From an uncultured Alphaproteobacteria bacterium (GTDB lineage: Bacteria; Pseudomonadota; Alphaproteobacteria; UBA6615), in contig CALSNJ010000006.1 in the NCBI GenBank assembly GCA_943787745.1, positions 1 through 64,000 of the forward strand: a DNA stretch of 64,000 nt. Direction: 5' to 3'. The position numbers and the translations under genes were made by a program. Numbering within the stretch: position 1 is the stretch's first letter; every line of letters begins with the position of its first letter. Of the stretch, positions 1-64,000 are shown piece after piece. Below the pieces are notes generated by a model. The model did not search any database and was not told where the DNA came from. It worked only from the letters and a program-made list of their open reading frames with translations.

Positions 1-3
1 CCT

Positions 4-80
4 TGGCGCGCCCGGGAAGATTCGAACTCCCAACCTCCTGATCCGTAGTCAGACGCTCTATCCAGTTGAGCTACGGGCGC
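4..80 (-). tRNA. tRNA-Arg (anticodon ACG)
   Basis: Read on the minus strand, this is a full cloverleaf. It has a 7-bp acceptor stem GCGCCCG/CGGGCGC, a D arm with AGCTCAACTGGATAGAGC, and an anticodon stem TCTGA/TCAGG around the loop CTACGGA. The T arm carries TTCGAAT, followed by discriminator G and an encoded CCA. The loop gives anticodon ACG, so it decodes CGN arginine codons after A34-to-inosine editing. Confidence 0.97.
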
Positions 81-202
81 TTCGCCAAAGGCGCGCGGAA
101 GCTAATCAATCGCTCCTTGGAAAGCAAGACCTCCGAGCCGCTTCACAACGGTTAATATTTCGCGCATAAATCCGGGCTAAAAGCCGCTTGCCGCGAGTCC
201 AC

Positions 203-233
203 CCAATCGGTAACATCGCGCGCAACCGATTGG
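203..233. repeat. 9-bp inverted repeat upstream of the lipoprotein gene
   Basis: CCAATCGGT at 203-211 and ACCGATTGG at 225-233 are perfect inverted copies separated by 13 bases. The element lies about 80 bases before the lipoprotein start at 316, in the 235-base gap between the tRNA gene and that gene. It could be a dyad operator or an RNA hairpin in the leader. No run of T follows, so it does not look like a terminator. The rest of the gap shows no gene. Confidence 0.5.
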
Positions 234-315
234 CTAATCAGCAAATTTTGCGCTTCCGCAGCGTGGGCCAGCCTGTTTTGGGCAAGCGCAGGGGCACCGA
301 GGGACAAGGGATCGG

Positions 316-1443
316 ATGAAAACGAAACGTACCTGGTCGGCAATTGCCGGCGTAGCACTCCTGTTGGCGGGCTGCGAATTCACCGATGATGCACTCATTC
401 CATCACTGACCGGAGACGATCCGGCCGGTGGCGAACGCATTGCGATTCCGCCGGGCGCCTCCGAAGGCAACCAGCTCCCCACACTTGGGGCGAACACTTT
501 TGAGCCGGGTGGCGTGACCGCAGGTCAGCCGACGGGGACGGAAGTCGGACGCCGTGTGGACCGCTTGCGCGACGACCTTGGTCGTTTGCAAACAAGCGTC
601 AGCAATGACAATTCTGAGCTTCAGACCCTGCGCCAGCAGACCATCAGCGACGCGCGCCGCTATCAGGATCTGATGGCTGACATTCAGTCGCGCCTGCAGG
701 TGGGCACCACGCCGGGCAACCCGACGGTTGTTGCCGCGTGGACCGAATCCCAGACAACCCTGGACCGCATCGCCGACAGCGTTGGCCAGATGAACGCGCT
801 CTCGAACAAGGTCGCCAATGACAGCGCCCTGTCCGCCTTCATTCTGGAATCCGTGCGCGCCACTTATGGCCTGACCGGTGCTGTTGATGAAGATCACCGT
901 CAGCTTGCCGTACTAGAGGACGAAGTGAACCGCACGGTCGTTCTCATTGACCGCCTGCTGAACGAGTTGAACGAAGACGTCGCCCGCCAGACAAACTATG
1001 TCAGCCGCGAGCGCGCCGACCTCACCGTCATGTCGGTCGCCGTCAAGAATGGCGAATTGTTCGGCAGCAGTCTGTCCAACCGGGCCTTCGGCAATGCCGC
1101 GCCGATCCGTGGTGCTGGCAACACGGTTGGAAATCTGGGCAATCGTCGCCCGCTCGTCGTGATCCGCTTTGATCGTCCGAACGTGCCGTATCAGGAGCCC
1201 CTGTTTACAGCCGTGCGCGAAGCCCTGAACCGTCGTCCGGGCGCCGTCTTTGATGTCGTCTCGATCGTGCCTCAGCGCGGCACACCGGCGCAGGTCGCTC
1301 TGAATGCCAACCAGGCCCGGCGCAATGCCGAGCAGGTTGTTCAGAACCTGACCCAGATGGGCCTGCCCAGTGACCGTCTGTCACTGAGCTCCACGTCAAG
1401 CGGAACTGCCGTCAACAACGAGGTTCGCATCTACGTCCGCTAG
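316..1443 (+). CDS. Coiled-coil lipoprotein with OmpA-like C-terminal region
   Basis: A 375-residue predicted lipoprotein. The N-terminus has basic residues, a hydrophobic stretch and a lipobox (LLAGC, Cys about residue 20) followed by Glu, so it is probably an outer-membrane lipoprotein. Residues of about 75-240 are rich in Leu, Asp, Arg and Gln with heptad-like spacing, which suggests a coiled coil. The last ~100 residues (from RRPLVVIRF) resemble an OmpA/Pal fold: a strand, a helix with NANQARRNAEQVVQNL, then a GLPSDRLSL turn and a final NEVRIYV strand. The usual peptidoglycan-binding Asp/Arg pair is not evident. An AGGG ribosome-binding site lies 7 bases before ATG. I infer an envelope role. 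The exact function is unknown. Confidence 0.75.
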   Translation: MKTKRTWSAIAGVALLLAGCEFTDDALIPSLTGDDPAGGERIAIPPGASEGNQLPTLGANTFEPGGVTAGQPTGTEVGRRVDRLRDDLGRLQTSVSNDNSELQTLRQQTISDARRYQDLMADIQSRLQVGTTPGNPTVVAAWTESQTTLDRIADSVGQMNALSNKVANDSALSAFILESVRATYGLTGAVDEDHRQLAVLEDEVNRTVVLIDRLLNELNEDVARQTNYVSRERADLTVMSVAVKNGELFGSSLSNRAFGNAAPIRGAGNTVGNLGNRRPLVVIRFDRPNVPYQEPLFTAVREALNRRPGAVFDVVSIVPQRGTPAQVALNANQARRNAEQVVQNLTQMGLPSDRLSLSSTSSGTAVNNEVRIYVR

Positions 1444-1463
1444 CGGACGGTGATGCAACGTCG

Positions 1464-3842
1464 TCAGACGTCGCGCGCATCAAGCGCGCGATCGAACTCC
1501 ACCAGTTGCGCAGTCACCCGGCCAAGGATCGTATCGGCCGGGTAATTGCCGTTTGCGTCTGGTGTTCCTGCCGCAATGCCTGTGAACAGTTCAATCACCT
1601 CGTCCACATGGGCGGCCGAGTAAACATGGAACTGGCCGGCGGCAATGGCTTCGGCAATGTGATCATCCAAAACCAGACCCTCTTCATTGGCGCGCGGGAA
1701 GACCACACCCTGTGTCCCGGTCAAGGCGCCGGATTCAACGCAGGTCCGATAGAAACCTTCCGTCTTGTGGGTCAGTCCTCCGATTGCCTGAACGTCACCA
1801 TGCTGGTTCATGGAGCCCGTGACGGCCAAATCCTGTCGCAGGGCTACGCCCGAGAGGTCAGACAGGATCGCAAGAACTTCTGCAATCGACGCACTATCAC
1901 CATCGACCCCGCCGTAACTCTGTTCAAAGGTGATGGAGGCGTTGAAGGACAAGGGAATACGTCGGGCCAACAAGCCCGACAGGAACCCCTGAATGACCAG
2001 CGCACCCTTTTGCTGGATGGGGCCCCCCATCATTGTTTCCCGCTCGATATTGGTCACGCCGCGACGCCCGACCGAGGTCTGCGCGCTCACCCGTGAGGGG
2101 GCTCCAAAGGCATGATCCCCCATATCACGAACCGTCAGCCCGTTGACCTGGCCCACAGCTTCTCCCGTGGTCGCAATCATCACCCCGCCGCGCTGGATCT
2201 GTTCCTGAACACGATCTTCCATGCGGGCATTGCGGGTCCGGCGGCTTGCCCGTGCCGCACGAATCGCGTCGCGGTCGATTTGCTTGTCACCATCCGCACG
2301 CGCGGCATAGATGGCTTCATTCACAATATCTTCGACCAGCTCGAAACGGGCCGATAACCTCTCCCGGTCATCTGCCAGTCGTGAGGCATAGCCCAGAAGA
2401 TAGTTGATCGCGTCTGGCGTGCATGTGGTCGCGCCATGTTTGTTGGCAAAGCCCTGCAAGAGGCCGGCATAACAGGCCAGATTTTCCGGCGTCGCCTCCA
2501 TCTCGGCATCGATCTCGGCTTTCACTTTGAAATAGGCCTGATACTCGGGATCGACGGAAAAGAATGTGTAAAACCATTTCGGCGCACCAACGACGACGAC
2601 TTTGACGTCGAGAGGCACCGGGGCAGGTTTCGGCGCTCCAGCCACGGGCACGCCGCCCGAGCGATACTGCTCTTCCATGCGAATGACGCCGTCACGCAAC
2701 GCGCCCTTCAGGTGCTCCCAGCTTCCGCCCTGTGCTGCGATCGCTTCGGCCCGCACCACGAGAACGCCGCCATTGGCGCGGTGCAATGCTCCAGGCTGCA
2801 CCAGTGAAAAATCCGTCTGCAGAACGCCGCCAACCTGACGATACTCGATCCGACCAAACAAGTTTTCGTAGGTCGGGTTTCCTTCCAGTACGATGGGCGG
2901 CCCCGATACATCTGCATTGTCGACGAGCAGATTTACGGCATAGCGCTCCTCAGGAGATGGCTTGGGCGGACGCGGCATGCCAGGTGGCAATTCGGGTCCA
3001 TCCTCGGCATCGCGGAAATACTCGATGTTTTCGATCACATCCACACGAAATGCGACCAGCCAGCGATTCAGACTCGCATGATCCTTGAAGCGTGCCGTCA
3101 GTTCATCAATCAATCCGCTGACCGCATTCTCCGCGACGCTGTTGTTGAGTTCTCGCACCTGTTCGACAAGCTTGGTCTGATGTCGCGCCGCATCGCGGTT
3201 AACCTCAGCGAGCATCTGACCGACTTGCTGCCCGGCCTCTTCCATCGCCTTTCGTTCTGTCTCTGGAAACTCGGAAACATCACGCGGCTTTCCATCATCT
3301 CCCAGCGCAACAACCATCAGACCCTGCGGAGACTGGACCAGTGACAGACCGACTTTCTCTGCAACCGCACGGGCGGCTTCTATTCCTTCACTGACCTGTC
3401 CGCGCATGGTCGTTTCAAGATCATTCAGGCTCTTTTGATATTCGCTCTGTCCGAAAGCGTGATGCAAAGCCTTGCGCAGCTGGGGCACGAGTTCTTTCAT
3501 CGCATCGCGGAATTTGCGGCCCTCACCAGATGGAAGCCGAATCACCAGTGGTTCATTCGCGCGGCTGAAATTGTTCAGATAGAGCCAGTCATCGGGTCGC
3601 TTTCCGCCCGCCATGGCCTCTTCGAGATAATCCAGCGTCGCGGTCATGCGACCGCTGCGATCCTCTCCCACAACAAATATATTGAACCCCGGGTCGCGCG
3701 CGCGCAGACCAAAATCAAGCGCATCCCGGGCCCGGGTGTGACTGGACAGACTAAAAACACGTGCATCTGAATGCACATCTGACTCTGGCACTTCAAAGGC
3801 TGGCTGACCGGCATTTTGCGCCGCAATTTCACGGATCGGCAT
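1464..3842 (-). CDS. Lon-like ATP-dependent protease (LonB/AAA_32 type)
   Basis: A 792-residue protein with an N-terminal nucleotide-binding region, a long helical middle and a C-terminal Lon (S16) protease domain. The Ser-Lys dyad is visible: Ser in GDSAS (about residue 650) and Lys in THKTEG (about 693). The 43-residue spacing matches classical Lon. The P-loop reads GEDRSGRMT, with Arg where Lys is usual, a feature seen in this branch. The Walker B/second ATPase region lies around DVKVVVVGAP. It probably degrades damaged or regulatory proteins in the cytoplasm. It converges on the lipoprotein gene with 20 bases between stops. It differs from classical LonA by lacking the N-terminal LAN domain. 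Confidence 0.88.
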   Translation of the reverse strand: MPIREIAAQNAGQPAFEVPESDVHSDARVFSLSSHTRARDALDFGLRARDPGFNIFVVGEDRSGRMTATLDYLEEAMAGGKRPDDWLYLNNFSRANEPLVIRLPSGEGRKFRDAMKELVPQLRKALHHAFGQSEYQKSLNDLETTMRGQVSEGIEAARAVAEKVGLSLVQSPQGLMVVALGDDGKPRDVSEFPETERKAMEEAGQQVGQMLAEVNRDAARHQTKLVEQVRELNNSVAENAVSGLIDELTARFKDHASLNRWLVAFRVDVIENIEYFRDAEDGPELPPGMPRPPKPSPEERYAVNLLVDNADVSGPPIVLEGNPTYENLFGRIEYRQVGGVLQTDFSLVQPGALHRANGGVLVVRAEAIAAQGGSWEHLKGALRDGVIRMEEQYRSGGVPVAGAPKPAPVPLDVKVVVVGAPKWFYTFFSVDPEYQAYFKVKAEIDAEMEATPENLACYAGLLQGFANKHGATTCTPDAINYLLGYASRLADDRERLSARFELVEDIVNEAIYAARADGDKQIDRDAIRAARASRRTRNARMEDRVQEQIQRGGVMIATTGEAVGQVNGLTVRDMGDHAFGAPSRVSAQTSVGRRGVTNIERETMMGGPIQQKGALVIQGFLSGLLARRIPLSFNASITFEQSYGGVDGDSASIAEVLAILSDLSGVALRQDLAVTGSMNQHGDVQAIGGLTHKTEGFYRTCVESGALTGTQGVVFPRANEEGLVLDDHIAEAIAAGQFHVYSAAHVDEVIELFTGIAAGTPDANGNYPADTILGRVTAQLVEFDRALDARDV

Positions 3843-3934
3843 AATACTCTCCTCAATTCCCGGAAAAAACTATAGCCACTCCCCGCGGCAGCGTCGCGAT
3901 GGTATCCGCACACATTCATGCCTATATTCATCAC

Positions 3935-4363
3935 ATGTCCGTTTTCACTGACATCCTGCGTGGTGCCGTTCTGGCCACCTTCATTGTCCTGCCGGCGCAG
4001 GCAGGGGACCACGTCAAGAGCTCAGATTCATTCGAGCGTATTATCGAGGCCCAGATCGCGGCATTTGCCCGCGATGACGGCATGGCAGCCTTCCGCCTTG
4101 CCAGCCCGGACATCCAGCGCATGTTCGACTCACCAGAGCATTTCATGCGGATGGTGCGATCCAGCTTCAAACCGGTATATCGCCCGCAATCCTATCGGTT
4201 CGAAAAGTCACTTCTCGTGGATGGACAGCATGCACAGCCGGTCAGCATTATCGGTCCCGATGGCCGCGGCGTGATCGCACTCTATCGAATGCAGGAGCAA
4301 AGTGATGGAAGCTGGCGAATCGCCGGTGTCACGCTACATCCTGTGAACGAACGGGGCATCTAG
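3935..4363 (+). CDS. Exported DUF4864 domain protein
   Basis: A small (142-residue) protein starting MSVFTDILRGAVLATF, which reads as a signal peptide ending near QAGDH. The mature part has the DUF4864 pattern: a SFERIIEAQIAAFARDD helix, a SPDIQRMFDSPEHFMRMV segment, then a beta-rich end containing YRMQEQSDGSWRIAG. This is a SnoaL/NTF2-like fold of unknown function, probably periplasmic. An upstream in-frame start at 3899 would add 12 residues and spoil the signal sequence, so 3935 is preferred. It is divergent from the Lon-like gene, with a 92-base shared promoter region. Confidence 0.75.
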   Translation: MSVFTDILRGAVLATFIVLPAQAGDHVKSSDSFERIIEAQIAAFARDDGMAAFRLASPDIQRMFDSPEHFMRMVRSSFKPVYRPQSYRFEKSLLVDGQHAQPVSIIGPDGRGVIALYRMQEQSDGSWRIAGVTLHPVNERGI

Positions 4364-4443
4364 TCTCCCCGCACAGTATTTGCATGGCCGCCCGGCCAAG
4401 ACTTTAATGCATTTATCTACATTCGTTGCAGGACACTTTCGCC

Positions 4444-4920
4444 ATGGCACTCTCACAGCATGATTTCCCCGTCTCCTGGGAACAACTTCACCGCGATGCC
4501 CGCGCGCTCGCATGGCGCCTTGCCGAAAAGGGCCCCTGGCAACGGATCGTCGCTATTACACGTGGCGGGCTGGTCCCCGCCGCCATCGTATCCCGCGAGC
4601 TTGAGGTTCGGCTGGTCGACACGATCTGCGTCTCCTCCTATGACCACCAGGCTCAGGGTGAACTCAACATCCTCAAGACGATTGAAGGCGATGGTGTCGG
4701 AACCCTGATCGTCGATGATCTCGTCGACACCGGAAAAACCGCCAAGGTTGTCCGCGAAATGCTGCCCGACGCGCATCTCGCAACGGTCTATGCCAAACCC
4801 GCTGGACGCCCGCTCGTGGACACTTTTGTCACGGAAGTCAGTCAGGACACATGGATTCACTTTCCGTGGGATCTCGAATTGCAATTCGTGCAGCCGATTG
4901 CCTCGACCACGAGCAGCTGA
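4444..4920 (+). CDS. gpt: Xanthine-guanine phosphoribosyltransferase
   Basis: 158 residues, the size of Gpt. It transfers phosphoribose from PRPP to xanthine or guanine in purine salvage. Motifs visible: the ITRGGLVPA loop near residue 36, the PRPP-binding site [13 protein letters not shown] near residue 85, and the family C-terminal signature HFPWDLE. ATG at 4444 has an AGGA ten bases upstream; a TTG at 4426 is a weaker alternative. It converges on the permease gene at 4925 with 4 bases between. Confidence 0.92.
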
Positions 4921-4924
4921 CCCT

Positions 4925-5749
4925 TCAGCCGATCCGCTCGGCCCGCAATCTGGGGTCCAGAATATCGCGCAGGCCGTCACCGAGCAGGTTTAATCCCAGC
5001 ACCGCAAGTGCGATCGCCAGACCCGGCAGGATCGCCAACTTGGGATCAATCGTCATGAGCGTCTGGGCATCAAACAGCATCCGTCCCCAACTCGGGGCCG
5101 GCGGCTGGGTACCCAGCCCCAGATAAGCCAGCGCGGCCTCGGCCAGGATCGCCACAGCAAACTGGATCGTCGCCTGAACAATCAGCACGGATGCAATATT
5201 TGGCAGAACATGGTCGCGGGTGACGCCCAGACCACTCTTGCCGATCGCCAGGCCCGCGCGCGCATATTCCATGCCCCAGACCTGCAGCGCCGCACCACGC
5301 GTCACCCGGGCAAAGACGGGAATATTGAAAATACCGATGGCAATGATCGCATTGACGATCCCCGGCCCCAGGATTGCTGTGATCAGGATAGCGGATACAA
5401 TCGCGGGAAATGCGAAGACCACATCCGACCCTCGTGCGACCAGTTCATCAATCCAGCCACCTCGTATCGCAGCCAACAGACCAAGGGGCACGCCGACCAA
5501 CAGCCCGATCCCAACGGCAACAACACCGACCAGGATGGAATTCCGCGCGCCAACCATCAAACGCGTGGCAACATCCCGGCCAAACTGATCCGTGCCCAGC
5601 CAATGCCCCATGCTTGGCCCCTGCATCCGGTCCGCAATGGCAATGGCGTCAAACCCATGGGGGGTCCAGACCAGCGAGACCAGCGCGGTTACGCAAAGCA
5701 GTCCCGTCAGAAGCACACCGATCATAAAATTGGGATGGCGGCACATCAT
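4925..5749 (-). CDS. Peptide ABC transporter permease (DppC-type)
   Basis: 274 residues with about six membrane segments. The N-terminal extracytoplasmic loop HWLGTDQFGRDVATRLMVGAR is typical of DppC/OppC. The ABC-coupling EAA motif lies near YARAGLAIGKSGLGVTRDHVLPN. ATG at 5749 overlaps the stop of the preceding permease by 4 bases (ATGA), so translation is coupled; an earlier in-frame start would run deep into that gene. With the DppB-type partner it forms the membrane channel of a peptide or amide importer. No ATPase gene follows; the next gene is the convergent gpt. Confidence 0.9.
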   Translation of the reverse strand: MMCRHPNFMIGVLLTGLLCVTALVSLVWTPHGFDAIAIADRMQGPSMGHWLGTDQFGRDVATRLMVGARNSILVGVVAVGIGLLVGVPLGLLAAIRGGWIDELVARGSDVVFAFPAIVSAILITAILGPGIVNAIIAIGIFNIPVFARVTRGAALQVWGMEYARAGLAIGKSGLGVTRDHVLPNIASVLIVQATIQFAVAILAEAALAYLGLGTQPPAPSWGRMLFDAQTLMTIDPKLAILPGLAIALAVLGLNLLGDGLRDILDPRLRAERIG

Positions 5750-6693
5750 GCCGACCGCCGTGCGCGGGGATCGATCACCCCATAGGCGATATCCACCAGA
5801 AAATTGACCACCACGACAAAGCAAACCAGCAGCAGAACGACGTCACGCACGACCACAAGATCACGCGCACTCACCGCCTGAAAAATCAATCGACCGAGAC
5901 CCGGCAGGGAAAAGACGCTTTCAATAACAATTGATCCTGCAAGCAGAAACGCAAACTGAAGCCCAAGGATGGTCGTCATCGGGATCAGCGCATTGCGCAG
6001 CACATGGCCCCAGAGGACGCGTCGCTCACGAATACCTTTGGCGCGTGCCGTGCGCACGTAATCTGCGCCAAGAGTTTCAAGTACCGAGGCCCGCGTGACG
6101 CGCGCCAGAATCGCTGCTTCAGGCAACGCCAGTGAAAACACCGGCAACACCAGCGCCCAAAGCGCAACACCAGCCCCTGCATCCCATCCAGGAAACCCGG
6201 TGGAGGGAAACCAGCCCAGCGCCACAGCAAACACGAGTATGGCAATGATCCCGAACCAGAAATTCGGGATCGCCATGCCGATTTGGCTGAACCCCATCAC
6301 ACCGTAGTCACCCAGCCGCCCGCGTCGCACGGCGGCAAACATGCCCAGCGGCACCGCGATAATCGTCGACACAACGAGCGCCAACAAGGCCAGCGGCACC
6401 GTGATCAACAGACGTTCACCAATCAGCTCAGAAACAGGAACCGCATAAGTATGACTGATGCCGCTACTGCCCGACAGCAGGCCGCCGATCCAGGTGAGAT
6501 AACGAACCGGAGCAGGGCGATCGAGACCCATCTGGGCGCGCAAGGCGGCCAGCGTATCGTCCTGCGCTTCCATCCCGAGAATCAGCAGTGCCGGATCACC
6601 GGGCAACACTTCCAGAATGACAAAGATTGCGAGACTGGCCACCGCAAGGGTCACCAGCAGGACCAGCAGTCGGCGCAGCAAAAAAATCAGCAT
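5746..6693 (-). CDS. Peptide ABC transporter permease (DppB-type)
   Basis: 315 residues, six predicted membrane spans. The N-terminus MLIFLLRRLLVLLVTL and the segment FVILEVLPGDPALLILG match DppB/OppB permeases. The EAA coupling loop is at DYVRTARAKGIRERRVLWGHVLRNALIP, and the C-terminus ends DIAYGVIDPRAR. It follows the binding-protein gene by 28 bases and overlaps the DppC-type gene by 4. It is part of the operon that begins at 10578. Confidence 0.9.
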   Translation of the reverse strand: MLIFLLRRLLVLLVTLAVASLAIFVILEVLPGDPALLILGMEAQDDTLAALRAQMGLDRPAPVRYLTWIGGLLSGSSGISHTYAVPVSELIGERLLITVPLALLALVVSTIIAVPLGMFAAVRRGRLGDYGVMGFSQIGMAIPNFWFGIIAILVFAVALGWFPSTGFPGWDAGAGVALWALVLPVFSLALPEAAILARVTRASVLETLGADYVRTARAKGIRERRVLWGHVLRNALIPMTTILGLQFAFLLAGSIVIESVFSLPGLGRLIFQAVSARDLVVVRDVVLLLVCFVVVVNFLVDIAYGVIDPRARRSA

Positions 6694-6721
6694 CGCGCGC
6701 TGCGCCCTTCAGATGTAAGGC

Positions 6722-8197
6722 CTATTCCCAGCGGGCGTTCGTGATATCGATGGCCTGCACCGGCGCATTGTGCCACATCCCGGTCAGGCCCTTGCGCCAG
6801 ACCCCAAGACGGGCGAGCTGAAACATATAGGCATTCACGGAATCCGTGGTGATGATGTCCTGCGCGACAGCCAGCAGGGCATTGCGCGCAATCGGATCGC
6901 TTGTGGTGTTCAGGCGCTTGATCACCGCCTTGAAGGCCGGCGAGTCATAGTTGAAGTAATATTTGTCGCGCGCATAAATCCCGATATCCATGGGCTCGGT
7001 GTGGGAAACGATGGTCATGTCGAAATCATCCCCACGGAACACCTGTTCCAGCCACTGAGCCCATTCGACGGGAATGATCTCCACCGCGATGCCTGCTTCC
7101 TTGAGCTGCGCGGCGACAATCTCTCCGCCACGCCGTGCATAAGCCGGCGGCGGCAGTTTGAGGGTCAGCTTCAGGTCGCTGACCCCGGCTTCAGCCAGCA
7201 GCTCGCGTGCGCGAACCGGGTCATGAGGATAGGTTTCCGTGAGATCTACATAGGCCGGGTTGTGTGGCGCAAATTGTGTACCGATCGGCGTACCGAACCC
7301 GAACATCGCGCCATCGACAATCGCCTGACGGTCAATCGCATGGGCAATGGCACGGCGCACCCGCACATCATTGAGGGGCGCGCGGGTGTTGTTCAGCGCC
7401 AATATGGTTTCGCCCTCGGTGGTTCCGATGGCGACCTCAAACTTAGGGTCTGCCTGAAAGGCGATGACGGCTTCGGGTGCATTCAGGTTGGTCGCAGCAT
7501 CAATATCGCCGGCCTTGAGCGCAGCCACCTGCGCGGAAGGATCGGACATGAAGCGGAAAGTCGCCTTCTGGATCGAGTTGTCGCCCGACACAGCAACCAG
7601 CTCCACCCGGTCACCCTTGACCCAGCGTGAGAATTTGAACGGCCCGGTACCGACAGGATCGGTCTTGTTCGTTGCTGCTGATTCCGGCGCAACAATCACC
7701 GCATCGCCCCATCCCAGATTGAACAACAGCGACCCTTCGGGACGCGAGAGGGTGATCTTCACCGTTTGGGGGTCCGCAGCCTCGACCTTATCAATGGCGG
7801 CAAAGAGCGGCTTCTGCGCGTTCACGGAATCTTCGGCACGCGCACGATCAAACGAGAACACGACATCCGAGGCATCAAAAGCAGTGCCATCATGAAACAT
7901 CACGCCGGACTTGAGATCGAATGTGTACACAAGCCCGTCATCGGACACGGTCCAGCTTTTCGCGAGCTGCGGCTGAACCGCACCGGTCTCATCAATACGC
8001 GTCAGTCCTTCAAAGATGTTTGCGTATACCGTTTCGTCAATCGCCGCAGCGGCCCCGGCAGTCGGATCGAGATGCGGTGGCTCCAGAGTGACCCCGATGG
8101 TCAGACTGTCTTTGGACTGCGCGTTCGCAGGCCCTGTCGAAAGTCCGGCCAGGGCAAAAGAGGCAAATAAGGCTGTTCCGAGAAGAAGTGTTTTCAT
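6722..8197 (-). CDS. Periplasmic peptide-binding protein, SBP family 5
   Basis: 491 residues with a clear signal peptide (MKTLLLGTALFASFALAGL, cleavage near ANA-QS). The family-5 architecture is plain: SLTIGVTLEPPHLDPTAGAA at the mature N-terminus, the signature DGLVYTFDLKSGVMFHDGTAF with the W/F-HDG block, and NDVRVRRAIAHAIDRQAIVDG in the middle. It captures oligopeptides or related amides for the two permeases that follow. It sits between a peptidase gene and the permeases, so its ligand is likely related to the substrates of the two hydrolases upstream. Ligand specificity cannot be read from the sequence. Confidence 0.92.
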   Translation of the reverse strand: MKTLLLGTALFASFALAGLSTGPANAQSKDSLTIGVTLEPPHLDPTAGAAAAIDETVYANIFEGLTRIDETGAVQPQLAKSWTVSDDGLVYTFDLKSGVMFHDGTAFDASDVVFSFDRARAEDSVNAQKPLFAAIDKVEAADPQTVKITLSRPEGSLLFNLGWGDAVIVAPESAATNKTDPVGTGPFKFSRWVKGDRVELVAVSGDNSIQKATFRFMSDPSAQVAALKAGDIDAATNLNAPEAVIAFQADPKFEVAIGTTEGETILALNNTRAPLNDVRVRRAIAHAIDRQAIVDGAMFGFGTPIGTQFAPHNPAYVDLTETYPHDPVRARELLAEAGVSDLKLTLKLPPPAYARRGGEIVAAQLKEAGIAVEIIPVEWAQWLEQVFRGDDFDMTIVSHTEPMDIGIYARDKYYFNYDSPAFKAVIKRLNTTSDPIARNALLAVAQDIITTDSVNAYMFQLARLGVWRKGLTGMWHNAPVQAIDITNARWE

Positions 8198-8245
8198 GTT
8201 CCACCGTGTTCCCTGTTCAAGCGTGCGCGCACCCTAGCAACCGGC

Positions 8246-9292
8246 CTATTCAGCGTCCATCGCCGAGGGGTAGGCCTCTCCATAAGACAACCAGACATCA
8301 TCAAGCGTCTGCGCATGGTAAACCCCGCGGGCCACGGCACGCGCCAGACAATCCGCCGCCAGCATGCCGATCCGGGCAAGCTCCCGCACATCCCCAACCG
8401 GATGTGTCCCGGTCGACAGGGCAAAGACAATATCACCATCCAACGGGGTGAACGCGGGGCGTATTGCACGTGCCAGCCCGGCCTGTGCCATCATCGCCAC
8501 CCGCCGCGCCTGACGCTGATCCAGCGCGGCATCTGTGGCGACCACCGCAAGCGTTGTGTTCCCCCTCTCGGCAGCCGTGTCGTGCTTGTTGAGGGGGTGA
8601 TCGAGAACCTCCAGCGCTGCGGGTCCGCCCAATTCTCCAAACTCGTTGCCTTGCTCCAGCGCACCAGCCAGAAACTGCCCGGCTGCATTGGCGACCGGGG
8701 AGCCGATGGCATTAACCGCCGCAAGGGCACCCACCGTAATACCGCCATCAATGACAAAAGACGCAGTGCCCTGCCCACCCTTGAGCTTGCGCCCGTCATG
8801 ACCAGTTGTGGTCGCTCCGAAACCGGCTCCGGCATTGCCGTTTGCCACCTCCAATCCAGCAACCCCAACAGCCTGACGCGCGAGCGTACGATAGGGCAGC
8901 GCATCATCCGTCCCGCTTCGAAAACCCCGCTTGTCCCCGCCATTGAGAAGATCAAAAAGAATAGCGGACGGCACCAGCGGCACGCTCATCTCCCCCACAG
9001 GGAACCCGCGCCCCTGGCCCGCGAGCCAAGTGGCCACGCCATCAGCGGCGGCAAGGCCAAACGCCGAGCCCCCGCTAAGTACAATCGCGTCGATTTCGTC
9101 GACGGTTCCATCGGCACCGAGCAGTTCAAGTTCACGCGTTCCGGTTCCGCCGCCACGCACATCCACGGCCGCCACAACACGCTCATCCGGCAAGACCACC
9201 GTGACACCAGTGCGCACAGAGTCATCATGCGCAGCACCAACTCTTAACCCCGCGACATCCGTGATCGCGTTACGCGCACCGACCGTAATCAT
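8246..9292 (-). CDS. P1-family (S58) peptidase, DmpA/beta-aminopeptidase type
   Basis: 348 residues, the usual length. These are self-cleaving N-terminal nucleophile hydrolases acting on L-aminoacyl amides, beta-peptides or nylon oligomers. Visible are the N-terminal VGARNAITDVAGLRVG, the VLSGGSAFGLAAADGV block, the substrate loop GNAGAGFGATTTG, and the processing site GNTTLAVVATDA. The predicted nucleophile is Thr246 after Asn245. No signal peptide is seen, so it is probably cytoplasmic. It overlaps the M20 gene upstream by 4 bases (ATGA) and is followed after 48 bases by the binding-protein gene. The exact substrate is open. Confidence 0.88.
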   Translation of the reverse strand: MITVGARNAITDVAGLRVGAAHDDSVRTGVTVVLPDERVVAAVDVRGGGTGTRELELLGADGTVDEIDAIVLSGGSAFGLAAADGVATWLAGQGRGFPVGEMSVPLVPSAILFDLLNGGDKRGFRSGTDDALPYRTLARQAVGVAGLEVANGNAGAGFGATTTGHDGRKLKGGQGTASFVIDGGITVGALAAVNAIGSPVANAAGQFLAGALEQGNEFGELGGPAALEVLDHPLNKHDTAAERGNTTLAVVATDAALDQRQARRVAMMAQAGLARAIRPAFTPLDGDIVFALSTGTHPVGDVRELARIGMLAADCLARAVARGVYHAQTLDDVWLSYGEAYPSAMDAE

Positions 9293-10578
9293 GTCTCACC
9301 TCGCAAGAGATCCAGAGCCGTCCCCGCCATAACCTGCCCGGCGGCGACCATGTCATCGATATCGATATATTCATCGGGCTGATGGGCAAGCTCGAGGATG
9401 CCCGGTCCATAGGCCACGCAATGCTCCAGATTTCCGATCCGCCGGATATGCTTCTGATCATAGGTTCCCGGTGACGCCACATGCCGGGCGGGCTTGCCGA
9501 GCACCTCGGCAATATTGCGATCCAGCGCGCGCACCAATGGCACCTCCGGGTCGGTCATCGTCGGCGGGACCGACCAAAGTTCCTTGAGCGCATAATCAAA
9601 ATCGGGCCGTTCGGCTTTGAGCGCCTCGAGCAATTCCACCACCTCTGACCGGACATCAGCTTCGTCTTCCTCAATCAGATATCGCCGGTCGAGAACGATC
9701 CGGCAACGATCTGCCACAAGCGCGGAGGGAAAACCGTCCGAGAACTCCTGTTCGGGCTGTCCGCCATGGAGCGAATTGAAATTCAGAGTGGACTGCCGGG
9801 CGGCGTCCGGGATGACCGGCATTTCCGTGCGCCGCTGTTCGAGCCGCGGGTAGAGCTCGCGCTCCACCTTCTCGATAAAAGCGCCCATACCACGGATCGC
9901 CGAAACACCCAGAAAGGGCATCGACCCATGGGCAATGTGCCCTTTCACCTCAACTTCGGCCCACCAGACACCTCTGTGGCCCAGACAAACAGCATCCTTG
10001 TAGAGCGGCTCGGGAATGATGACATGGTCCACACGCGGTTTTGAGAAATAGCCACGCTCGGCCAGCCATGCGACCCCGCCATAGCCGCCGGATTCTTCAT
10101 CCACGGTGCCGGAAATCTCGATGGCGCCGGGGAAACTGATCCCGGATTCGAGCAAGGCCTCCATCGCCACAACACTGGCCGCAAGGCCGCCCTTCATGTC
10201 GCAGGTACCACGTCCATAGACGCGCCCGTCGCGGATTTCTCCGCCAAAGGGGTCAACGGTCCAACCCTCACCAGCGGTCACCACATCGATATGGCTGTTG
10301 AAATGCACACAGGGTCCTTTCCCGGTGCCTTCAAACCGGGCGATCACATTTGTCCGCGGATATTCATCGCTGTCCCCCAGCGCGCCCTCGGCGCGCAGAT
10401 ACTCCACCGTGAACCCACGCGATGCGAGGCGCGCCCCGAGAAAACGCGCGCAATCGTCATAGACGTTTCCAGGCGGATTGACCGTGGGGATACGGACAAG
10501 GTCGGCGGTTAAGGCCGCCATCTCGTCCCGCCGTGCGGCGATCAGCCCGAAAAGTTTCTCACGTTCATGGAAAGACAT
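9289..10578 (-). CDS. M20 family deacylase/peptidase (ArgE/DapE-like)
   Basis: 429 residues. Metal ligands of the M20 fold are in place: His in HFNSHIDVV (about residue 94), the bridging Asp in RGTCDMKGG, Glu-Glu in VDEESGG, Glu in IIPEPLY, and a C-terminal His in ELAHQPDEY. The middle block GHIAHGSMP marks the dimerisation lid. It removes an acyl or amino-acid group from an amide. It is probably not true ArgE or DapE; a dedicated dapE lies at 28176. It heads a five-gene operon with the P1 peptidase and importer, so it likely processes the imported compounds. Confidence 0.85.
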   Translation of the reverse strand: MSFHEREKLFGLIAARRDEMAALTADLVRIPTVNPPGNVYDDCARFLGARLASRGFTVEYLRAEGALGDSDEYPRTNVIARFEGTGKGPCVHFNSHIDVVTAGEGWTVDPFGGEIRDGRVYGRGTCDMKGGLAASVVAMEALLESGISFPGAIEISGTVDEESGGYGGVAWLAERGYFSKPRVDHVIIPEPLYKDAVCLGHRGVWWAEVEVKGHIAHGSMPFLGVSAIRGMGAFIEKVERELYPRLEQRRTEMPVIPDAARQSTLNFNSLHGGQPEQEFSDGFPSALVADRCRIVLDRRYLIEEDEADVRSEVVELLEALKAERPDFDYALKELWSVPPTMTDPEVPLVRALDRNIAEVLGKPARHVASPGTYDQKHIRRIGNLEHCVAYGPGILELAHQPDEYIDIDDMVAAGQVMAGTALDLLRGET

Positions 10579-10617
10579 GCCCCAAGCTAATGCGGTTCAT
10601 TCCCTTGGGACAAGACC

Positions 10618-11487
10618 CTAGGACGGACCGTCCACTTCGTTCAGGGACCAATCATAGTCGAAATCCGAAATCTCGAGCACCAGTCGCAACTGTTCGCGAA
10701 AGTCCGGCTTCGCATACTGGCGCAGATGCGCAAGAATTCCTGTCTCGTTGCCCCCGAAATCCTCTTCGAACCAGTCATAGATGCTCGAGACTGTCAGTGC
10801 GCCGTTCTGCAGGCTGGCGCCCCGCGGATGGTTCACATACGCGACGGCATTTTCCGTCAGCAGGCCGTCAACATTGTCCGCCGTGTAAGCCGTGGTCAGC
10901 AGATTGGGGCACCCGATCGACGCACAATTGACACCATAGTGTATGCGCGGGTCACGCCAGATCGGCCGCAAAATACGGTGCTCCATGTCATTGAGAGACA
11001 ATTCCTCTCCCTCAACAGTGACCAGCTTCTTGTCCCAGGGTCCGATCGAGAAGAACCCTGGTGAAATTTTAATGTCGAGGATTGAGTCTGTCGGATAGTG
11101 ATCGAGGATCACCTGCACCGTCAGCGCATTGTAGAAGTTGATCCAGTACGCGAGTTGTTCACCACGATTGAGGCTGCTGACCGGCGTGGCCGAGAGGGCC
11201 GCGACATAGCCATCAAGCGCCGGACGGTCCGCATCTCTCAGACCGGCATAGTCGAACCGGGTGACACCGTCCGCGTTCGGACGCGCATAACGCCCCAACA
11301 GGCGCGACCAGCTGCCATGGTCCACAATCATAATGGATGCCGGGTCATGGGCCTCCCAGCGCGGCCAGAGGTCTGATTTGGGCGCAGCGGTGGCCATCGA
11401 CGTGGCGGCGACAAGCGTGAACAGCGCCACAAGAGCTCCGATATACACTGATCGGGCCGAAGCGCGAAAAAGGCGAATATTTGTCAT
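10618..11487 (-). CDS. Exported DUF547 protein
   Basis: 289 residues beginning MTNIRLFRASARSVYIGALVALFTLV, a signal peptide ending near ATAAPK. The DUF547 core follows: YWINFYNALTVQVILDHYP, DKKLVTVEGEELSLNDMEHRIL, the WRDPRIHYGVNCASIGCPNL block with its conserved Cys pair, and a C-terminal YDWFEEDFGG segment. The frame stays open to 11697, but the added 70 residues do not look like protein of this family, so 11487 is chosen. The function of DUF547 is not established. The location is predicted periplasmic or membrane-attached. Confidence 0.8.
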   Translation of the reverse strand: MTNIRLFRASARSVYIGALVALFTLVAATSMATAAPKSDLWPRWEAHDPASIMIVDHGSWSRLLGRYARPNADGVTRFDYAGLRDADRPALDGYVAALSATPVSSLNRGEQLAYWINFYNALTVQVILDHYPTDSILDIKISPGFFSIGPWDKKLVTVEGEELSLNDMEHRILRPIWRDPRIHYGVNCASIGCPNLLTTAYTADNVDGLLTENAVAYVNHPRGASLQNGALTVSSIYDWFEEDFGGNETGILAHLRQYAKPDFREQLRLVLEISDFDYDWSLNEVDGPS

Positions 11488-11606
11488 ATCAGGAATGTTG
11501 GTACGCACCGGCAAAACAAAACCCGTGTTCACGCCGATTTGAGTGAACAACATACAGAAACCGAGATCATCGACACCCGCCGTCAGGAGCGGCAAACTGC
11601 ACAACG

Positions 11607-12038
11607 ATGCAGCCAAGACCTTGTTCATTCTCGCTCGAACCCGATGAGCGCCTTCTCGTTTTCGACGGTATCTGCCGATTGTGCAGCGGATGGGCACGGT
11701 TTGTACTTCGCTACGATCACCAGCGAAAAATAACGATGACCACCGTTCAGTCCGAAACCGGCCAGAACATCCTCAGGGAACTCCAGCTGGATACGATCTC
11801 ACCCGAGAGCATTGTCTTTCTCGACAAAGGCACAGCTTATTTCGGTAGCGATGCCATCTTCAGGATCATCCGCGAGCTGTCAGCCGGGTGGCAGGTTTTC
11901 CGCATCTTCGAATTGGTCCCGCTTTCCATTCGCGACTGGGTATATCTCAAGATCGCGCGAAACCGATACCGGCTGTTTGGAAAACGACAAATCTGTTTCA
12001 TCCCCACGCCCGAAAACAGCGCGCGCTTCCGAGATTAG
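11607..12038 (+). CDS. DCC-family thiol-disulfide oxidoreductase-like protein (DUF393)
   Basis: 143 residues. The thioredoxin-like motif is FDGICRLCSGW near residue 20, a CxxC pair typical of the DCC family (named after its DxxCxxC sequence). The rest follows family order: VFLDKGTAYFGSDAIFRIIREL, then IRDWVYLKIARNRYRLFGKR. It is probably cytoplasmic and redox-active, with unknown substrates. It is divergent from the DUF547 gene by 119 bases and converges on the broken sensor-kinase gene. Confidence 0.8.
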   Translation: MQPRPCSFSLEPDERLLVFDGICRLCSGWARFVLRYDHQRKITMTTVQSETGQNILRELQLDTISPESIVFLDKGTAYFGSDAIFRIIRELSAGWQVFRIFELVPLSIRDWVYLKIARNRYRLFGKRQICFIPTPENSARFRD

Positions 12039-12059
12039 TCCCGGGCTCCGATTGGCTTC

Positions 12060-13482
12060 TTAGTCTACGGTCGGGAATGTCAGGCGAAAGACCGTTCCGT
12101 CATCGCCGGAGGATGCGAGAATGAGCTCTCCCCCATGGGCACGCATGACATCCCGTGCGATGACAAGGCCAAGCCCGGTGCCGCCCTTGCGTGCCGACCC
12201 CTTGAAGGGTTTGAACAGGCCTTCACGCGCCGCACTGGCAAGACCGGGACCGTCATCGGCCGCATCAATCGAAATTCCCGGATCGAGGGTTTCCACCACC
12301 CGCAAGGTGACCTGCCGGGCACCGGCCTCGAAGGCGTTGCGCCCGAGATTGGCAAACACGCGATAGACCTGATCGCGGTCGGCCTCAATGATAACATCGG
12401 CCGGGACGTCATTGATGACCCGGGGTCCCGCGCAGGGTGCCGCGATCGCTATCCTGGTTCGAGAACCGCGAGGTCCGAGACGACCTCATCGAGCAGCTCA
12501 CGCAGGCGAAAGCGCGCAAGGGTCAGTTCAGGGCCTTCGTCACGGGCATAGTTCAGGGTCTGTGTACACAAGCCGATGGCACGATCAATCGCCTGAATCA
12601 GAGGTGCGGCCACGCGTTTGACCTCCGGGTTGTCGACACCCGAGAGCCGGTCCGACAACAGCACCGCCGTCGACAAAATGCCGCGCAGATCATGATTGAT
12701 CTTGCTCACCGCCGACCCGAGCGCAGCCAGATGCTCCTGCTGACGCAGCGCACCCCGCAGGTCGCGTTGCATTTCGGCCAGAACCGATTGGGCCACGCCG
12801 ATCTCATCATCACGCCGGGTCTTCGAATGACCCCGCGCGACAGATCCTTGGGATCTTGCGAAAACCGGGTGATGTCTTCGGTCATGCGGCGCATTGGACG
12901 CACCATCATCCATTGCAGTGCGAGGTAGAGCAACGCACCGGTGATCAGCGAAATGACAATCGACAAAAGCAGGATGTTTCGCGAATGGGTAATCATGTCA
13001 TGGCGCAACAGCGCCTCATTCAGAATCACCTCAACCGCCAGATCGGAATCCTGTGTGGTCGGACTGATCAGGCGCAACGTCGGATCCCCCGAGCGCATCA
13101 TTGTCGCAAACGCAGCACCAATATCCTGAAACAGGCTTTGGTCGGACAGATTGACTGTCACGTCGACGGGTGGTGGCGGCGCGGAATACAACAGCAATCG
13201 ACGATCTTCACGCAGGAGCACCACGGCATAGGCCTGAGCGCGCGCAAGAAGTTCGGCTTTGAGCTCCTCGCTCACAAGCTCTGCCGGCGCAGCTTCCAGC
13301 GCAAGCACGGCAAGATGGGCTGAATCGGCCTGATCGGTCAGCCAGTTGATCCGAAAACTGGCAATCGAGGGTGCATAGATCAGAATCTCCGCCAGCATGA
13401 CGAAAGCGATCGTCAAAACCAGCAGCCGGGCCGATAGAGAACGTGCGAACGGCGGGAGTGAAAATTTACGCGACCGGATCAT
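12060..13482 (-). pseudogene. Sensor histidine kinase, two apparent frameshifts
   Basis: The pieces lie in three frames. Frame one (from ATG 13482) holds a membrane span at residues ~19-41, a ~125-residue periplasmic region, a second span at ~169-190 and the start of HAMP. Near 12817 the HAMP continues in another frame (RRDDEIGVAQSVLAEMQRDL) with the HisKA box NHDLRG. At 12452 it shifts again to NLGRNA (N box), DDGPG (G1) and GTGLGLVIARDV (G2), ending at 12060. Adding one base at each site gives a complete kinase of about 474 residues. All motifs are intact, so either sequencing errors or very recent decay explains it. No regulator gene is adjacent; the flavoprotein gene is 48 bases upstream. 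Confidence 0.8.
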
Positions 13483-13530
13483 GGCGCGCGCATACTTAGC
13501 AGAAAAGCGGGAGAACGGTTAGTCGTTCGA

Positions 13531-14962
13531 CTAGCCAAACTTTGCCAGCAGCCGCACAATCTTCCGGGTCCGGTCCGAAAAGAGCGAGGGCGTGTAATAC
13601 GACCCGGCAGCCCGCTTGTTGATCTCCCCGCGTGTCGGATAGGGGACAATCATCTGCGCAACAGCGCCGATTTTCATTTTCTGGGAAATGGCGAGAATCC
13701 AGGGCTGGATCAGTTCGCCCGCCTGCGGACCCACCATCCCGGCACCCAATATGCGGCCCTTACGGCCGACCACAACCTTCAAAAACCCATCAGTGCGGCG
13801 CTCGGTTCGGGCACGATCAATCTCGTCAAACGACGACGTCACCACTCGCACATCATCGCCATAGGCCTCCCTTGCTGCCGCTTCGGTCATGCCGACATTG
13901 GCAAGCTCGGGGTCGGTATAGGTCACCCAGGGCACAGCGTCGTAGTTCAGCTTGGAAGGCAAACGGAACAGAACGTTCTTGATCACGATGCCCGCGTGAT
14001 AACCCGCCACATGGGTGAACTGGTACTTCCCCGCGACATCACCCACGGCAAAAACGCGCTTGTTGGTCGTACGCAACCGGGCATCCACTTCGATTCCCCG
14101 CCGGTCATGAACAATACCAGCCGCATCCAGATCAAGGCTCGAAAGATTGGGCGCACGTCCGGCGGCCACAAGGATGTGGCTTCCGTCCACGTCAAAGCTT
14201 TTGCCGTCATATTCACACGAGACACGGACGCCGCCCTCGACTGATTTCACAGAAACGACTTTCGCACCCTCATGAATCACAATGCCTTCGGCTTCAAGGC
14301 GCGCGCGCACAACGGCAACCAGTTCCCTGTCATCAGGACCCATGATCTTCATCGCCTCGAGCACTGTGACTTTTGCACCCAACTGACGATGGGCCTGCGC
14401 CATCTCGAGGCCAATCGGACCGCCCCCCACAACAATCAGGTGCGTCGGGCAATGCGCGCTGGTTGAACACGGTTTCGTTGCTCAGGAACGGTACATCCGC
14501 GAGCCCCGGGATCGGTGGCACCGCCGGTGAAGATCCTGTTGCGATCACGAAACGGCGGGCCCGAACTTTCGTTCCATTCTCGCCGATCACCTCTCGCGGC
14601 CCGGAAAAACGCGCCCCCTCCTCATAAACCTCGACACCGAGATCCTGAAAACGTTCGACGCTGTCATGTGGTGCAATCCCGTCAATCACGCCGTGGACGT
14701 GGTCGTGGACCGCCGCGAAATCGATATCAGCAGATCCGCCGCCAACCCCGAACTGCGAGGTGTGGCCGTAATGCGCGGCCGCGTGGCCCGCCGCGAGCAG
14801 GGCCTTGGAGGGCACACAACCATAGTTGAGACAGTCGCCCCCCATCTTGCCGCGCTCAAACAGCGCAACACTGGCCCCCATCTGGACGGCCCCAGCCGCG
14901 ACGGACAGACCGCCCGAACCGGCACCAATCACACATATATCGACATTACGAATTTCGCTCAT
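13531..14962 (-). pseudogene. Lpd/MerA-like flavoprotein disulfide reductase, one apparent frameshift
   Basis: The N-terminal part (14962 down to about 14443) has the FAD site GAGSGGLSVAAGA and the redox-active pair GGDCLNYGCVPSK. The C-terminal part, in another frame, has the NAD site VVGGGPIGLEMAQ, the FAD-binding VFAVGDVAGKYQFTHVAGYHAG, and the dimerisation domain. Removing one base near 14443 joins them as ALPDHLIVVGGGPIG, the expected family sequence, giving about 476 residues. In the dimer interface the classical HxHPTxxE active-site loop reads VPYPTRGE, so the catalytic His is Tyr. The TVP38-family gene 51 bases upstream is a frequent partner of such MerA-like proteins. The frameshift may be a sequence error. 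Confidence 0.82.
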
Positions 14963-15013
14963 GACTTTGTCACCATGACTTGTAGGGAGGGAAAACAGGC
15001 AACCGGGGCGGGA

Positions 15014-15766
15014 TCAGGCGGATGCCTTTTTCCGCGCCTGATATTTTTTGTAGATCACCGGGATCAGAGATAGCAGTGCAAGTGCGATCAGCGGCCCGAG
15101 AACATCGGGCTGAAAGATGATTCCCAGATTGGGGTTCTCACCCGCATCCAGCAATGCGCCCAGCCCATTGCCGACCGAGGCGAAGACGAATGTTCCCGGA
15201 ATAATTCCAATAAAGGTTCCGATTACATATGTGCCCGTGGAGACGCCAAGAAAAGCGGGCACCAGATTCACCAGCCAGAACGGAAACAGCGGAACAAGCC
15301 GCAACACCAAAAGGTAGCTCAGTGCATTTTCACGAAAACCATCCTCCATCTTGGTCAGGAAGGGTCCGGCTTTGGCCTCCAACAAATCACCCAGTGCGGA
15401 ACGCGCAATCAGGAACAGAGCCGTTGCCCCGATGGTCGCGCCCACCACAACAGTCAATCCCCCCACGACGGTGCCGAACAAAAATCCCCCGGCCAGCGTC
15501 ATGATGACGCCCCCGGGAAAAGAGAATGCGACCACAACGGCATAGAGTGCACCGAATGCCAAGATCGCCAGGACACCATTCTCGGCCACAAGTTCCTGCA
15601 ACATCCCGCGGTTTTGTTTGAGCGCTTCCAGGGAAATAAAGCGGTTAAGGTCAAACACAAAGTACAGAACAAGCCCCGCCACCAGAATTGCCAGGGGCAG
15701 GATTCGTTTGAATAAACCGACGCGCGAAGGCGTCGGGGCGGGATCATGAATTTCGGTATTGCCCAT
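15014..15766 (-). CDS. TVP38/TMEM64 family membrane protein
   Basis: 250 residues with about five to six membrane spans. The SNARE-associated/DedA-like core is visible as AVVVAFSFPGGVIMTLAGGFLFG, then GATIGATALFLIARSALGD, and the conserved VLRLVPLFPFWLVNLVPAFLGVSTGTYVIGTFIGIIPGTFVFASVG block, which contains the family Pro and Gly residues of the re-entrant loops. Such proteins are thought to move or flip lipids or ions. ATG at 15766 gives a short cytoplasmic N-terminus; a start at 15832 adds an unlikely leader. It precedes the flavoprotein gene on the same strand. Confidence 0.88.
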   Translation of the reverse strand: MGNTEIHDPAPTPSRVGLFKRILPLAILVAGLVLYFVFDLNRFISLEALKQNRGMLQELVAENGVLAILAFGALYAVVVAFSFPGGVIMTLAGGFLFGTVVGGLTVVVGATIGATALFLIARSALGDLLEAKAGPFLTKMEDGFRENALSYLLVLRLVPLFPFWLVNLVPAFLGVSTGTYVIGTFIGIIPGTFVFASVGNGLGALLDAGENPNLGIIFQPDVLGPLIALALLSLIPVIYKKYQARKKASA

Positions 15767-15872
15767 CGTGAAACGTACCTTTCTTGTTGCGACCCTACTT
15801 GGGGCAATATGCGCGATGGAGCCATTCACCAATGCGTGAGAATTGTTATCGCACTAACACCGCGAACACGCG

Positions 15873-15901
15873 TTGACTTCCATCCCCTGAGTTCGTATAC
15901 C
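15873..15901 (+). promoter_or_regulatory. Sigma-70-type promoter for rpmH
   Basis: TTGACT at 15873-15878 and TATACC at 15896-15901 are separated by 17 bases, close to the housekeeping consensus. The predicted start of transcription lies some 35-40 bases before the rpmH start at 15945. It sits in the divergent gap between the TVP38 gene and rpmH. No cluster of DnaA boxes is seen here. Confidence 0.7.
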
Positions 15902-15944
15902 GCGCGCCTAATTGCAAAGCCCTTGAAGGCAATGGAGAATTCGC

Positions 15945-16079
15945 GTGAAGCGGACATTTCAACCAAGCAATCTTGTGCGCAAGCGCCGCCATGGTTTCCG
16001 GTCCCGTATGAAAACGGTCGGCGGACGCCGAGTTTTGGCGCGTCGGCGTGCACGCGGGCGTAAAAACCTCAGCGCCTGA
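15945..16079 (+). CDS. rpmH: 50S ribosomal protein L34
   Basis: A 44-residue basic protein starting at GTG: (M)[17 protein letters not shown], then [25 protein letters not shown] in two blocks. This is the full L34 sequence pattern. GGAG at 15934-15937 lies 7 bases before the GTG, supporting this start; no in-frame ATG fits. It heads the conserved rpmH-rnpA-yidD-yidC run and has a good promoter upstream. Confidence 0.97.
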
Positions 16080-16133
16080 ACGGCGTCGCACGTGAATTCT
16101 TCGCGTGGACACGATCATCGGGATTGACGAGCT

Positions 16134-16562
16134 ATGGACACGACGGCGCTGGAAACGACGCCGCAGGCGGGATATCGGAATATCTCGCACGTAGCGCGTT
16201 TGCCCAAAAGGTCTGATTTTCTGCGGATTGCGGCTCAAAAACGTCGCTGGGCGGCCCCGGGGCTTGTTCTTCAGGTCGCACCGCGCCCTGAAGATGCAGT
16301 GGTCCGGGACGGCGATATTCGCGTCGGATTCACCGCAACGCGAAAAGTGGGTGGTGCGGTGACACGAAACCGGTCACGGCGTCGACTTCGGGCAGCTGTC
16401 AGACAGGTCATCACCCGATCCGCCCGAAACGACTGCGACTATGTGGTCATCGTGCGAGCCGCGACAGCGACCCGTCCTTTTGACAAACTGGTTTCCGACC
16501 TTGAGATCGCGCTCAAAAAATGCGACGCGTTCGCACCGGCCCTAGAAAGCGACGTAGAATGA
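16134..16562 (+). CDS. rnpA: Ribonuclease P protein component
   Basis: 142 residues, slightly long for the family because of an N-terminal extension of about 20. The RNase P protein binds the M1 RNA and helps mature tRNA 5' ends. Motifs: LPKRSDFLRIAAQKRRW, IRVGFTATRKVGGAVTRNR and the RNR signature helix RNRSRRRLRAAVRQV. It lies 54 bases after rpmH and its stop overlaps the yidD start (ATGA). Confidence 0.94.
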   Translation: MDTTALETTPQAGYRNISHVARLPKRSDFLRIAAQKRRWAAPGLVLQVAPRPEDAVVRDGDIRVGFTATRKVGGAVTRNRSRRRLRAAVRQVITRSARNDCDYVVIVRAATATRPFDKLVSDLEIALKKCDAFAPALESDVE

Positions 16563-16861
16563 CATTCCTATCGCGGACATCAGTCCTGTTTCTCAAGATA
16601 CCAATCTGGTTCTGGCAGTGGGTTATCTCACCCGTGGTCGGAACCAATTGTCGCTATGCGCCGAGTTGTTCTCATTACGCAATCGAAGCTCTGACCCGGC
16701 ACGGCCCCTTCAAGGGTGCCTGGCTGGCAGCACGACGCCTGACATCATGCAATCCGTGGGGCGGTGCCGGATACGATCCGGTACCCGAAAACTGCGGCCA
16801 CAAATCTCATTCACATCTCGACAACGAACACGGTGTTTCCGTGTCGCATCCAGGGGCCTGA
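16559..16861 (+). CDS. yidD: Membrane protein insertion efficiency factor YidD
   Basis: 100 residues. An amphipathic N-terminus (LFLKIPIWFWQWVISP) precedes the conserved core CRYAPSCSHYAIEALTRHG and the CNPWGGAGYDPVP motif with three Cys typical of YidD. It assists YidC-dependent insertion of inner-membrane proteins. ATG at 16559 overlaps the rnpA stop by 4 bases, so coupling is likely. The C-terminal tail of about 20 residues after PVP is variable. Confidence 0.94.
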   Translation: MTFLSRTSVLFLKIPIWFWQWVISPVVGTNCRYAPSCSHYAIEALTRHGPFKGAWLAARRLTSCNPWGGAGYDPVPENCGHKSHSHLDNEHGVSVSHPGA

Positions 16862-16867
16862 CGCGCG

Positions 16868-18637
16868 ATGGACCAAAAGAACCTTATCCTCGCGATCGCA
16901 TTGTCGCTCGCCATTCTGCTCGGTTGGCAAACGCTGGTTGAAAAACCCAAGCAGGAGCAGGCCGAAGCCGAACGCCAGCGTGTCGAACTCGCCGCTGGCC
17001 GGGACCCCAATACAATCGGTGTTCCCTCCCTGCCAGCGCCCGGACAAACTGCCCCCGCAGCAACCGCAACCGGCCCGCGTGACCGCGCAGAGGTAATCAG
17101 CGAAACCCGCGCAGATCGTATTGATGTCGAGACTCGCTCCTACCGGGGTTCAATCAACCTGACTGGCGGACGGTTTGACGATCTGACCTTGCGCAATTAT
17201 CGCCAGACCGTCGAACCCAACAGTCCAAGCATTACCCTGCTGTCTCCCCGCGGCTCACTAAACCCATATTTCGCAGAGTTCGGATGGCTGACTGGCAACG
17301 GTGCCGTCACCGGCGGTGGCCAGACCAAATGGACCACGACCCAGAACACACTGACCGAGGAAACTCCGGTCGTGCTGACCGCCCGTACAGATGATGGCCT
17401 GCAGTTGACGCGCACCATCGCTGTTGATGACAGCTACATGTTTACGATCAACGACAAGATCGAAAATGTCAGCAATGCCCCTGTGAATGTGAGCCCGTTT
17501 GGGCGCGTGACACGCGTCAATACGCCCGAAACACGCGGCTTCTTCATCCTGCACGAAGGTCCCATCGGCGTGCTCGATGACCAACTGCATGAGATCGACT
17601 ACGACGACCTGGAGGACGAACCTGAACGCCCGGAGACCTTCGAATCAAAAGGTGGCTGGCTTGGGTTTACCGACACCTATTGGCTCACGGCCCTCATTCC
17701 GGACCAGAACGAGCAGATTGATGCGCGTTTCCTTTACGACACCACAGGTGCTGGTGCCGACCTGTATCAGACCGATTACCGCGGCACAGCAACACCACTC
17801 GCACCCGGTGAAAGCCTGGAAAAAACAAACCGGTTTTTTGCTGGTGCCAAGGTCTTCAAGACGCTTGAAGCCTACCGGGACGCTCTCGGCATAGAACGCT
17901 TCGAATTGTCGATCGATTTCGGCTGGTTCTTCTTCCTGACCAAACCGCTCCTGAATGTGATCATCTTCTCGGCCAACTGGCTGGGCAATTTCGGCCTCGC
18001 CATTCTAGCCGTGACCGTTGTGATCAAGCTTTTCTTCTTCCCACTGGCGAACAAGTCCTACCGCGCCATGAGTGCCATGAAAGCGCTGCAGCCGAAAATG
18101 ACCGAGCTGCGCGAGAAGTATGCCGACGACAAACAGCAGATGCAGAAAGAGCTGATGGGGATGTATCGGCGTGAAAAGGTCAATCCGGTTTCGGGTTGCC
18201 TGCCGATTGTGTTGCAGATTCCCGTCTTCTTTGCGCTCTACAAGGTGTTGTTCATCTCCATCGAGATGCGCCACGCGCCGTTCTTTGGCTGGGTCAAGGA
18301 TTTGTCCGCGCCAGATCCGCTTAATATCTTCACCCTGTTTGGCGCCATTCCCTGGGACCCACCGACCTTCCTGGCGCTCGGTATCTGGCCGATTCTCATG
18401 GGCCTGACCATGTTCGCACAGCAAAAGCTGAACCCCGCACCTGCGGACCCGGTTCAAGCACGAATCTTCATGTTCATGCCTCTGATTTTCACGTTCTTCC
18501 TGGCCAGTTTCCCGGTCGGGCTGGTGATCTACTGGACGTGGAACAACTTGCTTTCAATCACTCAGCAATACGTCATCATGAGACGCATGGGTGTTTCTGT
18601 CGGCGGCGGCAAAACCAAAGAGACCAAAGAAGAGTGA
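16868..18637 (+). CDS. yidC: Membrane protein insertase YidC
   Basis: 589 residues, the normal size for Gram-negative YidC. It has an N-terminal anchor (LILAIALSLAILLGWQTLV), a large periplasmic beta domain (residues ~55-340), and the conserved five-span core. The core includes NWLGNFGLAILAVTVVIKLFFFPLANKSYRAMSAMKALQP, EKVNPVSGCLPIVLQIPVFFALYKVL and a final FPVGLVIYWTWNNLLSITQQ span. The hydrophilic-groove Arg is probably within the first core span area. It starts 6 bases after yidD and is followed by engB. Confidence 0.97.
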   Translation: MDQKNLILAIALSLAILLGWQTLVEKPKQEQAEAERQRVELAAGRDPNTIGVPSLPAPGQTAPAATATGPRDRAEVISETRADRIDVETRSYRGSINLTGGRFDDLTLRNYRQTVEPNSPSITLLSPRGSLNPYFAEFGWLTGNGAVTGGGQTKWTTTQNTLTEETPVVLTARTDDGLQLTRTIAVDDSYMFTINDKIENVSNAPVNVSPFGRVTRVNTPETRGFFILHEGPIGVLDDQLHEIDYDDLEDEPERPETFESKGGWLGFTDTYWLTALIPDQNEQIDARFLYDTTGAGADLYQTDYRGTATPLAPGESLEKTNRFFAGAKVFKTLEAYRDALGIERFELSIDFGWFFFLTKPLLNVIIFSANWLGNFGLAILAVTVVIKLFFFPLANKSYRAMSAMKALQPKMTELREKYADDKQQMQKELMGMYRREKVNPVSGCLPIVLQIPVFFALYKVLFISIEMRHAPFFGWVKDLSAPDPLNIFTLFGAIPWDPPTFLALGIWPILMGLTMFAQQKLNPAPADPVQARIFMFMPLIFTFFLASFPVGLVIYWTWNNLLSITQQYVIMRRMGVSVGGGKTKETKEE

Positions 18638-18641
18638 CGCT

Positions 18642-19292
18642 ATGACATCGGGCCCGCGGGATGCATCAGACGCGGCCATCGAAGCTGCACGACACCTGTT
18701 CGCACAGGACTGCACCTTTGTGCGCGGTGTGGCGAGTCTGGACGGCCTGCCGGCCCCGAGCCTGCCGGAAGTGGCTTTTGCGGGGCGCTCAAATGTCGGC
18801 AAATCGAGTTTGCTCAACAGCCTGACCGGTCGCAAAACTCTCGCACGGACGAGCAATACGCCGGGGCGAACCCGCGAGCTCAACTTCTTTAATCTCGCTG
18901 GCCGATTGATGCTGGTCGACTTGCCCGGTTACGGCTATGCACGCGCGTCCAAAACCGACATTGCGCGCTGGAATGAAACCCTGCGCAGCTATCTGCGCGG
19001 ACGTCCCAATCTGCAAAGGCTTTGCCTGCTTGTGGATGCGCGTCATGGCGTGAAGGCGGGCGATGAGGAAATGATGACGATGCTCGACACCTCAGCCGTC
19101 GTCTATCGCGTGGTTCTGACAAAAATGGACAAGCTTTCTGCCACCGAGCAAGAGCAGGTGACCGCAAAGGTTGCCGCCGCGCTCAAAAGCCACCCCGCCG
19201 CGCTACCCGAACTGATCACCACAAGCGCGCGCAAGAATTCCGGTATTGCCGAATTGCGCGCGGATTTGGCCACGCTGGCGAACCCCCAATAA
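18642..19292 (+). CDS. engB: Ribosome biogenesis GTPase EngB/YihA
   Basis: 216 residues. G1 is AGRSNVGKSSL near residue 47, G2 NTPGRTRELNFF, G3 DLPGYGYA, G4 TKMDKLS and G5 TSARKNSG, all intact. It is a small GTPase needed for 50S assembly. ATG at 18642 is 4 bases after the yidC stop; an earlier in-frame start would lie inside yidC. It is followed by argB after 54 bases, as in many alphaproteobacteria. Confidence 0.96.
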   Translation: MTSGPRDASDAAIEAARHLFAQDCTFVRGVASLDGLPAPSLPEVAFAGRSNVGKSSLLNSLTGRKTLARTSNTPGRTRELNFFNLAGRLMLVDLPGYGYARASKTDIARWNETLRSYLRGRPNLQRLCLLVDARHGVKAGDEEMMTMLDTSAVVYRVVLTKMDKLSATEQEQVTAKVAAALKSHPAALPELITTSARKNSGIAELRADLATLANPQ

Positions 19293-19346
19293 GTTGAGCT
19301 AAGTTCCTATCAACAGCGGACTTTCGCCCGAAGAACGGAAAACATT

Positions 19347-20258
19347 ATGGGACCAGACAGCGCGCCACCGCCTGCCGAAGAATTACTTGCCAAAGCCGGA
19401 GTTCTGGCTGAGGCCCTGCCCTATATGCGGCAGTTCAACGGTCAGCGATTCGTCATCAAATATGGCGGACACGCCATGGGTGACACCAATCTTGCCAGTG
19501 CCTTCGCACGAGATATCGTCCTGCTGAAACAGGTCGGCATTGAACCCATTATTGTGCATGGCGGAGGCCCCCAAATCGGGGCCATGCTCGAGCGCCTCAA
19601 GATCAAGAGCGAGTTCGTCGACGGATTGCGCGTAACAGACGCAGAAACCGTAGAAATCGTCGAAATGGTGCTGTCGGGCTCGATCAACAAGCAGATTGTT
19701 TCCGCAATCAATGCCGCGGGCGGCAGAGCGGTGGGCCTGTCAGGAAAGGACGGCAACCTCATGTCGGTCCGCAAGCTGCGGCGCACCCATCGAGAAACGG
19801 ATTCCAACATCGAGAAAATTCTCGATCTCGGCTTTGTTGGCGACCCCTCGCATGTCGATCCAGATCTGCTCGACAGCCTGACCAAAGCGGACATCATTCC
19901 CGTGATCGCCCCCATCGGGATCGGTGAGGATGGAGCAACCTATAACGTCAACGCCGATACCGCCGCTGGCGCGATTGCCTCTGCGGTGGGTGCTGCCCGT
20001 TTGCTGATGCTGACTGACGTTACCGGGGTCCTCGACAAAGACGGTGAGCTGATCGCGGATATGGGTGTCGATCAGGCGCGGCGCCTGATTGGTGATGAAA
20101 CAATCAACGGCGGCATGATCCCCAAGGTCGAGACCTGTATCGACGCCGTTGAAAACGATGTGGATGCGGCTGTCATCATGGATGGTCGTGCCGCACATTC
20201 TCTGCTGATCGAAATTTTCACAGAGCACGGCCTTGGCACAGCGATCTGGGCAGACTAA
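19347..20258 (+). CDS. argB: Acetylglutamate kinase
   Basis: 303 residues. It phosphorylates N-acetylglutamate in arginine synthesis. Motifs: [12 protein letters not shown] near residue 35, [28 protein letters not shown], the [31 protein letters not shown] block, and [16 protein letters not shown] near the C-terminus. The N-terminal helix ([15 protein letters not shown]) is of the arginine-sensitive hexameric type, so feedback inhibition is likely. It ends 9 bases before the convergent gene at 20268. Confidence 0.97.
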
Positions 20259-20267
20259 CGCGGCTTG

Positions 20268-21431
20268 TCAGCTTGCCTGACGCAGATGCGTGCCACCGGG
20301 TTGGCGCATGTCATAGAGAATCGAAAGCGTATCGACCATCTCGCTGAAATGCTCATACCGCAGACGCTTGCCATGACGTGACATCATCTTGGTCCACACA
20401 TCAAGCGCATGAATATTGGCACTCAGGCATGTGGCCAGATTGGTGTAGTCATCATCGGCATGAAAGAGAAACTCCTTGAAGGCGCGCGGCTGGTTCAGAT
20501 CAATGAAGTTGCGGTAGCTTTGCTCATAGGTGTTCAGAACCTGTTTGATACTGCGGTAGGTATCACGCACCTTGTCACGCAGTCCCCCCAAAGAATACTC
20601 CACACGATCGCGATCTTCAGGAAGCAGGCGCGCCCAGTCAATCGGAATTGCTGACTTGTCATCCCCCAACCATGCAAAGAACTTCTTCATCCGCGGCAGA
20701 TGGTCGTCAAACTGCACCTGATAGTAACAAATTTCCTTCCACGCAAAAAATAACTCCGGTGCCCGCTCGGGTGGAATCTCCATACTCCGAACGAAATCCT
20801 CGATCCCTTCAATATCTCTGGCTTCCCAGATTTTTGTCAGAAAACGGCTTACATGCTGCTCAATCTTTTCGGCGGGCGCACTGCCGCCATCGGTGTACGC
20901 GCGGCGCACAAGGGTCCGGATTTTGGTTCGAATCGGCAAACGAATCCGCTTCCAATCATCCTCACTGATCATGAAATAGTAGGGATGAACCCGGTCATCA
21001 AGGTCGAGCTGTTCCGACTTGCTGCGCAGTAGAAACGGATCGAGCGTTGGCAGTGAGTAAATCATCTCGAGAATTTCGAGATCCATCACATAGTCGACCT
21101 GACTCTCTTCACTTTTAGAGTCTGCGCCTGTCTTGGCCTGGAGCACCCTGTTGAAGGACGGGTCATCGAACAGGATGGAGTCACCCCCCTCATGGACGTT
21201 GTCCAGATTGTAAGGGAAGTACAACAACGTCTGAACGGTGGAGACCATGTTGTATTGGCCGCTATTGCGCTCCATCAACTTGAAGAACAGGGTCTTGTTC
21301 AACGTCTTGTTCCGGAACAACTTGCCCACGGGGTCATCAGCCGGAATCCTCTGGCCGATCTCGAACACGTTGAACGCGGTCGAACGACCGGCGTTGATCA
21401 CTTTAGAGAGTTCCATGCGGTCCATGGGCAT
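20268..21431 (-). CDS. Uncharacterised 387-residue cytoplasmic protein in a c-di-GMP operon
   Basis: I do not recognise a family. The protein is largely helical with many charged residues and no signal peptide or membrane span. Notable stretches are NKTLNKTLFFKLMERN near residue 43, a Trp- and Tyr-rich central part (PELFFAWKEICYYQVQFDDHLPRMKKFFAWL in two blocks near 229-258), and FLFHADDDYTNLATCLSANIHALDVW near the end. No PilZ RxxxR/DxSxxG motif is seen. It is the last gene of the EAL-GGDEF-DUF2336 operon, 17 bases after the DUF2336 stop, so a role with that signalling set is inferred. Confidence 0.7.
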   Translation of the reverse strand: MPMDRMELSKVINAGRSTAFNVFEIGQRIPADDPVGKLFRNKTLNKTLFFKLMERNSGQYNMVSTVQTLLYFPYNLDNVHEGGDSILFDDPSFNRVLQAKTGADSKSEESQVDYVMDLEILEMIYSLPTLDPFLLRSKSEQLDLDDRVHPYYFMISEDDWKRIRLPIRTKIRTLVRRAYTDGGSAPAEKIEQHVSRFLTKIWEARDIEGIEDFVRSMEIPPERAPELFFAWKEICYYQVQFDDHLPRMKKFFAWLGDDKSAIPIDWARLLPEDRDRVEYSLGGLRDKVRDTYRSIKQVLNTYEQSYRNFIDLNQPRAFKEFLFHADDDYTNLATCLSANIHALDVWTKMMSRHGKRLRYEHFSEMVDTLSILYDMRQPGGTHLRQAS

Positions 21432-21448
21432 GGCGTCATTCCTTCCGT

Positions 21449-22864
21449 TTAACTGCCATCGGTCATGCCGGCAATAAACTCAAGCTGCCAGGTCATTTCC
21501 TCGGGAGAGATAGGGTAGCCATCCGATGCAGTGGCGCGCAGAACGCCACTTGGGGGAATTTTGGCCAGGTTCATTTGCAGGCGGGTCGCCAACCGCATGG
21601 ACAGACCTGCTTTCCACGCCAACGCCACCAACGCCTTAGCGTTCTGCAGAGAAGCCGCTTTGCGCACCACATCCTCATGCACACCGGCAAGGGATGCCGT
21701 CGCGATGATGACGAACTCGGTCTCACCATCGTTCAGCGCTTCGGAGACATGCTTTTCCTTCAAGGTGCCCTTGGCGATCAATTTGCGCGCCCGCTTGGTT
21801 GCGCGCGTTTCCTTTACGGGCGCTTTGGCTTCCTTGCTGACCCAATCTGGATCAACGGGTCGATCGCCCTCTTCTTCGACTTTGGCTTTTGCCTTCGAGC
21901 TTGCCCATTGTGGATCTTCCAGAGACATCTCCTTGCCCCCGGCAGCGGATTGTCCGGACCAGAGGTCAGCTATATCCGACAATTCTCCGCCATCGAGACG
22001 CCGCTTGATGACCTCGTCGATAGACGCAAGTGCGTCACTGTCCAGATCCGTTCTCTTCTTGAGTTCAGCCAAAAGAGGCCCGGCCACAATTTCGGCGATC
22101 CTGCGGGATGCATTCATCTTGAGGTTGGGCCGCTTCACCAGCGGTCCATGCCATCCTGGTTGTCCCGGCGCTTGGTCGACAATACGGTCCAGAGTTTCTT
22201 CGCGGATCTGCGCGCTTGCATTGCCCAACAATTCAGCCACGGCTTCGATATCGCCCGTGTCGACAATCGCATCCGCGACATCCTGACCCAGCGCGACACG
22301 CCGGGAAATAGCCATAAGCGCGCCCTGGACCGTTTCACTGTTAAGCACGCCAATCAAAAACTCATCGCTGAGAACCGGAGAATTTTCCAGCACCGGACCG
22401 CTGACAGAGATTTCCTTGTCGAGCGCAAGCGTTTCAACAATATGGCGTGGCGCCCCCGCACTATCTTTGAAAACTTCTGACAGTATTTGGCGCACGCGCA
22501 CAAGCTGGTCGCCCGCCAGAACTTCCAGAGCCTGCATGGTGACCTGATAGACATTTCCCCGATCACCTGCATTCATATCCAGCGAGGACACCGCGATCTT
22601 GCCGGCGACGTCAGACCGAACACGATCGTCATCATCCTGCGCCAGCATCAAATCTGCATGTCGGGGTGTCGCGTCGTTGCGGGCGATGTAGCGACGCACA
22701 CCGGGATCCGGGTCGCCCGCAAGATAATAGAGAATCTCTGGTCGCACATCGCCGCGTCCAGCTAGATCACAACGCGCGCCGTGATCGCCTTCTCGCGCCA
22801 TGCGTTTCTGATCTTCATAAGAGATCGATTCGGAATCGACAGATTCAATCTGTGCGTTGGTCAT
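21449..22864 (-). CDS. DUF2336 domain protein (HEAT-like)
   Basis: About 471 residues. The N-terminal half has repeated helical pairs resembling HEAT repeats: RCDLAGRGDVRPEILYYLAGDPDPGVRRYIARN and DDRVRSDVAGKIAVSSLD. The C-terminus carries the DUF2336 ending ALAWKAGLSMRLATRLQ and ISPEEMTWQLEF. Residues ~300-370 are charged and probably disordered. The protein is typical of alphaproteobacteria and of unknown function. The start is uncertain: ATG at 22864 overlaps the diguanylate cyclase stop by 20 bases, with 22879 and a TTG at 22891 as alternatives. Position in the operon suggests a scaffold or partner for c-di-GMP signalling. Confidence 0.75.
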   Translation of the reverse strand: MTNAQIESVDSESISYEDQKRMAREGDHGARCDLAGRGDVRPEILYYLAGDPDPGVRRYIARNDATPRHADLMLAQDDDDRVRSDVAGKIAVSSLDMNAGDRGNVYQVTMQALEVLAGDQLVRVRQILSEVFKDSAGAPRHIVETLALDKEISVSGPVLENSPVLSDEFLIGVLNSETVQGALMAISRRVALGQDVADAIVDTGDIEAVAELLGNASAQIREETLDRIVDQAPGQPGWHGPLVKRPNLKMNASRRIAEIVAGPLLAELKKRTDLDSDALASIDEVIKRRLDGGELSDIADLWSGQSAAGGKEMSLEDPQWASSKAKAKVEEEGDRPVDPDWVSKEAKAPVKETRATKRARKLIAKGTLKEKHVSEALNDGETEFVIIATASLAGVHEDVVRKAASLQNAKALVALAWKAGLSMRLATRLQMNLAKIPPSGVLRATASDGYPISPEEMTWQLEFIAGMTDGS

Positions 22865-24650
22865 CGTTCTGGTCTTCATCGCGAGTTTCAACGGAAATTT
22901 CTATTGGTCGTCCGGCAAGCCGGTCCGGACCGTAAACATAACTCGGTGCAACCACCCAGCCATTCTTGCCCGCACGCTTGGCGGCGTACATTGCCTCATC
23001 GCCCCTGATAAGGAGTTCGCGGAGTGTCTCTCCCGAGCCAACCTCGAACTCTGCCAGCCCGATCGAGGCGCCTAATGGGTTCATGGGGTCAGAGAATTGC
23101 TCACCAAGCAGACCAATGGCTTCGACAACTTGCCCCGCCCGATCAACGGCAGGATTGACCCCGACAGCATCCAGCCAAATCGCGAACTCATCACCCCCCA
23201 GTCGGGACAACAGGTCATACTTCCGATTGTGCTGCCTGAGCAGTTCGGAAATTTCGCACAACACTTTGTCACCAACATCGTGGCCGCTGGTGTCATTAAT
23301 CTGTTTGAAATTGTCGAGATCAACAAACAGAAGCACCCCATTCGATGCGGTACGATCCGCACGATCCAGTGCCTCATCGAGCCTTTCGTGAAACGCGCGG
23401 CGATTCATCAAGCCTGTCAGGGCATCTGTGGTTGAAAGGCGCTCGAGCTCTTTCTGGTCCGCAATCTGTCGCATTCCGATTGCAAGCTGTCCGGCGACCG
23501 CTTCCAACATTGCATGTTCATCATCATTCCAAGCGCGCTGCGACTTCTCGCGCAACAACAAGACCGTCCCATTGACCGCGCCGTGATACCAGGTTGCACG
23601 ACCCAGTAATCCGCGCCCACCGACAGTCTCTTCCGAAACGCCCTGAGTCTTTGCGAGACTTTCTGCCAGCGCAGACACATCGACATCTTCGGGCCAGTCA
23701 CCATAGCTTGCGGACAGCTGCCAACCCTCATCATGGGAAAAACTCAACACTGCCGATGCCGCAGATGTGGCACGCCCCAGCATGGAAGCAGCCGATTCCA
23801 GCATGGCTCTCGGCCGGGCTTCCTCACGAATCTGGTTTACGACATAGGCGACAACCTGTTCGCGCACCTTGGCCTGTGCCAATTCACTATCCCGCAAACG
23901 CTCATGTGTAACGTCACGACACAAACCGCGTGCGCCGCGCCAACGCCCCTCCTGATCGACGACAGGAACAGCAGAGGCAAGCAGACAGGTCTCCTGTCCG
24001 TCAGCGTTTCGCAACCAGATTTGCGTGTGTCCCATCGCTGTTCGGGTATGGAAGGGAAGGTCAGGATCATCGACATCGACATCGCCCTCGACCAGAAAAT
24101 CTCGCGGATGGCGACCGATCATGTCCTCCGGCGAATACCCGAGCGCTCCATGCGGGGACACAAAGACGAATTTTCCACTTAGATCAGTCTCAAAGGCGAA
24201 ATCACTCGAGATCGTCACGAGGTCGCGATAACGCTGACGGGAATCGAAAAGGGCCTGACGAATATTAATGTCGTAGGTCTGATCACGAACCAGCACGATC
24301 ACTTTACCATTTTCCGACGGCAAAGCCGTGCACTCGAACCAGCGGGCAACATCGTCGAGGACGACCTCAATGCGGTCACATACGCCGCCCCTTGCCTGAC
24401 GTGCGAGCGCCACGACGCCCTGAAGCGACGCCCCCGGCATACCCGACGCCGCACGCACGAGTTGTGTCCCGAGTTCGTTCGCAGCCGCGACCTCACCGTC
24501 TGCGCCAAACTCAATCACCGCGCCCGGCCAGCTTAAGAGCGCATGAACCGCGCCACCGAACTCCGGCGCGGGCAAAGAGCTCCACAAACTGGCAACACGT
24601 TGCGCATCAGCCATATTGTCCTGGTCTATGGATCGCAGCATCGTATTCAT
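22845..24650 (-). CDS. Diguanylate cyclase with PAS and GAF domains
   Basis: 601 residues. Order: a degenerate PAS at ~30-120, a PAS at ~140-255 (YRDLVTISSDFAFETDLSGK), a GAF-like domain at ~275-395, then a GGDEF domain. The catalytic loop GGDEF is at 485-489 and intact. The inhibitory I-site RKYD (RxxD) sits at 476-479, exactly five residues before it, so product inhibition is predicted. VDLDNFKQINDTSGH carries the metal and substrate residues. It makes c-di-GMP from GTP, in the cytoplasm. ATG at 24650 overlaps the EAL gene stop by 4 bases. Confidence 0.92.
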   Translation of the reverse strand: MNTMLRSIDQDNMADAQRVASLWSSLPAPEFGGAVHALLSWPGAVIEFGADGEVAAANELGTQLVRAASGMPGASLQGVVALARQARGGVCDRIEVVLDDVARWFECTALPSENGKVIVLVRDQTYDINIRQALFDSRQRYRDLVTISSDFAFETDLSGKFVFVSPHGALGYSPEDMIGRHPRDFLVEGDVDVDDPDLPFHTRTAMGHTQIWLRNADGQETCLLASAVPVVDQEGRWRGARGLCRDVTHERLRDSELAQAKVREQVVAYVVNQIREEARPRAMLESAASMLGRATSAASAVLSFSHDEGWQLSASYGDWPEDVDVSALAESLAKTQGVSEETVGGRGLLGRATWYHGAVNGTVLLLREKSQRAWNDDEHAMLEAVAGQLAIGMRQIADQKELERLSTTDALTGLMNRRAFHERLDEALDRADRTASNGVLLFVDLDNFKQINDTSGHDVGDKVLCEISELLRQHNRKYDLLSRLGGDEFAIWLDAVGVNPAVDRAGQVVEAIGLLGEQFSDPMNPLGASIGLAEFEVGSGETLRELLIRGDEAMYAAKRAGKNGWVVAPSYVYGPDRLAGRPIEISVETRDEDQNDDQRTD

Positions 24651-26347
24651 GCCGCCGTCTTTTCACGTGGGAACGACTTGGGGCGCGGGCTCTCAAAGGC
24701 CGAAATCAGTTTGCTTGGGCGGCCAAACAGATACCCCTGACCATAATCGATGCCACATTCGCGCACGAGCTCGGCCGCTTCCTCATCTTCGATCATCTCG
24801 GCAACGGTTTTGATATCAAGCTCACGGCACATGCTGGCCATCGCCTTGAGAAGCGCGCGATGTCTTCGATTCTTGATGGCATCGATCACATAGGCACCAT
24901 CGATTTTCACCACATCAACATCCAGCGCACTCAAATACTGAAAGGCTGCAGCACCGGCCCCAAAATCATCGAGACAAACGATATGGCCTGCCTGACGTAG
25001 TGTTTGAATGATACGGTTTGCTTCCTCCAGATCATGCAACTTTGCCGATTCCGTCACCTCGAACAGAATATGTTCTCTGGCATCTGAAAATTCATCCAGA
25101 AGCGCCATCAGGTCTTTCACGAAACGCGGCGTGCTGAGAGAACGCCCCGACAGATTGACCGCCGTCATGTAGCGATAGCCCTGCCCATTGGTAGACTCGA
25201 GCCAATTCAGAACCTTCCGGCACATCGCCAGATCAAATTCACAGATGATCCCCACTTCTTCAGCAAAGGTGATGAATTCAAAAGGGGAAGCCTCAAAATT
25301 CTCATGATCGAAACGCACCAGCGCCTCGAAATGGTGAGGGCGCCGGGATTGCATGTCGCAGATCGGCTGGAAGGCTACATCGAATGCCCCACGCCGGATC
25401 ATCTCCACAAACCTGTTGCGCCGCTCCATCGTCTCGGCGGCCATTGACGTGAATCCCTCCGAGAGATCGCGCACCGTGAATCCACCGACAGTCTCGTCGC
25501 AGAACCGGTTGATCGTATAGACCAGCGCCTGGGCTGTATCCTCTTCGGACATAAGGCCGGCTTCCACTTCGACGGTCGCACTACCGACGGAAACCCCCTG
25601 CCCTTCGGGATCCATTTCCTTCGCAAATTTCTCGATTTGTGCCGACAGATTTTCGACATTGAGATCAACATCGTGCACGAGGCCGAAACGGTTTTCGTCG
25701 ATCTGCCCGGCAAGATCACCATCCACGGAGCTTGCACGGAACAGCGACCCCATGGTCGCCGACAGTTCGGTTTGCGCCTGATCCGTCAGACGCTCGCGCA
25801 ACTCATCATAGTCTCCCAACTCGATCATGGTGAGGCGACGGTCTTCCCCGGTGTCTTCAGAAGACGACAGAGCGCGGGTCGCCGCCTGAGCAAAGGACGT
25901 CCTGTCATAAACCTCCATCCCCTCGACACGCACGGAGTTCTCGTCAGAAAAATCCGATCGTGCGGCTTTCACCCGGAAGGAAAGATAGGTGTGCCCTCCC
26001 AGGTCAGCCATATGAAAACCACTGGCGGTGAGCAGCATCGGCGGTCCACCCGGAGAGACAAGCGTGATCGGAGCATCATCAATCCGGGTCCCGGATCGTG
26101 CGTCACGCAATAGTCGATCGAGGTTTCGCAGATCACTTTCGTGAATCAACTCATTGATGCGCACGCCCTGCAGTTCTTTGGGGCTGCGTCCGGTGAAAAC
26201 ATTGGTCGCGCCGGCCGCGAACGTGATCACGCCCGCAGGATCCAGTTCGACCAGCAAATCCGCATTGCAAAATGCCAGCGCGACAAATCGATCGCGCTCG
26301 GTCTTCAGATTCTCGGGACTCTGCCGATCACCTGCTGCTAGATTCAT
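24647..26347 (-). CDS. c-di-GMP phosphodiesterase: PAS, degenerate GGDEF, EAL
   Basis: About 566 residues from ATG 26347, which has AGGA 4 bases upstream; 26437 is an alternative. An N-terminal PAS is followed by a degenerate GGDEF with DENRF where GGDEF should be (about residue 218), then an EAL domain. EAL residues are present: FEALVRF (341-343), VNLSG, FEVTES, the LDDFGAG loop, VKIDG, AEMIED and YGQGYLFG. The full metal and catalytic set is therefore visible, and hydrolysis of c-di-GMP to pGpG is predicted. The degenerate GGDEF may bind GTP as an allosteric site. It is the first gene of the operon with the cyclase. Confidence 0.9.
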   Translation of the reverse strand: MNLAAGDRQSPENLKTERDRFVALAFCNADLLVELDPAGVITFAAGATNVFTGRSPKELQGVRINELIHESDLRNLDRLLRDARSGTRIDDAPITLVSPGGPPMLLTASGFHMADLGGHTYLSFRVKAARSDFSDENSVRVEGMEVYDRTSFAQAATRALSSSEDTGEDRRLTMIELGDYDELRERLTDQAQTELSATMGSLFRASSVDGDLAGQIDENRFGLVHDVDLNVENLSAQIEKFAKEMDPEGQGVSVGSATVEVEAGLMSEEDTAQALVYTINRFCDETVGGFTVRDLSEGFTSMAAETMERRNRFVEMIRRGAFDVAFQPICDMQSRRPHHFEALVRFDHENFEASPFEFITFAEEVGIICEFDLAMCRKVLNWLESTNGQGYRYMTAVNLSGRSLSTPRFVKDLMALLDEFSDAREHILFEVTESAKLHDLEEANRIIQTLRQAGHIVCLDDFGAGAAAFQYLSALDVDVVKIDGAYVIDAIKNRRHRALLKAMASMCRELDIKTVAEMIEDEEAAELVRECGIDYGQGYLFGRPSKLISAFESPRPKSFPREKTAA

Positions 26348-26533
26348 ACTGTCCTGGGCTTGACCCAACGCAACGGCTCCACATTTGAGTTTGCTGGGAC
26401 ACGAGATTCCCGACATGCGATGCACAAAGCACCGCAACGTCGAATAATAATGAGTGGGCGGTTAAAGAAGTCTTAGTAATGGGCCGCGCTCATTGGCCCT
26501 TAAAACGCTGTATTTATGCGGATTTTTATTGAT

Positions 26534-27220
26534 ATGAAACAAATCGAACAGCTGCGCGAGACCGAAACCTGGGTCTTCGATCTCGACAACACGCTCTATC
26601 CGGCCTCATGCGGACTGATGGCCGAAGTCTCTTCACGCATGACGCTGTTTGTCGCCGAGACTTTGGCCCTTGAGCCTGAAAAGGCCCTCATTGAACAAAA
26701 ACGCATGTTCCGTGAACATGGAACAACCTTGCGCGGCCTGATGAACGACCATGACGTGGACCCGGTTCACTTCATGGATTACGTCCATTCTGTCGATTAT
26801 TCGGTTGTCGGCCCCAAACCGCGCCTCGACGCCGCGCTCGATGCACTTCCCGGTCGCAAGGTGGTGTTCACCAATGCTTCAACAGCCCACGCAGAAACGG
26901 TGCTGAAAAATCTGGGCATTGATGATCACTTTACGGGAATTTTCGACGTCGCAGCGGCGGACTACGTCCCCAAGCCGCATCCCAAACCCTATGCCATGAT
27001 TGCCGCGCAGCATGACTTCGATCCTGCACATGCCGTGATGTTGGAGGATATCGGGCCAAATCTGCGCCCGGCCGCCGAGATGGGCATGACAACCGTCTGG
27101 GTTCGCTACAACCCGGAAAACGACCCATACTGGGCCGTTCCCGACGCTGAAGCCGATTACATCCACCATGAAACCGACGATCTGGTGATCTGGCTCGAAT
27201 CTGTCCTCGCGGCAAGCTGA
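26534..27220 (+). CDS. HAD-family pyrimidine 5'-nucleotidase-like phosphatase
   Basis: 228 residues. HAD motifs: I is FDLDNTLYP, II is VVFTNAS, III is the Lys in KPHPKPY, IV is LEDIGPNL. This is the SDT1/pyrimidine 5'-nucleotidase subgroup of HAD-IA, which strips phosphate from UMP, CMP or related small phosphates. The start is either 26534 or 26516, with no strong ribosome-binding site for either. In related genomes this gene often follows argB; here the c-di-GMP operon separates the two. It precedes dapD by 99 bases. Confidence 0.85.
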   Translation: MKQIEQLRETETWVFDLDNTLYPASCGLMAEVSSRMTLFVAETLALEPEKALIEQKRMFREHGTTLRGLMNDHDVDPVHFMDYVHSVDYSVVGPKPRLDAALDALPGRKVVFTNASTAHAETVLKNLGIDDHFTGIFDVAAADYVPKPHPKPYAMIAAQHDFDPAHAVMLEDIGPNLRPAAEMGMTTVWVRYNPENDPYWAVPDAEADYIHHETDDLVIWLESVLAAS

Positions 27221-27319
27221 GAAAAGCCGTAAACCGGGCATTCACGAACGTTGACAGGTGGGACCACGCCCGGCCATCTTCGCGCGCTGCCAAACCAAGA
27301 CCTGCTACAGGAATACGAC

Positions 27320-28165
27320 ATGAGCTCGAGTGATCTGCAATCCGCCATCGAAACTGCCTGGGACAACCGGGAATCGCTTTCCCCCGACACCAAAGGAGCA
27401 GATCGCGATGCCGTTGAAACTGCCCTTGCACAGCTCGACAGCGGCGCACGACGTGTCGCAGAGAAAATCGATGGAGACTGGGTTGTCAACGAATGGCTCA
27501 AGAAAGCGGTTCTGCTCTCGTTTCGCCTGAACGATATGTCCCTGATTCCCGGTGGACCGGGTCAGGACACACCATGGTGGGACAAGGTTCCGTCAAAATT
27601 CGACGGCTGGAAATCTGCCGAATTCGAATCGGCGGGATTTCGCGCTGTTCCCAACGCCATTGTTCGTCATTCCGCCTATATCGCGCCCGGCGTCGTGTTG
27701 ATGCCGAGTTTCGTCAATCTTGGTGCCTATGTCGCCAGCGGCACAATGGTCGACACCTGGGCCACGGTCGGAAGTTGTGCCCAGATCGGCGAGAACGTGC
27801 ATCTTTCCGGCGGCGCAGGCATTGGCGGCGTTCTGGAACCGCTACAGGCCAATCCGGTCATCATTGAGGACAATTGCTTCATCGGCGCACGATCCGAAGT
27901 CGCCGAGGGCGTGATCGTGGAAGAAGGCGCTGTGCTTTCCATGGGTGTCTATCTGGGTGCATCGACAAAGATCATAGATCGTGCGACCGGCAATGTTCAT
28001 GTCGGCCGCGTGCCCTCCTATTCCGTGGTTGTTCCGGGCTCCCTGCCCGGCAAGCCCCTGCCAGACGGCACACCGGGGCCGAGCCTCTATTGTGCTGTCA
28101 TCGTGAAACGCGTGGACGAACAGACCCGCGCCAAGACCTCCATCAACGAACTGCTGCGGGACTAG
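27320..28165 (+). CDS. dapD: Tetrahydrodipicolinate N-succinyltransferase
   Basis: 281 residues, the standard length. It succinylates tetrahydrodipicolinate on the lysine/diaminopimelate route. Left-handed beta-helix hexapeptide repeats run from about residue 110 to 230 ([33 protein letters not shown] and [17 protein letters not shown] in succession). The N-terminal SLIPGGPG segment is also typical. ATG at 27320 has AGGA eight bases upstream; an earlier start adds a poor leader. dapE follows 10 bases later. Confidence 0.96.
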
Positions 28166-28175
28166 CGCGCAGATC

Positions 28176-29360
28176 ATGGCAGATTCGCGCGACCCGATTG
28201 CGCTGGCCCAGGCGTTGATCCAGTGCCCGAGCGTGACACCGGCGGATGCCGGCGCGCTCGGCGTGCTTGCAGACGCCCTCGGACAGATCGGCTTTGCCTG
28301 CCATCGACTGCCGTTTCAAACACCCAACACCCCGGATGTCGAAAACCTCTACGCCCGTCTGGGTAACGGCGGACAGAATTTCTGCTTTGCTGGACACACC
28401 GATGTGGTGCCAGTTGGCGACGCTGATGACTGGTCCCGCGATCCATTCTCGGGCGAAATCGTAGACGGCGCTCTTCACGGGCGCGGCGCGGCCGACATGA
28501 AGAGCGCCATCGCCGCCTTCACAGTCGCCGTGGAACGCCTGATCGAACGGCATGGCGCACCCGAAAGCTGGAATACGCCGGGCTCCATAAGCCTGCTCAT
28601 CACCGGTGATGAAGAAGGCCCTGCGATCAACGGCACACGCCGGGTACTCGAGTGGCTGTCCGAACGTGGTGAGACACTGGATGCCTGCATCGTGGGCGAG
28701 CCGACAAACCCCGACGCGCTGGGCGACATGATTAAGATCGGTCGGCGCGGGAGCACAACCGGCGACGTTGTCGTACGCGGGACCCAGGGGCACACCGCCT
28801 ATCCACATCTCGCCAACAACCCGGTCCATCACCTTGTGCGGATGCTCAGTGCCCTAACGGCTGAGCCGTTGGATTCTGGCACCGAACACTTTCAGCCCTC
28901 GACCCTGCAGGTCACGACGGTGGATGTCGGCAACCCGGCCAACAATGTGGTGCCCGCAAAGGCCCACGCCACCTTCAACATACGCTTTAACGATCTGCAC
29001 AGTTCGGACAGTCTGGACGCCTGGGTGCGCCAGACCTTCAATGCGGCACTGGGCGATACAGATGCCGGCTATGAGTTGAGCTTTCGGGTTACCGGCGAAG
29101 CATTTCTGACACCACCCGGACCTTTGAGCGAGGCGATCAGCACCGCGGTTGCGGGTGTCACCGGGCGGCGGCCCGAACTCAGCACAACCGGCGGCACCTC
29201 CGACGCACGCTTCATCAAGGCATACTGCCCGGTCGCAGAGTTCGGGCTGGTTGGTCAGACAATGCACAAGGTTGATGAGCATGTCGCCACCGACGACATT
29301 GTGAAGCTGACTGAAATTTACCTTTCGGTCCTCGAAACCTATTTTGGCCTAAGCACGTAG
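28176..29360 (+). CDS. dapE: Succinyl-diaminopimelate desuccinylase
   Basis: 394 residues. M20 metal ligands are in place: [10 protein letters not shown] (His), RGAADMKS (Asp), [11 protein letters not shown] (Glu-Glu), GEPTNPD (Glu) and a C-terminal His in [10 protein letters not shown]. The substrate loop [19 protein letters not shown] matches DapE. It releases succinate from N-succinyl-diaminopimelate. It is 10 bases downstream of dapD, so cotranscribed. Confidence 0.95.
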
Positions 29361-29397
29361 ACGCCAACCCGGCTGCACAGGAGCGCGAAAGCGCATC

Positions 29398-29976
29398 ATG
29401 AACATTCAGGAAGCCATCCACGGAGTCTTTGGCGCGTGGCGATTGCTGCATTTCGACCGAACGGGCCTGCAGCATTTCCAGACAACGCCGACAGCCTTTT
29501 GGAACTCCTTCTGGGCCGCCGCCATCGTGCTCCCCGCCGATGGCATTGCAACACTGCTGCTCTCCACACCGCCCACCGGCGACACGACCCTGCCCGACAC
29601 AATCCACACGGTGCTGGTCTATCTGGAAATCTACGCCATCCAGTGGTTGCTGTTTCCTCTTGTCATGGTGGCCTTCGTCGAGACCATCCAACGAAGTGAA
29701 CGCTTTGAGTTGTTCATCGTCGCATGGAACTGGTCGAACATCGTACGCGCGGCGATCCTCCTTCCCGGAATTGCGATTTTCGCGTCACAGGGTCCGGAAT
29801 CGGCGGGCTGGGGAGCGGCGGTCTACATGGCCGCGATCGTGATCACATTCATCTATGCCGGGTTCGTCGCCCGCGCCGCGCTCGACGTTTCACCAATGAC
29901 AGCCACGATGGTGGTGTTGACTGAAGTCGGACTGGCCATCCTGCTGTGGATTTCCGCCCAGACCCTGATCGGCTAA
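29398..29976 (+). CDS. Conserved small integral membrane protein, function unknown
   Basis: 192 residues with about five hydrophobic segments: WNSFWAAAIVLPADGIATLLL, TVLVYLEIYAIQWLLFPLVMVAFV, IVRAAILLPGIAIFA, AAVYMAAIVITFIYAGFVARAAL and VVLTEVGLAILLWI. The N-terminus GVFGAWRLLHFDRTGLQHFQ is cytoplasmic. No enzymatic motif is evident. It follows dapE by 37 bases and may be in that operon. Its stop overlaps the stop of the convergent MFS gene by 3 bases. Confidence 0.75.
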   Translation: MNIQEAIHGVFGAWRLLHFDRTGLQHFQTTPTAFWNSFWAAAIVLPADGIATLLLSTPPTGDTTLPDTIHTVLVYLEIYAIQWLLFPLVMVAFVETIQRSERFELFIVAWNWSNIVRAAILLPGIAIFASQGPESAGWGAAVYMAAIVITFIYAGFVARAALDVSPMTATMVVLTEVGLAILLWISAQTLIG

Positions 29977-31193
29977 CGGGCAGGCGGTGTATCCCGCCAT
30001 TTTGGGCGGAGGGCGAGCAATCCGAACACCAGCAGCAACAGACCGGATCCCGACACGCAGATCGCCAACGGCCATGCCGTTCCTTGCGGTGTAAGACTGA
30101 CAAAAAGCGCACCAAGTGCGCCGCCGCCCATCTCGAATGTGGACAACATGGCCGCACTCATGCCCCGTCCCTGATCAGGAATACGTTCGAATGCCAGAAC
30201 CGGCGCCGTCGCAAACAACGGACCAAGAGCGAACGCAAATACACTCATGGCCGCTGTCAGCGTTGCGGGAGTCTCCCCTACCGCCACGGCGATGATCACC
30301 AGAAGACCCGACAGTGATCCACTCCAAACCCCGACAGCAAAAAGCCGCCGCACACCAATGCGCGCAACAACGCGGCTCGCAACCAGACTGCCGATGAAGA
30401 ACGCCAGCACAATGACGGCCTGATACAGGCCGAAATAACGGGTCGCGACCCCGTGTATATCAATCAGAATGAACGGCGCCTCGGTGAGATAAGCAAAGAT
30501 CGCCCCAATCGCGAGACCGAGCGTCAGTGAAACCGAGACAAACGCCCCGCGCGACAACAGCTGTCCATACCCGACAACAATCTCACGCAATCGCAGCGCT
30601 GTTCGTTCGGCAGTCGGGAGTGTTTCAGGCAGACGCACCAGACCGAGCGCGAACACCAGCACCACGATGCCCGCAAGAAGATAGAAATTCGCCCGCCAGC
30701 CAAACCATTCGAAGACGAAACCGCCAATGATCGGCCCTGCGGCCGGTACGAGAGAAATGACCATGCCGTAGATCGCGAACACCTTGGCAGATTTCTCGCC
30801 TTCATAGAGATCGCCGATCACCGCGAGAACCAGCACGGCCTCCACGCTGGCTGCTGCGCCCATCAGCACTCGGGCCACGATCAGTTGCCCGATCGTCTGG
30901 GACAGCGCAGCGGCAACCACAGTCAGGGCGAAAGCCCCCATGCCCAGGACGAATATTCCGCGACGGCCAAACCGGTCTGCCAGCGGCCCCCAGATCAACT
31001 GGGCCAGCGCATAGGCACCGAGATTCAAGGCCATAGTGAGCTGGACGGTTGCAGCATCGGTCCCGAAATAAGCGGGCAGATGCGGCAGGGTCGGGGCATA
31101 AAGATCCGTTGAAAGGATCGAGGCACCACTTGCGAAAATCATGATCGTCAGCACCAGAACCGGCGATCTTACCCCCGCACGCGCGGTTGGCAT
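29973..31193 (-). CDS. MFS transporter, Bcr/CflA-type drug efflux
   Basis: 406 residues, about 12 membrane spans. The loop 2-3 motif GPLADRFGRRGIFVLG and the SVEAVLVLAVIGDLYEG segment of Bcr/CflA pumps are seen, with VPAAGPIIGGFVFEWFGWRANF (motif C) near residue 155. It probably exports small drugs or metabolites by proton antiport. It starts 1 base after the truA stop, so it is the distal gene of the def-fmt-truA operon. Confidence 0.87.
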   Translation of the reverse strand: MPTARAGVRSPVLVLTIMIFASGASILSTDLYAPTLPHLPAYFGTDAATVQLTMALNLGAYALAQLIWGPLADRFGRRGIFVLGMGAFALTVVAAALSQTIGQLIVARVLMGAAASVEAVLVLAVIGDLYEGEKSAKVFAIYGMVISLVPAAGPIIGGFVFEWFGWRANFYLLAGIVVLVFALGLVRLPETLPTAERTALRLREIVVGYGQLLSRGAFVSVSLTLGLAIGAIFAYLTEAPFILIDIHGVATRYFGLYQAVIVLAFFIGSLVASRVVARIGVRRLFAVGVWSGSLSGLLVIIAVAVGETPATLTAAMSVFAFALGPLFATAPVLAFERIPDQGRGMSAAMLSTFEMGGGALGALFVSLTPQGTAWPLAICVSGSGLLLLVFGLLALRPKWRDTPPAR

Positions 31194-31194
31194 G

Positions 31195-31932
31195 TCAGTA
31201 ATCCACCTTCATGAGATAAAGGCCTTCTGCCGGTGCTGTCGGCCCCGCAGCAGCGCGCGCACGCGCGGCCAAGGCATCCGCGACGTCCTGACGGCTCCAC
31301 TTGCCCTTGCCGACAAGTGTCAGCGTCCCAACGATATTGCGTACCTGATGATGCAGAAAAGAACGGGCAGACGCCTCAACGAGAATTTCACCACCCTCGT
31401 GACGCACCGTCAGACGATCCAGAGTCTTCACCGGTGACCGCGCCTGACAGATGGTCGCACGGAAGGAGGTAAAGTCATGCTCGCCGATCAGCGCCTGCGC
31501 AGCATCATGCATGGCGTCCACATCCAGTGGCACCGGCTCCCACCAGACCTGCCCCCGGGTTATCGCGGGACGCGGACGACGGTTCAGAATTCTGTAGCGA
31601 TAGTGCCGCCCAATCGCCGAAAACCGCGCGTGAAAGTCTTCGGTGACGGCTTCCGCGGACAACACGACAATCGGTTCCTTGCGCAGAAAATGATTGAGCG
31701 CATCGAGCACAGTCTCGGCATCGGTGTCGCGTGCAATATCGAGATGCGCGACCTGCCCCAGCGCGTGGACACCGGCATCCGTGCGCCCGGCCCCCTGCAC
31801 CAGAATCTCCTCGCCGGTGAACCCGTGCGCTGCGGCTTCCAGTGCGGCCTGGATCGACGGCCCATTGTTTTGCCGCTGCCAGCCCACATAGCCGCCGCCG
31901 TTATACTCAATGAGAATTCGGAACCGGTTCAT
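31195..31932 (-). CDS. truA: tRNA pseudouridine(38-40) synthase
   Basis: 245 residues. The catalytic Asp lies in [19 protein letters not shown] near residue 52. Other family pieces are [14 protein letters not shown] at the N-terminus and [16 protein letters not shown] in the C-terminal part. It modifies uridines 38-40 in tRNA anticodon arms. ATG overlaps the fmt stop by 4 bases. Confidence 0.95.
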
Positions 31933-32843
31933 GCGAAACGCGTGCCCCGGACAACAGGTCGGCCACGCAAATACTCTTGGGCATCCATGGCGCCGCGTCC
32001 CGCGCGTTGCACCCGCAAAAGCCGAATCGCGCCGTCACCACAGGCCACGCGCAACGCATCATCGAGAACTTCGCCGGGCTGTCCTTCGCCATCGGCGACC
32101 TCTGCCATCAGCACCTTGATCCGGTCGCCGTCCTGCTCGAACCACGCGCCGGGCCACGGTGCAAAACCACGGACATGGCGTGCGATTTCTGCCGCGCTTT
32201 TCGACCAGTTAATCCTCTCCTCTCCGCGCTCAAGCTTTCCGGCATAGGTCATACCGTCATCGCTTTGCGGGATTGGGGTGATGGTCCCTGCTTCGAGCCC
32301 GGCGAGTGCTTCGACAATGAGTCGCCCACCAAGTTCACACAAAGCATCGTGCAACTCCCCGGCATTCATGGCTGGACCAATATCGATGGACCCACGGAGA
32401 AGCTCAGGGCCGGTATCCAACCCCTCATCCATCAGCATAATCGTTACACCGCTTTCGGTGTCCCCGGCCAACAGAGCTCGTTGAATCGGGGCCGCACCGC
32501 GCCAGCGCGGCAGCAGAGAAGCATGAATGTTGATACAGCCCCGCTGTGGAGCATTCAGAATGGGCAGCGGCAGGATCAACCCATAGGCCACAACCACAGC
32601 CGCATCGAGATCCAGAGCCGCGAACGCGGCTTGTGCCTCAGCATCCTTCAGAGACGCCGGGGTTCGAACCTCAATGCCTTCGGATTCCGCGCGCAGATGC
32701 ACCGGCGACTTGCGCTCTTTCTGGCCGCGGCCCGCCGGACGGGGCGGCTGGGTATAGACACACGCGATCTCATGCCCGGCTGCCAGCAAAGCATCGAAGG
32801 CCGGTACCGAGAAGTCCGGCGTTCCCATGAACGCGATACGCAT
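31929..32843 (-). CDS. fmt: Methionyl-tRNA formyltransferase
   Basis: 304 residues. It formylates initiator Met-tRNA. Motifs: [15 protein letters not shown] at the N-terminus, the flexible loop [12 protein letters not shown], the active-site [20 protein letters not shown] (Asn, His) and [15 protein letters not shown]. The C-terminal OB-like domain binds tRNA. It lies 35 bases after def, its metabolic counterpart. Confidence 0.96.
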
Positions 32844-32878
32844 ATCGTCTTCTCACAAAGCAACAGGCAAAGCGTCGC

Positions 32879-33391
32879 TTACTTCTGCAGACGCTTCAGC
32901 TTCTTCATTTTACGCAGGATCATGTTCCGTTTGAGCGGCGTCAGATAATCGATGAACAGCACACCATCGAGATGATCGATCTCATGCTGGATGCAGGCCG
33001 ACAATAACCCGTTGGCCTCAACCTCCTGCGAGGCACCCTCAGGATCGAGATAGGTAACCTTGATCTCGCGGAACCGGGAGACGTCACCATAATGGTCGGG
33101 AATACTCAGGCAGCCTTCTTCAGCCACAACCTTTTCATCCGAACGCCAGACAATCTCCGGGTTGACCATCTTAAAAACCTGTGCGGATTCACCTTCACGC
33201 GCCACGTCACAGACGATCAGACGGCGTTTGTCGGCAACCTGTGGCGCGGACAGGCCAATCCCGGGTGCGGCATACATTGTCTCGACCATGTCATCGAGGC
33301 GCGCGCGCACATCGTCATCAATCGTCTCAACGGGTTGGCATGTTTGTTTCAGCACCGGGTCCGGTGCCAGAACGATCGGCAGCTTCGCCAT
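32879..33391 (-). CDS. def: Peptide deformylase
   Basis: 170 residues. The three metal/catalytic motifs are GIGLSAPQ (about 44), EGCLSIP with the Cys ligand (about 92) and HEIDHLDG with the two His and catalytic Glu (about 137). It removes formyl from nascent proteins. It is the first gene of the def-fmt-truA-MFS operon and is divergent from rmuC with 123 bases between. Confidence 0.96.
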   Translation of the reverse strand: MAKLPIVLAPDPVLKQTCQPVETIDDDVRARLDDMVETMYAAPGIGLSAPQVADKRRLIVCDVAREGESAQVFKMVNPEIVWRSDEKVVAEEGCLSIPDHYGDVSRFREIKVTYLDPEGASQEVEANGLLSACIQHEIDHLDGVLFIDYLTPLKRNMILRKMKKLKRLQK

Positions 33392-33514
33392 ATCGCTTTA
33401 CCTTCAAATCATTGTTATTCAGCGGAATTCAGGGTGTTTCGCGCCGATAGGTATGGCTTCGGGCCAACTTCGTCAAGCCAACACCGAATCTGCCTCAAAT
33501 GCTAGAATGCCGAT

Positions 33515-34636
33515 ATGGATACAATCCTTCTCATCGCTATTCTGATTGGGGTGCTCGGTGCGGGCGCGCTGCTTGCTGCCCTATACCTTGCCACGCGACG
33601 CAACAACGGTGGCGCCGAAGCTGCCGAAATGGCGATTCGCCTCTCCCAGATGACCGAAGCGCAGGCCGCGCAGCAGGCTCAGCTTGCCCAGACCCTTCAG
33701 GCACAGGAACGCGCTCTGGCCAAGGCTGTCGATGACCGAATGCAGCTTCTGAGTGGCAAGATCGACGCGACATTGGAAAAAACCTCGACCCACCAGAAGA
33801 CCACGCTGGATGCACTGCAGGAACGCCTGGTGCGGATCGATGCGGCCCAGAAAAGTCTGACCGACCTGTCGTCACAGGTGGTCGGCTTGCAGGAAATTCT
33901 CTCCAACAAGCAGGCACGTGGCGCTTTTGGTGAAGTTCAGTTGCAGGACCTTGTTGAATCCGCGATGCCGCCGGGCAGTTACACCTTTCAAGCGACCCTC
34001 AAGGACGGGAAGCGCGCGGACTGCCTGCTTGATCTGCCCAACCCGCCCGGACCGATTGTCGTGGACGCGAAGTTCCCTCTGGAAGCCTGGCGTGCCTTGC
34101 AAGCCGCCAAATCCGACACCGAAAAGAAGGAAGCCGAGCGGGCCTTCCGGCGCGATGTGGCGTTGCACGTCAAAGCGATCGCGGAAAAATACATCGTCCC
34201 GGGTGAAACCGCCGACGCGGCACTCATGTTCCTTCCATCTGAAGCCGTCTATGCCGAACTGCATGCCCATTTCGGGGACACGGTCGATGCGGCCCATCGC
34301 GCCAAGGTCTTCATTGTTTCGCCCACGACCCTATGGGCGCTGCTCAACACCATGCGCGCCGTCATGAAAGACGTGCGCATGAAGGAAGCTGCCGGGATCA
34401 TCCAGACCGAAGTCCTGACCATGCTGAAGGATGTGGACCGTCTTGATGCGCGGGTGGACCATCTGGAGAAGCACTTCCAGCTGGCCGAAAAAGACATCAA
34501 GGATATTCGGACTTCAGCCAACAAGGTGAAGAGCCGCGGCGACAAGATTCACGACATCCAGCTTGATGACGGCACCGAGACATCCCCAATCGAAGATACA
34601 CTCGGCGAAGCCCCGCTGCTCCGCAGCGTGGAGTAA
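33515..34636 (+). CDS. rmuC: DNA recombination protein RmuC
   Basis: 373 residues. An N-terminal membrane anchor (ILLIAILIGVLGAGALLAAL) is followed by a long coiled coil (~40-130) and the RmuC nuclease-like domain. That domain holds GAFGEVQLQDLVE, ADCLLDLPNPPGPIVVDAKFPLEAW and MFLPSEAVYAELHAHF. The DAKFPLE and preceding acidic residues match the PD-(D/E)xK-like core. It limits inversion or recombination events. It converges on recR with 3 bases between stops. Confidence 0.93.
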   Translation: MDTILLIAILIGVLGAGALLAALYLATRRNNGGAEAAEMAIRLSQMTEAQAAQQAQLAQTLQAQERALAKAVDDRMQLLSGKIDATLEKTSTHQKTTLDALQERLVRIDAAQKSLTDLSSQVVGLQEILSNKQARGAFGEVQLQDLVESAMPPGSYTFQATLKDGKRADCLLDLPNPPGPIVVDAKFPLEAWRALQAAKSDTEKKEAERAFRRDVALHVKAIAEKYIVPGETADAALMFLPSEAVYAELHAHFGDTVDAAHRAKVFIVSPTTLWALLNTMRAVMKDVRMKEAAGIIQTEVLTMLKDVDRLDARVDHLEKHFQLAEKDIKDIRTSANKVKSRGDKIHDIQLDDGTETSPIEDTLGEAPLLRSVE

Positions 34637-34639
34637 ACC

Positions 34640-35233
34640 TCAGACTTCCCGTCGACTCTTGAGCGCGGCCGTCAGAGTTCCATCATCGAGATAGTCGAGC
34701 TCCCCGCCCACCGGCACGCCATGTGCCAGGCGAGAGATCATCACGCCGGCATCCGCCAGTCGCTCGGTGATGTAGTGAGCCGTCGTTTGCCCGGCCACTG
34801 TCGCGTTGGTCGCCAGAATAATTTCAGTCACCTGTGCAGATTTCGCACGATCCACCAGACGACCGATACGCAGGTCTTCCGGCCCAACACCGTCGAGCGC
34901 GGACAGGGTTCCGCCAAGGACGTGATAGTTGCCGCCATAAGAGGCCGTGCGTTCCAGCGCCCAGAGATCGGCGACATCCTCGATCACACAAATCACGCTC
35001 CGGTCGCGTTCGGGATCGTCGCAAATCCGGCACGGGTCGACCGTGTCGACATTTCCGCAATTTGTGCAGGTCCGGATCGCATTGGCCGCACTTGCGATAG
35101 CTTCGGCGAGCGGCTGCATGAGCTGGCCGGGCCGTTTGATCAGATGCAACACCGCACGCCGGGCCGAACGTGGCCCCAGCCCCGGGAGCTTGGCAAGAAG
35201 ATCAGCAAGCCGTTCGATTTCAGGTGTGGACAT
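34640..35233 (-). CDS. recR: Recombination protein RecR
   Basis: 197 residues. The helix-hairpin-helix [19 protein letters not shown] is near the N-terminus. A Cys4 zinc finger [16 protein letters not shown] is intact at about 56-71, and the Toprim domain starts [16 protein letters not shown], with [13 protein letters not shown] near the end. It works with RecO/RecF in gap repair. ATG at 35233 matches known starts; the frame is open to 35299. It follows ybaB by 19 bases. Confidence 0.95.
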
Positions 35234-35252
35234 GCGCGCGTGGTCGCCGCAA

Positions 35253-35582
35253 TCAGCCGCCGAACGGCATATTGAATCCCGGCGGCAGATTGAGGCCACC
35301 GGTGAGTTCTTTCATCTCATCAGCCGTTCGTTGCTCGGCCTTGCTTTTGGCATCGGCGTGGGCGGCAACAATCAGATCTTCGAGAATTTCGCCTTCCTCA
35401 CCATTCAGCAACGCGGGATCAATCCGGATCCCCTTCATCTCGCTCTTGCCGCTCAGGGTAATGGTGACCATGCCCCCGCCTGAGACTCCCTCGACGGTGA
35501 GTTCGGCAAGGCGGTCCTGCATCTCGGCCATCTTGGCCTGCATTTCCTGAGCTTGCTTCATCAGGTTGCCAAGATTCTTCAT
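35253..35582 (-). CDS. ybaB: YbaB/EbfC nucleoid-associated protein
   Basis: 109 residues. The N-terminal helix [20 protein letters not shown] and the [28 protein letters not shown] strand region are typical. It binds DNA as a dimer. ATG overlaps the dnaX stop by 4 bases, the classical dnaX-ybaB-recR order. The last residues are Gly/Pro rich. Confidence 0.95.
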
Positions 35583-37558
35583 TCGTCGTCCTCAATTTCT
35601 ATCGGCAATTCATCTTCCCCAGGCTCTTCGCTCAGAGCTTCCCGGCTCATGACACGTTCGATCTTTGCGCCCGGAAATGCTTCCAGCGCCGCGCGCACGA
35701 CCGGATTCTCAGCGGCCTGTTCATAAGCTGCTGTCTCTGCCGCTGCATCCTGTTCGGCCAGGGTTGGACCGCCCTGTTCGCGTGACACGCTGACCTGCCA
35801 GTGATTGCCGAGCCATTCCCGAAGCTGCTTGAGCACCAGTCCCGGCAGATCCGACGGCGCATGTTCGGTCGGCATGAATTCCAGACGTCCGGGCTCGTAG
35901 GAAACCAGCCGCACATTCGCGTAGAGATGGTTGCGCAGGGTCATCTCTCGGCGCGTGGCAAACAGGCTGACCAGCGCACGATAGTTTTCCGGATCCGCAA
36001 GCGCCTGCGGGGCCACCGCCTGTTCGGGTGCGGTCTGTTGGGTCTCAATTTGCGGTGCCGCTACCGCATGGGCACCATTGCCCGCGACAGCCTGCGCAGC
36101 ACCGCCAGTCGGAGGTGGGCCATCGGGAGTCGGAGCCGAATTCTGAGCGGCAGGTGCGGCGGGAGCCTCTTCCTGTAGCTTTTTCATCAGGTCACCGGGC
36201 GGCGGCATATCCGCGGCATGGGCCAAACGAATCAACACCATTTCAGCAGCCGGCATCACAGAGGGTGCACGCTGCACCTCTCCCACTCCCTTGAGCAGCA
36301 TCTGCCAGGCACGGGAAAGCACGGCAACACCCAGCTTGTCGGCCATTTCGCGGCCACGCACCCGTTCAAGTTCGGACACCGAAGGGTCATCGGCCGCGTT
36401 GGGCACAAGCTTGACCCGGGTGATCCAATGGCTGAGCTCAAGCAGATCCTGCAGGACCGACAACGGATCGGCACCGGAATCGTAAAGCGTGCCGAGTCCT
36501 TCCAGCGCATCAGCTGTACGACCGGCCATCAGCGCTTCAAAAATGTCAAATACAGCCGCGCTGTTTGCCGTTCCCAGCATCGCGCGCACATCATCCTCTT
36601 GCGCCACGGCGCCGTTGGAACAATGGGCTGAAATCGTCTGATCGAGCAGCGACAGGCCATCGCGGACCGATCCGTCGGCCGCGCGCGCAATCAGGCGCAA
36701 GGCACCGTCTTCGAGCTGCGCACCTTCCGCTTCGGCAATCCTGGAAAAATGCGTGATCAGATCATCGGCTTTGATCCGGCGCAGGTCGAAACGCTGACAT
36801 CGTGACAACACCGTTACCGGAACTTTGCGAATTTCGGTGGTCGCAAAAATGAACTTCACATGTTCAGGCGGTTCTTCAAGCGTCTTGAGCAGGGCATTGA
36901 AAGCCTGCGTGGACAGCATGTGGACTTCATCGATGATGTAGACCTTGTAGCGGCCAAACACCGGCCGGTAGCGCACCCCGTCCAGAATTTCACGAATATC
37001 ACCCACACCAGTCCGGCTGGCGGCATCGACCTCGATCACATCGGGATGACGATCCTCGGTTATGGCGATGCTTTGCGGATCATTGGGATCAGGATTGATG
37101 GATGGCCCGCCCTCCGCGTTCAGGCATTTTGCAATGATCCGGGCGGTGGTCGTTTTGCCAACACCGCGCACCCCGGTGAGCATGAACGCATGGGCCACCC
37201 GGTCGAGCGCAAACGCGTTGGTCAGGGTCTGGACCAGAGCCTCCTGACCAATGACTTCGTCAAAATTCTGAGGCCGGTATTTGCGCGCGAGAACCTGATA
37301 AGCCTCTTCACCATCACTGCTGCTCAAGCTGCTTGCGGGTGTGGCAACAGCGCCGGATGGCGAAGTTGTCTGTTCCGGGACAGTTTCGGCAACCGCCTCA
37401 GATTCCGGCGCAGGCTCGGACGCAGCAGCAGGCGGATCAGCCGGCGCATCGAGAAAGCTTCCCTGATTGGGGTCGTCTATCGTCGGGCTGCCGTCGAGAG
37501 ACTCGTCCGCATCTGCCTCAAGCAGCGCGTCCGTTGGGTCTTCGTTGTCGACGGTCAT
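35579..37558 (-). CDS. dnaX: DNA polymerase III subunit gamma/tau
   Basis: 659 residues. The clamp-loader ATPase has Walker A GVRGVGKTTTAR near residue 130, DEVHMLS as Walker B and the SRCQRFDLRRI sensor segment. The C-terminal tau part (~370-659) contains an Ala/Pro-rich linker and a DnaE-binding end. Two oddities: an acidic, low-complexity N-terminal extension of about 85 residues, and absence of all four zinc-ligand Cys seen in E. coli DnaX between KCLNAEGGP and DRHPDVIEVDAASRT. I see no slippery A6 run that would produce a short gamma form. ffs lies about 75 bases upstream. Confidence 0.95.
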   Translation of the reverse strand: MTVDNEDPTDALLEADADESLDGSPTIDDPNQGSFLDAPADPPAAASEPAPESEAVAETVPEQTTSPSGAVATPASSLSSSDGEEAYQVLARKYRPQNFDEVIGQEALVQTLTNAFALDRVAHAFMLTGVRGVGKTTTARIIAKCLNAEGGPSINPDPNDPQSIAITEDRHPDVIEVDAASRTGVGDIREILDGVRYRPVFGRYKVYIIDEVHMLSTQAFNALLKTLEEPPEHVKFIFATTEIRKVPVTVLSRCQRFDLRRIKADDLITHFSRIAEAEGAQLEDGALRLIARAADGSVRDGLSLLDQTISAHCSNGAVAQEDDVRAMLGTANSAAVFDIFEALMAGRTADALEGLGTLYDSGADPLSVLQDLLELSHWITRVKLVPNAADDPSVSELERVRGREMADKLGVAVLSRAWQMLLKGVGEVQRAPSVMPAAEMVLIRLAHAADMPPPGDLMKKLQEEAPAAPAAQNSAPTPDGPPPTGGAAQAVAGNGAHAVAAPQIETQQTAPEQAVAPQALADPENYRALVSLFATRREMTLRNHLYANVRLVSYEPGRLEFMPTEHAPSDLPGLVLKQLREWLGNHWQVSVSREQGGPTLAEQDAAAETAAYEQAAENPVVRAALEAFPGAKIERVMSREALSEEPGEDELPIEIEDDE

Positions 37559-37631
37559 GAAAGGTGCACGCTTCCCGAGTTGGTGACAGGAACATGAATA
37601 TCAGATTCGGTGTTCGCATCGGTATTTGAAG

Positions 37632-37728
37632 TGGGAGACCGGTTGATACGACCCAGGCGGAACTCGTTACGGCTGCTTCCTTCCGGACCTGACCGAGTTG
37701 GCGAGATGCCCGTCCGCCCGGCCTCCCG
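37632..37728 (-). ncRNA. ffs: Small SRP RNA (4.5S)
   Basis: On the minus strand the highly conserved loop GGTCAGGTCCGGAAGGAAGC is followed by AGCCGTAACGA. Outer ends GGGAGGCCGGGCG and CAACCGGTCTCCC pair as a long hairpin of about 97 nt. This is the short bacterial SRP RNA that pairs with Ffh. Exact ends are estimated from the hairpin. The rest of the 300-base gap between dnaX and nudC holds only promoter sequence. Confidence 0.95.
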
Positions 37729-37733
37729 CGTGG

Positions 37734-37739
37734 ACTATA
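37734..37739 (-). promoter_or_regulatory. -10 box for ffs
   Basis: TATAGT on the minus strand ends 6-7 bases before the inferred 5' end of the SRP RNA. A weak AT-rich -35 region (TTTATT/TTATTG) lies 15-16 bases further upstream. Spacing to the RNA start agrees with a housekeeping promoter. Confidence 0.55.
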
Positions 37740-37859
37740 TCAGATCAGCGTCACCAATAAACTCCCACGCGCATCATTCTGCTGTGACTTTCCACAGGGC
37801 GTGGCGTGTGACACGGTATGGGCCATTCCTGAACACTTTCCAAAAAACAAAAAAGAACC

Positions 37860-38774
37860 ATGGCGCGCACCAATTTCTACTCCAGTGAATATCTGGACCG
37901 GGTTTCACACCTGCGAAACGACCAAAACTGGCTTTCCGAGCAGCTTTCCAGCACCAACACACGCCTGATCCCGGTCTGGCAGCAAAACAACCTCATTCAG
38001 GGTACGGATAACGTTGAAGCCTCGATCCTCGAAATTATCCATGTCGAGACCCTGCGCAGCATTGATGTTGAGCCTGTTCTACTGGGATTGATCGAGGGCA
38101 CCGCCTATTTCACGCTGGATGTCAGCCATATCGAGGACCCGCACGAGCACGAAATTTTGGGCGCTGCGGGCGTCTTCGAGGATTTGCGCAAGGTTGGCCA
38201 GTATATTCAGCATGAACAGGGCAACCTCCTGGCCTATGCCCGGGGCATCAATTACTGGCACCAGCGACATAAATTCTGTGGTGTCTGCGGCAGCCTGACT
38301 CGCAGTGAATCCGCCGGTCACCAGCGACGTTGCACAAATGAAACCTGCAACACCTCGCATTTTCCGCGCACCGACGTTGCCTGCATCATGCTGGTCCATG
38401 ACGGGGACCGGATCATCATGGGCAAATCCCCACGCTTTCAGGGCAAGATGCAATCCGTGCTCGCGGGGTTTCTCGAACCCGGCGAAACCCTGGAAGACTG
38501 CGTGGCCCGCGAGGTCTTCGAAGAGGTCGGCGTGCGTGTGACAGACGTAGAGTACCAGCACTCCCAGCCCTGGCCGTTCCCGTCATCACTGATGGTCGGA
38601 TTTCGTGCCCGTGCGCTCGACACCGACATCACCATTGATGAGAAAGAACTGCTTTCAGCCGAGTGGATGTCACGGGACGAACTCAAGGCGACAACGCCGG
38701 ACTCACCCGTTCAACTGCCACGCAAAGACTCTATCGCCCGCCGCCTCATCGAGGAGTGGCTCGCCGAAGGCTAG
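37860..38774 (+). CDS. nudC: NAD(+)/NADH diphosphatase (NudC)
   Basis: 304 residues. An N-terminal domain is followed by a Cys4 zinc ribbon (CGVCGSL and CTNETCNTSHFPR, ~137-165) and the Nudix domain. The Nudix box GFLEPGETLEDCVAREVFEEVGV is complete, and the NudC-specific QPWPFPSSLM motif follows it. It hydrolyses NADH or removes NAD caps from RNA. The stop overlaps the stop of convergent pheA by 4 bases. Confidence 0.94.
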   Translation: MARTNFYSSEYLDRVSHLRNDQNWLSEQLSSTNTRLIPVWQQNNLIQGTDNVEASILEIIHVETLRSIDVEPVLLGLIEGTAYFTLDVSHIEDPHEHEILGAAGVFEDLRKVGQYIQHEQGNLLAYARGINYWHQRHKFCGVCGSLTRSESAGHQRRCTNETCNTSHFPRTDVACIMLVHDGDRIIMGKSPRFQGKMQSVLAGFLEPGETLEDCVAREVFEEVGVRVTDVEYQHSQPWPFPSSLMVGFRARALDTDITIDEKELLSAEWMSRDELKATTPDSPVQLPRKDSIARRLIEEWLAEG

Positions 38775-39640
38775 TGATTACGATATTCGTTGGCCGGGTA
38801 GACGCCGAGTACACGGACATTTTTCGAGAAATAGTCGAGTTCCTCAAAGGCCTGCGCCACGCTGGCATCGGCGGGATGTCCTTCAATCTCCAGATAAAAA
38901 CGCGCGACCGAAAACTTTTCGCCCGAAATGTAGCTCTCCAGCTTCGTGATGTTCACGCTATTGGTCGCGAACCCGCCCAGCGACTTGTAAAGCGCTGCGG
39001 GAACCGAGCGAACTTCGAAGATCAGTGATGTCATGGACGGACCGTCATTGGGGTCCGGGTCACGGCGCGCGCGCGCGAGCACCACGAAACGCGTTGTATT
39101 CCCGATCCGGTCCTCAAAGCGTGAACGCAGAATCTGAAGATCGTAGATCTCTCCGGCCAGTCCCGGTGCAAGTGCACCGATGGTCGGGTCCCCAAGTTCG
39201 GCAATCTCCATCGCCGACCCGGCCGTATCGGCGCGGGCTCGAACTTTCACGCCAAGCTGGGCAAGTTGTTCGCGGCATTGGGCCAACGCCTGCGGATGCG
39301 ACCGGACCTCAACAAGGCCTTCCAGCGTGGCGTCCTTTGTTCCCAGGAGCTGATGTCGAACATCCAGATAGTGCTCACGGATGATGTAAAGCTTGGATTC
39401 CGGCAGCAGATGATGAATGTCAGCCACACGGCCCCCGAGCGTATTCTCAATCGGAATCATCGCCAACGCGGCCTTGCCCTCTTTTTCCACGGCGGCAAAC
39501 GCATCTTCAAAGGTCGCGCAGGCAAGCGGGGTCATCTCCGGATATGCCTGCATGCAGGCAATATGCGAGTTGGCGCCTGGGACGCCCTGATAGGCAATGG
39601 TGTTCGCCGGGTCTGCCGGCTTTGCGTTCGTGTTACTCAT
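38771..39640 (-). CDS. pheA: Prephenate dehydratase
   Basis: 289 residues. The catalytic domain (residues 1-~185) shows IAYQGVPGANSHIAC, MIPIENTLGGRV and the Thr-Arg-Phe triad in NTTRFVVLAR. A C-terminal ACT domain follows (VPAALYKSLGGFATNSVNITKLESY and FYLEIEGHP). This is the monofunctional bacterial form making phenylpyruvate, with feedback by phenylalanine through ACT likely. It is 38 bases downstream of kdsB on the same strand. Confidence 0.95.
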   Translation of the reverse strand: MSNTNAKPADPANTIAYQGVPGANSHIACMQAYPEMTPLACATFEDAFAAVEKEGKAALAMIPIENTLGGRVADIHHLLPESKLYIIREHYLDVRHQLLGTKDATLEGLVEVRSHPQALAQCREQLAQLGVKVRARADTAGSAMEIAELGDPTIGALAPGLAGEIYDLQILRSRFEDRIGNTTRFVVLARARRDPDPNDGPSMTSLIFEVRSVPAALYKSLGGFATNSVNITKLESYISGEKFSVARFYLEIEGHPADASVAQAFEELDYFSKNVRVLGVYPANEYRNH

Positions 39641-39678
39641 GATCGGATCGGCTCTTTCATCAAAAACGCGCGAGCCTG

Positions 39679-40449
39679 CTAAGCCAGCAAAGCACGCGCG
39701 CGCTCAAGATCGGCGGGAGTATCGACACCGAGCGGAACGGTGTCAACGAGGGCAGCGTCAATGCGCATCCCAGTTTCCAGCGCACGCAACTGCTCCAGCT
39801 TCTCCCGGGTTTCCAGCGGACTGGCGGGCAGAGACACAAACCGCGCCAGAGCGTCCCGCCGGTAAGCGTAAAGACCAATATGATGAAAATGATCGCCCGG
39901 GCCGGTTGGAACCGTGGCACGACTGAAATAAAGCGCCCGGCCGATGCGGGCATTCCCGCTCAGAGCCATCACAGCCTTGACCACATTGGGGTTGTCCCGT
40001 TCGCTTTCTTCCGTGATCGCACAGACCGCCGTGGAGATATCAACCTCCGGGTTGTCCAGCACTGCGACACATGCGCGGACAACTTTGGGATCGAGAGTTG
40101 GCAAATCCCCCTGGAGATTGACGATGGCGTCGTATTTCCCCTCGGGATCGAAGACTTCGAGCGCCGCAAAAATCCGATCCGACCCTGATGGCAGATCCGG
40201 ATCCGTAAGCACAGCTTGCCCACCGGCAGCTTCAACAGCTTCTGCGACTTCTGGTTCGGAACAGGCGATCACCACCGGTCCGACTTCTGCTTCCTCAGCA
40301 CGGCGCAGGCATTGGACAATCATCGGCACACCCGCAATATCGGCCAGTGGCTTTCCCGGAAGTCGGGTTGAAGCCATGCGGGCGGGAATCAGGACAACCG
40401 GGTTACGCGGGACATCACGTGTTTGCATTGAATTCGTCAGGTTTTTCAT
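39679..40449 (-). CDS. kdsB: 3-deoxy-manno-octulosonate cytidylyltransferase
   Basis: 256 residues. The nucleotide-binding N-terminus VLIPARMASTRLPGKPL is diagnostic. TDPDLPSGSDRI and NLQGDLPTLDP with the catalytic Asp follow, and HHIGLYAYRRDALARF near 180. It activates Kdo with CTP for lipid A core synthesis, which confirms an LPS-bearing Gram-negative. The start may be 40449 or the internal ATG at 40428. Confidence 0.95.
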   Translation of the reverse strand: MKNLTNSMQTRDVPRNPVVLIPARMASTRLPGKPLADIAGVPMIVQCLRRAEEAEVGPVVIACSEPEVAEAVEAAGGQAVLTDPDLPSGSDRIFAALEVFDPEGKYDAIVNLQGDLPTLDPKVVRACVAVLDNPEVDISTAVCAITEESERDNPNVVKAVMALSGNARIGRALYFSRATVPTGPGDHFHHIGLYAYRRDALARFVSLPASPLETREKLEQLRALETGMRIDAALVDTVPLGVDTPADLERARALLA

Positions 40450-40644
40450 CCCTCTGATGGCGCTGCGACCTAATGCCGCGAGAGTTGGATCGGCGCTGGC
40501 CGCTCGGTATTCTGGAAGATATATCTCGAAGCACGCGAACGGAACCGTCTCCCCCGTGGACAGGTGGTTGACCGCTCGCTAAATTCGCGACGCGCGATCC
40601 ATACTGGTCAGCGCGGAGTCCGGTTGAGACGGGGAAAAAGAGTT

Positions 40645-41184
40645 ATGGGTGGCGAAAGTTACAAAATCTGGGGTTCGGCGCTTGTCGCACTGACCGTTGC
40701 GTTCGGCATCGGCGTTGCGATCAACCAAGTCACGCACACCGATCATCTGGATATCAAAGCGTATGTCGTTGATGTTCCTGATGGTGGTGCGGAGACGGCC
40801 GCAGTGGTGGAAGAAAAGGTGCTTGAACCGATCACCCCGCTTCTGGCTTCAGCCGATATCGCGGCAGGCGAGAAAGCTTTTAAACGTTGCGGCACCTGCC
40901 ACACGGTCGACAAGGGCGGCGCCAACAAGGTTGGCCCCAATCTCTATAATGTTGTTGGTGCGGCCAAGGGCCATGAGCCGAGCTTCGCTTATTCGGATGC
41001 ATTGATGTCGATCGATGCGCCCTGGGACTACGAGAACCTGAACGCGTTCCTCGTCAAGCCGAAGGATTACGCGCCGGGCACCAAGATGAACTTTGCGGGA
41101 ATCAGCAAGCCGCAGGATCGGGCCAATGTCATCGCCTATCTGCGTCAGTTTGGAGACAACCCGCCGCCGATGCCGGGGCAGTAG
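40645..41184 (+). CDS. Membrane-anchored c-type cytochrome (CycM-like)
   Basis: 179 residues. One N-terminal span (IWGSALVALTVAFGIGVAI) anchors a periplasmic cytochrome c. The heme site CGTCH is near residue 91, with the axial Met in GTKMNFAGI. The insertion KVGPNLYNVVGAAKGHEPSFAYSDAL is of class I cytochrome c/c552. It likely passes electrons from the bc1 complex to the terminal oxidase. ATG at 40645 places the span correctly; the frame is open from 40564. A good gene for inner-membrane respiration, divergent from kdsB. Confidence 0.9.
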   Translation: MGGESYKIWGSALVALTVAFGIGVAINQVTHTDHLDIKAYVVDVPDGGAETAAVVEEKVLEPITPLLASADIAAGEKAFKRCGTCHTVDKGGANKVGPNLYNVVGAAKGHEPSFAYSDALMSIDAPWDYENLNAFLVKPKDYAPGTKMNFAGISKPQDRANVIAYLRQFGDNPPPMPGQ

Positions 41185-41213
41185 CCGGGCAGAGCGAAAA
41201 ACGAGTATCTTCG

Positions 41214-41235
41214 AAGCGGCGCGCAAGCGCCGCTT
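41214..41235 (+). terminator. Perfect 9-bp hairpin between cytochrome c and hisN
   Basis: AAGCGGCGC, a GCAA tetraloop, then GCGCCGCTT form a perfect stem. Only a short TTTGTCGTT follows, so termination may be weak or partial. It lies 30 bases after the cytochrome stop and 22 before the hisN start. It may be a terminator or an RNA-stabilising stem. Confidence 0.6.
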
Positions 41236-41256
41236 TGTCGTTGAGGAGACATCGTT

Positions 41257-42054
41257 TTGACCGACAACCTCGATTCTGAATTCTCTGCACTCGCTCATCA
41301 GCTTGCCGATGTGGCGGGCGCCGCTGCCATGGCTGTGTTCCGCACCGGTTTCGACATCGAAACCAAGGACGATGCCAGCCCGGTCACGCGCGCCGATCGT
41401 GAAGCGGAAGCCGTCATGCGCGAACGGATCAACGCCACCTTTCCCGACCACGGTATTCTGGGAGAAGAACATGGTGCCGAGCGCTCGGATGCCGAGTTTG
41501 TCTGGGTGCTTGATCCCATCGACGGCACGCGGGCCTTCGTCAACGGCATTCCGCTCTTTGCGACACTGATCGCTCTGGTCCGGGATGGAATACCTGTTCT
41601 CGGCTTGAATGCTTTTCCAGCCCTGAACGAGCGCTGGCTCGCCACATCAGATGAACCGACTCGCCATTGGGCGCGGGGGCATGATGGTGTCGCGGTGCGT
41701 GTGCGTGCCTGTCCATCGCTCGCGTCTGCGCAGATGTGCACCACATCTCCCGATATGTTCGATACGGCCGACAGCAACCGCTACGCCCATTTGAAGGCTG
41801 CCGTCCAGGACACACGCTTCGGAACAGACGCCTGGGCCTATTCGATGGTGTCCTCCGGGCACACAGACATGGTCGCCGAAAGTGGCATGCAACCCTATGA
41901 CTACCTGTCGCACGCGGTCATCGTGGCCGGTGCCGGCGGGACCATCACCGACTGGAATGGTCAGCCCCTCAGCATCCATTCGGATGGCTCGGTTCTGGCC
42001 TCAGGTGACGCGACGGTGCATGCTGCCGCTCTTGCGACCCTCAAAACCGACTAA
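41257..42054 (+). CDS. hisN: Histidinol-phosphatase, inositol monophosphatase family
   Basis: 265 residues. Metal-site motifs: ILGEEHGAE, then DPIDGTRAF near residue 88, and a C-terminal GMQPYDYLSHAVIVAGAGG block replacing the WDxAP of IMPases. The alphaproteobacterial HisN group has this pattern, so histidinol phosphate is the likeliest substrate. The start is TTG, with GAGGAG 9 bases before it; no ATG fits. It is followed 22 bases later by the ACT regulator. Confidence 0.87.
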   Translation: MTDNLDSEFSALAHQLADVAGAAAMAVFRTGFDIETKDDASPVTRADREAEAVMRERINATFPDHGILGEEHGAERSDAEFVWVLDPIDGTRAFVNGIPLFATLIALVRDGIPVLGLNAFPALNERWLATSDEPTRHWARGHDGVAVRVRACPSLASAQMCTTSPDMFDTADSNRYAHLKAAVQDTRFGTDAWAYSMVSSGHTDMVAESGMQPYDYLSHAVIVAGAGGTITDWNGQPLSIHSDGSVLASGDATVHAAALATLKTD

Positions 42055-42076
42055 CCGACTAACCCGGAATACGCCC

Positions 42077-42601
42077 ATGGCCCATGACGTGCGCATTGCA
42101 ATTTCCTGCCCAGATCGAACCGGACTTCTTTCGGCTGTCACCGGGCGCCTGTTTGACCTTGAAGCCGATATTGGTGATGCAAGTTTTGCTGTACTCGGCC
42201 AAGCCGCCGAATTCGCCACCGTCGCGAGCCTTCCCGATGCGCTCGAGGCGCGAGAGGTGAAGGACGCGCTGGCCGGTCTCGAAGAACTGGACGGCGCGGA
42301 TATCTCAGTTACGCCTTTTTCACTGGGCGTGACCCATAGTGAAAGCGGTCAAGTGACCCACCGAATCGAAGTGCGTGGCACGGATCGTCCGGGTCTTGTG
42401 GCCCGCCTGACAGAAGCTTTTGCAGATTACGGTGCAAACATTGTCCGTATGGATTGTGAACGGGTACGCGGCGGGGCAAGCGAGGACTATGTCATTCGCA
42501 TTGAAGCCTGGATCCCGGATGCCCGCGCCGAGACCTGCCTCGCCGCTGTCGACAACACGGCCCAATCCCTTGGCCTTACGAGCCGTGCCGAACCAGCCTG
42601 A
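42077..42601 (+). CDS. Double-ACT-domain regulator, GcvR-like
   Basis: 174 residues made of two ACT modules: IAISCPDRTGLLSAVTGRLFDLEADIGDASFAVLG and IEVRGTDRPGLVARLTEAFADYGANIVRM (each seen in part). There is no DNA-binding domain. It resembles the glycine cleavage regulator GcvR and similar amino-acid sensors. ATG 42077 follows hisN by 22 bases; the frame is open from 41882 but overlaps hisN wholly. Ligand unknown. Confidence 0.8.
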   Translation: MAHDVRIAISCPDRTGLLSAVTGRLFDLEADIGDASFAVLGQAAEFATVASLPDALEAREVKDALAGLEELDGADISVTPFSLGVTHSESGQVTHRIEVRGTDRPGLVARLTEAFADYGANIVRMDCERVRGGASEDYVIRIEAWIPDARAETCLAAVDNTAQSLGLTSRAEPA

Positions 42602-42751
42602 ACATGCCCAAATCCGGCACAAACCGGGTCGAATTGCGGCGGCAAGGCGGCGATCACTAACAACCGTGTGAGCCTGCGTCGGTTTTCCTTGATTGGCAGG
42701 GGTTTCTGCCCCCATCTAGGGCCTAGTTGTTTGTTTCGTCCGGGAGATCTC

Positions 42752-44608
42752 ATGCGCCGCACCTCATATCTCACACTGATCGCCGGAATCGGTCTGGCCC
42801 TCGCCAGCCCGGCCATGGCCCTGACAGGTACCGACGGCCCGGCCCACGGCATGGCGATGCATGGCGAACCCAAATACGGACCGGCATTCTCCCATTTCGA
42901 TTATGCGGACCCCGGTGCCCTCACGGGCGGCGAAGATATACGCCGCGCGATCGGAACCTTTGACAGCCTCAACCCGTTTATCATCCAGGGCAACCCGGCC
43001 GCGGGCATAGGATTGATTTACGACACGCTGACAACGTCATCAGCAGATGAGGCCTTCACCCAGTACTGCCTGCTCTGCGCAACCATGGAAATTCCGGACG
43101 ATCGCTCCTGGGTGGAATACGAACTGCGCCACGATGCGTTTTGGCACGACGGAGAGCCGATCACCCCCGCAGATGTGATTTTCTCGTTCAACGCATTGCG
43201 CGAGAAAGGCGCCCCCTTCTACCGCTTCTATTATCGCGATGTGACAAAGGTCGAGCAGACCGGGCCGCGCAAGGTGAAGTTCAGCTTTGGGGACATCCAG
43301 AATCCTGAACTGGCCCTGATCGTTGGCCAGCTCCCGATCCTCCCGGCGCATTACTGGGAAACCCGCGACATCGGAAAGACAACACTCGACATTCCTCTGG
43401 GCAGCGGGCCGTACAAAATTTCGGATGTGAAAGTCGGGCGCTCGATTACGCTTGAGCGTGTCCCGGAATACTGGGGCCGCAATCAACCCACGAATATCGG
43501 ACGCAACAACATCGATACCCTGCGCTATGAGTATTTTCGCGACCCGGGCGTGGGGCGTATTGCCCTTGTTTCGGGTGATATCGACCGGGCGCGCGAGAAT
43601 TCATCCAAGGCGTGGGCAACCGAATTCACGGACACCAAACCCGTTCAGGATGGAAAGCTTCTCCTGGAAGAATTCCCTCATCAGCGGACCGCGCCAATTC
43701 AGGGATTCGTGTTCAATCTGCGCAAGCCAATGTTTCAGGACCGCAAGGTCCGCGAAGCCCTGACCAACGCCTTCGACTTCGAGTGGTCCAACAAGAACCT
43801 TTTTTATGGTGCCTATACCCGGACCGACAGTTTCTTCGACAATTCCGATCTGGGCAGCCGTGGGCTTCTTAAAGATGCCGGTGCGGAAGAACGCGAAATT
43901 CTTGAACGCTTCCGGGATCAGCTTCCCGCAGAACTGTTCACGCAAGCCTACACGCCACCGACCACAGACGGCTCAGGAACGCGCGGTCTCCGCGGCAACC
44001 TGCGGACCGCAGCGAAACTGCTGGATGACGCCGGATGGGTCATCCAGGACGGCAAGCGCGTGAACGCCGAAACCGGAGCGCCCTTCCAGTTTGAAATACT
44101 GCTCGGCAGCCAGACCTTTGAGCGGATTGCTCTGCCCTTCGCCCGTAATCTCGAGAGACTTGGGATAGAAGCCAAAGTCCGTGTCGTTGACGCCTCGCAG
44201 TATCGCGAACGGACCGACAGTTTCGACTTCGACATGATCTCGGGAATCTGGGGCCAATCCGAATCCCCTGGGAATGAACAACTGGATTTCTGGAGCAGCA
44301 TCGCCGCGGACCGCAATGGATCACGCAACCTTATCGGCATTTCCGACCCGGTGATCGACGAACTCATCGAACTGGTCATTACAGCGCCGAACCGGGACAG
44401 TCTGATCCAGCGCACCCGCGCGCTCGATCGGGCCCTTATCTGGGGAAACTACGTGATCCCGCAATGGCACAACACGACAGACCGGATCGTCTTCTGGGAC
44501 CGCTACGGCATCCCCGAAGTGGTTCCCCGCGGCGGGGTGCAGCTCGACACATGGTGGATCGATCCGGACAAGGATGCCGATATCCGTGCCTATCGTGGCC
44601 GCCGCTAG
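42752..44608 (+). CDS. yejA: Peptide/microcin-C-type binding protein YejA-like
   Basis: 618 residues, SBP family 5. A signal peptide (MRRTSYLTLIAGIGLALASPAMA) precedes HGEPKYGPAFSHFDYADPGALTGG, a typical YejA N-terminus. EYELRHDAFWHDGEPITPADVIFSF is the family-5 signature. ATG 42752 has GGGAGA 6-7 bases upstream; earlier in-frame residues do not fit a signal peptide. It is the first gene of yejABEF. Ligands of YejA include microcin C and oligopeptides. A small hairpin (GGCAG/CTGCC) occurs in the leader. Confidence 0.88.
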   Translation: MRRTSYLTLIAGIGLALASPAMALTGTDGPAHGMAMHGEPKYGPAFSHFDYADPGALTGGEDIRRAIGTFDSLNPFIIQGNPAAGIGLIYDTLTTSSADEAFTQYCLLCATMEIPDDRSWVEYELRHDAFWHDGEPITPADVIFSFNALREKGAPFYRFYYRDVTKVEQTGPRKVKFSFGDIQNPELALIVGQLPILPAHYWETRDIGKTTLDIPLGSGPYKISDVKVGRSITLERVPEYWGRNQPTNIGRNNIDTLRYEYFRDPGVGRIALVSGDIDRARENSSKAWATEFTDTKPVQDGKLLLEEFPHQRTAPIQGFVFNLRKPMFQDRKVREALTNAFDFEWSNKNLFYGAYTRTDSFFDNSDLGSRGLLKDAGAEEREILERFRDQLPAELFTQAYTPPTTDGSGTRGLRGNLRTAAKLLDDAGWVIQDGKRVNAETGAPFQFEILLGSQTFERIALPFARNLERLGIEAKVRVVDASQYRERTDSFDFDMISGIWGQSESPGNEQLDFWSSIAADRNGSRNLIGISDPVIDELIELVITAPNRDSLIQRTRALDRALIWGNYVIPQWHNTTDRIVFWDRYGIPEVVPRGGVQLDTWWIDPDKDADIRAYRGRR

Positions 44609-44641
44609 CACCGACGCGTAAGGGCAGGATAGTCTCACACC

Positions 44642-45757
44642 ATGCTCGCGTATATCGTTCGCCGTCTGCTGCTGATCATTCCCACCCTGTTTGGGATCAT
44701 CCTGCTCAACTTCGCCATCGTGCAATTTGCACCGGGTGGACCTGTCGAGCAGATGATTGCACAAATTCAGGGCACGGCTGTCGATGCAACCTCGCGTGTG
44801 TCTGGCGGGTTGGGCGATGGCGGCCAGTCCAGCATCGACCAGCTGAACGGCGATACCAGCACGAGCTTTGAATCCAAATATCGCGGCGCGCGCGGCCTGC
44901 CGCCCGAATTCATCGAAGAACTGGAAAAGCTTGTCGGCTTTGACAAGCCGCCCCATGAACGTTTCTTCCTGATGATGAAGAACTACCTCCAGTTCGATTT
45001 CGGCAACAGCTTCTTTCAGGACAGGCCGGTTATCGATCTGGTTCTCGAAAAACTGCCAGTCTCCATCACCATCGGGTTCTGGACCACAATCTTCCTGTAT
45101 GGCATTTCGATTCCATTGGGCATCGCCAAAGCCGTAAGAGACGGCACAAGATTCGACGCTTGGACAAGTGTTGTCGTGATTGCCGGGAATGCGCTGCCCT
45201 CCTTCATGATCGCCATTCTGGGGATTCAGCTTTTCGCCAGCGGCAACTTTGTCGACTGGCTGCCGCTCCGTGGTCTGACATCAGACAATTTCGCCGAGCT
45301 GAGCTTTTTCGGAAAAATTGGTGACTACCTGCTGCACATCGCATTGCCGGTCGGGTCTCTCGTTATAGGCGGCTACGCCGCATTGACCATGCTGACCAAG
45401 AACTCCTTCCTGGATCAGATTTCCCAGCAATACGTTATCACGGCCCGCGCCAAAGGGCTGGAGCAAGGCCGGGTGCTCTACGGGCATGTCTTCCGCAACG
45501 CCATGCTGATCGTGATCTCCGGGTTTCCAGCAGCGTTTCTCTCCATCCTGTTTGGCGGCGCGCTGCTGATTGAGATAATTTTCTCGCTCGATGGCCTTGG
45601 CCTTCTGGGATTTGAAGCGGTGCTCAACCGTGACTATCCGATCGTTTTCGCCACATTGTATGTCTTCGGCCTGATGGGTTTGCTGATCAAGCTGGTGACG
45701 GATGTGACCTATGTGCTGGTCGATCCCCGGATCGATTTCGAAAGCCGTGAGGTCTGA
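44642..45757 (+). CDS. yejB: Peptide ABC transporter permease YejB-like
   Basis: 371 residues. The N-terminus MLAYIVRRLLLIIPTLFGIILLNFAIVQFAPGGPVEQ is characteristic, with a long periplasmic insert (~40-105) as in YejB. The EAA loop is at YVITARAKGLEQGRVLYGHVFRNAML. The protein ends TYVLVDPRIDFESREV. It partners YejE, 1 base apart. Confidence 0.92.
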   Translation: MLAYIVRRLLLIIPTLFGIILLNFAIVQFAPGGPVEQMIAQIQGTAVDATSRVSGGLGDGGQSSIDQLNGDTSTSFESKYRGARGLPPEFIEELEKLVGFDKPPHERFFLMMKNYLQFDFGNSFFQDRPVIDLVLEKLPVSITIGFWTTIFLYGISIPLGIAKAVRDGTRFDAWTSVVVIAGNALPSFMIAILGIQLFASGNFVDWLPLRGLTSDNFAELSFFGKIGDYLLHIALPVGSLVIGGYAALTMLTKNSFLDQISQQYVITARAKGLEQGRVLYGHVFRNAMLIVISGFPAAFLSILFGGALLIEIIFSLDGLGLLGFEAVLNRDYPIVFATLYVFGLMGLLIKLVTDVTYVLVDPRIDFESREV

Positions 45758-45758
45758 G

Positions 45759-46835
45759 ATGACGTCGGCGACCACCAGCGCACGCAGCTTCTTCGGCATG
45801 ACAATCACGCCTCTCACGGCACGTCGTTTGACCAATTTTCGGGCCAACAAGCGCGGCTACTGGTCGTTGTGGATATTCCTGACCCTGTTTGTCCTGTCGC
45901 TGTTTGCTGAATTCATCGCCAACGACAAACCGTTGCTTGTTCGTTTCGACGGCGCGTTCTATGTCCCGATACTCGAGGCCTATCCCGAAACCACCTTTGG
46001 TGGAGATTTCGAAACTGAGACCGACTACACCGATCCTTTTGTTGTTGAACTGATCGAAGAGAAGGGCTGGCTGCTCATGCCGCTCATCCCCTACAGCTTC
46101 GACACACCGGTCACCGATCTGCCAACACCCGCCCCCTCCGCACCCACAGCACAGAACTGGCTCGGCACGGATGATCAGGCCCGGGATGTCACGGCTCGCC
46201 TGATCTATGGGTTTCGTATTTCCGTGCTCTTCGGCATGTCGCTCACCATCCTCGCCAGTATCATCGGCGTGATTGCAGGTGCGGTGCAGGGTTATTACGG
46301 CGGCTGGGTGGATCTTGGCTTTCAGCGCTTTATCGAGGTTTGGGAAGGTATGCCTTTCCTGTTTGTGCTGCTGATCGTTGCCAGCCTGTTTGTGCCCGGA
46401 TTCTGGACATTGTTATTCATCATGTTGCTGTTCAGCTGGACCGGGCTCGTGGGTGTTGTGCGCGCGGAATTCCTTCGCGCCCGGAACTTTGACTATGTGC
46501 GGGCTGCGCGCGCACTTGGACTGGGCAACCGGCTGATCATGTTCCGCCATGTGCTCCCCAATGCCATGGTCGCCACGATCACCTTCCTGCCGTTCACACT
46601 GGTTGGCGGTCTAACCGCACTGACCGGACTCGACTTCCTGGGTCTGGGTCTGCCCCCGGGGTCGCCATCGCTCGGCGAATTGCTCAAACAGGCCAAAGAG
46701 AACTTCACAGCGGAATGGCTTACATTTGCCGCCGTGTTTTCAATTACCGTTATGCTGATGCTGGTCGTATTCGTTGGTGAGGCGGTGCGCGATGCGTTTG
46801 ATCCACGCAAGCAGATTTCAGGAGATACCGGGTGA
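45759..46835 (+). CDS. yejE: Peptide ABC transporter permease YejE-like
   Basis: 358 residues. TTSARSFFGMTITPLTARRLTNFRANKRGYWSLWIF precedes span 1, and a long periplasmic loop (~55-130) with AYPETTFGGDFETETDYTDP is the YejE hallmark. LGTDDQARDVTARLIYGFRIS opens the permease core; the EAA motif is near FDYVRAARALGLGNRLIMFRHVLPN. ATG 45759 is right after the yejB stop. Confidence 0.92.
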   Translation: MTSATTSARSFFGMTITPLTARRLTNFRANKRGYWSLWIFLTLFVLSLFAEFIANDKPLLVRFDGAFYVPILEAYPETTFGGDFETETDYTDPFVVELIEEKGWLLMPLIPYSFDTPVTDLPTPAPSAPTAQNWLGTDDQARDVTARLIYGFRISVLFGMSLTILASIIGVIAGAVQGYYGGWVDLGFQRFIEVWEGMPFLFVLLIVASLFVPGFWTLLFIMLLFSWTGLVGVVRAEFLRARNFDYVRAARALGLGNRLIMFRHVLPNAMVATITFLPFTLVGGLTALTGLDFLGLGLPPGSPSLGELLKQAKENFTAEWLTFAAVFSITVMLMLVVFVGEAVRDAFDPRKQISGDTG

Positions 46836-48466
46836 TGGCCGAACCGTTGCTCAAAGTCGAAAACCTGCGTGTTGATTTTTCGACACCCAACGGTGCTGTC
46901 CAGGCCGTGAAGGGCATTTCGTTTGAAGTCGGGAAAGGCGAGACCCTGGCGCTGGTCGGGGAGTCCGGGTCGGGGAAATCCGTCAGCGCACTTTCGATCC
47001 TTCAGCTCCTGCCCTACCCGGTTGCGCAACATCCCGAAGGCTCGATCCTGTTCGAGGGAGAAGAGCTCGTAAATGCACCCGACCCCAAACTGCGTGCGAT
47101 CCGGGGCAACGACATCGCGATGATTTTTCAGGAGCCGATGACATCGCTCAACCCGCTCCACACCATTGAAAAGCAAATCAACGAGGTTCTGTTCGTCCAC
47201 AAGGGACTTTCGCGCAGTGCAGCGCGCGCGCGCACACTGGAACTGCTGAAACTCGTCGGCTTGTCAGACGCTGACAAACGCCTGAACGCCTACCCTCACG
47301 AGCTTTCCGGCGGCCAACGTCAGCGCGTCATGATTGCCATGGCACTCGCCAATGAACCCAAACTTCTGATCGCCGACGAGCCCACCACCGCGCTTGATGT
47401 CACGATCCAGGCGCAGATTCTCGAACTCCTCGACGACCTGAAGGACAAGTTCGGGATGTCGATGCTGTTCATCACCCACGACCTCGGCATTGTGCGAAAA
47501 ATGGCCGACCGGGTTTGCGTGATGAACCAGGGTGAGATCGTGGAACACGGTCTCACCGAGGCCATTTTCGAAAGCCCGTCCCACACCTACACCAAGCACC
47601 TGCTTGATGCGGAGCCGTCCGGGACAGCACTCGCCCCCGACCATGGGGCCCCGAAAATCATGAAAGCGGATGACCTGCGGGTCTATTTCCCGATCAAGGC
47701 CGGCCTCATGCGTCGAACCGTCGATCACGTGAAGGCTGTCGATGGCATCACTGTGGAAATTCGAGAGGGACAAACGGTCGGTGTCGTCGGGGAATCGGGG
47801 TCCGGTAAAACCACGCTTGGGCTCGCCATGCTGCGATTGATCTCATCTGACGGCCCCATCGAGTTTGAGGGCAAACAGATCGGCAATTTGCGTAGCAGCG
47901 AGTTGCGTCCCCTGCGGCGCGAAATGCAGGTGGTGTTCCAGGACCCCTATGGCTCGCTCTCTCCACGCATGTCGATCGCTCAGATCATCGAAGAAGGATT
48001 GAAAGTCCACAAGCTTGGTGGCAATGCCGCCGAACGCGACGAAATGATCGTCAAAGTTATGGAGGAAGTCGGGCTCGACCCCGCGGCGCGACACCGATAC
48101 CCACACGAATTCTCCGGCGGCCAACGCCAGCGTGTTGCCATTGCCCGCGCCCTTGTCTTGCGGCCAAAGTTCATTGTTCTCGACGAGCCGACATCCGCAC
48201 TGGACAGATCCGTGCAAGCCCAGATCATTGATCTGCTGCGCGGCCTGCAGGAGAAGTACAAACTCGCCTATCTGTTTATCAGTCATGATCTCAAGGTCGT
48301 GCGCGCGATCTCCAACCATGTGATTGTCATGCGCAACGGGAAGGTGGTTGAACAGGGCCCTGCGGACCAGATTTTCGATCATCCGAAAGAGGACTACACC
48401 AAGGCCCTGATGGCTGCCGCCTTCGACCTCGCCGCCGTGGGTGCCGGCGATTCCGTCGCCACCTGA
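46832..48466 (+). CDS. yejF: Duplicated ABC ATPase YejF-like
   Basis: 544 residues with two full ABC domains. First: Walker A GESGSGKSVSAL, signature LSGGQRQRV, Walker B LLIADEPTTALDVT. Second: GESGSGKTTLGLAM, FSGGQRQRVAIARAL, FIVLDEPTSALDRS. Fused ATPases powering family-5 importers are typical of YejF. The start overlaps the yejE stop by 4 bases (ATGA). It could also serve the ATPase-lacking importer at 4925-8197. Confidence 0.93.
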   Translation: MMAEPLLKVENLRVDFSTPNGAVQAVKGISFEVGKGETLALVGESGSGKSVSALSILQLLPYPVAQHPEGSILFEGEELVNAPDPKLRAIRGNDIAMIFQEPMTSLNPLHTIEKQINEVLFVHKGLSRSAARARTLELLKLVGLSDADKRLNAYPHELSGGQRQRVMIAMALANEPKLLIADEPTTALDVTIQAQILELLDDLKDKFGMSMLFITHDLGIVRKMADRVCVMNQGEIVEHGLTEAIFESPSHTYTKHLLDAEPSGTALAPDHGAPKIMKADDLRVYFPIKAGLMRRTVDHVKAVDGITVEIREGQTVGVVGESGSGKTTLGLAMLRLISSDGPIEFEGKQIGNLRSSELRPLRREMQVVFQDPYGSLSPRMSIAQIIEEGLKVHKLGGNAAERDEMIVKVMEEVGLDPAARHRYPHEFSGGQRQRVAIARALVLRPKFIVLDEPTSALDRSVQAQIIDLLRGLQEKYKLAYLFISHDLKVVRAISNHVIVMRNGKVVEQGPADQIFDHPKEDYTKALMAAAFDLAAVGAGDSVAT

Positions 48467-48475
48467 TCATCTGCT

Positions 48476-49411
48476 ATGGCTGTCCTCATCATTGCCCCCG
48501 GACTGAAAGCTGATTGGTGGGCGCGCGAACTCAACAAGCAGAACGCTGCTCTCGACGTCCGGATCTGGCCTGACACCGGAAACCCTAGCGATATCGAGCA
48601 TGCCCTCGCCTGGAAACCGCCCGCAGGAGTGCTTGCCACCTACCCCAATCTGAAAGTGGTTTTCTCCTTGGGAGCCGGCGTGGACCATCTGCTCATCGAC
48701 CCCGACTTTCCCAATACGGCGGCAATCTCCCGAGTGGTCGATCCCTACCTGACAGCCGGGATTGTCGAGTATGTGGTGTTGCACGTGCTGCGCTATCACA
48801 AAAATCAACCGGCACTGAATGACCAACAACATGCAAAAGTCTGGGATGACCGCGCCCACGAGTTGAAACAGGCCGATGAACGCCGGGTCGGCATTCTGGG
48901 TCTTGGCGAACTCGGGCAATCCGCCGCCAAAGCTCTCGTGGCGCTGAATTTTGACGTGGCGGGCTGGAGCCGGTCCCCCAAGAATATTCCTGGCGTCACC
49001 TGTTTTCACGGTATGGATGGTCTGGCCAAACTTCTTCCGCGCACCGATATTCTGGTCTGCCTGCTCCCCCTCACCCCGGAAACCGAAGGCCTCCTCTGCG
49101 CCGATCTGTTTGCACAATTGGCGGACGGCGCGCGCCTCATCAACGCTGCGCGTGGCGGTCATCTGGTGGAAGAGGACCTGATTCCAGCTCTGGATTCAAA
49201 ACGTCTGGTGCATGCAACGCTCGACGTTTTCCGAACAGAGCCTCTACCGAAGGGCCATCCATTCTGGAACCACCCGAAAATTACAGTGACTCCGCATAAC
49301 GCATCCATCACAGATCCACGGAGTGTCGCCCGCCAGATCGTGGAGGGTATTTCAGCCGTTGAACGCGGCGACCCCTTGCCCAATGCGGTGGATACAGCGC
49401 TCGGGTATTAG
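48476..49411 (+). CDS. ghrA: Glyoxylate/hydroxypyruvate reductase A
   Basis: 311 residues of the D-isomer-specific 2-hydroxyacid dehydrogenase family. The NAD(P) site is GILGLGELGQSAAKAL. The catalytic Arg is in NAARGGHLVEE, Glu in FRTEPLPKGHPFW and His in TPHNAS. GhrA converts glyoxylate or hydroxypyruvate. It sits 9 bases after yejF and is probably cotranscribed. Confidence 0.9.
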   Translation: MAVLIIAPGLKADWWARELNKQNAALDVRIWPDTGNPSDIEHALAWKPPAGVLATYPNLKVVFSLGAGVDHLLIDPDFPNTAAISRVVDPYLTAGIVEYVVLHVLRYHKNQPALNDQQHAKVWDDRAHELKQADERRVGILGLGELGQSAAKALVALNFDVAGWSRSPKNIPGVTCFHGMDGLAKLLPRTDILVCLLPLTPETEGLLCADLFAQLADGARLINAARGGHLVEEDLIPALDSKRLVHATLDVFRTEPLPKGHPFWNHPKITVTPHNASITDPRSVARQIVEGISAVERGDPLPNAVDTALGY

Positions 49412-49421
49412 CCCACCGGCA

Positions 49422-50042
49422 TCAGGCCAGTTCGATATCGACCCATTTCTTGAAACCGTCGTCATCGGCGAAGGCGTCATACCAACGCCTGATGTTGGGT
49501 GCCTCAATCCGGTCAATGTCCAGATTGAACCAGCGATGAGCAATCGGCGCGATCGGTATATCGGCCAACGTAAAAGCACTGCCGGCGACAAACTCGTTCT
49601 CCGCCAGCTGATCCTCCAGCACCTGCATCGCAGCGTTCCACTGAACCCGTGCACCATCAATGACATCCTGATTGCGATCTTCCGGCTTGGTGCGGACCAA
49701 TCCTATAAAGACCGGCACATGCCGCGGCGCGAGCAGGGACAGTTCCCAGTCCATCCATCGTTCCACGGTCTGACGCGCCATGAAATCCGATGGATAAAGG
49801 TCACTTTTTGACTGTCGTGCGAGATATCGAATGATGCTGTTGGATTCCCACATCACAAAATCTCCATCGATCACGACCGGTACACGGCCGTTGGGATTCA
49901 TCGCGAGGTATTCAGGGGAATCGTTGCGACCAAAAGCGCCGCCAATGTCGTTGTCATGTTCATAAACCCTGTTCTGCGAATCACAGTACCAGAGAACTTT
50001 CTGCACATTTGTCGACGTCGCGCGTCCCAGAACTTTCAACAT
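49422..50042 (-). CDS. Glutathione S-transferase family protein
   Basis: 206 residues. The N-terminal thioredoxin-like domain has the GRATSTNVQKVLWYC segment with Ser as likely catalytic residue, the NGRVPVV cis-Pro loop and the WESNSIIRYLA glutathione-binding stretch. The helical C-terminal domain includes FTLADIPIAP. ATG 50042 matches family starts; an earlier frame start at 50072 adds ten residues. Substrate unknown. It lies downstream of the LLM oxidoreductase gene, past a terminator. Confidence 0.87.
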   Translation of the reverse strand: MLKVLGRATSTNVQKVLWYCDSQNRVYEHDNDIGGAFGRNDSPEYLAMNPNGRVPVVIDGDFVMWESNSIIRYLARQSKSDLYPSDFMARQTVERWMDWELSLLAPRHVPVFIGLVRTKPEDRNQDVIDGARVQWNAAMQVLEDQLAENEFVAGSAFTLADIPIAPIAHRWFNLDIDRIEAPNIRRWYDAFADDDGFKKWVDIELA

Positions 50043-50079
50043 AAACAGACTCCAAGCAGGGTATTCATCCAAAGAAGAA

Positions 50080-50101
50080 GGGGCCGCAAATCTGCGGCCC
50101 C
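50080..50101 (-). terminator. Rho-independent terminator for the LLM oxidoreductase gene
   Basis: Read on the minus strand: GGGGCCGCA, a four-base loop, TGCGGCCCC, then TTCTTCTTT. The 9-bp GC stem with a U-rich tail sits 34 bases after the stop at 50135. This separates the LLM gene from the downstream GST gene. Confidence 0.88.
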
Positions 50102-50134
50102 TGTATTCTAAACGGTTTGTCGTATTTGCAGAAA

Positions 50135-51445
50135 CTACTCTGCGGCTTGCGCCATATCGTGGCCGGCATTCGCGGTGATCTCATCAAGCACCGGCTTCAC
50201 CACCTCATTGAACTCGGTCATGTTCTGAATGACCTTATCCTTCGGCATCTGCGCATAGTGATAAATCAGCGTGATGAACTCAGCGGGCATCTGCTCCCAC
50301 TGGGCCGCCAGCTGATCGCGCACGGATTCGGCAGTACCAATGCAGTAGAGGCCGGAATCGAGCATGGAACCAATGACATCAGCTTCATCGAGCTTCCGGC
50401 GACCCATGGCTGCGTAGAAGTTCTTCCAGATATCAAAGTCATGGGCCATCACGGCATCGACGGCAGCATCATAGCTGTCGGCAATCTGCAGCCAGCGCAC
50501 GATGTTCTGGTTCTGACCTGGCAGCCAGTTGAAGCCATTGGCCTTGGCCGTTTCGGCATACTGGAGGCCCAGCGGCGCAGCCGTGTTGATATCCGTGAAG
50601 TAGGTCGGGATGAAACCCATACGCGCGTTGTAATCGATTGTCTCAGGGCTACCGCTGCCTGACACGAAGACCGGCGGATGCGGATCCTGATACGGTGCAG
50701 GGCAAACGGAAACATTGACGACGTTATTGTTCTCATCAACCTCATCAAGAGCACCCATACGCTGGGTGACCCCAACCTGGGCAAGCTGCCAGTCATCCAC
50801 ACCCGTATCGCCGGGGTAAGGAATCTGCCAGGCGCTGCCCTTGTGATTCATCGAATCCTGGGTCCAGGCCTTCAGCACGATTTCAATGTTCTCTTCAAAC
50901 ACATCGCGGTTGTGCTGGTCGTTCGCGACGTCCTTGTCGGAGATGTTAAAGCCGCTCTGGGCGAAACCGGCACCAACTGCTGTCTGGTTGTTCTTGGCCG
51001 CCGTCGGAGACTTCGTTGACGTCGTGCCGTAATGCTGACCAAACACATTGGTCCAGCGGCTCTGATACCCGCGCGCAAAACCAACGAAACTGCGACCCTG
51101 ACTCAGATGATCGATGATAGCGGTTTCTTCGGCAACCCGGATCGGGTTCTGAATGCTCATCACATAGCCAAGCTGACCGACGCGCACATTCTTGGTAATG
51201 GCCGCCCAGTAGGCATCCATGATCGCTGGCGCCGGGCCAACTTCGTAACCTTCGGACCAGAAGTGATGCTCAATGGTGGCAACACCCCAGAAGTTCAGAT
51301 TGTCGGCGGCCATGATGACCTCATGCCAGCCCTGAACCGTCTCCTGATAACGCTCTTTGTTGCGACCGATCGGGCGAAGCTTCTCGCGCTCTGCCTCGTT
51401 CTCGGCATGAATGACCGGATAGGTCTGCAAAATCGGTTTCACCAT
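50135..51445 (-). CDS. LLM-class flavin-dependent oxidoreductase
   Basis: 436 residues of the bacterial luciferase-like fold. Visible segments: NFWGVATIEHHFWSEGYEVGPAP, RVGQLGYVMSIQNPIRVAEE, DHLSQGRSFVGFARGYQSR (the Ser/Gly-rich FMN loop) and PPVFVSGSGSPETIDYNARMGFIPTYF. It uses reduced FMN as a substrate to oxidise an unknown compound with oxygen. It is monocistronic, with its own terminator, and divergent from the TPR-sulfotransferase gene. Confidence 0.88.
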   Translation of the reverse strand: MVKPILQTYPVIHAENEAEREKLRPIGRNKERYQETVQGWHEVIMAADNLNFWGVATIEHHFWSEGYEVGPAPAIMDAYWAAITKNVRVGQLGYVMSIQNPIRVAEETAIIDHLSQGRSFVGFARGYQSRWTNVFGQHYGTTSTKSPTAAKNNQTAVGAGFAQSGFNISDKDVANDQHNRDVFEENIEIVLKAWTQDSMNHKGSAWQIPYPGDTGVDDWQLAQVGVTQRMGALDEVDENNNVVNVSVCPAPYQDPHPPVFVSGSGSPETIDYNARMGFIPTYFTDINTAAPLGLQYAETAKANGFNWLPGQNQNIVRWLQIADSYDAAVDAVMAHDFDIWKNFYAAMGRRKLDEADVIGSMLDSGLYCIGTAESVRDQLAAQWEQMPAEFITLIYHYAQMPKDKVIQNMTEFNEVVKPVLDEITANAGHDMAQAAE

Positions 51446-51480
51446 GAGTGTCTCTCCCCTTTGAATTTGATCGCCAATGA

Positions 51481-51509
51481 AACGGCTATTGGGTTCGAGA
51501 TTAGCCGTT
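51481..51509. repeat. 8-bp inverted repeat upstream of the LLM gene
   Basis: AACGGCTA at 51481-51488 and TAGCCGTT at 51502-51509, 13 bases apart, in the divergent region between the LLM gene and the TPR-sulfotransferase gene. It could be an operator controlling the LLM gene, whose start is 36 bases away. Confidence 0.45.
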
Positions 51510-51526
51510 CCGCTAGTGTAATCACA

Positions 51527-51539
51527 AATTATGATAATT
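51527..51539. promoter_or_regulatory. AT-rich palindrome in divergent promoter region
   Basis: AATTATGATAATT is a perfect 6-bp palindrome around a single G. It lies in a local AT-rich stretch (about 51518-51560) that contrasts with the GC-rich flanks. A regulator site or a promoter element is plausible. Confidence 0.4.
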
Positions 51540-51655
51540 AATAACTAGCATAACCTATATGCATGGATGAGGCATATGACCGACCAACTCGAGTGTTGCC
51601 AAAGAGTCCACAAGCGCTCTTGACGGATCATGTGCCTTTACGCCCATCTTCTCCC

Positions 51656-53431
51656 ATGACTTCGCAGAAAGAGCTTTTTGAAAGCGCGGCAGGGTTCGCG
51701 CAAGCCGGGCGGCTGGATGAAGCTCTCAAGGCCTACAAATCCATCCTGCGCAAGGAGCCCGGCAACAATCAGGCGCGCTACCGGATCGCCGTTGTGGAAC
51801 TCATGCGGGGCCGGTTCAGTGAAGGTGCCAAGCTGCTGCGGGTGTGTCTGCGCAAACAGCCCGACAATTCCGATATCCTCTTCAGCCTGGGTCGTGCCTG
51901 CCTCCCGTTGGGACGTCATGAAGAAGCGGTCGATCATCTGGCCAAAGCCGCCGAGATAACACCCGATCGCGCAGACATCCTTTCCGCTCTTGGCGATGCT
52001 TACTTCCTTTCAGGTGCCACGGAGAACGCCCTCCAGGTGTATCAGGCGGCGAGTGCCCTCGTGCCAGACGACCCCCGAATCAAAGCGAATATGGCGAATG
52101 CCTTCTCCCGGGCGGGTGCCCATGCGCACGCGATTGCGACAATCGAGACCGCACTGGCGCTCGCGCCGGAACGTCCCGACATCGCTCTCGCGTATGCCAA
52201 CACACTTCGCGCAGCGGGCAAGCTTGAAGCCGCGCGGTCATCCATCGAAACATTGTTGACCCGCGATCCCGGCAACATCGACGCCATCGCCTACAAGGCA
52301 GAACTTCTGGACCGAATGGGCGAGAACCCAGCAGCAGCGGCATTGCTCAGCCGTCACCTCAACACCAATCCTGCCCCCCACGCGCTCGCACGTGCCGCCG
52401 GCCAGGTCGCCATCAATGGCAATCTGGACGCACTCCCACCTGATCGGGTTGTGGCGCTGATCAACACAGCGCTTTCCAGACCCGCTCTCAATCGTTTTGA
52501 GCGTCGCGGCCTTCTGTTCATGCAAGCTGCGTTGCTTCAGAAGTCTGGAAAAAACGCCGAGGCCTTTGATATCTATGCGCGCGCCAACGCTGAATCTGGC
52601 GTCATCTATGACCAAGCCGCAGTCAACCGGCGGTTCGACCGTTACCGGAACACGTTCTCTCTGGCGCGCCTCCCAAAGCTTTCGCGATCGACTGTCTCGG
52701 ATTCGACACCCATCTTCATCGTTGGCATGCCCCGGTCAGGCACAACTCTGGTGGAACAAATTATCGACAGTCACCCGGATGCAGCGGGGGGCGGGGAGCT
52801 CGGCGGCATCCCGGGCGCCACACGAGCACTAAGCAACTATCCTGATTCGCTCGAAGGCCTGAGCACAGATGACCTGAACGACATTGCCCATGAATACCTG
52901 GCCTCACTCAGAGACATCTCGAGCGAAGCGCGTTTTGTGACCGACAAAATGCCGATCAATGCCGAACATCTTGGTTTCATCTGGCAATTATTCCCCAACG
53001 CGCGCGTGATCCATTGCCGCCGTCACCCTCTGGCCATCGGCCTTTCATGCTTCTCCCAGAACTTCCGAACAGGGAATGAATTCGCGTTCTCTCTGGAAGG
53101 CTTTGCGCATTACTACCGACACTACAGCGACCTCATGCAGCACTGGCAGGAAACACTCAACCTGCCCATTCTCGATTTGCGGTATGAGACTCTTGTCCGC
53201 CAACCACGTGAATCAATCGAGAGGCTGCTCGAATTCTGCGATTTGCCCTGGGACGATGCCTGTCTGGACTTCGATAAAAACCAGCGATTTGTAGACACGC
53301 TAAGCTACGCACAGGTGCGACGACCGATGACGCAGGAGCCAGCAGCCCGCCACCTGAAATACGAAACAGAACTCGCGCCTCTCTCGGATGCACTGGCCGA
53401 AGAGATCGCCGCTTATGAGAAAGATATCTGA
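51656..53431 (+). CDS. TPR-repeat sulfotransferase
   Basis: About 591 residues. Tetratricopeptide repeats fill residues ~5-310 (AGFAQAGRLDEALKAYKSILRKEPGN, then LFSLGRACLPLGRHEEAVDHLAKAA and others). A sulfotransferase domain follows, with the PAPS-binding 5'-loop IVGMPRSGTTLVEQI (~357-369), the 3'-phosphate region VIHCRRHPLAIGLSCF and YETLVRQPRESIERLLEFC. It moves sulfate to an unknown acceptor, perhaps a glycan or protein held by the TPR part. The start may be 51563 instead. It ends at the leucyl aminopeptidase stop. Confidence 0.87.
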   Translation: MTSQKELFESAAGFAQAGRLDEALKAYKSILRKEPGNNQARYRIAVVELMRGRFSEGAKLLRVCLRKQPDNSDILFSLGRACLPLGRHEEAVDHLAKAAEITPDRADILSALGDAYFLSGATENALQVYQAASALVPDDPRIKANMANAFSRAGAHAHAIATIETALALAPERPDIALAYANTLRAAGKLEAARSSIETLLTRDPGNIDAIAYKAELLDRMGENPAAAALLSRHLNTNPAPHALARAAGQVAINGNLDALPPDRVVALINTALSRPALNRFERRGLLFMQAALLQKSGKNAEAFDIYARANAESGVIYDQAAVNRRFDRYRNTFSLARLPKLSRSTVSDSTPIFIVGMPRSGTTLVEQIIDSHPDAAGGGELGGIPGATRALSNYPDSLEGLSTDDLNDIAHEYLASLRDISSEARFVTDKMPINAEHLGFIWQLFPNARVIHCRRHPLAIGLSCFSQNFRTGNEFAFSLEGFAHYYRHYSDLMQHWQETLNLPILDLRYETLVRQPRESIERLLEFCDLPWDDACLDFDKNQRFVDTLSYAQVRRPMTQEPAARHLKYETELAPLSDALAEEIAAYEKDI

Positions 53432-54808
53432 CTAGCGTCCAAAGCGGTCTTCGATCATCGCAAAGGCGGCCCGCAGACCCTGTGCCTCTCCCCCGGACGG
53501 ACGCCCGGGGCTGCTCCCCAGATTCCACGCCATGATATCAAAATGGGCCCACGGCACATCGTTATCGACAAATTCCTGCAGGAAGAGCGCTGCGGTAATC
53601 GCCCCGCCAAACGGGCCATCGCTGGTACTTGAAACATCGGCCACCTGGCTCTCGATCAGAGCGCGGTAAGGTTTGTGAAGGGGCAACCGCCAAACCGGGT
53701 CGGCTGTCATCGCCGCATGCTTTTCCAAATCGCTATACAGCTTGTCGTCATTGGCGAAGACCGCCGCAATGCCCGTGCCTACCGCTACCCGGGCGGCGCC
53801 CGTCAGTGTGGAAAAGTCGAGCAGCATATCGGGTTTCTCGGTGCTGGCCTCGGCCAGGCAATCTCCCATCACGAGCCGCCCCTCGGCATCCGTATTGCCA
53901 TTCTCAACCGTGATGCCCTTGCGTGTCTTCAGGACATCCCAGGGCCGGTAGGCATTGCCTGCCACCGCGTTTTCCACCGCGCCAATCAAAACCCGCAAAC
54001 GGACCGGCAGTTTGGCCGCCATAATCAGCTGGCCGAGTGCGAGCGCATGAGCCGCACCCCCCATATCCTTCTTCATCCGGAGCATCCCGGCAGCGGGTTT
54101 GAGATCCAGTCCACCGGTGTCAAAGCACACGCCTTTGCCCACCAGTGTCACGCGAGGGCCGCGCGTGCCCCAGCGCAGGTCGATCAACCGAGGATCATCA
54201 TCCGAGGCCCGGCCTACCGTGTGAATCATCGGATAGTTGGCTTTCAGGAGGGCATCACCAGCCGTGACACGAACCTTGGCCTTGAACTTGCGCCCGACCT
54301 TACGGGCCTCATCGGCCAACTCGGACGGTCCGAGATCCTCAGCCGGAATATTGATGAGGTCGCGCACCAATGTTGTCGCTTCGAGCATATTCGAGACGCG
54401 CGCACGCTCTGCGTTGCTTGGCCAGACCAGATCAGGTCGCGTCACCCGAGCTTTGCGATAATGCGTGAACTCATAGGCCGAAAGACCCCAGCCCAGAGCC
54501 GCATCATTGGACGCAGATTTCGAAAGGCGCCCGGCAATTCGGTAGCTTCCATCGGGCAGTTGCGCCGCCAGCTGGCTCCAGGACCACATATCCGTGTCAT
54601 CATCGGTGACAAACACCGCCATCTCGACACCGCCCTTGGTCGACGGCATCAATACGCTCGCACCGGCCTTCCCGGAAAAACCTGCTCCCTTGAGCCAGGA
54701 CTGCTGCGCTTTCGAGAGGCTTTTACGCCAAGCCGCCACCCGGTCCGCTGAAAGAACAGTGATCGGGACGGTATCCTTGCGCGCACGGTCGATAAGGTTG
54801 TGGGCCAC
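53432..54808 (-). CDS. Leucyl aminopeptidase family protein (M17)
   Basis: 458 residues. M17 active site: GKGVCFDTGGLDLKP (metal Lys/Asp) and the signature NTDAEGRLVMGD near residue 330. Both metals are bound by the usual Asp/Glu set. The C-terminus contains WAHFDIMAWNLGSSPGRPSGGEAQG. It releases N-terminal amino acids from peptides. GTG at 54808 has GAGGA 7 bases upstream, so it is preferred over the longer frame to 54901. Confidence 0.87.
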   Translation of the reverse strand: MAHNLIDRARKDTVPITVLSADRVAAWRKSLSKAQQSWLKGAGFSGKAGASVLMPSTKGGVEMAVFVTDDDTDMWSWSQLAAQLPDGSYRIAGRLSKSASNDAALGWGLSAYEFTHYRKARVTRPDLVWPSNAERARVSNMLEATTLVRDLINIPAEDLGPSELADEARKVGRKFKAKVRVTAGDALLKANYPMIHTVGRASDDDPRLIDLRWGTRGPRVTLVGKGVCFDTGGLDLKPAAGMLRMKKDMGGAAHALALGQLIMAAKLPVRLRVLIGAVENAVAGNAYRPWDVLKTRKGITVENGNTDAEGRLVMGDCLAEASTEKPDMLLDFSTLTGAARVAVGTGIAAVFANDDKLYSDLEKHAAMTADPVWRLPLHKPYRALIESQVADVSSTSDGPFGGAITAALFLQEFVDNDVPWAHFDIMAWNLGSSPGRPSGGEAQGLRAAFAMIEDRFGR

Positions 54809-54961
54809 GGTCAAATCCTCGGGTTGGGAAAGTAAGTTCAAAACTCTTGCCCTGAACTCTGCCCGACCATCATCCAGCCCGCAACGTTTGCACGCACCCA
54901 ATTCACTTCAAACTTGGGGCCGAACAAACTAGTCTGCCCCGTCAAACAAATGAGGACGAAC

Positions 54962-55402
54962 ATGGCTGTCAAAGACGACGACCTGATCGGGGCCTGGGCC
55001 CTGGAGGAAATGTACGCGGAAACCGAAGACGGCACACGCTCGCACCCCATGGGCCGCGATGCCAGCGGCATGATCATGTACACACCCGACCATCATATGT
55101 CGGCGATCGTGCATTTCGCGGATCGTTTTCTGCCCGCAGACCGCCCGAGTGACGAAGATCAGGCCGAAGCCTTTTCGAGCTATTTCAACTATGCGGGCAC
55201 ATGGTCGCTGGAAGGTAATGCAGTCACCCATGTTCTTGCTCACGCGCTCGACCCGAACATGGTTGGTATGTCTCTCACCCGGAACATTGAACATGACGGT
55301 GCGCGCATGGTCTTCACCGGACTCGGACCGGATGGCGTGACCAAGCAGGTCATCATCTGGAAACGCTCAAACCCGGGGGCGCCTGTTCCCAAACCCACAT
55401 AA
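54962..55402 (+). CDS. Lipocalin-like domain protein
   Basis: 146 residues. LIGAWALEEMYAETEDG, then GRDASGMIMYTPDHHMSAIVH and FNYAGTWSLEGNAVTHVLAHALDPNMVG are typical of the PF13924 lipocalin-like family. No signal peptide is present. AGGA lies 5 bases before the ATG. These small beta barrels bind hydrophobic ligands in some pathways; the function here is unknown. It precedes two GST genes on the same strand. Confidence 0.77.
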   Translation: MAVKDDDLIGAWALEEMYAETEDGTRSHPMGRDASGMIMYTPDHHMSAIVHFADRFLPADRPSDEDQAEAFSSYFNYAGTWSLEGNAVTHVLAHALDPNMVGMSLTRNIEHDGARMVFTGLGPDGVTKQVIIWKRSNPGAPVPKPT

Positions 55403-55495
55403 AACTTGTGATTGCCCGGCGATTGACCCTGCCCCACAGGGCCAATAGGTTCCCCCGGCATTCGCATTCCATGAACGAGACAATAGAGGTCGCCA

Positions 55496-56131
55496 ATGAT
55501 CGAATTTTACACATGGTTCACACCGAACGGCCGCAAGGTCGCGATCCTGCTGGAAGAGCTCGGGATCGAATACAACACCCACTCGGTCAATATCGGCAAG
55601 GACGAGCAGTTCGATCCGGAGTTCCTGAAAATCTCGCCGAACAACAAGATCCCGGCCATCCTCGACACCGACAACAATTATCCATTGTTCGAGACCGGCG
55701 CGATCCTGCTCTATCTCGCCGAGAAGCACGGCAAGTTCCTCAACACCAAGGACCGCGATGCCTATTGGCGGACGATGGAATGGCTGATGTGGCAGATGGG
55801 CGGCTTCGGTCCGATCCTCGGCCAAGTCCATCACTTCACCAAGTACAATCCTGGCAAGTCCGACTATGCCCAGGAGCGTTACGAGACCGAGGCGCGTCGT
55901 CTCTATCGTGTGCTCAATGAGCGCCTGGAAGGCCGCGAGTTCATTGTTGATGACTACTCGATCGCCGATATGGCCTGCTGGCCCTGGGCGGCCCGCCACA
56001 ACTGGCAGGAAATCGACCTGAACGACTATCCCAATGTGCGCCGCTGGTACATGACCATGCTCGACCGCCCGGCGGTCCAGCGCGCCTGGAACATTCCCGA
56101 GAACGATCAGCCGCTGCCGATCCCCGAGTAG
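55496..56131 (+). CDS. Glutathione S-transferase, YfcG/YghU-like
   Basis: 211 residues. The N-terminal YTWFTPNGRKVAILLEELGIEY is characteristic of YfcG-type disulfide-bond oxidoreductases, with Thr/Asn near the active site in place of Cys. NNKIPAI is the cis-Pro loop and FETGAILLYLAEKHG binds the gamma-glutamyl part. The helical domain ends with DYSIADMACWPW. RBS AGAGG is 7 bases before the ATG. A terminator follows at 56156. Confidence 0.88.
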   Translation: MIEFYTWFTPNGRKVAILLEELGIEYNTHSVNIGKDEQFDPEFLKISPNNKIPAILDTDNNYPLFETGAILLYLAEKHGKFLNTKDRDAYWRTMEWLMWQMGGFGPILGQVHHFTKYNPGKSDYAQERYETEARRLYRVLNERLEGREFIVDDYSIADMACWPWAARHNWQEIDLNDYPNVRRWYMTMLDRPAVQRAWNIPENDQPLPIPE

Positions 56132-56155
56132 TTCCCGCGAACCTTGCAAATTCCC

Positions 56156-56183
56156 AACCGGCGCCCCCTGTGGCGCCGGTTTT
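56156..56183 (+). terminator. Rho-independent terminator after the YfcG-like gene
   Basis: AACCGGCGCC, a six-base loop, then GGCGCCGGTT with TT continuing: a perfect 10-bp stem and U tail, 24 bases after the stop. Confidence 0.9.
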
Positions 56184-56267
56184 CGTTTGGAGTCCGTTTC
56201 ACGACTTGCAGCGCCGGACGGTCCAACTATGGTAGGGGCCAAATCACCACCATCAGGATTTGTCCCC

Positions 56268-56903
56268 ATGAAGTTCTATGATTGCGCCACCGCACCCAGC
56301 CCGCGTCTCGTGCGCATGTTCATCGCCGAAAAAGGCCTGAGCGAGCAGATCGAGACCGTCGAGGTCAATCTCCGGGAGAAAGAGCAGATGAGCGCAGGAT
56401 TCCGGGCGATCAATCCGTTCTGCACGGTTCCGGTTCTCGAAGCCGATGACGGGACTCATTTCCTGACAACCCATGGCTGCTGGCGCTATCTGGAGGAAAC
56501 CAAGCCCGATCCCGTCCTCCTCGGGCACAATGCGACGGAGAAGGCAAAAGTCGCTGACGCTGTCTGGCGCGCCGAGCAGGATGGTTTTTTCGCGGTCGGC
56601 GAAGCCCTGCGCAACACGGCAAAGGGTATGAAGGATCGCGCCCTGACCGGCCCCCACGACTACGCCCAGATCCCCGAACTTGGCGAACGCGGCAAGCAAC
56701 GCATGGGGCATTTCTTTGAACTGCTCGACGAAACCCTCGCCGAGCAGCCGTTCTTTGCCGGAGATTATTTTTCCGCTGCCGATATCATGGCCTTTGTCTC
56801 GGTCGAATTTGCAGGCTGGCTGAAGCTCAACATTCCCGAGACAGCCACGAATGCCCAACGCTGGTATGACGCCGCGAAGGCACGCCCGAGCGCGCTGGTC
56901 TAG
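56268..56903 (+). CDS. Glutathione S-transferase family protein
   Basis: 211 residues. MKFYDCATAPSPRLVRMFIAEKG begins the thioredoxin fold, CTVPVLE is the cis-Pro turn and LTTHGCWRYLEET the glutathione-binding segment. The C-terminal domain has FFAGDYFSAADIMAFVSV. It differs clearly from the YfcG-like neighbour. ATG 56268 is the family start. It converges on the FAD monooxygenase gene. Confidence 0.87.
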   Translation: MKFYDCATAPSPRLVRMFIAEKGLSEQIETVEVNLREKEQMSAGFRAINPFCTVPVLEADDGTHFLTTHGCWRYLEETKPDPVLLGHNATEKAKVADAVWRAEQDGFFAVGEALRNTAKGMKDRALTGPHDYAQIPELGERGKQRMGHFFELLDETLAEQPFFAGDYFSAADIMAFVSVEFAGWLKLNIPETATNAQRWYDAAKARPSALV

Positions 56904-56918
56904 ACCGCAAAGACAGCT

Positions 56919-58556
56919 TCAGGCACCCCGGACACGGTCTATGACGTTTTGCGCATCGACCGGAACGGCATCGCCACGCCAGGCGACATGCCCGTCGGGA
57001 AAGATCAGAACGAGTGCGGCTTCATAGCGGGCACGGACCGCATCTTCGGCAACATCAAGCAGGGTGACGGGAACCCCGGTCGCCGCTGCTGCCTGCAACA
57101 AGGCCGCAGCGTCCACCGCGAAATCGGTGCGCAGGAGTGTGAACCCATCGGCGAAACGGTCACACAGGGCCTCGCCGTTTTCGAGCCAGACATGCGGCGC
57201 GCGATGGCCCGGGCGGGCCGTCGGAACGTATTCATGTGCCGCATCGAGCACGGAGTCCGACCCGTCATCACATACCAGAGGTGACCCTGTGTAGCGCACA
57301 CCGAGCGCGATCCCGGGAATGATGAACTCGCGGCGGCCGTGATCGGCCAGATGCGCGCCCAGACGCGCCCGCTCGGCCGCCCCGGCTGCGGTCTCCGCCT
57401 CGATCACCGGGTCCACATCGAAGGTCCCGATGGATTCGGCGAAGCCGCGCGCAAAGGCCAGATTGCGCGCGCCGGCTGGCCGCCGGTCGACTTCGTAGCT
57501 GGCCAGCAGGTTCGGCCCGCCCCAGCCCTGCACATCGGCCGCCAGCTTCCAGCCCAGATTGACCGCGTCGTCGAGGCCCGTATTCATGCCAAGCCCGCCG
57601 GTCGGGGTGAACAGATGGACGGCATCGCCGGTCAGCCAGACATGGTCACCGCCATAGGATTCAGCCAGCAGCGCGTGGCCAGCCGTCCAGGGCGTTCGGA
57701 GAATGATCTCCGCCTCGACCGGCCGGCCAGACGCAAGCCGCAGCAACTCGAAATCGTCGATATCATCCGGGTCGGTACCGTCCGGAATCCGGGTCAGCAT
57801 CACATATTTGCTTGCACCATCCACCGAGATCAGCAGGGCCCGCACGTCATGGGCGATCACCCAGTATTGCCAGGCGGTCTCGATGGTCAGCCAGTCCTGT
57901 CCGGACGCCACCTCGAACAGCGTTGCAAGCATCGCACCGCCCATCATCTGGCGGGTGACGCCACCTTCTCCGTCGTAGCGGATACCCAGCTGGCGTCGAA
58001 CGGTACTGCGTCCCCCGTCTGCCCCCACCAGATGTCGGGCGGAGACCTGATAAGTGGTGTCGTCATCAAGACTGCGGATTTCTGCGACCACACCGTCACC
58101 GGTACGCTGGAAGGATTCCAGACGCTGCGAAAACCGGACATCAACGTCGGGCCGCGCCGTCGCGGCATCCCGCAAAATCGCCTCGAGATAGATCTGGCTG
58201 CAGCGATGGGGTGGCTCGGCGCAATCATAGGGCCCCAGCCCAGCCCGCGCCTCGGCAACCGCATCCGCGCTTGAAGGCATCGTCAGCCGTGCGATCTCAC
58301 GGCCTGTCAGACGGGTCACGTAGCAGACATCGGTGGGATGGTCGGGGGGCAGCGCGGCGGCCCGCAAGCGCGGACCGATACCGTGTCGCCGGAAATGCTC
58401 CATGGAGCGGGCGCTGATCGCATTGGCCTTCGGGTTCAGGGATGTGTCCGCCCGGTCGTTGACCAGCACGGTCCGCACGCCGAAACGCGCCAGTTCCAGG
58501 GCCAGCAGAAGACCCACCGGCCCACCACCGGCAATCAGGACATCTGTTTCTTCCAT
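56919..58556 (-). CDS. FAD-dependent aromatic-type monooxygenase
   Basis: 545 residues of the PheA/TfdB/MhpA class. FAD motifs: IAGGGPVGLLLALELARFGV, the DG motif HLVGADGGRSTVRRQLG and the GD motif LTGDAVHLFTPTGGLGMNTGLDDAVNLGWKL. A C-terminal thioredoxin-like domain follows (~390-545). These enzymes hydroxylate phenols or polyketides using NAD(P)H and oxygen. ATG 58556 has GAGG 7 bases upstream. The gene is divergent from the CmcJ-family gene, and the two may share a regulatory region. Confidence 0.88.
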   Translation of the reverse strand: MEETDVLIAGGGPVGLLLALELARFGVRTVLVNDRADTSLNPKANAISARSMEHFRRHGIGPRLRAAALPPDHPTDVCYVTRLTGREIARLTMPSSADAVAEARAGLGPYDCAEPPHRCSQIYLEAILRDAATARPDVDVRFSQRLESFQRTGDGVVAEIRSLDDDTTYQVSARHLVGADGGRSTVRRQLGIRYDGEGGVTRQMMGGAMLATLFEVASGQDWLTIETAWQYWVIAHDVRALLISVDGASKYVMLTRIPDGTDPDDIDDFELLRLASGRPVEAEIILRTPWTAGHALLAESYGGDHVWLTGDAVHLFTPTGGLGMNTGLDDAVNLGWKLAADVQGWGGPNLLASYEVDRRPAGARNLAFARGFAESIGTFDVDPVIEAETAAGAAERARLGAHLADHGRREFIIPGIALGVRYTGSPLVCDDGSDSVLDAAHEYVPTARPGHRAPHVWLENGEALCDRFADGFTLLRTDFAVDAAALLQAAAATGVPVTLLDVAEDAVRARYEAALVLIFPDGHVAWRGDAVPVDAQNVIDRVRGA

Positions 58557-58692
58557 AGGCAAACCTCTACCGATTCCGGGCCGAAAACACCATCGCGGCC
58601 TGCTCCGGGTCGCATGATCGCTCTTTCATCCTCGACACCGGTCGGGATAGAACTATCTGATGAAGACCGAACCGCGTGAGGAGACTCTGGCC

Positions 58693-59532
58693 ATGGCCAT
58701 GCCCGCCTATGACAACGAAGACCTTCCCTTTGTGAATGCAAGCGTGAACTATGTTGTTGATAACGGCATTCGCCCCGTGACCTATATCGCGGAGATGGGC
58801 GAATCCAACCGGCGCGACGAAACCCCGGATCACCGCACGGTCCCGATCTACAACGCCCGGCCCGTTGCCGACCGGCTGACCCTCGACCAGAACGGCTTTG
58901 CCTTCCTGCGTCAGGAAACCGGCGTCACCGATTTCCTCGACAGCGCCCAGATCGAAAGCATCTACAATCCCGAGGTCGAGAAGATCGTCGCGGCGGCCAC
59001 CGGCGCATCCCGCGTGCTGGTCTTCGATCACACCCTGCGCGTGGCCGACGAAGCCACACGGACCAGCAAGAAGCTGCGCGAACCCGTCCGCGTCGTCCAC
59101 AACGACTACACCGATCTGTCCGGCCCCCAGCGCGTGCGTGATCTTCTGCCCCATGACGAAGCCGAGGCGGCTCTCAAGAAACGCTATGTCTATGTGAATG
59201 TCTGGCGTTCGATCAGCGGCACGGTCGAGGAAGCACCGCTGGGCATTTGTGACGCGCAGTCGCTCGCCGAAGACGACATGATCCTCATGGACCTGAAATA
59301 CAAAGACCGGGTCGGCGAAATCCATCGCACCCGGTACAACCCGGACCATCGCTGGGTCTATTTCCCGCAGATGACCCCCGACGAGGTCATCCTGCTGAAA
59401 TGCTATGACACCGAGCGTGACGGGCGCGCCCGCTGGACCGCGCACACCGCCTTCGACGACCCGACAAGCCCGCCGAATGCCTCGCCCCGCCAGAGTATCG
59501 AGACCCGCACCATCGCCTTCTACGACGACTGA
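58693..59532 (+). CDS. CmcJ/NvfI family oxygenase-like protein
   Basis: About 279 residues. The family core shows in VRVVHNDYTDLSGPQRVRDLL (His and Asp as an HxD-like pair) and PLGICDAQSLAEDDMILMDL. Further downstream are RYNPDHRWVYFPQMTPDEVILLKCYD and the TAHTAFDDP end. CmcJ takes part in cephamycin methoxylation; NvfI is a fungal meroterpenoid oxygenase. The substrate here is unknown. ATG 58693 has GAGGAG 9 bases upstream; 58660 is an alternative. The 3' end overlaps the convergent kinase gene by 13 bases. Confidence 0.83.
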   Translation: MAMPAYDNEDLPFVNASVNYVVDNGIRPVTYIAEMGESNRRDETPDHRTVPIYNARPVADRLTLDQNGFAFLRQETGVTDFLDSAQIESIYNPEVEKIVAAATGASRVLVFDHTLRVADEATRTSKKLREPVRVVHNDYTDLSGPQRVRDLLPHDEAEAALKKRYVYVNVWRSISGTVEEAPLGICDAQSLAEDDMILMDLKYKDRVGEIHRTRYNPDHRWVYFPQMTPDEVILLKCYDTERDGRARWTAHTAFDDPTSPPNASPRQSIETRTIAFYDD

Positions 59533-62276
59533 CCGACCAGTTCTGTTTCCACAACGCCCGCAGCATCGGATCCGGCAAAACCTTTCAAACGCACCTGAAA
59601 GACAGCACCTTCATCTTCATTTCGGCAACTGATCGAACCACCCATTTCCAAGATAATTCCATAGCTGAGAGAAAGGCCCAGTCCGGTTCCCTTGCCAACT
59701 GGCTTCGAAGTAAAGAATGGATCGAAAATCCGGTCAAAGATGCTCTCGGGAACGCCGCCGCCATTGTCCTTCACCTCGATCACGAGCGCCTCGGGCAAGG
59801 TCTGATACTCGAGACTCACCCTGACCTCTCCTTCCAGGAGACGACCTTCGTCTTCCATCAAAATCTCCTTCCGCTCCTCAATCGCATCCCTGGCGTTCAA
59901 CATCAGATTGATCAGCACCTGTTCAACAAGCTGTTGATGGCCAAAAACGGGAACCAAAGCGTCGTCGCGTTCTGAAACTTTGACTTCAATTCCGATATTC
60001 CGGAGTTGTGGGTCCGTTATACGGAGCGCGCCAGCAATAGCGTCACGGACATCAAAGACTTCAGGAAGGTCGCCCGGTCGCCGGCCAAAAATCCGCATAT
60101 GATCGATGATCTTGGCGGCCCGATCGGTCTGAGAAACGACAACACCCAGTTTTTCCGCAATATAGGAATCCTCAATTTCGCCTTGTGCCGGCTCGGATAT
60201 TTCCAGCAATGCGTTCTCAGCAGCCATACGGATCGTGTTGAGCGGCTGATTGATCTCATGCGCCATTCCGGTTGCCATTTCGCCCAATGTGATCAGGCGT
60301 GATGTCGATGCAAGGCGCTCTGCGCTTATCCTGCGGTCATGAATATCCGTAATCGATCCCGAAGCAATGCGTGTATCGCTGCCGGGATCGTCGGCAACGA
60401 TGGCCAACTCGTCGATGATCCATCGCCACTCTCCACTCTTGGCCTTGATCCGATACTCAGCTGACTTTGAACCTGTTTCGCGAAACTGGGACAAGGCCTT
60501 CTCGACAACAGGTAGATCATCAGGGTGAACCGACGCCATCCACGAGTCACGATCCGTGAACATTACCGTATCGAACCATTTCATTCTGGGGCCCGGTTCA
60601 CTGAAAAAGTCCAGTCGCCAGGATTTTCCCGCGACACTCTCCATCGAGTAGGTGATCAACCCGGACGAACGGATCAGATTCTGCAACTGCCGGCCCAGTC
60701 CGGAGATATCCTGTGCCTGATCGATGATCTTGTCATTCGCCACCCGTGCAATCTCGACGATCTCCTGAAACTCAATCACCGGGTAGTCGTCTGTTGAGAT
60801 TGCGAGCCGTTCATCCAGATTCATACGCCTGAGGACCGAAGAGAGCGCATCAAAACCCCGGCCAACCCTGACAACAATAAAACTCGTAAGAGCCGCCAGA
60901 ACGCAAAGCAAAGCAAAAGCCAGGGAAAGCGTAAGAGCCTGTTCAAAACGATAGGATGCGATCATCGGGCGGAACGAAATCGCAATTCTCGCTTCGAAAA
61001 CTCCAGCTGGGGTCTGAAAACGCCGCGACTGGCCCAAAAACGATCCGGCGAAAGACTGCATGACCGAAGCCCCCGCCTGAAACGGGGTATAAAGTTCATA
61101 CACCTGATCCCCGGACTGCCTTTTCGTACGGACAAACACCCTGTCGTCATCAAGAGATTGCGGAATGTCGCCGGCCAATCGCACCCCGTCAGCGGCAGAT
61201 TTCAGATGGAAGGCTCCCACGCCAGATAGGCCATACCCTGACAGGAACTTTTCTGACCCAGGCATGTTCGCGACCACAAATCCCAACAACTCGCCGCGCG
61301 ACGTCACCGGCAGGCAGAACTGAATTCCTAGGCCCATCGGCGCGGCCTGAACAACCGCTTTTGCATGTTCGAGCCGGGATACGGTTTGAAGAACCCCGAT
61401 CGACGCCGGAGACAAGGCTATCGGTAAATTTTCGATTGCTCCTTTAGTGGCCACACGGCCGCCCTCAAGGTCATAAACGCCGATGTCCACGCTGTCCGTC
61501 TCCCGCGCATCCTCCAAATGCGTTAAGGGCGTTTCCTGTCCCAAAACAAAGGTTTGGCTGATGTAGAGTCCTTCCTTCCCGACAATAGTCAGCTCACGGA
61601 TCTCACGCGCGACCCATTCCCGGGCTGACCATTCGGTTTCGTCCAGGCGGTGATCCACCAAGTTTGCCACCTGCCTGTAGACATCGTCCCCACGCCGCTG
61701 ATTAACCAGATACACGAAGGCAACGACCGGAATCAGGCCGATGAGGACAAACCGGTCGATGAGCAGGCGGGAAAGGGACTCCTGAATCCTGATACCGAAC
61801 GCCCTGGTGATCATGTAGACGAGCAGACTTGCAACCGATGCAACCGTGACTCCGTTGACGGCCTGCTTGACCGCAACCAGCCAGACCGATTCGATACTCA
61901 TTCCGATGAACATGCCATAGAACAGAAAGACCAGCGGGATTCCGACCAGCCCCCAGAAAATGACGTCCCAAATCACGAGGGAGCGAGAATCCCCATTGCG
62001 CCAGGCCAGGAATGCACCCTCGGCGAGGAATATAACAATCGCCCAGGGATGCCCCCAAAGTTGGAGTGTCGCCAAGGCGAGGACACCCATTGCCACCACC
62101 GCGCTGACAGGCCCGATGAAACGCAGCGCAAGAAAGAATGCGACCCCACCGAGGAGAAAATGCAGCCCGAAGCCGAGATTCAAAGCAACGAGATTGATCG
62201 AATACCCTGCCACGCCAAAAAGCAGGCCCAGACCAACGGGGCGCGTTCCCACCCAATCGAAACGTTTAACGGACAT
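59520..62276 (-). CDS. Large sensor histidine kinase: MASE1-like membrane domain, Cache-like region, PAS, HisKA
   Basis: 918 residues. Residues ~13-160 are rich in membrane spans, like a MASE1-type domain. A further span (~175-192) precedes a periplasmic Cache-like region (~195-440). Another span (~446-470) leads into a HAMP-like linker. PAS is at ~540-650, HisKA has [13 protein letters not shown] with His about 673, and HATPase_c has [21 protein letters not shown] and [12 protein letters not shown]. It senses external or membrane signals and phosphorylates the regulators encoded upstream. ATG 62276 has GGAAGAA just upstream. Confidence 0.9.
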
Positions 62277-62293
62277 TTCTTCCGCCCGCGGTT

Positions 62294-62722
62294 TCACACC
62301 GGACTCCGACCGGCTGTCGGGACGTCCGGATCAACCCTCGAAAGATGATACCGGACAAGACGTTCAAGCGCGTAAGGATCAAAAGGCTTGGACAGAAAAC
62401 CGACAACGCCATAAGCCGTTGCGATATCGGCTTCGACCTGACCCGCATGGCCGGTCATCAGAATGTAGGCGGGGCTTGTCCGGTTTGCCGCCGTCATATG
62501 CTCATTGACCTTGTCGATCAGGGCAAACCCGGTCAGCCCGGGCATCTTTATATCCGAGACGAGAACGCGAATTTCCGGGCAGGCCGGGAGCAGATCAAGA
62601 GCCTCAGCCGCCGAGTAGGCAGCGCGCGACGACAGGCCGCGGCGCACCAGAAATTCACAAAGTTGATCCGCACAATCGTGTTCGTCGTCGACAAGCAGAA
62701 CCTTGGCATCGCATGCATCCAT
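62294..62722 (-). CDS. Single-domain response regulator
   Basis: 142 residues, a receiver domain with acidic pocket LLVDDEHD, phospho-acceptor Asp in VSDIKMPG, Thr in MTGH and Lys in SKPFD. There is no output domain, so it acts through another protein or as a phosphate sink. ATG 62722 has GGGAG 9 bases upstream; 62731 is possible. The kinase gene begins 17 bases downstream. Confidence 0.88.
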   Translation of the reverse strand: MDACDAKVLLVDDEHDCADQLCEFLVRRGLSSRAAYSAAEALDLLPACPEIRVLVSDIKMPGLTGFALIDKVNEHMTAANRTSPAYILMTGHAGQVEADIATAYGVVGFLSKPFDPYALERLVRYHLSRVDPDVPTAGRSPV

Positions 62723-62744
62723 CACAACCATCTCCCGCGTCGCT

Positions 62745-63160
62745 TCATCGGCTGGCACTGTCACGCAACAAGGCTGCCTCGATAAAATGCGCCACATGCT
62801 TCATGGCGAGCGGCTTCTCGATGACAGCGAAAGCACCTTCATGATTCCGGTTGGCACGTACGATAGCCTCGCTGTCGCCCGACATCAGGATCAGGGCGAG
62901 TTTGTGGTCCAGATGACGGACGATTTCCGCCACACGTATGCCATCCCATCCGGGCATGTTCACATCGATCAGGGCCACGGCAGGGCGGTGCTTTTCTATG
63001 GCCGCGATGGCCGATTCCCCGTCAAACGCGGGAACGACGTCAATACCGCGACGCTCGAGAAATTCGGCAATTTCAAAACCTGATTGGAATCATCATCCGC
63101 AACCACGACAGGATTGTCTTTTCCGGAACCAAATTCCGTATCAAAGGCGACTACATTCAT
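62745..63160 (-). pseudogene. Single-domain response regulator, one apparent frameshift
   Basis: ATG 63160 opens MNVVAFDTEFGSGKDNPVVVADDDSNQ, the acidic pocket of a receiver. The frame then breaks at the T4 run complementary to 63075-63078. One added T continues as VFEIAEFLERRGIDVVPAFDG, then ALIDVNMPGWDGIR (phospho-acceptor Asp), LMSGDSEA and IEKPLAM (Lys). The restored protein is about 138 residues. ATG overlaps the stop of the upstream regulator by 4 bases, so the gene is properly placed in the operon. A base-calling error in a short homopolymer is a strong possibility. Confidence 0.8.
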
Positions 63161-64000
63161 CGTTCTTCCTTTTTCTTCTGTTTTAGGGAAGGGCCCGATG
63201 TAGATGTCGGCGGCGGTCCGGAAACCAGCCTCTGCATCAAGGCAAAGAAACTTGTTCGTGCCGATGGGGTCATCGAGACATAGATTCTGCGACGGTCTTG
63301 GACATCTTGCTCCCGCAGAAAAATGCCCCGATCCGCAAGATCGTTGATTCGCCGGAAGGCCGTTGCATAGGAAACGTTTGTTGCCGCGCAGAGATTGGTC
63401 ATTGTCGTGCGACGGCCTTCCTGATCGGCGATTGCCAGATCGAGAAGAAAATCCCAGACCGGGTCGCAGAAAAGTTCGGGGTCGAAGAACCTTCCCCTGT
63501 CCTGACGGAACTGGACGATCCTCTTCAGGAACTCCGCATTCAGCTCCTGAGAAAGATGGGCCAGCAAACCAGCCTGCGATCGCGCTTCTGGCCGCTGAGA
63601 ATCTGTCTGACGAAATTCGTTCTCGTCAAAAATACCGGACACAATTTCAGGAAAGGATTCCATAACATCGCGCAATACAGCTTGCTTTTTGCGCTCCTCT
63701 GTCCATCGTGACGCCGCCCGCGAAACGGCGGTCGAAAATGCCGCAAGGCTGAGAGGCTTTTTCAGGAAATCCGAAACGGACAGCCGCATGGCAAGGATTG
63801 CCCGTTCGAGGCTCGGGTCGCCGGTCACAACAATGGTTTCCGGACGGGTCTCGAAGCCTCCCGTATGCATCTTTTCGATCATGGAAAGCCCGTCAAGCCC
63901 GGGCATGTTTATGTCGGTGACCACCACCCCGACCTTCGGCAGCTCAGGCAACCGCTTCAGGGCATCTTCCGCACCTGTGGCAAGATGATAGTAGAACCCG
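63157..64000 (-). CDS. Response regulator with MarR-like winged-helix output (partial, runs off the right edge)
   Basis: At least 281 residues are visible; the start lies beyond 64000. The receiver (GVVVTDINMPGLDGLSMIEKM, VVTGDPS, LKKPLSL) is followed by a helical linker (~70-110). The C-terminal winged helix has LCAATNVSYATAFRRINDLADRGIFLREQ and the wing DRRRIYVSMTPSA, which matches the DRR wing of MarR proteins. This pairing is unusual among response regulators, which mostly carry OmpR, NarL or Fis outputs. It is the first gene seen of the operon with two further regulators and the kinase. Confidence 0.87.
   Translation of the reverse strand, partial: GFYYHLATGAEDALKRLPELPKVGVVVTDINMPGLDGLSMIEKMHTGGFETRPETIVVTGDPSLERAILAMRLSVSDFLKKPLSLAAFSTAVSRAASRWTEERKKQAVLRDVMESFPEIVSGIFDENEFRQTDSQRPEARSQAGLLAHLSQELNAEFLKRIVQFRQDRGRFFDPELFCDPVWDFLLDLAIADQEGRRTTMTNLCAATNVSYATAFRRINDLADRGIFLREQDVQDRRRIYVSMTPSARTSFFALMQRLVSGPPPTSTSGPSLKQKKKEER

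Follow-up and report, generated by a model that had tools for sequence, protein, structure and literature searches.

An old c-di-GMP locus beside argB in Alphaproteobacteria pairs a diguanylate cyclase gene with a DUF2336 gene

Between argB and the dap genes of an uncultured alphaproteobacterium, a synthase and a hydrolase of c-di-GMP are encoded together with two uncharacterised proteins, and all four genes face the opposite way to both flanks. Two questions follow from this layout: is the cluster a recent arrival in a housekeeping region, as a sequence-only reading had proposed, and what do the two partner proteins contribute to the enzymes next to them? The window, which here means the whole stretch of 64,000 nucleotides that was analysed, belongs to a genome of 3.27 Mb (G000) in 7 contigs with a completeness of 97.9%. 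We compared the locus within the order and across the class and asked which of its parts belong together.

Four packed genes and two intact enzymes

The features of the locus are the following.

19347..20258, plus strand: argB, the conserved left flank (Pfam AA_kinase)
20268..21431, minus strand: U387, 387 aa, the lineage-specific fourth gene, without a Pfam or NCBIfam family
21449..22864, minus strand: DUF2336 protein, 471 aa (PF10098, 153.9 bits), with an N-terminal region modelled as HEAT-like; a distant SpbR relative
22845..24650, minus strand: predicted diguanylate cyclase with PAS, a GAF-like part and GGDEF with RxxD (Pfam GGDEF, 139 bits)
24647..26347, minus strand: predicted EAL phosphodiesterase with a PAS-like part, a degenerate GGDEF and EAL, 566 aa from ATG 26347 (Pfam EAL, 205.3 bits)
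26516..27220, plus strand: pyrimidine 5'-nucleotidase (HAD), conserved right flank (TIGR01993, 183.8 bits, cut-off 142.9)
27251..28165, plus strand: dapD, conserved right flank, followed by dapE (Pfam THDPS_N_2 and hexapeptide repeats)

The four minus-strand reading frames reported earlier between argB and the nucleotidase are present, in the order EAL, GGDEF, DUF2336, U387. The EAL and GGDEF genes overlap by 4 nt and the GGDEF and DUF2336 genes by 20 nt, the latter if DUF2336 begins at ATG 22864, as its relatives suggest. A spacing of 17 nt leads from DUF2336 to U387, and U387 meets argB tail-to-tail with 9 nt between them. For the EAL gene, the mechanical open reading frame opens at TTG 26437, and the start at ATG 26347 chosen by the sequence-only reading is most likely the right one. 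The order of the four genes is no chance arrangement of reading frames, because it is present in 6 genomes.

Both enzymes have their catalytic motifs intact. All 30 aligned sequences, that of the window among them, carry the GGDEF motif, and 27 have the RxxD feedback site; within the cyclase, PAS scores above its Pfam cut-off and GAF below. The N-terminus of the EAL protein is PAS-like at 19.9 bits, below the Pfam cut-off of 22.6, and the stretch ahead of its EAL domain aligns to the GGDEF part of FimX-type proteins and lacks the GGDEF motif. We take E, N, E, DD, K, E and Q as the signature residues of EAL phosphodiesterases. E, N, E, DD, E and Q are found in 18 of 18 aligned sequences, the window protein among them, and K in 17, the remaining row being an alignment gap; the signature of the window protein is complete. 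The EAL tripeptide itself reads EVL in two of the 18 sequences and EGL in one. Relatives of the EAL protein at four class loci (L171, L177, L180, L181) share 40-46% identity over almost the full length. Judged by these motifs, both the cyclase and the hydrolase of the window are predicted to be active, and the earlier description stands: packed genes for a synthase, a hydrolase and two uncharacterised partners.

The site within the order and across the class

Our sample of the order comprises 24 genomes from 10 genera, all of one family; the close relatives in the named genome collection (n=4) are metagenome-assembled genomes labelled Alphaproteobacteria, Rhodospirillaceae (two) and Proteobacteria bacterium. 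These labels give no grounds for placing the window in Caulobacterales or Maricaulales, the groups that the sequence-only reading had in view. The window has all four genes between argB and the nucleotidase, and so have L023 (G004), L024 (G021), L025 (G020), L026 (G022) and L075 (G023). In G006 both ends of the operon are seen on separate contigs (L083, L084) and DUF2336 is not seen; a short contig of G003 (L079) carries EAL-GGDEF-DUF2336. The EAL gene is missing from the site in three genomes of two other genera: G002 with GGDEF-DUF2336-U387, G010 with GGDEF-DUF2336, and G001 with GGDEF-DUF2336 and a U387 without its middle, of which residues 1-86 and 345-376 are left in one 128-aa frame. A search for EAL remnants in these three gave nothing (best E 0.14-0.62); on parsimony, EAL would have been lost there. 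GGDEF-DUF2336 adjoins argB in G009, and GGDEF adjoins a DUF2336 fragment in G011. The tally of sites covers the order without G008, G011, G012 and G013, where the site is not seen.

In eight genomes (G005, G007, G014-G019) the site is empty and argB adjoins the nucleotidase. The gap in G007 holds two EAL pieces, one 81% identical to window residues 319-360 and one from the N-terminal region with 85% identity over 87 residues to the G004 protein. The gap in G019 holds one piece, residues 18-83, at 59% identity. Because these remnants sit there, the two empty sites are losses, and the operon is lost in at least G007 and G019. The other six empty-site genomes show no comparable scar beyond a weak one, a 12-residue U387 tail in G005. 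EAL-like matches in G018 (L087) and G017 (L086) were rejected as EAL scars: they cover residues 254-353 and 255-272 of a 900-aa reading frame, in its part antisense to the nucleotidase gene. G005 and G014-G018, with genomes of 2.1 to 2.9 Mb that are 82-100% complete, have no GGDEF match and no EAL match genome-wide, so that the whole c-di-GMP system appears to be lost in them.

Across the class, a profile of the operon DUF2336 matches 193 of 385 genomes at E <=0.001. Going down the ranked list, we inspected 60 loci (E 6e-130 to 4e-52), one per genome, from 45 other families; this sample is non-random and favours close relatives, some of its loci are near contig ends, and flanks were sought within about 7 kb. 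A GGDEF relative lies directly upstream of DUF2336 in 53 of the 60 loci. These relatives share 30-43% identity, mostly with the sensory part included, and the aligned parts of the GGDEF and DUF2336 genes are -54 to 144 nt apart. The link between the two genes is therefore a lasting one, and in this the sequence-only reading is supported. An EAL relative stands upstream of GGDEF in 12 of the 60. The nucleotidase is the right flank at 45 loci and dapD at 44, and argB is the left flank at 36; at least one of these flanks is found at 49 loci from 34 families, both flanks at 34 loci from 26 families, and EAL-GGDEF-DUF2336 between both flanks at 9 loci from 8 families. U387 is present at none of the 60. 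Among the seven loci without GGDEF upstream, just 58 bases of contig remain upstream of the match in L227, and in L229, which is a tandem, the cyclase lies on the opposite side of DUF2336. The remaining five are true exceptions: DUF2336 is at the site with no cyclase upstream in L166, L236 and L239, and in L241 and L243 both the cyclase and the flanks are missing. The hydrolase gene is optional at the locus, because EAL is found in just 12 of the 60 loci and is missing from the site in G001, G002 and G010.

These distributions decide the question of origin. The sequence-only reading saw a signalling cassette recently inserted into the argB-dap cluster, and it could point to the orientation of the genes opposite to both flanks; the eight order genomes in which argB adjoins the nucleotidase would fit the same picture. 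We regard a recent insertion as highly improbable, and as refuted for EAL, GGDEF and DUF2336, because the genes occupy the same place in much of the order, the finding that the sequence-only reading had named as speaking against itself, and in other families, where 49 of 60 DUF2336 relatives adjoin argB and/or the nucleotidase/dapD genes, and because two of the eight empty sites retain EAL remnants between argB and the nucleotidase. Beyond the order, DUF2336, mostly with the cyclase, stands beside at least one flank gene in 34 of the 45 sampled families. EAL, GGDEF and DUF2336 form an old locus common to many Alphaproteobacteria, and the sole local addition is U387.

The two partner proteins

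The DUF2336 protein matches PF10098 well above the curated cut-off of 34.6 bits. Against the equivalog model of SpbR from Caulobacter crescentus (NF052659) it reaches 105.3 bits at a cut-off of 400, which places it outside the equivalog and within the same DUF2336 superfamily; the match spans residues 82-291 of the 480-aa open reading frame. The window protein differs from SpbR in its length (471 aa, for a SpbR model of 358 positions) and in that its gene adjoins a cyclase gene. In one paper (PMC12700997), 26 regulators of dimorphic development are listed, SpbR being one of them and one of the two described as not associated with c-di-GMP. The same genome encodes a closer SpbR-like paralog elsewhere, with 193.7 bits on the SpbR model, and 0 of its 5 scanned neighbours is a c-di-GMP gene. 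In the tree, a branch with support 100/99 parts the operon DUF2336 group from the SpbR-like paralogs of the order. In the flanking DNA of 12 such paralogs (mostly 1-1.5 kb), a GGDEF relative is found alongside one, oppositely directed, and a co-directed GGDEF neighbour alongside none.

Structure prediction gives a partial view of this protein. In the best of five models (mean pLDDT 63.9) residues 11-170 reach a pLDDT of 79-92; the other four models stay at 47-52. The Pfam DUF2336 domain is poorly modelled over much of its length. A Foldseek search of the PDB returned a PP2A A-subunit type as best match (E 5.5e-4, TM-score about 0.26). Realignment put alphaRep, a designed HEAT-like protein, first, with 4jw2_B at Z 12.3, rmsd 4.1 over 174 residues and 13% identity, a Z inside the range below about 13 that unrelated helical repeats can reach. 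The N-terminal region, and that region alone, may thus be a HEAT-like helical solenoid. The helical-repeat arrangement of the PP2A A-subunit and alphaRep that its model resembles is a common one and shows no function. HEAT-like solenoids usually bind proteins. Among plasmid records, partial DUF2336 matches occur in 22, of which 21 are from Azospirillum and one from Tistrella; U387 relatives (27%) occur in 2, both from Azospirillum argentinense.

U387 matches 0 families in Pfam and NCBIfam, and no Pfam family is matched by more than 1 of 28 members of its own family, which share conserved blocks when aligned. Its structure model, built with 5 close sequences, has a mean pLDDT of 46.9; PDB searches returned E 0.55 or worse as a single sequence and 0.16 or worse as a profile, and PHROGs returned one weak match of unknown function (E 0.01). 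Relatives are found in 38 of the 385 class genomes, with up to 5 matches in some. At 26 loci outside the order, from 26 of 34 matching genomes, no operon gene lies within about 1.5 kb of U387. That the two unknown proteins might occur mostly apart from the enzymes, named by the sequence-only reading as a second finding that would speak against it, is borne out for U387 at these 26 class loci and fails for DUF2336. Within the order, U387 is present in 11 of 24 genomes, each with at least part of the operon, and three order genomes have an operon-type DUF2336 and lack U387, namely G009 and, judged by fragments, G013 and G011.

The U387 copies of the order fall into two clades, one in the operon and one beside gltX, a glyoxalase gene, a TetR gene and nitrile hydratase genes. 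Since the operon copies and the nitrile hydratase-locus copies form one group within the U387 family (99/97), the operon U387 most likely arose by duplication within this bacterial family and then joined an existing operon. The copies of G127 and G398, also beside nitrile hydratase genes, join next, at a lower support of 93/84 and with a long branch. The nitrile hydratase genes (f1, f105) are among the most recurrent neighbours of U387, together with a PAS-GAF hybrid histidine kinase and f57, a gene of one family; no neighbour is common to more than 4 of 22 loci, shadow reading frames of U387 set aside. A DUF2336-type match is found in 37 of the 38 U387 genomes versus 156 of 347 other class genomes, counts uncorrected for relatedness that give no more than a hint of a functional link between U387 and DUF2336.

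Proposed role of the locus and its output

We put a probability of roughly 0.58 on the reading that the locus is an old local synthase/hydrolase switch, with the DUF2336 protein serving it as a dedicated adaptor or scaffold and U387 in an accessory role. The diguanylate cyclase, sensing through PAS/GAF, would make c-di-GMP and would be restrained by its own product at the RxxD site. The EAL enzyme with its PAS-like sensor would remove the product. The DUF2336 protein would bind the cyclase, and perhaps the hydrolase too, and anchor the enzymes at a target or place, which would make the c-di-GMP signal local. U387 would be a family-specific accessory that entered the operon by duplication. Against this reading stand the five loci where DUF2336 has no cyclase gene upstream, the optional hydrolase gene and the doubtful HEAT-like model, which lowers the odds of an adaptor slightly. 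We infer the adaptor role of DUF2336, any protein contact, the place and output of the signal and any role of U387.

The readings that compete with this switch concern what DUF2336 does beside the cyclase. DUF2336, and perhaps U387, could be a receptor that binds c-di-GMP from the neighbouring cyclase and relays the signal. The two are proteins of unknown function encoded beside the enzymes, and G000 needs another c-di-GMP receptor, because it has 4 GGDEF and 3 EAL domains and neither PilZ nor MshEN. Against this, no c-di-GMP binding motif was noticed in DUF2336 or U387 by searches that had other aims, a possible receptor is encoded elsewhere in the genome in the form of a TipF-like EAL protein, and HEAT-like solenoids more often bind proteins; we therefore consider a receptor role unlikely, at about one chance in four. 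Alternatively, the genes may lie together merely since the region is rarely rearranged, and DUF2336 would then have no direct link to c-di-GMP. Conserved gene order at a locus can be passive inheritance, conservation extends to the argB and dap genes on either side, and DUF2336 stays at the site without an upstream GGDEF in L166, L236 and L239. What speaks against passive inheritance is that GGDEF and DUF2336 are paired without either flank at 8 loci (L164, L167, L170, L175, L207, L224, L232, L237, of which L167 and L207 are near contig ends), that their aligned parts keep so close a spacing, and that a GGDEF neighbour in the same direction is missing from the DNA seen around each of the 12 SpbR-like paralogs. 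Rare rearrangement is thus an improbable explanation for the pair. It is also improbable that DUF2336, binding both cyclase and nucleotide, and U387, passing the signal to a target at the cell pole or envelope, form a new c-di-GMP output. Were that so, SpbR-like polarity proteins would be part of a wider c-di-GMP adaptor family, although SpbR is counted as not associated with c-di-GMP.

For the preferred switch, the remaining gene content of the host gives some indication of where the signal could go. The c-di-GMP proteins of G000 are the two operon enzymes, GGDEF proteins of 361 aa and 265 aa, a GGDEF-EAL protein and the TipF-like EAL protein, which scores 319 bits at a cut-off of 600 and is encoded outside the operon. 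No match to PilZ, MshEN or FliG_C, with one marker used for each, was found in this 98% complete genome. A DUF2497 protein is present; PopZ belongs to that family. FliG_C has no match in 17 of the 24 order genomes, G000 included, and since several of the 17 carry the operon, flagellar control was rejected as its general role. Because PilZ, MshEN and FliG matches are missing from G000, the output is, as far as seen, not a usual one; control of polarity or envelope through other receptors appears more likely.

A known local module to compare is DgcM-PdeR-MlrA of E. coli, where a synthase and a hydrolase are kept with a dedicated protein partner for local signalling. In E. coli a transcription factor is the partner and the phosphodiesterase acts as trigger, whereas at the window locus the candidate partner is a helical DUF2336 protein and the phosphodiesterase gene is optional. 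We found no description of the locus in the open-access literature, where most subscription journals are missing, nor in the available parts of a paper on HmrABCX (PMC11481889) and of a survey of Azospirillum GGDEF/EAL proteins (PMC5845226). Every part of the locus except U387 belongs to a named family, and across the class the locus is a common one.

For G000, a set of c-di-GMP enzymes without a PilZ, MshEN or FliG match means that the output must be something else. For the class, the steady pairing of cyclase and DUF2336 genes, usually at one fixed place, makes a good case for what is probably a conserved protein partnership. Through it, a link to c-di-GMP becomes testable for DUF2336 proteins, those related to the polarity factor SpbR among them.

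Arrangements at the argB–nucleotidase interval

The locus L229 carries a tandem DUF2336-GGDEF-DUF2336 arrangement between argB and the nucleotidase gene (genome G209), which is a local duplication. At L212 and L236, both of the family f79, a GGDEF gene adjoins argB on the side facing away from DUF2336. At L212 it is placed between engB and argB, and at L236 the DUF2336 gene occupies the usual site with no cyclase upstream. Beside the decayed operon of G007, a genome of the window's own order, lie dapE, a 192-aa gene and an MFS gene, seemingly in pieces (L081, 8942-12544). The apparent fragmentation reflects either decay or assembly errors.

Relatives of the operon proteins elsewhere

Two relatives are encoded in G000, the genome containing the window, away from the operon:
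L095:9192-10463 (contig C2), relative of the 387-aa protein (U387 family), adjoining nitrile hydratase genes
L105:9729-10955 (contig C1), SpbR-like DUF2336 paralog, 193.7 bits against a cut-off of 400

Nitrile hydratase genes adjoin U387 relatives in two families of the class (L095, L185 and L189), and at L095 the genes that come after encode an M23 peptidase and a bactofilin. A tandem pair of U387 genes with a spacing of 7 nt is found at L127 (G042:C354), in a genome of 1.6 Mb. Genes for a septation protein of IspA type, a GTPase of SRP54 type and a radical-SAM protein lie near the SpbR-like paralog.

Enzymes and receptors of c-di-GMP

Whole-genome searches of G000 detected four GGDEF and three EAL domains, but no match to PilZ, MshEN or FliG_C. 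A TipF-like EAL protein is retained (L247:2474-3739), although FliG was not found in the genome. In G008, a 96% complete genome of the same family, the genome search gave zero matches to GGDEF and EAL. At 3.5 Mb this genome has lost its c-di-GMP enzymes without being small.
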